Shown piece after piece: positions 1 to 20,052 of a stretch of DNA of 20,052 nt (the stretch's first letter is position 1; each line of letters begins with the position of its first letter). The stretch spans positions 1-20,052 of IMG/VR virus record IMGVR_UViG_3300028829_005561; one strand, given 5' to 3'. The position numbers were made by a program, and so were the translations under genes. Below the pieces are notes generated by a model that had not been told where the DNA came from, ran no database searches, and worked only from the letters and a program-made list of their open reading frames with translations. This DNA comes from a virus.

Positions 1-111
1 TGTGGTACGATTTATAACAGGACGACTATTATTAACTCTCGGTCTTGTATTATTAATGGTAGGTCGAGTATTATTTGATGGTCGAGTGTTATTATTTATT
101 CTCGGTCTACT
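1..111 (-). repeat. degenerate S/T-R-P-x-(I/V)-N-N protein repeat
   Basis: The coding strand encodes at least five successive units of six to eight residues, each beginning SRP or TRP and mostly followed by an Asn pair (SRPRINNN, TRPSNN, TRPTINN, TRPRVNN, SRPVINR). The array runs off the left edge, so its full length is unknown. Confidence 0.75.
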
Positions 112-795
112 ATTACCGTTATTAATATAAACTTTTTTTCTGTTGTTATCAACCTTAACATTACGTTTAGTGGACTCAACCCTTGAAGTCTGTCTATTTC
201 TATCTCGTATAGTTACAGTACTATTTCTTCGACCGTTTATATAAGACACATTATTTCTACCTCGTCTTCCGTACCAACTATTTTGACCGTAATTATTCCA
301 TCCATAATAGTTGTTCCACCCATTACCGTAATATCCACTATAACCCCATCCGTAGTTATTCCAACCATAGTGTATATTATATCCCCATCTATCATATCCA
401 AATGGTGACCATCTATGTGGTGAGCCCAATGAATTCCATCCATTATATCCCCACACCCAGTCATTCCACATTTCAGTTCTATTCCAATAGTAGTTGTATC
501 CACCATAACCATAATAAGGTCTGTTCCAATTATACCTGTTACCTAATAGTCGATTATTCCAATCAAATGAGCGAGGTTGACTTAAAGCATATTGTGCAAT
601 ATCATACCTAAGTTGAAAATCAGTTCTCAACCTATTTCTAAATTGAAATTCGTTTAGGACATCTACTTTTAAATTGTCTCCAACTACATAGTAATTTTCG
701 TCATCATATATTGGGTCATGGTTTAATGTTGATACTGTAAATGTCGCACAACTTGTCGTTAGAAGTACGATTAATAATAGTAATGAATTTTTCAT
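1..795 (-). CDS. Gly/Tyr/Asn/Trp-rich lipoprotein, C-terminus beyond the window
   Basis: This frame is open from an ATG at 795 to the left edge, giving 265 residues without a stop, so the gene is truncated by the window. It starts with a short basic end, a Leu-rich hydrophobic stretch and a lipobox (LTTSC, Cys16), so I infer a lipoprotein exported by the host. Residues about 45-85 are ordinary. Residues about 85-190 are dominated by Gly, Tyr, Asn and Trp in patterns such as WNNYYGWNNYG. The tail is basic and carries repeated S/T-R-P units. Low-complexity aromatic lipoproteins of this style occur in Bacteroidota and their phages; the function is not known to me. The A-rich leader (ACAATAAAAAATATG) resembles those of the lipoprotein at 3673 and the gene at 4242. 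Confidence 0.85.
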   Translation of the reverse strand, partial: MKNSLLLLIVLLTTSCATFTVSTLNHDPIYDDENYYVVGDNLKVDVLNEFQFRNRLRTDFQLRYDIAQYALSQPRSFDWNNRLLGNRYNWNRPYYGYGGYNYYWNRTEMWNDWVWGYNGWNSLGSPHRWSPFGYDRWGYNIHYGWNNYGWGYSGYYGNGWNNYYGWNNYGQNSWYGRRGRNNVSYINGRRNSTVTIRDRNRQTSRVESTKRNVKVDNNRKKVYINNGNSRPRINNNTRPSNNTRPTINNTRPRVNNSRPVINRTT

Positions 796-807
796 ATTTT
801 TTATTGT

Positions 808-1162
808 TTAAAAGTTGTAATTATAAATCTTACATTCAGGATTTAAATTACTAAGATTCGGAAACGTTACGTCCCCGATTTGATTATTATCGATATGAGA
901 TATATGTAACTCCGTAAACTTATCACAGACCGATACACCAATCACAACTATAGTAGTGAAAAACGGAATGGTCCCTTTTATCAACAATCATTAACTCTCT
1001 GTTGGGTAAAAAGGGTAGGGCTTGAGCGGTACGATAACCGACTAGTAACGTATCACCATAAGTCATACGTTTGAAATGATTTAAATCTTTTTTATTGTGC
1101 CAAAGTAACTTATCACCTAACCCAATAAAACCAAGATTATTAACCGCTATTATCGCCTTCAT
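808..1162 (-). pseudogene. folA: dihydrofolate reductase (short phage type), frameshifted
   Basis: The ATG at 1162 opens a DHFR N-terminus: MKAIIAVNNLGFIGLGDKLLW has the family's A-x-N-x-x-G-x-IG-x-x-x-x-L-x-W pattern, followed by KDLNHFKRMT and LPNRELMIVDKR. This frame stops at 923. The neighbouring frame then encodes an unmistakable DHFR C-terminus (FTELHISHIDNNQIGD, TFPNLSNLNPECK, YNYNF) ending at 808. The whole span is 355 bases, one more than 118 codons, so a single extra base explains it. The lesion lies between about 935 and 1000; a run of five T on the coding strand in that interval is a candidate. Repaired, the protein would be about 117 residues, short even for phage DHFRs. DHFR regenerates tetrahydrofolate consumed by thymidylate synthase, which is encoded at 9621-10682. 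Real decay and sequencing error cannot be separated here. Confidence 0.8.
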
Positions 1163-1167
1163 TTAGT

Positions 1168-1449
1168 TTAATCAATTGTTGTACCGAAGCACCCAAACTC
1201 AGGTATTAAATTTTCTTTAATTAGTTTTATCTTTAAATTATCTAACTCCAAGATAAATTTATCAATATCATCAGTTAGATACATACTATAAAGTACTAAC
1301 AATTCAAAACGCATTAAAAAGTCACCATTTATATAGTGACTAACAATCTTACTCGCTTCTTCTCTACAATCGGACTCAATTACTTCATTGATGATTGTTG
1401 TGAAGTTAATTTCTTCAATATCAGACAATTTTAATATTAGTTCTTCCAT
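1168..1449 (-). CDS. hypothetical 93-residue protein
   Basis: I do not recognise this protein. It is acidic and predicted largely helical (MEELILKLSDIEEINFTTII and onward), without a signal peptide or clear membrane segment, and ends in a short polar tail with a lone Cys (GCFGTTID). It lies five bases upstream of the DHFR start and in the same direction, so the two are probably cotranscribed. The 40-base gap before it contains a possible TAnnTTTG element (CAAAGATA on the plus strand, 1457-1464) without a clear upstream TTG. Confidence 0.7.
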   Translation of the reverse strand: MEELILKLSDIEEINFTTIINEVIESDCREEASKIVSHYINGDFLMRFELLVLYSMYLTDDIDKFILELDNLKIKLIKENLIPEFGCFGTTID

Positions 1450-1489
1450 AATAAAACAAAGATACGCATTATCCTTTAATTGTTAACTA

Positions 1490-1777
1490 TTAACGATACT
1501 TTAATCTATCATTTTCTCTTTCTAAAAAATCTAATTTAACTCTAATTGCTGCTAATTCCGAACTCAAATCTCTTAATGAAGTTGTGCACTCATCTTTATC
1601 GTTTTCAAGTTTTTCAACTCTTGTACGTAAATCGTCACGGTACATATTCTGTTCAGACAATTCTTCTTTTTGTTTTTCTCTCTTATTACGAATTAAAAAC
1701 TCATAGAATTTCCATGCTCCTGCCCCTCCAGCAACTGTTAATGTAGTAATAATAATGGTCGTTAATTGTTCACTCAT
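1490..1777 (-). CDS. small membrane-anchored coiled-coil protein, spanin-like
   Basis: The 95-residue protein has one N-terminal membrane segment (about residues 6-27, TTIIITTLTVAGGAGAWKFY) followed by a highly charged helix of about 60 residues with heptad-like hydrophobic spacing, ending LDFLERENDRLKYR. One membrane span plus a periplasmic or cytoplasmic coiled coil is the layout of inner-membrane spanins and of some phage holin accessory proteins. That role is inferred from topology only. Its ATG overlaps the stop of the multi-spanning membrane gene upstream by four bases (1774-1777), so the two are translationally coupled and probably work together. Confidence 0.7.
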   Translation of the reverse strand: MSEQLTTIIITTLTVAGGAGAWKFYEFLIRNKREKQKEELSEQNMYRDDLRTRVEKLENDKDECTTSLRDLSSELAAIRVKLDFLERENDRLKYR

Positions 1778-2196
1778 TTCTTTAATGATTTATATAAGAT
1801 TTCTCTTTTTAATTTAAACAATATCCATGACCACATAAACGCATACCACATAGTAATTATTAAATTCTTCACATCTATAACCCCAAAAGGTTCACCTGAA
1901 TCACTAAAAATATTTACAACATATCTTACCGTTGAGAATAATGTAAGTAAAAGGTAACCTGTAACCGCTCTTGATAACCATTTGATATTATTCAAAGTCA
2001 CTAACATCGATAAACTTAAAACAAAATAAGACATATACAACCAATAAGTGTTAGGTTGTCCGGCATCTTCCCAATAGGTGGGTGCTGTCCATAACACCAT
2101 ATTATTTAATAAATCACTCGCTATCCAAAAAAATAACAGTGGTTGTATATCGTAATATAAAAGTGTTTCTTTTATCTTTATAAAATATGACTTCAT
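1774..2196 (-). CDS. multi-spanning membrane protein, candidate holin-like
   Basis: The 140-residue protein has about four hydrophobic segments (near residues 17-36, 50-67, 74-92 and 107-127) and a basic C-terminus (KLKREILYKSLKK). I recognise no family. Coupling to the membrane-anchored coiled-coil gene downstream makes a lysis or membrane role plausible, but an unrelated phage membrane protein is equally possible. A TATATTTAT element ends four bases before the ATG at 2196, and a terminator lies just upstream, so this gene appears to head a transcription unit running toward the left edge. Confidence 0.7.
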   Translation of the reverse strand: MKSYFIKIKETLLYYDIQPLLFFWIASDLLNNMVLWTAPTYWEDAGQPNTYWLYMSYFVLSLSMLVTLNNIKWLSRAVTGYLLLTLFSTVRYVVNIFSDSGEPFGVIDVKNLIITMWYAFMWSWILFKLKREILYKSLKK

Positions 2197-2200
2197 ACCA

Positions 2201-2209
2201 ATAAATATA
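2201..2209 (-). promoter_or_regulatory. TATATTTAT promoter-like element
   Basis: The minus strand reads TATATTTATTGGTATG, with the ATG of the gene ending at 2196. The same arrangement, with one base changed, stands before the plus-strand gene at 15261. It resembles the Bacteroidota -7 box TAnnTTTG with A for the final G. No upstream TTG at the right distance was seen. Confidence 0.45.
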
Positions 2210-2213
2210 CCAA

Positions 2214-2247
2214 CAAAAGAAAACCCCTCACCATTTCTGATGAGAGG
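2214..2247 (-). terminator. intrinsic terminator after the 466-residue lipoprotein gene
   Basis: On the minus strand CCTCTCATC and GGTGAGGGG form a nine-pair stem (three G-U pairs) around a six-base loop, followed by TTTTCTTTTG. It lies 26 bases beyond the stop at 2273 and separates that unit from the membrane-protein unit. Confidence 0.85.
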
Positions 2248-2272
2248 TCTTAATTTTCATAATCAATTGAAC

Positions 2273-3673
2273 TTATATTTGAGATTCTGCTGTTACCACT
2301 AAATTAGAGAAACTCCATCCTCCACCTTTATGTTCAACTGAACCTTCACTCCAATTACATAGTGTACCATGTGAACATTCTCCACCTGTATCTTTGTACC
2401 ACTTCGTTGGTTCATCATCACCAGGTGACCAATCACCGTGATATGAAGGTGTAAACCACCATCCTACTTCCATACCATCTTTTAATAAAGACATATCTAA
2501 AGTAGAACCATCACCAATAGATGGGTCAGTCATATCAAAAACTTTAACACTACTATCCCCTTGAGAAAGTGTAATTATCATATTAGTATAATCATCATTA
2601 AAAACAGTAACCATATGAAATGGTTTAGTAGGGTCAATCTTACCAACTAAACTGTGTACACCTCCAAGTGTTGATGATGTCATTTCATCCCAATTCCAAC
2701 AATCCGTATTCGCAGCTTCAGTATATGAAACTTCCCATCTTTGTTTACCTTTTTTAATTGTATCTAAATGTAACGTATGTTGGAACATTTTATTACCATT
2801 AGTCTCTAATAAATCAATTTCATTACAGAAGTCACATTGTTCGTATTCTGCATCACAGTATTTATCGCCAATAGGTTGTACATCTCTTGTGACTAAGTAC
2901 ATCGCAGCGTTTAAATAATCTGCGGTCCACCCTTCATTTTGTTGTAACCCTGATAAGTCAATATCAACTTCAATTTTACTAATATTTTTATATCCATTTT
3001 TTGAACACACTCTACCTGCCGCAGGATTTCCTTCCGTACCGAAACTTACACCGCCAGAACTAACTATTGGGTTAGGTCCACATTTCTGATAATCAACATC
3101 AAATTCAGGTATAAAAGTTGTTTGAGTTGTCTCCTCAGGACATATACATGGGTCTTTAAACGGACATGGACAACCCTCTATACCTACAGGACTCACTTTA
3201 CCTGTAGAAGCATCAACACTCACAAAACCTTTACTAGTCGTGAAAATGTACTGTGCAAAATTAAAACCAGGTTCTAATGGTCTTCTTAAGACTACTTCAG
3301 ACCAATCAGCCACTCCTTCAACTCCTGTACCATATCCCGCGTCCAATAATAATTGTTCAGCATCCTCTAAAGTAAGTTTTACAGGTAATTTTATTACCTC
3401 ATCTTCCATAAATGGAGAATTAATCACTTTAGATTTTGTCTTCCCATTAGAATCACACAATACTTCAATAGTAGTGTTGTTAACACCCGCGAATACCGAT
3501 TTAACCCCCGTTAATTCTTTAGTTGCAGTTGATTCATAAAATAAAGCGGTAGTATCAATACTTTTTGCCACTTCCTGTGTTTGATTTACCATCTCATTGA
3601 AAGTTAAATCGTTTTGTTGAGTACACCCAATTAAGAGTAGACCCGACATCATAATTAATAATAGTTTTTTCAT
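2273..3673 (-). CDS. lipoprotein with a glucanase-like (ExDxxE) domain
   Basis: The 466-residue protein begins with a lipoprotein signal (MKKLLLIMMSGLLLIGC, Cys17). Residues 20-165 form an N-terminal region of unknown fold. A Cys/Pro-rich linker follows at 168-180 (CPCPFKDPCICPE). From about 200 to the end it looks like a concanavalin-A-like jelly-roll: AMYLVTRD, a Cys cluster, then EIDLLE at 285-290, then FQHTLH. The ExDxxE motif is the catalytic signature of clan GH-B (GH16 and GH7), where the two Glu act as nucleophile and acid/base; many Cys suggest disulfides outside the cytoplasm. I infer a polysaccharide-acting or polysaccharide-binding surface lipoprotein; the substrate is unknown. 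It shares direction with the sulfatase at 4403-6016. A non-catalytic lectin-like domain is the main alternative. Confidence 0.75.
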   Translation of the reverse strand: MKKLLLIMMSGLLLIGCTQQNDLTFNEMVNQTQEVAKSIDTTALFYESTATKELTGVKSVFAGVNNTTIEVLCDSNGKTKSKVINSPFMEDEVIKLPVKLTLEDAEQLLLDAGYGTGVEGVADWSEVVLRRPLEPGFNFAQYIFTTSKGFVSVDASTGKVSPVGIEGCPCPFKDPCICPEETTQTTFIPEFDVDYQKCGPNPIVSSGGVSFGTEGNPAAGRVCSKNGYKNISKIEVDIDLSGLQQNEGWTADYLNAAMYLVTRDVQPIGDKYCDAEYEQCDFCNEIDLLETNGNKMFQHTLHLDTIKKGKQRWEVSYTEAANTDCWNWDEMTSSTLGGVHSLVGKIDPTKPFHMVTVFNDDYTNMIITLSQGDSSVKVFDMTDPSIGDGSTLDMSLLKDGMEVGWWFTPSYHGDWSPGDDEPTKWYKDTGGECSHGTLCNWSEGSVEHKGGGWSFSNLVVTAESQI

Positions 3674-3677
3674 TTTT

Positions 3678-3693
3678 TTAATTGTTTAATTGT
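3678..3693 (-). repeat. tandem ACAATTAA in the leader of the lipoprotein gene
   Basis: Two adjacent copies of ACAATTAA (minus strand, 3693-3686 and 3685-3678) stand directly before AAAAATG of the gene starting at 3673. Two copies spaced 11 bases apart also precede the gene starting at 4242. Such A/U-rich leaders may promote translation where Shine-Dalgarno sites are not used. Confidence 0.5.
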
Positions 3694-3708
3694 TTTTTAT
3701 TTTTAATT

Positions 3709-4242
3709 TTATCCTGCTCTATAACAAATCAGAGGAGTTGCTTGAATAGTTTCTTCAGGTTTACCCATTCGGTATTTACCTGTTTCTTCTTCTAATACAA
3801 GTTGAGGTCCACCTGTAACTTGCACATGGTGTGTAGACGTTCCATTCCAATAGAATGTAGGACATACAGATTCGGTCATATCTTCTCCAAGTGTTTGTTT
3901 TAAATCATCTCCAGAAAAAGCTTCTAAATCATCTCTATCTAATTCTCCTAACCAATTCTGTAAACCATCTTCAAAATAAACTTTCATAACATCTTCCCCA
4001 GGGAAGAAGGGTTTGTCTCCATCAACCTTTGTTAGTTCGGTATGGTCTTGAGCGTCTCCAACTACTACAGCCCATACTTCATAATTACCTACGGGTAAAT
4101 CTCCGGAATTCCATTCTTTAGTACTTCCTGGTTTTAATGCTCCATGCTTAGAAGGATTATTATTCATTTTCGGTTGTTCATAAACCGCATAACAAACAGG
4201 TACTTTGGTACTATTTGTAATTTTAAAATGTGGTGTTGACAT
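3709..4242 (-). CDS. hypothetical 177-residue protein, probably beta-rich
   Basis: I do not recognise the family. The N-terminus has no signal peptide (MSTPHFKITNSTKVPVCYAV). Alternating hydrophobic residues, many Gly and Pro, and segments such as GNYEVWAVVVG suggest a beta-sandwich. The middle is acidic (LGELDRDDLEAFSGDDLKQT), and the end (STHHVQVTGGPQLVL, PLICYRAG) returns to strand-like sequence. It lies between the glucanase-like lipoprotein (35 bases downstream) and the 46-residue membrane peptide and sulfatase upstream, all in one direction, so it is probably expressed with them. Its leader carries the ACAATTAA repeat seen before the lipoprotein. Confidence 0.75.
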   Translation of the reverse strand: MSTPHFKITNSTKVPVCYAVYEQPKMNNNPSKHGALKPGSTKEWNSGDLPVGNYEVWAVVVGDAQDHTELTKVDGDKPFFPGEDVMKVYFEDGLQNWLGELDRDDLEAFSGDDLKQTLGEDMTESVCPTFYWNGTSTHHVQVTGGPQLVLEEETGKYRMGKPEETIQATPLICYRAG

Positions 4243-4255
4243 ATTTTTTTGTTTT

Positions 4256-4396
4256 TTAATTGTTTTTTAATTGTTTTTTATTTTTATCTTTATTTATTAT
4301 GTTACCGTACTCATCACATAAAGGTGCGGTTATAATTTCATAAATTATAAATATCCATGAAATTAAGAATGAACCTACAATTATTTTGATTAACAT
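4256..4396 (-). CDS. 46-residue single-span membrane peptide
   Basis: An ATG at 4396, seven bases after the sulfatase stop, opens 46 codons. The product starts MLIKIIVGSFLISWIFIIYE, a membrane helix with one Lys near its start, followed by EIITAPLCDEYG and a polar Lys/Asn-rich tail ending KKQLKNN. The last codons coincide with the A-rich leader of the gene at 4242, which could couple the two. I recognise no family. Its position inside the sulfatase-to-lipoprotein unit and its clean membrane topology support a real gene. Confidence 0.55.
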   Translation of the reverse strand: MLIKIIVGSFLISWIFIIYEIITAPLCDEYGNIINKDKNKKQLKNN

Positions 4397-4402
4397 ATTA
4401 TT

Positions 4403-6016
4403 CTATTTTTCCGTATTTTTTTCTTCGTTTATATCAAAATTATCCTTCTCATAACCCTCTATATCATTGTAAGCGTAAGTCTCAAAATTAGGATTTGTCT
4501 CAACCCAAGTTTTATATTCATATTGGTTATTTTTATTAACAAATACCTCATTAACTCTTAATTTTCTTTCTTCTAATTCCATCAACTGCTGATGTAAGTA
4601 TTCCCTTTGTTCTCTATACTCAGGTTTATAAGCTAAATTATGTAATTCCTCAATATCGTTAACTAAGTCGTATAACTCATATTCTTTTTGATATCTACCT
4701 AATGAATCGAAATAATATGTGTACTTCCAATCATGTGTACGGATTGCCCTTAATCTATTAGTTGCTTTTACAGAAGATGGTAAATTATTCGAACCCGACT
4801 TAGTATCATCAAAAGTAAATAATATAGAATCTTGAACTGATTTACCTTCCTCAATTATTGGTATTAAACTCTCACCTCTTGAGTTACTATCTTTAGGTAC
4901 ACCAACAATCTCAGATATCGTTGGGAATATATCAATAAGTGTCGCTAATTCATCTGACGATTCTTTTTTGTTAAACACAATAGGGTTTGATATCACCATA
5001 GGTATTCTTAACGCTTCTTCATAAGCAACAAAAGCCTTTTGTCTCATACCACCATGTGACATCCCCATTTCTCCGTGGTCTGCCAATCGTATAACTACCG
5101 CGTCATCAGCAAGTCTACTACCTTTGGTATCATCATAAAGTACATCAATAAATTTACCAATTTCACCATCAATCTTAGTTAGTAGGTATGCGTAAAAATT
5201 TAAGTAATTCAATTTCATATCATCGTTTCGTAAGACACCTAATAAACCATCGGCAGCAATGTTTGTTTGTAGTTGAGCCATAGGTTTACCATTTTTAAGT
5301 AACTGTTCCGTAACTGTAGGTGGTAAGTCGGTAATAGTTCTACCAGTATATTCATCGGGAGTATAACCAAATTGTACTGAATTTGGATAACCTAACACAT
5401 CATGAGGATTTACTAAACTTAACACTAAACAATAAGGTTTTCTTGGTTCACCCTTTTCTCTACTGATTCTTACCTGTTCTAAATATTCTATACCTTCTTT
5501 CACATACCTCGCATCAGCATTTGGATAACCCCCACCAAAGTTTTCAGGTTTCGCATCTTCACCCGCATCAGGTCCAACCCAACCTTTAAACCCATAAAGT
5601 GATATTTCTTTAGCTAATGGGTCACCACCATCAGCACCTTTACTTAAATGCCATTTACCTCTGTACTGTACATCGTAACCGATACTATCTAACATCTTAC
5701 CAATGTTATTACTTTTATTGTTTAATTGTATTTCGCCAGGTGAGTATATACCACCTGTTGTTAGTGTTTCCGTACATTGATGTTGTGATGGGTACGTACC
5801 AGTAAATAAAGTGGCTCTACTCGGTGTACACATACAACTATTACAAAAGGCCTTATCAAAGGTGAAACCATTATCTTTTAATTTAGTTAGTGTTGGTAGA
5901 TTTTCTCGTTCCCACCCTTCAGGAAAGTATTGAGTGGCTCTCTCTTGGTCTGTTATTATTATTACAATGTCAGGTTTATCAACAAGTAATTCTTTAAATT
6001 TGTTTTGTTTTTTCAT
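4403..6016 (-). CDS. type I (formylglycine-dependent) sulfatase
   Basis: The 537-residue protein belongs to the S1/alkaline-phosphatase-like sulfatase superfamily, which hydrolyses sulfate esters. The signature CTPSRATLFTG is complete at 63-73; Cys63 would be oxidised to formylglycine by a host maturase. Other expected active-site elements are present: D23-Q24 after a hydrophobic strand, GKWHL with K121 and H123, NPHD near 203-206, ADHGEMGMSHGG with D313 and H314, and K327 followed by YEE. Length is normal. There is no signal peptide, so it is either cytoplasmic or carried in the virion. The nearby glucanase-like lipoprotein suggests a sulfated polysaccharide substrate. Choline sulfatase, arylsulfatase and phosphonate monoester hydrolase are related alternatives. 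A sulfatase is an unusual phage cargo. Confidence 0.92.
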   Translation of the reverse strand: MKKQNKFKELLVDKPDIVIIITDQERATQYFPEGWERENLPTLTKLKDNGFTFDKAFCNSCMCTPSRATLFTGTYPSQHQCTETLTTGGIYSPGEIQLNNKSNNIGKMLDSIGYDVQYRGKWHLSKGADGGDPLAKEISLYGFKGWVGPDAGEDAKPENFGGGYPNADARYVKEGIEYLEQVRISREKGEPRKPYCLVLSLVNPHDVLGYPNSVQFGYTPDEYTGRTITDLPPTVTEQLLKNGKPMAQLQTNIAADGLLGVLRNDDMKLNYLNFYAYLLTKIDGEIGKFIDVLYDDTKGSRLADDAVVIRLADHGEMGMSHGGMRQKAFVAYEEALRIPMVISNPIVFNKKESSDELATLIDIFPTISEIVGVPKDSNSRGESLIPIIEEGKSVQDSILFTFDDTKSGSNNLPSSVKATNRLRAIRTHDWKYTYYFDSLGRYQKEYELYDLVNDIEELHNLAYKPEYREQREYLHQQLMELEERKLRVNEVFVNKNNQYEYKTWVETNPNFETYAYNDIEGYEKDNFDINEEKNTEK

Positions 6017-6032
6017 GATGTATTTTTTTAAA

Positions 6033-6054
6033 AAAGTATTAAATAAGATACTTT
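6033..6054 (-). promoter_or_regulatory. hairpin in the sulfatase leader
   Basis: AAAGTAT and ATACTTT form a perfect seven-pair stem with an eight-base loop. On the minus strand the stem runs into a T tract (TTTTTT ending at 6030), 14 bases before the sulfatase ATG. The layout resembles a weak terminator, so attenuation is possible. Confidence 0.4.
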
Positions 6055-6072
6055 AGTGTATAGTTAATTGTT

Positions 6073-6080
6073 TATTTATA
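6073..6080 (-). promoter_or_regulatory. TATAAATA, T4-late-promoter-like octamer
   Basis: The minus strand reads exactly TATAAATA, the T4 late promoter consensus, 56 bases before the sulfatase start. It is short and the background is AT-rich; whether this phage uses T4-type late transcription is not shown. Confidence 0.3.
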
Positions 6081-6106
6081 CTTATTACTAACTAAAATTA
6101 AAAAAT

Positions 6107-6460
6107 ATGGCACACCCTATTTTACATTCTAAATCATCCGCTAAAAAGTTTGGTGGGAAACCTGAAGATTACTTACATATACATAATTGGTTTGATGAAA
6201 CTAAATCATGGATTGGAACATCCTTTCATCGAATATTTAGACATCACTCTGAAGGTATTTTTGAATGTGAGAAAACCTTTGGTGAGTCATTCTTAAATTC
6301 AGACGGTAAAGAAGTTTTTGTTCGTTACATAGGTGAACAACACGTTAAAGAAGATTGTAATAACTATATTCCATCCGCAAAAGAATGGGTAGACGCTTTA
6401 AATAATAAAGAAAAACCCTTATGGATGATGAAAACTATGAAATTAAAGTTTACTGACTAA
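6107..6460 (+). CDS. DUF6915-like small protein
   Basis: The 117-residue protein begins MAHPILHSKSSAKKFGGKPE, then has YLHIHNWFDETK, FRHHSEGIFECEKTFG and RYIGEQHVKEDCNNYIPSA, and ends with a Trp-containing segment (KPLWMMK). I recall this ordered His-rich pattern as that of DUF6915, small cytoplasmic proteins of unknown function in bacteria and phages. Conserved His and Asp/Glu residues hint at metal binding, but this is not shown. It is one of only three plus-strand genes and shares an island with the gene at 6482. The leader is A-rich (AACTAAAATTAAAAAATATG). Confidence 0.8.
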   Translation: MAHPILHSKSSAKKFGGKPEDYLHIHNWFDETKSWIGTSFHRIFRHHSEGIFECEKTFGESFLNSDGKEVFVRYIGEQHVKEDCNNYIPSAKEWVDALNNKEKPLWMMKTMKLKFTD

Positions 6461-6467
6461 TATTTAT
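6460..6467 (+). promoter_or_regulatory. ATATTTAT promoter-like element
   Basis: ATATTTAT begins at the last base of the preceding stop codon and ends 14 bases before the ATG at 6482, the same spacing as the element before the lysozyme gene. No TTG-type upstream box is evident. Confidence 0.35.
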
Positions 6468-6481
6468 ATATAAAAACTATC

Positions 6482-7153
6482 ATGGAACAGAAATATAAAG
6501 TACTATTTAATTTAATTAATCCGGCATTCTTAAAGTCGGGGTGTAAAAAAGCTGTTATGGAGTTTGATGAATCCTTCTCAATCTATCAAGATGGGTATTA
6601 TTGTGGTTATCATAATAGTGGTAACCCAAAAAGTTTCTTAATTCCTATTGAACGTGAACTTAGTGAGTATGTTGAAGAGGCTGTCGGTGATAATACTTGG
6701 CACGAAGAAACAGGTAGTGAGTACTACACTTATGAAGTTGAAATTAACTCTGAATATAGAAGTGTTGAAATATTCGGAACATACACAGTTTACGATACCG
6801 AGCCCATTAATGAAGTAGTAATAGATGAGGAAGAAGAACCAGAAGAATTCAAACCTATCTTTGACTACTTAGAGGAAGTAGGTTCAGATATAGTAGAAGT
6901 CAATGTAGATGCTGGTGGTGATAGTGGGTGGATTCACGATACAAACGATGACGTTAATGGTCAGACTATACAAACTTCAGACCAAATGGAAGAAGTATGT
7001 TATAGACTATTAAACCAACATCCTGGATGGGAAATTAATGAAGGTTCTCACGCTAAATTCACATTCGACCCACATAGACGTATTTTGATATGGGAATTCG
7101 CTTACAATACTGAAGAACAAGCGAGAGAATTAGTATCCTCTGAAAAGTTTTAA
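6482..7153 (+). CDS. acidic 223-residue protein, C-terminal half DUF6878-like
   Basis: The protein is strongly acidic, with an EEEEPEE linker near residue 120. The N-terminal half (to about 115) is Tyr-rich and unrecognised. The C-terminal half contains DAGGDSGWIHD, then LLNQHPGWEINEGSHAKFTFDP, which resembles the pattern of DUF6878 (GDSG, GWE-x-N-x-G, FTFD); I hold this loosely. It follows the DUF6915-like gene by 21 bases on the plus strand. Its stop overlaps the stop of the convergent minus-strand gene by four bases (7150-7153), and no terminator separates the two. Confidence 0.75.
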   Translation: MEQKYKVLFNLINPAFLKSGCKKAVMEFDESFSIYQDGYYCGYHNSGNPKSFLIPIERELSEYVEEAVGDNTWHEETGSEYYTYEVEINSEYRSVEIFGTYTVYDTEPINEVVIDEEEEPEEFKPIFDYLEEVGSDIVEVNVDAGGDSGWIHDTNDDVNGQTIQTSDQMEEVCYRLLNQHPGWEINEGSHAKFTFDPHRRILIWEFAYNTEEQARELVSSEKF

Positions 7154-7554
7154 ACTAATTTTTCTCCAAGATTATCACCAAACATCAATTCACGTTTCCA
7201 CTTTAAATCTTTGGATTTGTAACTGAGGTAACTCTCTACACCTGAAATTAACGCTCCTTCAAACGTATCGTAATCCAAGTCAGAAACACCTAAGTTAGTT
7301 TCGTCACAAAGAATATCCTCTTCCTGTCCAAAATCATTTAGGTCTATAACTGAATAATAATAAGAAAGTTCAGGACCTTCACTTGCATCTCTAAAAGGTA
7401 ACGCAGTAATATAAATGTGTTGGTTACGTAACCAAGATAAAACATCATCCATATCAGGATATTTGCTCAACGCAGTAACATCACCGACCTTTACGGTCTC
7501 AAAAGGGTAAACACATGTTTGTAGGTAATTGAAGATTGTTTCAGTAATTCGCAT
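7150..7554 (-). CDS. hypothetical 134-residue protein
   Basis: I do not recognise this protein. It is acidic, with an apparently mixed alpha/beta composition (MRITETIFNYLQTCVYP, FETVKVGDVTALSKYP, IYITALPFRD), no signal peptide and no membrane segment. Residues 80-105 are rich in Asp and Glu (GQEEDILCDETN). It converges on the plus-strand gene ending at 7153. A perfect 12-pair inverted repeat lies three bases before its ATG and may control translation or transcription. Confidence 0.7.
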   Translation of the reverse strand: MRITETIFNYLQTCVYPFETVKVGDVTALSKYPDMDDVLSWLRNQHIYITALPFRDASEGPELSYYYSVIDLNDFGQEEDILCDETNLGVSDLDYDTFEGALISGVESYLSYKSKDLKWKRELMFGDNLGEKLV

Positions 7555-7557
7555 AAG

Positions 7558-7591
7558 ATTATTTATTTTCTACAAACTTAAAATAAATAAT
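7558..7591. repeat. perfect 12-bp AT-only inverted repeat
   Basis: ATTATTTATTTT and AAAATAAATAAT are exact reverse complements separated by ten bases. The repeat fills most of the 45-base gap between two minus-strand genes and ends three bases before the ATG at 7554. It could be an operator or an mRNA hairpin that masks the start; an all-AT stem is too weak for a typical terminator. Confidence 0.8.
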
Positions 7592-7599
7592 GGAATTAA

Positions 7600-8439
7600 T
7601 CAACCTTTTTTTTGTTCGATATTAAAACTATTTTGATTAACTATGTTGTAATCGATACTATCTGAATCTAAACCATAAGAATGAGTTATACTATCCACAT
7701 AATCTCTAAGTACATCACCGATTTCATAACCTATTTCCTCTACAACGCCCTTAACACTCTCAGGTACATTATCGTCATTATTCCATAAATCACCTAACAT
7801 ATAAGTTTCACCATCATTCATTAAAGTTACTGATGAATTATCACCATTAATTGTAACCATAACATCATAATACGCAACATATTCTGATTTATCTGATAAT
7901 ATATGATTGGTCTGACCCGTATAAATATCCATAGTCACCTCACTAATAATTCCCTCAATCTCATAACCGGCTTGAGTATAACTAAATGGTTCACCAACCT
8001 TTAACTCTTTTTTAATTTTCTCATAAACATTATAAATTCCACCAAAGTATTCAATTTTATAAGTTAATATTTTTTCTCTATCCTCCCTATTAGAACTGTC
8101 TAAACCTAAGTAATGGTAAATAGGTGTAGATTCAACACCTTTGTCGTCCCAATACTTAAATAATAAATCTTTTTGTTTTTCGTTTTCCTGTAATGTCTCT
8201 TCTTCCTTTGAGAAATAATCTTTATTCTTAATAAGAAAATCGTAGAAATATTCTAATGGTAGTTGTTTTTTTGTTCCTTCGTACTTTTGTGATAAGTCTT
8301 GGTATACCTCATCTAACATACCCATCTTTAGACCTTTAATTAAGTCACTAAATATGTCCGCAAATAACGCAAACATTTTTATGTCAACACCACTGTATCG
8401 TTCGTGAACTATATTTTCTAAGAGTTTAAGTAGTTTCAT
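7600..8439 (-). CDS. hypothetical 279-residue protein
   Basis: I do not recognise the family. The N-terminus (MKLLKLLENIVHERYSG) is a short amphipathic helix containing L-L-E, resembling head-targeting peptides of T4-like phages. Residues 20-110 are helical and charged, and residues 120-260 look alpha/beta and acidic (KVGEPFSYTQAGYEIEGIIS, MVTINGDNSSVTLMNDGETY). The end is polar (NSFNIEQKKG). There is no signal peptide or membrane span. A TATATTTAT element lies five bases before the ATG, so this gene may start its own transcript that also includes the 134-residue gene downstream. Confidence 0.75.
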   Translation of the reverse strand: MKLLKLLENIVHERYSGVDIKMFALFADIFSDLIKGLKMGMLDEVYQDLSQKYEGTKKQLPLEYFYDFLIKNKDYFSKEEETLQENEKQKDLLFKYWDDKGVESTPIYHYLGLDSSNREDREKILTYKIEYFGGIYNVYEKIKKELKVGEPFSYTQAGYEIEGIISEVTMDIYTGQTNHILSDKSEYVAYYDVMVTINGDNSSVTLMNDGETYMLGDLWNNDDNVPESVKGVVEEIGYEIGDVLRDYVDSITHSYGLDSDSIDYNIVNQNSFNIEQKKG

Positions 8440-8444
8440 TACAG

Positions 8445-8453
8445 ATAAATATA
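8445..8453 (-). promoter_or_regulatory. TATATTTAT promoter-like element
   Basis: The minus strand reads TATATTTATCTGTAATG, with the ATG at 8439-8437. It shares the motif and near-start spacing with the elements at 2201 and 15249. No -33 TTG was seen. Confidence 0.4.
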
Positions 8454-8454
8454 T

Positions 8455-9045
8455 CTAAAATGTAGTTTGCCACTCTTTAAATTCTTTTCTATCTTCTTTA
8501 CTAATCCATAATTCGTGGCCTTCCAAAGAACTATGACTAACTTCCACCCAATTCGGTATTAATACTCGTTGATGGTTTTCCCATATATGATAGGTTAATT
8601 GTTCAATACTTTTTCGTAAATACTGAGCACTTTCAGGGAAATCTTCCATAACCATCTGTCTATAAACACTCCATTCATACTTATGACTTTGGTCTTTAAC
8701 AAATTTATTTCTTTCAGAATACCTTTCAATACTATTCATATCTTTATACATAAAAACAACTAAAACATCTCGTAAGTAATCTGTTATTCTGTGTAAATGA
8801 CCCGATTGTGAAGGACCAAAAGATGAGTATTTATCGTTCACATGATTTTTATGAAATGTTTTTATACCATCTTGTTTATCATATCCATTTAAATCCCATG
8901 CGTATTCACCTCTAACTTCAGGTAAATTAAAATCTTTAGATATTATTTTTGTCATTATCTTATTACCCGCACCATGAGGTCCAGTGACAATAACTTTATT
9001 ATATTTACCGATAACCGACTTTAAATCTTTATATTCTTTACTCAT
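8455..9045 (-). CDS. P-loop protein with altered Walker A, kinase- or sulfotransferase-like
   Basis: The 196-residue protein has a hydrophobic strand followed by GPHGAGNKI (residues 22-30). This matches GxxxxGK[ST] except that Asn precedes Lys and Ile replaces Ser/Thr. A second strand and helix, DVLVVFMYKDMNSIERYSER, resembles the region of sulfotransferase and nucleoside-kinase-like folds where Arg/Lys contacts the phosphate. The rest is polar and rich in Trp and His. Likely roles are small-molecule kinase or sulfotransferase-like; the substrate cannot be inferred. It overlaps the upstream gene by eight bases (9038-9045) and lies downstream of thyA in a tight same-strand run. Confidence 0.7.
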   Translation of the reverse strand: MSKEYKDLKSVIGKYNKVIVTGPHGAGNKIMTKIISKDFNLPEVRGEYAWDLNGYDKQDGIKTFHKNHVNDKYSSFGPSQSGHLHRITDYLRDVLVVFMYKDMNSIERYSERNKFVKDQSHKYEWSVYRQMVMEDFPESAQYLRKSIEQLTYHIWENHQRVLIPNWVEVSHSSLEGHELWISKEDRKEFKEWQTTF

Positions 9046-9439
9046 CTTTTTTTGTGTTTTCTAAAATTATATCATTAACATTATCACCATATAAATTAGG
9101 GAACTCATGTTGTAAATCCTTTAATGGTATAACTAAACCTCCCCATTCTTCTTGTTCATGTATTTCGTTAACCATAAAACGATAAAAGTCTACACTCTGT
9201 TTAGACCTAAAAACTTCTCTTATTATTTTTTGTATATGAGTAAACTCTTTATTACGTAAATCAACTCCAGTAACATTTTTAGCCCTACCCCATACAAATT
9301 TAACCCTTGAGTTTATATCCACCGTATGTGTTTCAACATTATCTTCAAACACATCTCTTAAATATATTTCTTTACTACCGTTTATCTCAAAAGTATAGTA
9401 TCTTTGGATGAAGTTAATTACGTTTCTCTCCATTAACAT
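9038..9439 (-). CDS. hypothetical 133-residue protein
   Basis: No family is recognised. The sequence is charged and mixed (NVINFIQRYYTFEI, YLRDVFEDNVETHTVDI, RVKFVWGRAKNVTG), with no signal peptide or membrane span. Two in-frame ATGs (9439 and 9433) could start it; either overlaps the end of the upstream gene by 20-26 bases, indicating coupled translation. The C-terminal end overlaps the P-loop gene by eight bases. Confidence 0.7.
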   Translation of the reverse strand: MLMERNVINFIQRYYTFEINGSKEIYLRDVFEDNVETHTVDINSRVKFVWGRAKNVTGVDLRNKEFTHIQKIIREVFRSKQSVDFYRFMVNEIHEQEEWGGLVIPLKDLQHEFPNLYGDNVNDIILENTKKDE

Positions 9440-9620
9440 CCTCTTTTAAGATAGAACAATAATAATAATCACCAGTGTCTTTAAACTTATCAAATAAAAA
9501 CTTTCTTACCGAATTGGAATCATATTCTTTAAGTAAGGTAGACGCGTAAAGGTGTTTAGCACTATCCCACACGTCATCTCTTTCAATATTATCAATAAGA
9601 ATTTGTTTACTTAACATCAT
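9414..9620 (-). CDS. hypothetical 68-residue protein
   Basis: A small charged protein (MMLSKQILIDNIERDDVWDS, then LKEYDSNSVRKFLFDKFKD) with no recognised domain, membrane span or signal. The ATG at 9620 directly abuts the stop codon of thyA, and a second ATG follows at once. It overlaps the next gene by up to 26 bases. The context is a thyA-led run of tightly packed genes; no function can be assigned. Confidence 0.65.
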   Translation of the reverse strand: MMLSKQILIDNIERDDVWDSAKHLYASTLLKEYDSNSVRKFLFDKFKDTGDYYYCSILKEDVNGEKRN

Positions 9621-10682
9621 TTAATTACTTAATGGGGCCTTAATAGTTGGTTTATAATTATAATTTATTAATTCATAATTAAATTCACCACCTAATAAAT
9701 TAACACTTTTAAAGTTAATATGTGGTAAATCATAACCTTCTCTTTTAATCTGCTCTTTAGCCTGATTTAAATGATTTTGATATAAATGGACATCACCTAA
9801 ATTACCTATTAATTGGTCTGGTATCATATGTACTTCTTTTGCGATTAACATAAGTAAAGTAGCATATGAAGAAATATTAAATGGTAACCCTAAGAATGTA
9901 TCTACAGACCTTTGGTTCCACATTAATGATATAGCTCTCTTTGGTGTCGGTTCGTGTCTTTTATCATCAAAATCAGGTAGGTTTTTAGGGTCGAAATATC
10001 TTTCCATACCTGTCTCATAATTATTTCTGAACCAGTATTCATATCTCTCTTTGTCAGTTAATAACCTAGTATATATTTGAAACCCATAGTGACATGGAGG
10101 TAAAGTCATTAAATCTAACTCACCAACATTCCAAGCACTAACCATTAACCTTCTTGAGTCTGGATTCCTTTTAAGTTGTTCGAGTAGGTTTTTAATTTGG
10201 TCAACACTTTTTTCAGTATAACCTTGTAATGTATCACCTTCAAATACCTGCTCACCTTCTTGAAACCATCCTCTCCACTGAGCACCATATACTGGACCTA
10301 ACTCTCCCCACTTCTTTGCAAACTCATCATCGGTTTTAATCTGTTCAATAAACTCCTTCATCGATAGAATATCAGTACCATATGAATTAGCCATTGCATA
10401 CTTCTCATAGCTCTTATAAGCGTCACCATTCCATATATGACAATTATTATCAACTAAGTATTTGATATTAGTATCACCTTTTAGAAACCATTTTAACTCA
10501 GTCATCATAGTTTTGACTGCCATTTTCTTAGTGGTGAGAAGAGGAAACCCTTCTTTCATATTATGTCTTATAGTATAACCAAAAATAGACTTAGTACCAG
10601 TACCTGTCCTATCTGATTTATCCACACCATGCTCTAAAATAGTAGATAGTAATTCATTATATTGTTTATCAATACTATTCAT
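9621..10682 (-). CDS. thyA: thymidylate synthase (ThyA type)
   Basis: ThyA methylates dUMP to dTMP using methylenetetrahydrofolate, supplying thymine for phage DNA. The 353-residue protein has all hallmarks: DRTGTGT at 24-30, SRR at 176-178, SAWNVGELDLMTLPPCHYGFQ with catalytic Cys197, RSVDTFLGLPFN at 258-269, and GDVHLYQNH at 296-304. It is longer than the 264-residue E. coli enzyme, with extra sequence near 100-160 and between the YGFQIYTR strand and RAISLMWNQRS (about 207-250). It ends IKAPLSN, where bacterial enzymes usually end with IKAPVAV-like residues. The partner DHFR gene at 808-1162 is frameshifted here, so the dihydrofolate made may depend on host DHFR. Confidence 0.98.
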   Translation of the reverse strand: MNSIDKQYNELLSTILEHGVDKSDRTGTGTKSIFGYTIRHNMKEGFPLLTTKKMAVKTMMTELKWFLKGDTNIKYLVDNNCHIWNGDAYKSYEKYAMANSYGTDILSMKEFIEQIKTDDEFAKKWGELGPVYGAQWRGWFQEGEQVFEGDTLQGYTEKSVDQIKNLLEQLKRNPDSRRLMVSAWNVGELDLMTLPPCHYGFQIYTRLLTDKERYEYWFRNNYETGMERYFDPKNLPDFDDKRHEPTPKRAISLMWNQRSVDTFLGLPFNISSYATLLMLIAKEVHMIPDQLIGNLGDVHLYQNHLNQAKEQIKREGYDLPHINFKSVNLLGGEFNYELINYNYKPTIKAPLSN

Positions 10683-10687
10683 TTTAC

Positions 10688-10903
10688 TTATGAGTGTAAG
10701 TATTCAATAATAGTTGATTGTTGTGGTACTCTAAGAATAGGAACACTCGGACCCGCAGGTTCTTGTCTTTGCCTAACTTCGTAAAAGTTATTCCCATCAT
10801 CTTTAATTGTTGTCACATTTGGATATTCAACAACGTGAGTCTTTTCCATATTAGGTTTATAAACCAAAGTATGTTTTTTTGTATTAAACGTTAATTTTAT
10901 CAT
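10688..10903 (-). CDS. hypothetical 71-residue protein
   Basis: The protein is strand-rich and basic at its start (MIKLTFNTKKHTLVYKPNM), followed by a polar region with RQRQEPAGPSVPILRVP. No family is recognised. It lies five bases upstream of thyA on the same strand, so the two are probably cotranscribed. No clear promoter was found in the AT-rich 30 bases before its ATG. Confidence 0.65.
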   Translation of the reverse strand: MIKLTFNTKKHTLVYKPNMEKTHVVEYPNVTTIKDDGNNFYEVRQRQEPAGPSVPILRVPQQSTIIEYLHS

Positions 10904-10935
10904 CTTATATTATTTTTTATTATTTTTTAGGCATT

Positions 10936-10967
10936 AAAAAACCTTTCTCCTAAAATAGAAGAAAGGT
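10936..10967 (-). terminator. intrinsic terminator after the 99-residue gene
   Basis: On the minus strand ACCTTTCT and AGAAAGGT form a perfect eight-pair stem around an 11-base loop, followed by a T run. It sits 26 bases past the stop at 10994 and isolates that gene from the thyA unit. Confidence 0.85.
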
Positions 10968-10993
10968 CAGTATTTGTCAATATATTATTTAAA

Positions 10994-11293
10994 TTAAGTT
11001 CCGATAACTAAATCATCATAATTTAGTTTTTCCATACCTTTTAGCTCTTCCTCAGCCTCATCGTACATGAAAGATTTTACGACTGAAACAACACTCTGTT
11101 CTGATTGTGCAAGTTTACTTTCCATCCAATCATCAAGTTGCTCACCTTCTTCCATTTGTTCCCACATTTTATATGCTAGTGTGGCTATAGTAAATAGTTG
11201 TTGTTTTGCCATATAAGAACCATCATGAGAACCCTCTTTAATGTTTGACTTTAATTTACGTAATTGTGATTCAGTTATTATTATGTTTGACAT
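10994..11293 (-). CDS. hypothetical 99-residue protein with an IITES N-terminal peptide
   Basis: The body is acidic and helical (KMWEQMEEGEQLDDWMES, YDEAEEELKGMEKLN) and unrecognised. The N-terminus MSNIIITESQLRKLKS resembles the starts of the lysozyme (MSKLFINESEESQIRKM) and the DHH/M15 protein (MKKLIKESGLRNI). Sharing of such a peptide by unrelated proteins suggests a targeting tag, perhaps for packaging. It appears to be monocistronic, with a TATATTTAT element 18 bases before the ATG and a strong terminator after the stop. Confidence 0.75.
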   Translation of the reverse strand: MSNIIITESQLRKLKSNIKEGSHDGSYMAKQQLFTIATLAYKMWEQMEEGEQLDDWMESKLAQSEQSVVSVVKSFMYDEAEEELKGMEKLNYDDLVIGT

Positions 11294-11311
11294 ATCCGTT
11301 GGTATTTTATT

Positions 11312-11320
11312 ATAAATATA
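11312..11320 (-). promoter_or_regulatory. TATATTTAT promoter-like element
   Basis: The minus strand reads CTATATTTATAATAAAATACC, 18 bases before the ATG at 11293. It lies between the terminator at 11352-11380 and the gene, the expected place for a promoter. Confidence 0.45.
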
Positions 11321-11351
11321 GTTATATTAGTAAAATTGTAGATTATTAATT

Positions 11352-11380
11352 AAAAAAGGTGAAGATTTCTCTCCACCTTT
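11352..11380 (-). terminator. intrinsic terminator ending the nucleotidyltransferase-to-membrane-peptide unit
   Basis: AAAGGTG and CACCTTT form a seven-pair stem, followed on the minus strand by six T. The 75 bases between it and the stop at 11456 hold no gene I can support, but contain a second possible hairpin (CCGA with TCGG near 11384-11402). Confidence 0.85.
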
Positions 11381-11455
11381 AGGGACCGACTTTGGCTATC
11401 GGACTACTCCACCATCTCATTTAATCTAATAAGAAAATCTATCTTTCCTTCACCT

Positions 11456-11626
11456 CTAAACCATTTCTTCAATGATTCCTATCACTTCACTAACTATAAG
11501 TATAATACAAGCGGTAATCAAGTTAAAAGGAATAAAACCGTAACCAATAATTCTAACACCTGATTTAATAAAACTTATAATTTTGTGCCACTTTTGATTT
11601 GGCATATGTTTAATATCATCAATCAT
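11456..11626 (-). CDS. 56-residue single-span membrane peptide
   Basis: An ATG at 11626 overlaps the end of the nucleotidyltransferase gene by eight bases and opens 56 codons. The product has a basic amphipathic start (KHMPNQKWHKIISFIKSG), a membrane segment of about 25 residues (VRIIGYGFIPFNLITACIIL and following) and an acidic end (SEVIGIIEEMV). The overlap, topology and the terminator 76 bases downstream support a real gene. Function is unknown. Confidence 0.6.
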   Translation of the reverse strand: MIDDIKHMPNQKWHKIISFIKSGVRIIGYGFIPFNLITACIILIVSEVIGIIEEMV

Positions 11627-12098
11627 CCATACCTAATTTACGTTCAAAATAATTTGCATCTTCAATAACCTCAGGGTTTTGTTTAATGGTTTGCATCGCA
11701 ATCATATCTTTCATTCTCGTTGTTGACCAACCATGAGCCCTACTCGTGTAAATTACCTTTGGTGGTAAGTCGTCACCAGTAAATGATTTACCAATGTAAT
11801 CTTCACCAAGAATTCTAATATCAGGTTTAAAGAATTTAATTAAATCATATAATTCATCTTCGGTTTGATACACATAAACTTCGTCAATATATTGAATGGA
11901 CATCAACGTCCTATATCTTTCATACAACGGTACAACAGGTTTGTACTTTGATTTTCTATGTAATGATGGGTCTCTCTGTAAAAATACTATAAACTTATCA
12001 CAGTGTTTTCTAGCATCTTCAAAGGTGTAAATGTAACCTGGATGCATTAAATCAAAATTACCTGCGGTGAACCCTACAATTTCTTTTTTTTCACTCAT
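11619..12098 (-). CDS. glycerol-3-phosphate cytidylyltransferase-like nucleotidyltransferase
   Basis: The 159-residue protein matches the TagD-like cytidylyltransferase family, which activates small phosphorylated alcohols or sugars as CDP derivatives. It has GNFDLMHPGYI (13-23), RYRTLMSIQYIDEV (61-74), LGEDYIGKSFTGDD (97-110) and GWSTTRMKDM (123-132), equivalent to the family's GxFDxxHxGH, RxxxLxSxxxVDEV and ISTT motifs. The second His of HxGH is Tyr22 here, a notable change near the catalytic centre. The protein is cytoplasmic. It overlaps both neighbours, so it sits inside an operon of small genes. Together with the GT11 end at the right edge, it hints at surface-glycan or nucleotide-sugar metabolism. 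Confidence 0.88.
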   Translation of the reverse strand: MSEKKEIVGFTAGNFDLMHPGYIYTFEDARKHCDKFIVFLQRDPSLHRKSKYKPVVPLYERYRTLMSIQYIDEVYVYQTEDELYDLIKFFKPDIRILGEDYIGKSFTGDDLPPKVIYTSRAHGWSTTRMKDMIAMQTIKQNPEVIEDANYFERKLGMDD

Positions 12099-12286
12099 AA
12101 TTTAAAACTTTCTTTATAATGTTTATCTTTTTTTACCACTTCATTTAAAGTTAGTAGTTGTGAAATATGATAAGAACTATTATCCGTCATGTAAATAATA
12201 AATTGGTTTTCAATCTCTTCTATCTCGTTAATCACTTTTATAGTCTTACTATCTCGTGGTATCACATAATCACCTACCTTAAACAT
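12095..12286 (-). CDS. hypothetical 63-residue protein
   Basis: The sequence MFKVGDYVIPRDSKTIKVIN followed by QFIIYMTDNSSYHIS suggests a small beta-barrel (SH3-like) domain; this is a shape inference only. The end is basic (VVKKDKHYKESFKL). It overlaps the cytidylyltransferase start by four bases (12095-12098) and the upstream membrane-protein gene by eight bases, so translation is probably coupled. Confidence 0.65.
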   Translation of the reverse strand: MFKVGDYVIPRDSKTIKVINEIEEIENQFIIYMTDNSSYHISQLLTLNEVVKKDKHYKESFKL

Positions 12287-12632
12287 TTTTAAGTTGTTTT
12301 AGTTTAATACCTAACAGGTCTAAAGTATTTTTATCCTTAACAGTTTTTTTAGCTTTTTTCTTAATCTCGTTGATTAAACCTTCAATATATTTAATCTCAG
12401 GATTAATTTCCTCAACAACCTTAACGGTCTTATCCATTTTAACCCCGTTTATCTTGTTTTTAAGGTACACAGATAACAATTCTATGAGTTTGTATGAGAA
12501 GTAGAATCCAAGACAAATGAGACCCGTTTCTACTAGTTTTTCTGTTCCCACAAAATGAACACCTACTAACATGAAGATTAAAATAATAACCATTTTAATC
12601 ATACTCCATAAATTATTAATTATTTTTACCAT
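12279..12632 (-). CDS. membrane protein with a cytoplasmic helical tail
   Basis: The 117-residue protein has two membrane segments (about residues 12-28, MIKMVIILIFMLVGVHF, and 34-56, LVETGLICLGFYFSYKLIELL). A Lys/Glu-rich helical tail follows (EINPEIKYIEGLINEIKKKA). No family is recognised. It lies two bases downstream of the 84-residue gene and overlaps the 63-residue gene by eight bases. Confidence 0.7.
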   Translation of the reverse strand: MVKIINNLWSMIKMVIILIFMLVGVHFVGTEKLVETGLICLGFYFSYKLIELLSVYLKNKINGVKMDKTVKVVEEINPEIKYIEGLINEIKKKAKKTVKDKNTLDLLGIKLKQLKNV

Positions 12633-12634
12633 TT

Positions 12635-12889
12635 TTATTGTGTTTTAGATTTTTGAATTGCGTACTCAGCTAAACTAATTTTTTGAACATTACCTATTAC
12701 CATTGAAGACCTTAGTAAATCGTATGGTATGTGAAGAAGAAAATCATCACCATTTGATGTGGTTAAATCCTCTTTAAGTTCCAAACAAGAATGAACCATT
12801 TTAAGATAGATTTTAAACTGTGTCTTATCTTCAAAAACTTTTTCCTGTAAGATTCCAAACTTTGGATGTTCTATTTTAATTGTCTTCAT
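12635..12889 (-). CDS. hypothetical 84-residue protein
   Basis: A soluble protein with a beta-strand start (MKTIKIEHPKFGILQEKVF), a helical middle (QFKIYLKMVHSCLELKEDL) and a polar end. No domain is recognised. It sits between two similar-sized genes with spacers of two and five bases, consistent with one transcript running from about 13150 leftwards to the terminator at 11352-11380. Confidence 0.65.
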   Translation of the reverse strand: MKTIKIEHPKFGILQEKVFEDKTQFKIYLKMVHSCLELKEDLTTSNGDDFLLHIPYDLLRSSMVIGNVQKISLAEYAIQKSKTQ

Positions 12890-12894
12890 AAATT

Positions 12895-13149
12895 TTATAT
12901 TTTTATATATAAAGGGTTATCGTTCAACCACTCTTCTGACGTTCGTACCTTCTTATTGGTAGGGGATATTAATTTAGTAAAAACATTTTTTATTAAATTA
13001 ATTGTCCCATTAATTAATTTCACCGACTCTATTGGTATACATTTACTACTTTCAGTAAAAATTACAGTAACATCCTCAAACGACTCTACTGCTTCGATTT
13101 CATGTGTTAACCCATCTCTTTTATCTATTATTTTATCTCCTTTTTTCAT
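12895..13149 (-). CDS. hypothetical 84-residue protein with a possible small beta domain
   Basis: The start MKKGDKIIDKRDGLTHEIEA and VTVIFTESSKCIPIESVKLI suggest five short strands, as in the 63-residue gene at 12095. The C-terminal third is helical and basic, ending SEEWLNDNPLYIKI. A TATATTTG box ends four bases before the ATG at 13149. A plus-strand reading frame covers the same region but has no family features. I chose the minus frame because it fits the operon. Confidence 0.65.
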   Translation of the reverse strand: MKKGDKIIDKRDGLTHEIEAVESFEDVTVIFTESSKCIPIESVKLINGTINLIKNVFTKLISPTNKKVRTSEEWLNDNPLYIKI

Positions 13150-13153
13150 ATTA

Positions 13154-13161
13154 CAAATATA
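13154..13161 (-). promoter_or_regulatory. TATATTTG box directly before a start codon
   Basis: The minus strand reads TATATTTGTAATATG, an exact TAnnTTTG box four bases from ATG. No TTG lies at the expected upstream distance. If used, transcription would begin at or inside the start codon. Confidence 0.4.
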
Positions 13162-13193
13162 CGTTAAATTTTTGAATTGACCTAATATTACAT

Positions 13194-13442
13194 TTAAAAT
13201 TCATAAGAACCTGCGTTTGATTCATCATAATCCACAGTATTTGTTACTCCATTTGGTGGAGTTACACATTCGGGCGTTGAACTAAAAACAAGTGTTTTTA
13301 ACAAGAACAAAACTAAGATAATTCCAACAATCCAACCTCCAATTCTACCTGAAGCTGCGAAGATATTTCCAATACCTTTTAGTAGTTGTGAACCAAACGT
13401 TAAAACGAAACCGATAATGACTAATGTGATAATTCCTTCCAT
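13194..13442 (-). CDS. 82-residue membrane protein
   Basis: The protein has two hydrophobic segments, about residues 2-20 (EGIITLVIIGFVLTFGSQL) and 33-52 (IGGWIVGIILVLFLLKTLVF), joined by a Gly/Ala-rich loop, and a polar tail (STPECVTPPNGVTNTVDYDE). No family is recognised. It has its own promoter (13464-13495) and follows the terminator of the large RNA, so it begins a new transcript. Confidence 0.75.
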   Translation of the reverse strand: MEGIITLVIIGFVLTFGSQLLKGIGNIFAASGRIGGWIVGIILVLFLLKTLVFSSTPECVTPPNGVTNTVDYDESNAGSYEF

Positions 13443-13463
13443 AATTTTATTTTTTTATTTATA

Positions 13464-13495
13464 CAAATATAGTAAATAGTATTCACTTACACAAA
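13464..13495 (-). promoter_or_regulatory. Bacteroidota-type promoter for the 82-residue membrane protein
   Basis: The minus strand has TTTG at 13495-13492, a 20-base spacer and TATATTTG at 13471-13464, matching the TTG/TAnnTTTG form. TATAAATA follows at once (13463-13456). The predicted start is about 15 bases before the ATG at 13442. Confidence 0.65.
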
Positions 13496-13506
13496 TTATT
13501 TAGCAT

Positions 13507-13537
13507 AAAAAAACCTCAGTCGGTTAGAACTGAGGTT
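13507..13537 (-). terminator. intrinsic terminator of the large RNA
   Basis: AACCTCAGT and ACTGAGGTT form a perfect nine-pair stem with an eight-base loop. On the minus strand a run of seven T follows (13513-13507). It marks a clean 3' end for a transcript entering from 14521. Confidence 0.92.
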
Positions 13538-14521
13538 AAGGAAGATATATAATAGAGTATAGAACGCTGAGATTACACGTTTATGGTGACTTGTCTTTAG
13601 TGAGATTACCCTATATCGGTTGCTCATGTATCCACTCTCGTTGCCGAAAGTATCAAGTCAGTGTCGGTTATTTGAGTGAACCACTCTTTTCGTTAACAAC
13701 TACTCAACTACTACTTTACTCTGTCAAACCTTGCGAGTTCACTAAGGGACGGCCATCCCACCAGGTATTTGATAATTGACATCAGGAGACTTGCGGTCTA
13801 CCAATGACTTCGTTAGTCTATTGACTCGAAGTGTTAGACACCTTTCGTTGTCAACGCCCGAAGAACTTTTGCTCTCTTTTAGTTTTAGTAAAAGTAACGA
13901 TGGAAATGAGAAAGATGTGCTTCGGGAGAAGTTTCGTTTCTTTTGAAAACAAAATGCTTCACACCTCTCTGTAAGTCTGTCAACTTACGGTACTTCAGGA
14001 ATACGTTAACTTATCGTATCGGAATTCCTTTGTACTGGTACTCAGCCCTACAACACCTGACAGGGTGTGTCGAACCGTCACCTGTAGCTTTTCCTATTGA
14101 TATCACTATCTCAACTCTGATATTCCACGGACTCAGAGTGGTCTCGTCCCTTTAGCAGTTGCCCTTAGGGTCTTGACCGTAGCCACTTTGTTTAGTTGTC
14201 AGAGTAAACTCTGCGAATATTCACGATGTACTATTCTCGTTTCAATCCCTTTAGTCCCATTGCTGGGGTTATCTAACGACGCTAAACCGCCGTCAAATGT
14301 CATACTTAACCGTTTAAGAAAAAGGGGTTAATCTTTTGTATTCCTTTCACAAACTGTGATGATTAAGGTGACACTTACTAATATTTTCAAAGAACGTCTT
14401 CAGTACTCTTACTGAATTGTTTTACAAAACTACAACAAATTTTTTAATCTGTCAAACTTTTTTTTAAAAACTTTCTGATTTTCTGTTGGGTAAAATATAA
14501 ATACTCCAATAAATCTCAAAA
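13507..14521 (-). ncRNA. candidate large structured non-coding RNA, about 1 kb
   Basis: This is the longest gene-free stretch in the window. It is bracketed by a Bacteroidota-type promoter (14528-14557) and a strong terminator (13507-13537), both on the minus strand, predicting a transcript of about 1,015 bases. Its core is more G+C-rich than its surroundings: three 60-base lines I counted gave 43-48%, against about 35% in a coding line nearby. On the RNA strand it has many local hairpins: TTCAGTA/TACTGAA (14399-14416), CCCA-GCAA-TGGG (14256-14267), CAGAG/CTCTG (near 14200), GTAAGT/ACTTAC (13971-13988), a 6+4-pair hairpin (13807-13832), and ACTTTCG-GCAA-CGAGAGT (13634-13651). Two are capped by GNRA loops. 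The first 120 bases are A/U-rich. No open frame inside looks like a protein. Size and phage setting recall GOLLD and ROOL RNAs, but membership is unproven. Confidence 0.75.
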
Positions 14522-14527
14522 GTTATA

Positions 14528-14557
14528 CAAATATACAAAAAATTTACTCTCAGACAA
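14528..14557 (-). promoter_or_regulatory. Bacteroidota-type promoter of the large RNA
   Basis: The minus strand has TTG at 14557-14555, a 19-base spacer and TATATTTG at 14535-14528. Both boxes and the spacing fit the Bacteroidota housekeeping sigma consensus. The start is expected near 14521. It lies between the stop at 14604 and the RNA. Confidence 0.75.
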
Positions 14558-14603
14558 GCCCTTTAGAGGTTTTTTTATGTTTTGTATTAAAATTATTGGA
14601 TAT

Positions 14604-14828
14604 TTACCCAATAATCACACCATTAGAATCAAAATACTTTTCTAAAGCACTTAACCTATCATCCGCATCTACTAACATTACTAACGCTTCTTCAGCGTTT
14701 TTATAGAAGTCCCCTGTTGAGTGGTCTCCGATTCCTACCGCTTTATTACCAAGTAATTCAAGTGATAATAATGCCTTTGCTTTATCTGCCTGTGCAGATG
14801 TTCTTAACATGTTTACTAATTTGTTCAT
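14604..14828 (-). CDS. hypothetical 74-residue protein
   Basis: A helical protein, MNKLVNMLRTSAQADKAKAL, then ELLGNKAVGIGDHSTGDF, and an acidic helix with LVDADDRLSALEKYF. I do not recognise a named family. Its ATG overlaps the Nudix stop by four bases (14825-14828), so the two are translationally coupled and may share a pathway. Between its stop and the promoter of the large RNA there is no convincing terminator on the minus strand, so read-through into the RNA is possible. Confidence 0.7.
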   Translation of the reverse strand: MNKLVNMLRTSAQADKAKALLSLELLGNKAVGIGDHSTGDFYKNAEEALVMLVDADDRLSALEKYFDSNGVIIG

Positions 14829-15232
14829 TTTAAAATTATTTTTATAAGTTTATTAAATTGTTTTGTCATTGGTTCGGGTAATTCATCTTTACCAAAATAC
14901 CCACATTCCGTGTGTTCATCACCATCATGAGCATTTTCTAAATCAGGAAACATCTCTTCTTCTACATCCATAAGATATGCGTATAACATACCTTTAACTT
15001 TTGTTCCATCTCTATTATATCTTTTTATGACTGCCGCGAAATTAATTTCACCCATTACCGGTAGGTCAGTCTCTTCAATGAATTCTCTAATAGCAGCATC
15101 CTTAATCGGCTCCCCTTCTTCCACACTTCCTGCTGGACATGACCAAAATCCTGGTAATGTCGTTTCTGAATTTCTTTTGCAAAGTAGAACTTTATTGTTA
15201 CACCTTACAATTATACCTGCGTATTTTTTCAT
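14825..15232 (-). CDS. Nudix hydrolase
   Basis: Nudix enzymes hydrolyse nucleoside diphosphates linked to another group, using a metal-binding helix. The 135-residue protein has the box G35-x5-E41-x7-R49-E50-x2-E53-E54 with DL after it, complete except that Asp replaces the usual Gly after the second Glu pair (EETDL). Before the box, KVLLCKRN and PGFWSCPAGSVEEGE are typical of MutT/NTP-pyrophosphatase-like members. The substrate could be an oxidised or modified NTP, or a nucleotide sugar; the sequence does not decide. It is the first gene of a two-gene unit divergent from the DUF192 gene, with 28 bases between the two starts. Confidence 0.93.
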   Translation of the reverse strand: MKKYAGIIVRCNNKVLLCKRNSETTLPGFWSCPAGSVEEGEPIKDAAIREFIEETDLPVMGEINFAAVIKRYNRDGTKVKGMLYAYLMDVEEEMFPDLENAHDGDEHTECGYFGKDELPEPMTKQFNKLIKIILK

Positions 15233-15248
15233 ATATTCTCTTTATTGT

Positions 15249-15256
15249 ATATTTAT
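15249..15256 (+). promoter_or_regulatory. ATATTTAT promoter-like element before the DUF192 gene
   Basis: The plus strand reads TATATTTATTAGTATG, with the ATG at 15261. It differs by one base from the element before the minus-strand gene at 2196, though the genes are unrelated. Initiation seven bases downstream would give a leaderless or nearly leaderless mRNA. Confidence 0.45.
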
Positions 15257-15260
15257 TAGT

Positions 15261-15617
15261 ATGAAAGTAATAATAAATGATAATATTTTAAAAGTCAAAG
15301 TTTCTGCCACTCCAGATTCCATTTCTAAAGGAATGATGAGTAAAAAGTTTGATGAATCTTTTAATGGTATGTTATTTTTTATGCCAAACACCACTGAACA
15401 AAGTTTTTGGATGTATAACTGTATAATACCATTAGATATCATTTTTATTAACGGAACAGAAATAACTAAAATCCATTCCAACTGTCAACCGTGTAATGAT
15501 AATAAAAATTGTGAGTCATATCAAGGTTTTGGCAATACAGTTTTAGAAGTCTCTGGTGGTTTTTGTGAAGAACAAGGCATAAAAAAAGGAGACAATGTCT
15601 CCTTCTCTTTATTTTAA
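15261..15617 (+). CDS. DUF192 family protein
   Basis: The frame is open from farther upstream, but the ATG at 15261 gives a protein of 118 residues that begins where the DUF192 domain begins; upstream codons lie in the divergent Nudix gene. Family features are KGMMSKK, GMLFFMPNTTEQSFWMYN, IPLDIIFINGTEI and a final VLEVSGGFCEEQGIKKGD. DUF192 proteins are small beta-barrel proteins of unclear function, often exported in bacteria; this copy has no signal peptide. Two extra Cys clusters (CQPCNDNKNC near 74-83) are unusual. It is the only plus-strand gene in the right half. The terminator of the opposing gene lies inside its last codons. Confidence 0.88.
   Translation: MKVIINDNILKVKVSATPDSISKGMMSKKFDESFNGMLFFMPNTTEQSFWMYNCIIPLDIIFINGTEITKIHSNCQPCNDNKNCESYQGFGNTVLEVSGGFCEEQGIKKGDNVSFSLF
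15581..15602 (-). terminator. intrinsic terminator inside the DUF192 coding sequence
   Basis: GGAGAC and GTCTCC form a perfect six-pair stem with a three-base loop. On the minus strand it is followed by seven T. It lies 21 bases beyond 15623, the stop of the frame-corrected DHH/M15 gene, and inside the last codons of the opposing DUF192 gene. Confidence 0.8.
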
Positions 15618-15622
15618 TACTT

Positions 15623-15724
15623 TTAACCCTTTTTAAGTTCTGTGGAAGTTTCTATTCCAACAATACCATCAATTAAATTTAATCCCCTATCTTTTTGGAA
15701 CTTCTTAATCGCTTTCTTAGTCCA
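15623..15724 (-). pseudogene. displaced C-terminal tail of the peptidoglycan-binding domain
   Basis: This frame encodes 33 residues beginning WTKKAIKKFQKDRGLNLIDG and ending ELKKG. It continues the peptidoglycan-binding domain that the main frame abandons after DGKFG. The typical family order is DGxFGxxTxxAVxxFQ, so the tail clearly belongs to the upstream gene. A net loss of one base (or four) near 15720-15730 explains the split. The stop at 15623 is close to the terminator at 15581-15602. Confidence 0.8.
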
Positions 15725-17814
15725 AACTTACCATCAACACCAGGTTCACCTAAATCATAACCATTTTTTTTCAAAATGTTTTGTATTTGCTTTACTCCTT
15801 CACCTTTTGAACCAACAGCAATAAGTTCTGAATTATCACCATTACTTATTATGTCATCAATTTTTAGATTACTTTTTTTAATTTTACCTTCGTCTTTACC
15901 TACCGGACCACTACTATTTGTTTTACCTCCGTCTTTGTTTGAAACATGTAGATGATTATAATGATTACCTCCAATATCAGTTTGCCATAAAACCGCCTTT
16001 TTATGACCACGTTCACCGTTCCAATTATAACCTAATTCAACTAAAGCGTCTTTAAGTCTATTTCCTGCAATTCTAAAATTTTCACTACCGTTAGTAGAGT
16101 TAGATGCATTACCCGAACCTCTTAAACGTTTCTGTTTTGGGTCTTTTAAATCTTGTAATCTAGATATATCAACCGCATCATGAGTACTATGTCTACTAAC
16201 ATTACCTGACTTAGTTTTACTACTATGTCCAGTATGTGCCCAATTAATCTGAACTTTTACTTTAGCTTTTTCTGCTGCAGATTGGATATCATTTAACAAT
16301 TCTTTATTAACCGTGTCTTTTCTAGCTCTTCTATGTACATCAATATTATCTGACTCATAATCACCAATAGTAACATCTATTTCTTTTATCATTCCTTCAT
16401 TTACACCTTTGGATTCATTAATTTTTTCTTTAAGTTTTCTTACAAATTCTTTTTGAATCATTTTAACAAACTTAACATATGGTGAATCACCTTTATCTTT
16501 ATTGTATTTATATTTACCTTCAGGTTTTCTCTTACCTCTTCCAAAGTAATTTAAAGCAGATATATTTGTAATACATTTGTGTCCACCTGAGTTAGCTTGA
16601 ATCATTTCCCACGCTGGAACACCTAATTTATCTAATATCGCCCACTCATCTTCAGTTAATTTAGTTGATGGTTTGTCCATTATATCTTTTAATTTTTCCA
16701 TGTAGTCATCACCACCACTCATCGAACGAACCTTATCACCATAAAAGGCTTCTAAATCCGCATTAGTAAAACCAACTGACTCATCACCAAATTGTTTATT
16801 ACCCTCTGATATCCACTTGATTGTAGATAAAGGAATTATCTTTTCTCTTAATTGACTCTCCCATTTACTTAATACTTCTTGAGCTATATCACCTAAGTTA
16901 ACACCTTTCAATTCTCTCTCACCTTTGAATGGGTTACATGAAGCTTGTACTAACCCCATTGGCCAAGCGATTACTATAAAGTCAGCCTCAGGATTATTTT
17001 TGAATGGAGTGTAACGGTCATAAGAACCTGGTTTGAACATTGAACCTCCACCGTATTGTACTATAATTCCGTCATCAACATAAACCTTATCACTATCTTT
17101 TTGTTTCTGTACATAATCTTTTTGATTCAACGCCATTTCTTCAGGTAACGCGTACCCCTTTTCAGCGGCTAATCTATTAATGTTTTGAAATATGTTTAAT
17201 AGTGATGGTTGAGATGTCATTACTAAGTCTTCCATAAAACCTGGTTTATTCTTATAAGCTAACATAAGTTTGTTAGTAGCTAAACCTAAGGCCATTTTAT
17301 TTTTCTGTAATGACTTATCTTTTTGTAGTTTAAATACAAAATTCATTATATCTTGTGGTTCTAACCCATACTTAGCAAAATCTGCAGAATCAACTGTAGA
17401 TATTAATCTAATATCATCAGCAGTAAAGATATCACTTGGTGACATTATTTGGGATAAGGTCTCAACATTTGAACGTGATGACCTGAATGATGTTGATGTA
17501 TCACCTTCCACACCTGTTTGACTATCATGATGGTCTGTATGTACAACAAACATCGGCTTTCCATGTGCGAAATCAACTAAAACCGGCATCGTATCACCTT
17601 TAGCGTCTTGTTTCTTTACCGCAAATTCCTTATCACCGTATTGTATTATTTCAGAATCAACAACTTTGATTCCATTATTCTCTAAATAATTTTTCATAGC
17701 TAAGGCAGTCGTAACACCGTCTAAATCTTGATGAAAATATATTTTAGCTTTCTGATATCTCTTAGATAAATCTTTGATATTTCTTAATCCTGATTCTTTA
17801 ATTAATTTTTTCAT
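15679..17814 (-). CDS. DHH phosphoesterase fused to M15-like peptidase and peptidoglycan-binding domain
   Basis: The frame encodes 711 residues. Residues 1-13 (MKKLIKESGLRNI) resemble a tag shared with other proteins here. Residues 20-460 form a DHH-family phosphoesterase: D30-x-D32 (FHQDLDG), D81, T-D-H-H at 93-96, and a DHHA1-like SGGHK at 409-413; such enzymes cleave oligonucleotides, single-stranded DNA or cyclic dinucleotides. Residues about 480-625 look like an M15-type peptidoglycan peptidase, with zinc ligands H542 and D549 in SRHSTHDAVDIS and H621/H623 in NHLHVS. Residues 664-698 start a peptidoglycan-binding domain (GSKGEGVKQIQ, GVDGKFG) cut short by a frameshift. The start overlaps the lysozyme stop by four bases, so both wall-acting enzymes are coexpressed. 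A merger of two genes is possible. Confidence 0.88.
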   Translation of the reverse strand: MKKLIKESGLRNIKDLSKRYQKAKIYFHQDLDGVTTALAMKNYLENNGIKVVDSEIIQYGDKEFAVKKQDAKGDTMPVLVDFAHGKPMFVVHTDHHDSQTGVEGDTSTSFRSSRSNVETLSQIMSPSDIFTADDIRLISTVDSADFAKYGLEPQDIMNFVFKLQKDKSLQKNKMALGLATNKLMLAYKNKPGFMEDLVMTSQPSLLNIFQNINRLAAEKGYALPEEMALNQKDYVQKQKDSDKVYVDDGIIVQYGGGSMFKPGSYDRYTPFKNNPEADFIVIAWPMGLVQASCNPFKGERELKGVNLGDIAQEVLSKWESQLREKIIPLSTIKWISEGNKQFGDESVGFTNADLEAFYGDKVRSMSGGDDYMEKLKDIMDKPSTKLTEDEWAILDKLGVPAWEMIQANSGGHKCITNISALNYFGRGKRKPEGKYKYNKDKGDSPYVKFVKMIQKEFVRKLKEKINESKGVNEGMIKEIDVTIGDYESDNIDVHRRARKDTVNKELLNDIQSAAEKAKVKVQINWAHTGHSSKTKSGNVSRHSTHDAVDISRLQDLKDPKQKRLRGSGNASNSTNGSENFRIAGNRLKDALVELGYNWNGERGHKKAVLWQTDIGGNHYNHLHVSNKDGGKTNSSGPVGKDEGKIKKSNLKIDDIISNGDNSELIAVGSKGEGVKQIQNILKKNGYDLGEPGVDGKFGLRKRLRSSKKIGD

Positions 17815-18380
17815 GATATAAACATATTTTTTTCTTTTGTTCTTCTATTTTTAAGACCGTCATTCGAGGACTTATATGATAAAATACTTTCTGCCGCTTT
17901 TTTATTTTGACCAGATTTAACATATTGTATGAATCTTGACATTCTAACTGAATCACATCCAGTATTAAAAACTAATGATATTAACGAATCAAATTGTCCT
18001 TGAGTTAACATATACGTTTTTAATCCTTTATCTTTCCATTCCCCTAAAAATCTTCTAACACAGTCGGCAGCCTCCGAAGCATCTTTATAAAGTAACTCTA
18101 ACGCAGTTTTTTTATCTATCACTAAACCACGTTTTACATCACTACCAGTGTGTCCATAACCGATAGTTAAAACTCCACTTGTGTCTTTATAAGCTTTTAA
18201 TACTGGCTCCTTTATGTTACCAATTGGTTTTTTGGGGTCACCTTCTTCAAATTTAATATGGTCCCAAAAGTTTTGACTGGCCTTCATTTTAGTACCATCT
18301 TTTTTATCAACTTCATTCTCAATTAAATACATTTTACGTATTTGAGATTCTTCTGACTCATTTATAAATAACTTTGACAT
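17811..18380 (-). CDS. T4-type lysozyme / endolysin (GH24)
   Basis: GH24 lysozymes cut the glycan strands of peptidoglycan. The 189-residue protein has a 35-residue N-terminal extension (MSKLFINESEESQIRKMYLIENE) and then the full domain: the catalytic Glu in KFEEGD (E46 most likely), Y64-K-D66, TIGYGHT (72-78) with Thr78, LTQGQFDSLISLVFNTG (125-141) and GLKNRRTKEKNMF. There is no signal peptide or SAR anchor, so release would need a holin, or the enzyme is delivered with the virion. The N-terminal extension resembles those of the DHH/M15 and 99-residue proteins and contains L-I-E, a possible prohead-protease site. It is the first gene of its transcript; an ATATTTAT element lies 14 bases before the ATG. 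Confidence 0.95.
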   Translation of the reverse strand: MSKLFINESEESQIRKMYLIENEVDKKDGTKMKASQNFWDHIKFEEGDPKKPIGNIKEPVLKAYKDTSGVLTIGYGHTGSDVKRGLVIDKKTALELLYKDASEAADCVRRFLGEWKDKGLKTYMLTQGQFDSLISLVFNTGCDSVRMSRFIQYVKSGQNKKAAESILSYKSSNDGLKNRRTKEKNMFIS

Positions 18381-18394
18381 AAAAACTTTTATTA

Positions 18395-18402
18395 ATAAAT
18401 AT
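18395..18402 (-). promoter_or_regulatory. ATATTTAT promoter-like element before the lysozyme
   Basis: The minus strand reads GATATTTATTAATAAAAG, ending 14 bases before the lysozyme ATG at 18380 and just beyond the terminator at 18413-18438, where a promoter is expected. Confidence 0.45.
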
Positions 18403-18412
18403 CTATAATAAC

Positions 18413-18438
18413 AAAAAACCCCTCACTTTGTAGGGGTT
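18413..18438 (-). terminator. intrinsic terminator ending the methyltransferase unit
   Basis: AACCCCT and AGGGGTT form a perfect seven-pair stem around an eight-base loop, followed on the minus strand by a run of T. The stop codon of the 56-residue gene (18423-18425) lies within the hairpin. Confidence 0.9.
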
Positions 18439-18593
18439 TCACTCATTAATGATATTGAACATGCGATGATATTATCGAACCACACTTTTTTAGGTCCATT
18501 CAAATTTTCTTTTTTAAATGTTTTTACATGACCATCAGTTGTCGATATAGTTATAGAATCCCTTTTCTGAACTTTAATTTCTCGTATGTTCAT
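18423..18593 (-). CDS. 56-residue hypothetical protein
   Basis: An ATG at 18593, overlapping the methyltransferase end by 20 bases, opens 56 codons. The product MNIREIKVQKRDSITISTTD, then GHVKTFKKENLNGPKKVWFD, looks like a small beta-rich domain with a hydrophobic helix (NIIACSISLM) at the end. Its stop lies in the terminator stem, so the terminator directly closes this unit. No family is recognised. The overlap and tight terminator placement argue that it is real. Confidence 0.55.
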   Translation of the reverse strand: MNIREIKVQKRDSITISTTDGHVKTFKKENLNGPKKVWFDNIIACSISLMSETPTK

Positions 18594-19452
18594 CTAATAC
18601 TAACTTCAGTTGTTTTTGTTCAGTTTGATACTCTTTTAGTCTTTCTCTGGCGACTTCACAGTAATTTTTACTGATATCCATACCAATCCAAGGTCTACCT
18701 AACATTTCCGCAGCTAAACAAGTTGTCCCACTTCCATTGAATGGGTCCATAACTACATCTTCTTTATATGAAAGAATTTTAATCGCCCTATATGGTATAT
18801 CCAATGAAAATGTTGCCTTTGTTTTTTGTCTTGTATCCGCAAAATAATTCCACTGACCAAAGACTAAAGACATAAAATCTTTTTTATCTTTATCCTCATA
18901 GACTAACTTCTTTCTAAACTCACCTTCAATTTTTTCATTAGGAACCATTTGAAACTCACCTTTCCATTGAGGTGTCCCTTTAATATCTTTCTTATGTTTT
19001 TTCTTATAAGCGAGAATCACACACTCCTTAGGATTATAGATATATGGTGAAGATGGACTCATCCAACTACCCCAAGCAGTTGTCTTTGAGCGGTGTGGGG
19101 AATCTTCTTCTAAATCCACAATACCAAAGAAACCAAACCCAATCTCTTTCATTATCATCCAAAATTCAGCAGAAAAATATATTCTACCACCTTTTTTTTG
19201 TCTGTTAATCTCGTAAGGAATGTTTAGTGCTATACGACCATCGTCTTTAAGTACTCGATAAGTCTCCCTTAACCATTCTCTTGTAAATTTCCAGTACTCG
19301 GCTATTTCTTTATCATCATCCCAACTATCATAATCAATACCAACACCATAAGGTGGACTAGTGACAACTAAGTCTACTGTTTTTTCGGACATCTCCGACA
19401 TAAGTTTACGACCATCACCGCAATAAATTTTATTCTTCTCCATTTTGTTCAA
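18574..19452 (-). CDS. DNA methyltransferase, beta class (SPPY; N4-cytosine or N6-adenine)
   Basis: This enzyme family transfers a methyl group from S-adenosylmethionine to an exocyclic amino group of DNA. The 292-residue protein has motif IV TSPPYGVG near residues 31-38, and near its C-terminus the SAM-binding motif I DPFNGSGTTCLAAEMLGRPW followed by GMDISKNYCEVARERL. Motif IV before motif I defines the beta class. SPPY favours N4-cytosine but does not exclude adenine. Between them lies a variable target-recognition region (about 80-190). No restriction endonuclease gene is adjacent, so protection of phage DNA against host restriction is likely. It overlaps DUF3310 upstream by 23 bases and the 56-residue gene downstream by 20. 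A second ATG at 19443 is an alternative start. Confidence 0.93.
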   Translation of the reverse strand: MNKMEKNKIYCGDGRKLMSEMSEKTVDLVVTSPPYGVGIDYDSWDDDKEIAEYWKFTREWLRETYRVLKDDGRIALNIPYEINRQKKGGRIYFSAEFWMIMKEIGFGFFGIVDLEEDSPHRSKTTAWGSWMSPSSPYIYNPKECVILAYKKKHKKDIKGTPQWKGEFQMVPNEKIEGEFRKKLVYEDKDKKDFMSLVFGQWNYFADTRQKTKATFSLDIPYRAIKILSYKEDVVMDPFNGSGTTCLAAEMLGRPWIGMDISKNYCEVARERLKEYQTEQKQLKLVLDEHTRN

Positions 19453-19669
19453 TTGTTTTAATTCTTCTATCTAAATACCATAAAGCCTTTTTTAAGTCTT
19501 GTACCGGTGGATTATCATCTTTCTTACCACTTCTAATTATATATTTTAGAACATTGAATAGATACGCATCTTTATCTATCCCTGTCGCTTCAGCTATCTT
19601 AACAACCTCATAAGGGTTATCTTCACCCCCATAGTGTTCAGGGTGTGTTACTAGTTCTTTTTTACTCAT
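19430..19669 (-). CDS. DUF3310 family protein
   Basis: The 79-residue protein carries the DUF3310 pattern: HPEHYGG, then YEVVKIAEATG, FNVLKYIIRSGKKDD and DLKKALWYLDRRI. These phage proteins are small, helical and cytoplasmic, and are sometimes labelled as nucleotide-kinase-like; their actual role is unsettled. Length matches the core domain. It lies directly after the 77-residue gene and overlaps the methyltransferase start by 23 bases, so it is in the same unit. Confidence 0.9.
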   Translation of the reverse strand: MSKKELVTHPEHYGGEDNPYEVVKIAEATGIDKDAYLFNVLKYIIRSGKKDDNPPVQDLKKALWYLDRRIKTIEQNGEE

Positions 19670-19903
19670 TTACTTTTTGTTTGATGATAACATATAAAAA
19701 CCTTTATTATTTTCTATTTCAACAACAATATTATCATCAACTAATTTATCTAATATTTTTTTAGTTTGCTCAATAGAATCTTTTACTATAAAATCCGCAA
19801 TATATTTAATGTGTATCGGTATTCTAAGTTTACCTTCAATTTTATTCATAGTGGTTTTGGATACTCCGTTCATGATTTTTATATTTAATAATTTATTTTC
19901 CAT
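19670..19903 (-). CDS. small protein, possible winged-helix domain
   Basis: The 77-residue protein has the sequence feel of a winged helix: helices around KYIADFIVKDSIEQTKKILD, a LVDDNIVVEI strand and a wing ending GFYML. This is shape-based; no named family is recognised. If correct, it could regulate phage or host genes. It overlaps the GT11-like gene by 19 bases upstream and abuts DUF3310 downstream. Confidence 0.6.
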   Translation of the reverse strand: MENKLLNIKIMNGVSKTTMNKIEGKLRIPIHIKYIADFIVKDSIEQTKKILDKLVDDNIVVEIENNKGFYMLSSNKK

Positions 19904-20052
19904 TTATCGTAAGGTATCATACTATAAGGATGTCTTTCAAAAAAACTTTCATGAATAAAAGTATACTCATTTTCTTGCTTCTTATCAAGATACGCACCCC
20001 AAAATGATAACGTTGAGTTTGATAATATGTGTTTATCACACATACTCATCAT
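19885..20052 (-). CDS. C-terminal end of a GT11 (alpha-1,2-fucosyltransferase)-like glycosyltransferase
   Basis: The frame is open to the right edge; 55 residues and the stop at 19885 are visible. They contain MSMCDKHILSNSTLSFWGAY, which matches the C-terminal GT11 motif (MSxCxHxIIANSTFSWWGAxL), and later the usual PxxxIPxxxW-like ending (SMIPYDKWKINY). GT11 enzymes transfer fucose from GDP-fucose to sugars. The visible ATG at 20052 is probably internal, because GT11 proteins are about 270-300 residues. In a phage, such an enzyme could modify host surface glycans or phage DNA or protein. The assignment rests on one motif. Confidence 0.7.
   Translation of the reverse strand: MMSMCDKHILSNSTLSFWGAYLDKKQENEYTFIHESFFERHPYSMIPYDKWKINY

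Follow-up and report, generated by a model that had tools for sequence, protein, structure and literature searches.

The 20,052-base IMG/VR virus record analysed here (the window) almost certainly encodes, on its minus strand, a GOLLD RNA, and the gene carries a leader resembling those of ribosomal RNA operons; we consider it likely that this gene is an autonomous unit transcribed like rRNA through antitermination by host NusB and S10. GOLLD cages were solved in 2025, and a conserved leader with a host-type boxA would offer a testable mechanism for making this long untranslated RNA. The identification of the RNA is in itself ordinary, adding another member to a known family.

A comparison of the minus-strand interval with Rfam, proposed by an earlier sequence-only reading of this DNA, placed GOLLD (RF02032) at 291.5 bits, nearly double the gathering cut-off of 150 bits, with the model covered entirely (positions 1–416 of 416). 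That reading had suggested a member of GOLLD or ROOL, a relative of these or a new class, and the match decides for GOLLD; membership of ROOL (RF03087) was rejected, Rfam giving no such match in 13300–14900 at E up to 1. A match to 'Betaproteobacteria toxic sRNA' (23.5 bits against a cut-off of 50) was discarded as just the terminator hairpin. The hairpins with GCAA loops that had been picked out from the letters can be seen in the Rfam alignment, and the interval had appeared to exceed both classes in length because it includes the promoters and leader: counted from 14385, just past the boxA-like core, as far as 13564, where the Rfam match stops, the GOLLD part measures 822 nt. Within the 3′ domain, the hairpin that we equate with loop L21a has a central GC in 35 of the 35 sequences aligned below and a palindromic tetramer in 30 (GGCC in 28, AGCT in 1 and TGCA in 1), as would be expected of the self-kissing bridge B8 described for GOLLD (PMC12286853, excerpt).

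Table 1. Features of the GOLLD gene in the window, in order of transcription
Feature	Position	Strand	Basis or remark
Promoter P1, TTG-N19-TATATTTG	14528–14557	minus	Sequence; matched in 20/21 non-redundant relatives
Promoter P2, TTTG-N20-TAGTTTTG	14425–14456	minus	Sequence and conservation
Leader hairpin, TTCAGTA-AGAG-TACTGAA	14399–14416	minus	Between P2 and the boxA-like element
boxA-like element, core GTTCTTTGAA at 14395–14386	14381–14398	minus	18.9 bits with the 16S-leader matrix
GOLLD 5′ domain core	13966–14290	minus	16 predicted helices, 84 pairs; putative cage cap by analogy with env-38
GOLLD 3′ domain	13564–13969	minus	Rfam RF02032, 291.5 bits, E 8.2e-83
Variable linker (approximate)	13866–13907	minus	42 nt, from the Rfam alignment; ends approximate; no tRNA inside
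Hairpin GGGA-TGGCCG-TCCC	13746–13759	minus	Equated by position alone with loop L21a (bridge B8)
Intrinsic terminator	13505–13537	minus	Scan: 10 pairs, then T

Relatives were collected with a pattern for the 3′ end, which matched 35 viral stretches, and a second pattern, which matched 98. The covariance model put GOLLD above cut-off in 48 of the 50 viral records tested, and the other two were dropped, as were the 19 bacterial genome contigs matched by the 3′ motif (0/19 above cut-off); stricter filters found no GOLLD in 299 Bacilli genomes. Clustering at 97% and removal of false clusters and a truncated one left 34 clusters, which with the window make a set of 35 sequences (mean pairwise identity 0.71); a nearer set holds 21 non-redundant sequences, 64–98% identical to the window. 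Named phages contained no near DNA relative at 1e-5. At E up to 10 the same search returned 19 records, and four of the five examined are GOLLDs, from Streptococcus phage LYGO9, Acinetobacter phages YMC13/03/R2096 and 313, and Mycobacterium phage SlimJimmy; a Staphylococcus phage record proved not to be GOLLD. In LYGO9 (L222), an annotated hypothetical protein (AFQ95913.1, 2092–2304) overlaps the GOLLD 3′ domain at 2158–2533 and is probably a spurious gene call. One record, IMGVR_UViG_3300001352_001775 (L023/L102), is a mosaic whose GOLLD 5′ half is identical to that of L103 and whose 3′ half is identical to the window, with a 5′-domain stretch identical to both; it could reflect domain-swapping recombination or an assembly chimera, a window-like contig (L038) coming from the same sample.

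The model in Rfam, as we understand it, describes the 3′ domain alone. Upstream of it, RNAalifold (run on 13966–14290) predicted a 5′ domain whose 84 pairs are 98.4% paired across the 35 sequences, with changes on both sides at 46 pairs, when scored on alignment A1, which holds the same sequences that yielded the structure and so favours it. None of 500 shuffles reached any of the five values recorded for this pairing, and sliding the partners by one column lowered it to 42.8%. We also ran a covariation test of our own, modelled on R-scape (G-test with APC, 40 alignments simulated along a FastTree tree, with E-values below 0.025 beyond its resolution). Given no structure, it returned 19 column pairs at E 0.05, 18 of them Watson-Crick or GU, and 10 of the 19 lie in the 5′ domain, outside the Rfam model. 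Gathering homologues and looking for covariation, as had been proposed, thus uncovered compensatory changes in the hairpins, so that the RNA reading stands where homologues lacking such changes had been named as grounds for giving it up. The analysis also contributes a set of 35 distinct full-length GOLLD sequences with a covariation-supported 5′ domain that lies beyond Rfam's model.

The gene has its own transcription signals, which draw their interest from conservation. By themselves, promoter-like matches in the window lie near chance (11 found versus 7.3 ± 2.9 in shuffles), and the terminator scan is unremarkable (2 versus 1.1 ± 1.2). The minus-strand promoter singled out by the sequence-only reading is P1, which, like P2, we take to be of Bacteroidota type. 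The terminator noted there on the same strand (13537–13512 in the scan) is likewise shared by 20 of 21 relatives, with compensating stem changes, for instance from AACCTCAG/CTGAGGTT to GACCTCGG/CCGAGGTT; its nine pairs become ten in our scan. Two further signals had been missed, P2 and the boxA-like element. At P2, TAnnTTTG stands at the same place in 33 of the 35 sequences and TTGAC or TTGTC lies upstream in 26. The leader hairpin that follows, present in many relatives and absent from others, occupies the position of a boxB. A transcript started at P1 would measure 1,015 nt and one started at P2 912 nt.

After the promoters, within an otherwise poorly conserved stretch, comes GTTCTT(TGAA), whose first six bases, GTTCTT, are invariant in all 35 sequences; the core reads GTTCTTTG in 26, GTTCTTTA in 4, GTTCTTAC in 4 and GTTCTTTT in 1. 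It resembles boxA, for which the gamma-proteobacterial consensus is GYTCTTTAANA (PMC5725501, excerpt); we infer the boxA of Bacteroidota itself from its likeness to the textbook boxA. A 16S start pattern was found in 27 of 148 Bacteroidota genomes, from which 30 16S loci were taken, 26 with leaders long enough to use; the 18 best leader sites gave a matrix of 18 columns that includes no GOLLD sequence. With this matrix, the boxA-like element is the top site on either strand of the window, the runner-up scoring 11.3 bits. The matrix was run on up to 1.4 kb ahead of the 3′ core in 36 clusters, of which L121 was left out as not GOLLD. In 28 of the remaining 35 clusters the best site falls at −740 to −600, where about one in ten would be expected by chance, and 20 of these 28 sites score higher than the 99th percentile of dinucleotide shuffles. 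In the other 7 clusters the best site lies elsewhere, and alignment shows the GTTCTT core in place. The element is not universal in GOLLD: no boxA was found before GOLLD in the huge phage LR756502 (best 2.3 bits), the GOLLDs of the Streptococcus phage and the two Acinetobacter phages gave no good match to a boxA consensus, and none of the six sites in each of two contigs (G040 and G041) lies at GOLLD, a relative's element scoring 11.8, just below the threshold of 12 bits used in whole-contig scans. From its sequence, we regard the element as probably a working antitermination signal. We found no published link between boxA and GOLLD in the open-licence literature, subscription papers and preprints falling mostly outside that search.

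Scans of whole contigs placed similar sites before other stable RNAs. A 198,834-base contig from a relative has 10 sites of at least 12 bits, three of which lie directly before the tmRNA gene (18 nt from it), the tRNA array (52 nt before its first tRNA) and GOLLD. The other 7 do not directly precede a stable-RNA gene; one is just behind a tRNA-Met within the array, and two are inside ORFs. The chance of three sites falling in the 150-nt windows before these three RNA units is P = 1.7e-7; because GOLLD had suggested the idea, we repeated the test with the tmRNA and tRNA array only, giving P = 2e-5. The tmRNA of this phage (75049–75438, Rfam 84.7 bits; contig G002, L230–L239) was found by Rfam and missed by ARAGORN. 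In the huge phage LR745206 (634,780 bases), 2 of 20 sites precede such genes: one lies 33 nt upstream of a tRNA-like gene and the other immediately upstream of GOLLD (P = 1.1e-5). Four other tRNA clusters there have no upstream site of at least 12 bits. Where a tRNA-Met lies upstream of GOLLD (clusters L113 and L150/L151), a GTTCTTTAAAATA of its own precedes it by about 20 nt. Among host Bacteroidota tmRNA loci (L290–L319), 5 of 30 have GTTCTTT at −18/−19, and boxA may serve host tmRNA too.

A second host phylum gives a comparable picture. Mycobacteriales 16S leaders carry a TGTTGTTTGAGAACTCAATAGTGT-like boxA, from which 27 sites were made into a matrix and run on 11 mycobacteriophage loci (9 with GOLLD), several of them close relatives and so not 11 independent cases. 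The best site lies between tRNA-Trp and tmRNA in 9 of the 11 loci; in the other two it is behind tRNA-Trp, 400 nt from tmRNA, and, in MaryV, inside tRNA-Trp. Six of the 11 sites are above the 99th percentile of base-shuffled loci, and in SlimJimmy the unit runs via tRNA-Asn to GOLLD about 1.2 kb downstream. One of two ROOL loci (L221, minus strand) has TGCCCTTTGAAAACAGG, which agrees with the boxA consensus at 11 of 12 positions, straddling the 5′ end of the RNA behind a TATAAT; the other (L220) has no boxA. We give about an even chance to the broader proposal that rRNA boxA antitermination has been co-opted for GOLLD, tmRNA and tRNA arrays by phages whose hosts belong to two phyla or more. 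If so, boxA would mark a phage 'stable-RNA regulon', with GOLLD made by the transcription machinery that builds ribosomes. The conserved leader also offers a way of recognising phage stable-RNA genes from sequence. None of the titles found on boxA and tmRNA in the open-licence literature concerns phage tmRNA leaders.

For the window, the order of events would be as follows. Transcription would start at P1, P2 or both and pass through the leader, with its hairpin and boxA-like element, into the roughly 820 nt of GOLLD (5′ domain, linker and 3′ domain) before stopping at the intrinsic terminator. The host NusB–S10 (NusE) pair would bind boxA in the nascent leader and convert RNA polymerase into an rRNA-type antitermination complex, so that the long untranslated RNA could be completed, escaping early termination by Rho, and the finished GOLLD would fold and assemble as a 14-mer cage. 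NusB is present in all 21 sampled Bacteroidota genomes, the window's own host being presumed to belong to this phylum, and absent from the four phage records examined, so host NusB would be used. The same kind of signal has a measurable effect elsewhere: in Legionella, an engineered CRISPR array yielded about 10 times as much precursor RNA when preceded by boxA (PMC7862264, excerpt). GOLLD identity, a structured 5′ domain, the conserved promoters, boxA-like element and terminator and their likeness to host rRNA leaders are the parts of this account legible in the DNA, whereas Nus-factor binding, Rho resistance, leader trimming and cage assembly of the window's GOLLD are what we infer.

The conserved GTTCTTTGAA might instead be a 5′ structural element of the GOLLD fold with no part in antitermination, which we think unlikely. 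Such a role would suit its six invariant bases and its place at the very 5′ end of the structured RNA, and the loop of the first 3′-domain hairpin (TTCAAAAG in the window) is a possible, though imperfect, pairing partner. However, the 19 significant covarying pairs all lie outside GTTCTTTGAA, and the candidate loop reads TTCAAAAG in just 6 of 35 sequences, being mostly TCCAAAAG/TCTCAAAAG or CCAAAG, while boxA shows no matching change; lacking covariation, this pairing was rejected. The element is also found in related phages ahead of tmRNA, a tRNA array and tRNA-Met, and in hosts ahead of 16S rRNA, RNAs that do not have the GOLLD fold; env-38, with 833 residues, would start after the element if the domains are equally long.

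Considerably less probable still is that the leader element serves to titrate NusB and S10 away from host rRNA operons, GOLLD expression thereby lowering host ribosome synthesis. Host rRNA leaders do have the same element, ribosomes are reported to pull down GOLLD, and phage GOLLD rises during lysis (PMC12286853, excerpt), but each transcript offers a single site, and a decoy would have no need of a promoter-proximal position.

The earlier description of more than 1 kb with no credible gene holds for the gap between the flanking ORFs at 13194–13442 and 14604–14828, both on the minus strand, as does that of a G+C-richer core (0.40–0.43 in the 500-base windows starting at 13501 and 13751, 0.26–0.39 in other windows). 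The only ORFs of at least 50 aa listed inside the interval are four on the plus strand, started by TTG and 52–70 aa long, which match nothing in Pfam at E 0.01, show no codon-position signal and are broken by in-frame stops in 27–34 and by frame-shifting indels in 25–34 of the 35 sequences. Counted over a shared column, ORFs of at least 50 aa occur on the antisense strand in as many as 77% of the 35 sequences and on the sense strand in 40%; we attribute the antisense overlap to conservation of the RNA and do not take it for a gene, because there is no codon signal and there are stops and frame-shifting indels. No frame is conserved as a protein, the other outcome that would have counted against an RNA gene. 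A degenerate coding region or chance hairpins with no functional RNA, for which this antisense overlap is the one favourable sign, is refuted by the covariation and has next to no probability in view of the Rfam score, the indels and stops and the want of a protein family match.

The window probably carries the GOLLD gene of an uncultured marine phage of Bacteroidota, a host proposed because of the affinity of the thymidylate synthase, the promoter type and the likeness of the boxA. The thymidylate synthase is nearest to those of Flavobacterium phages (59%); one such phage with a close thymidylate synthase was checked and has no GOLLD. For a 711-aa protein (15679–17814, minus), relatives were confirmed in 358 viral-contig stretches, and 80 loci were retained. 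Two uncultured huge phages also encode a relative, and both have GOLLD: in one, of 634,780 bases, it is 46% identical and in the other, of 642,428 bases, 41%, in each case along two thirds of the query; two 735-kb records match the protein weakly. This protein shows weak matches, below cut-off, to DHH (N-terminal) and a peptidoglycan-binding domain (C-terminal), and its gene adjoins an endolysin gene (17811–18380) and in many relatives is kept beside GOLLD. The phage also bears a sulfatase (4403–6016, minus; Pfam Sulfatase 132.2 bits, SGSH_C 72.2 bits), an unusual cargo that, from its domains, may modify sulfated polysaccharides.

Among known systems, CRISPR arrays are reported to have a natural boxA ahead of them (Stringer et al. 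2020, as cited in PMC7862264, excerpt). As here, it serves a long non-coding transcript besides rRNA, with the difference that these are bacterial CRISPR arrays and not a phage structural RNA. Phage ICP1 makes an abundant non-coding transcript of about 800 nt (PMC7567579, excerpt), and it shares with the window an ORF-less space of about 1 kb and the absence of nearby tRNAs; its host is Vibrio, and the excerpted text of PMC7567579 does not assign the RNA to GOLLD. The same text describes the GOLLD of a Lactobacillus brevis prophage as dispensable for phage production.

The closest structural counterpart is env-38, a solved GOLLD that forms a homo-14-mer cage of 833-residue chains with the linker disordered inside (PMC12286853, excerpt). 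As far as that excerpt allows comparison, both RNAs are phage-encoded and of similar length (about 820 nt in the window), and both combine the whole 3′-domain model with a separate covarying 5′ domain, a linker and a self-complementary loop, the 5′ domains being likened by analogy and not letter by letter. GOLLD usually, though not by definition, lies near tRNA genes; ARAGORN found no tRNA in the 20,052 bases, and among 39 relative loci scanned only 3 have one, a tRNA-Met, and 36 have none. Unlike env-38, the window's GOLLD does not lie within a tRNA array and has its own tandem promoters, boxA-like element and terminator. Compared with rRNA operon leaders, the window's leader drives a phage RNA that meets an intrinsic terminator after about 0.9–1.0 kb, the hairpin is missing in part of the GOLLD relatives, and the likeness in antitermination is one of sequence; what the two have in common is the succession of promoter, hairpin and boxA-like element of the host phylum ahead of a long, untranslated, structured RNA.
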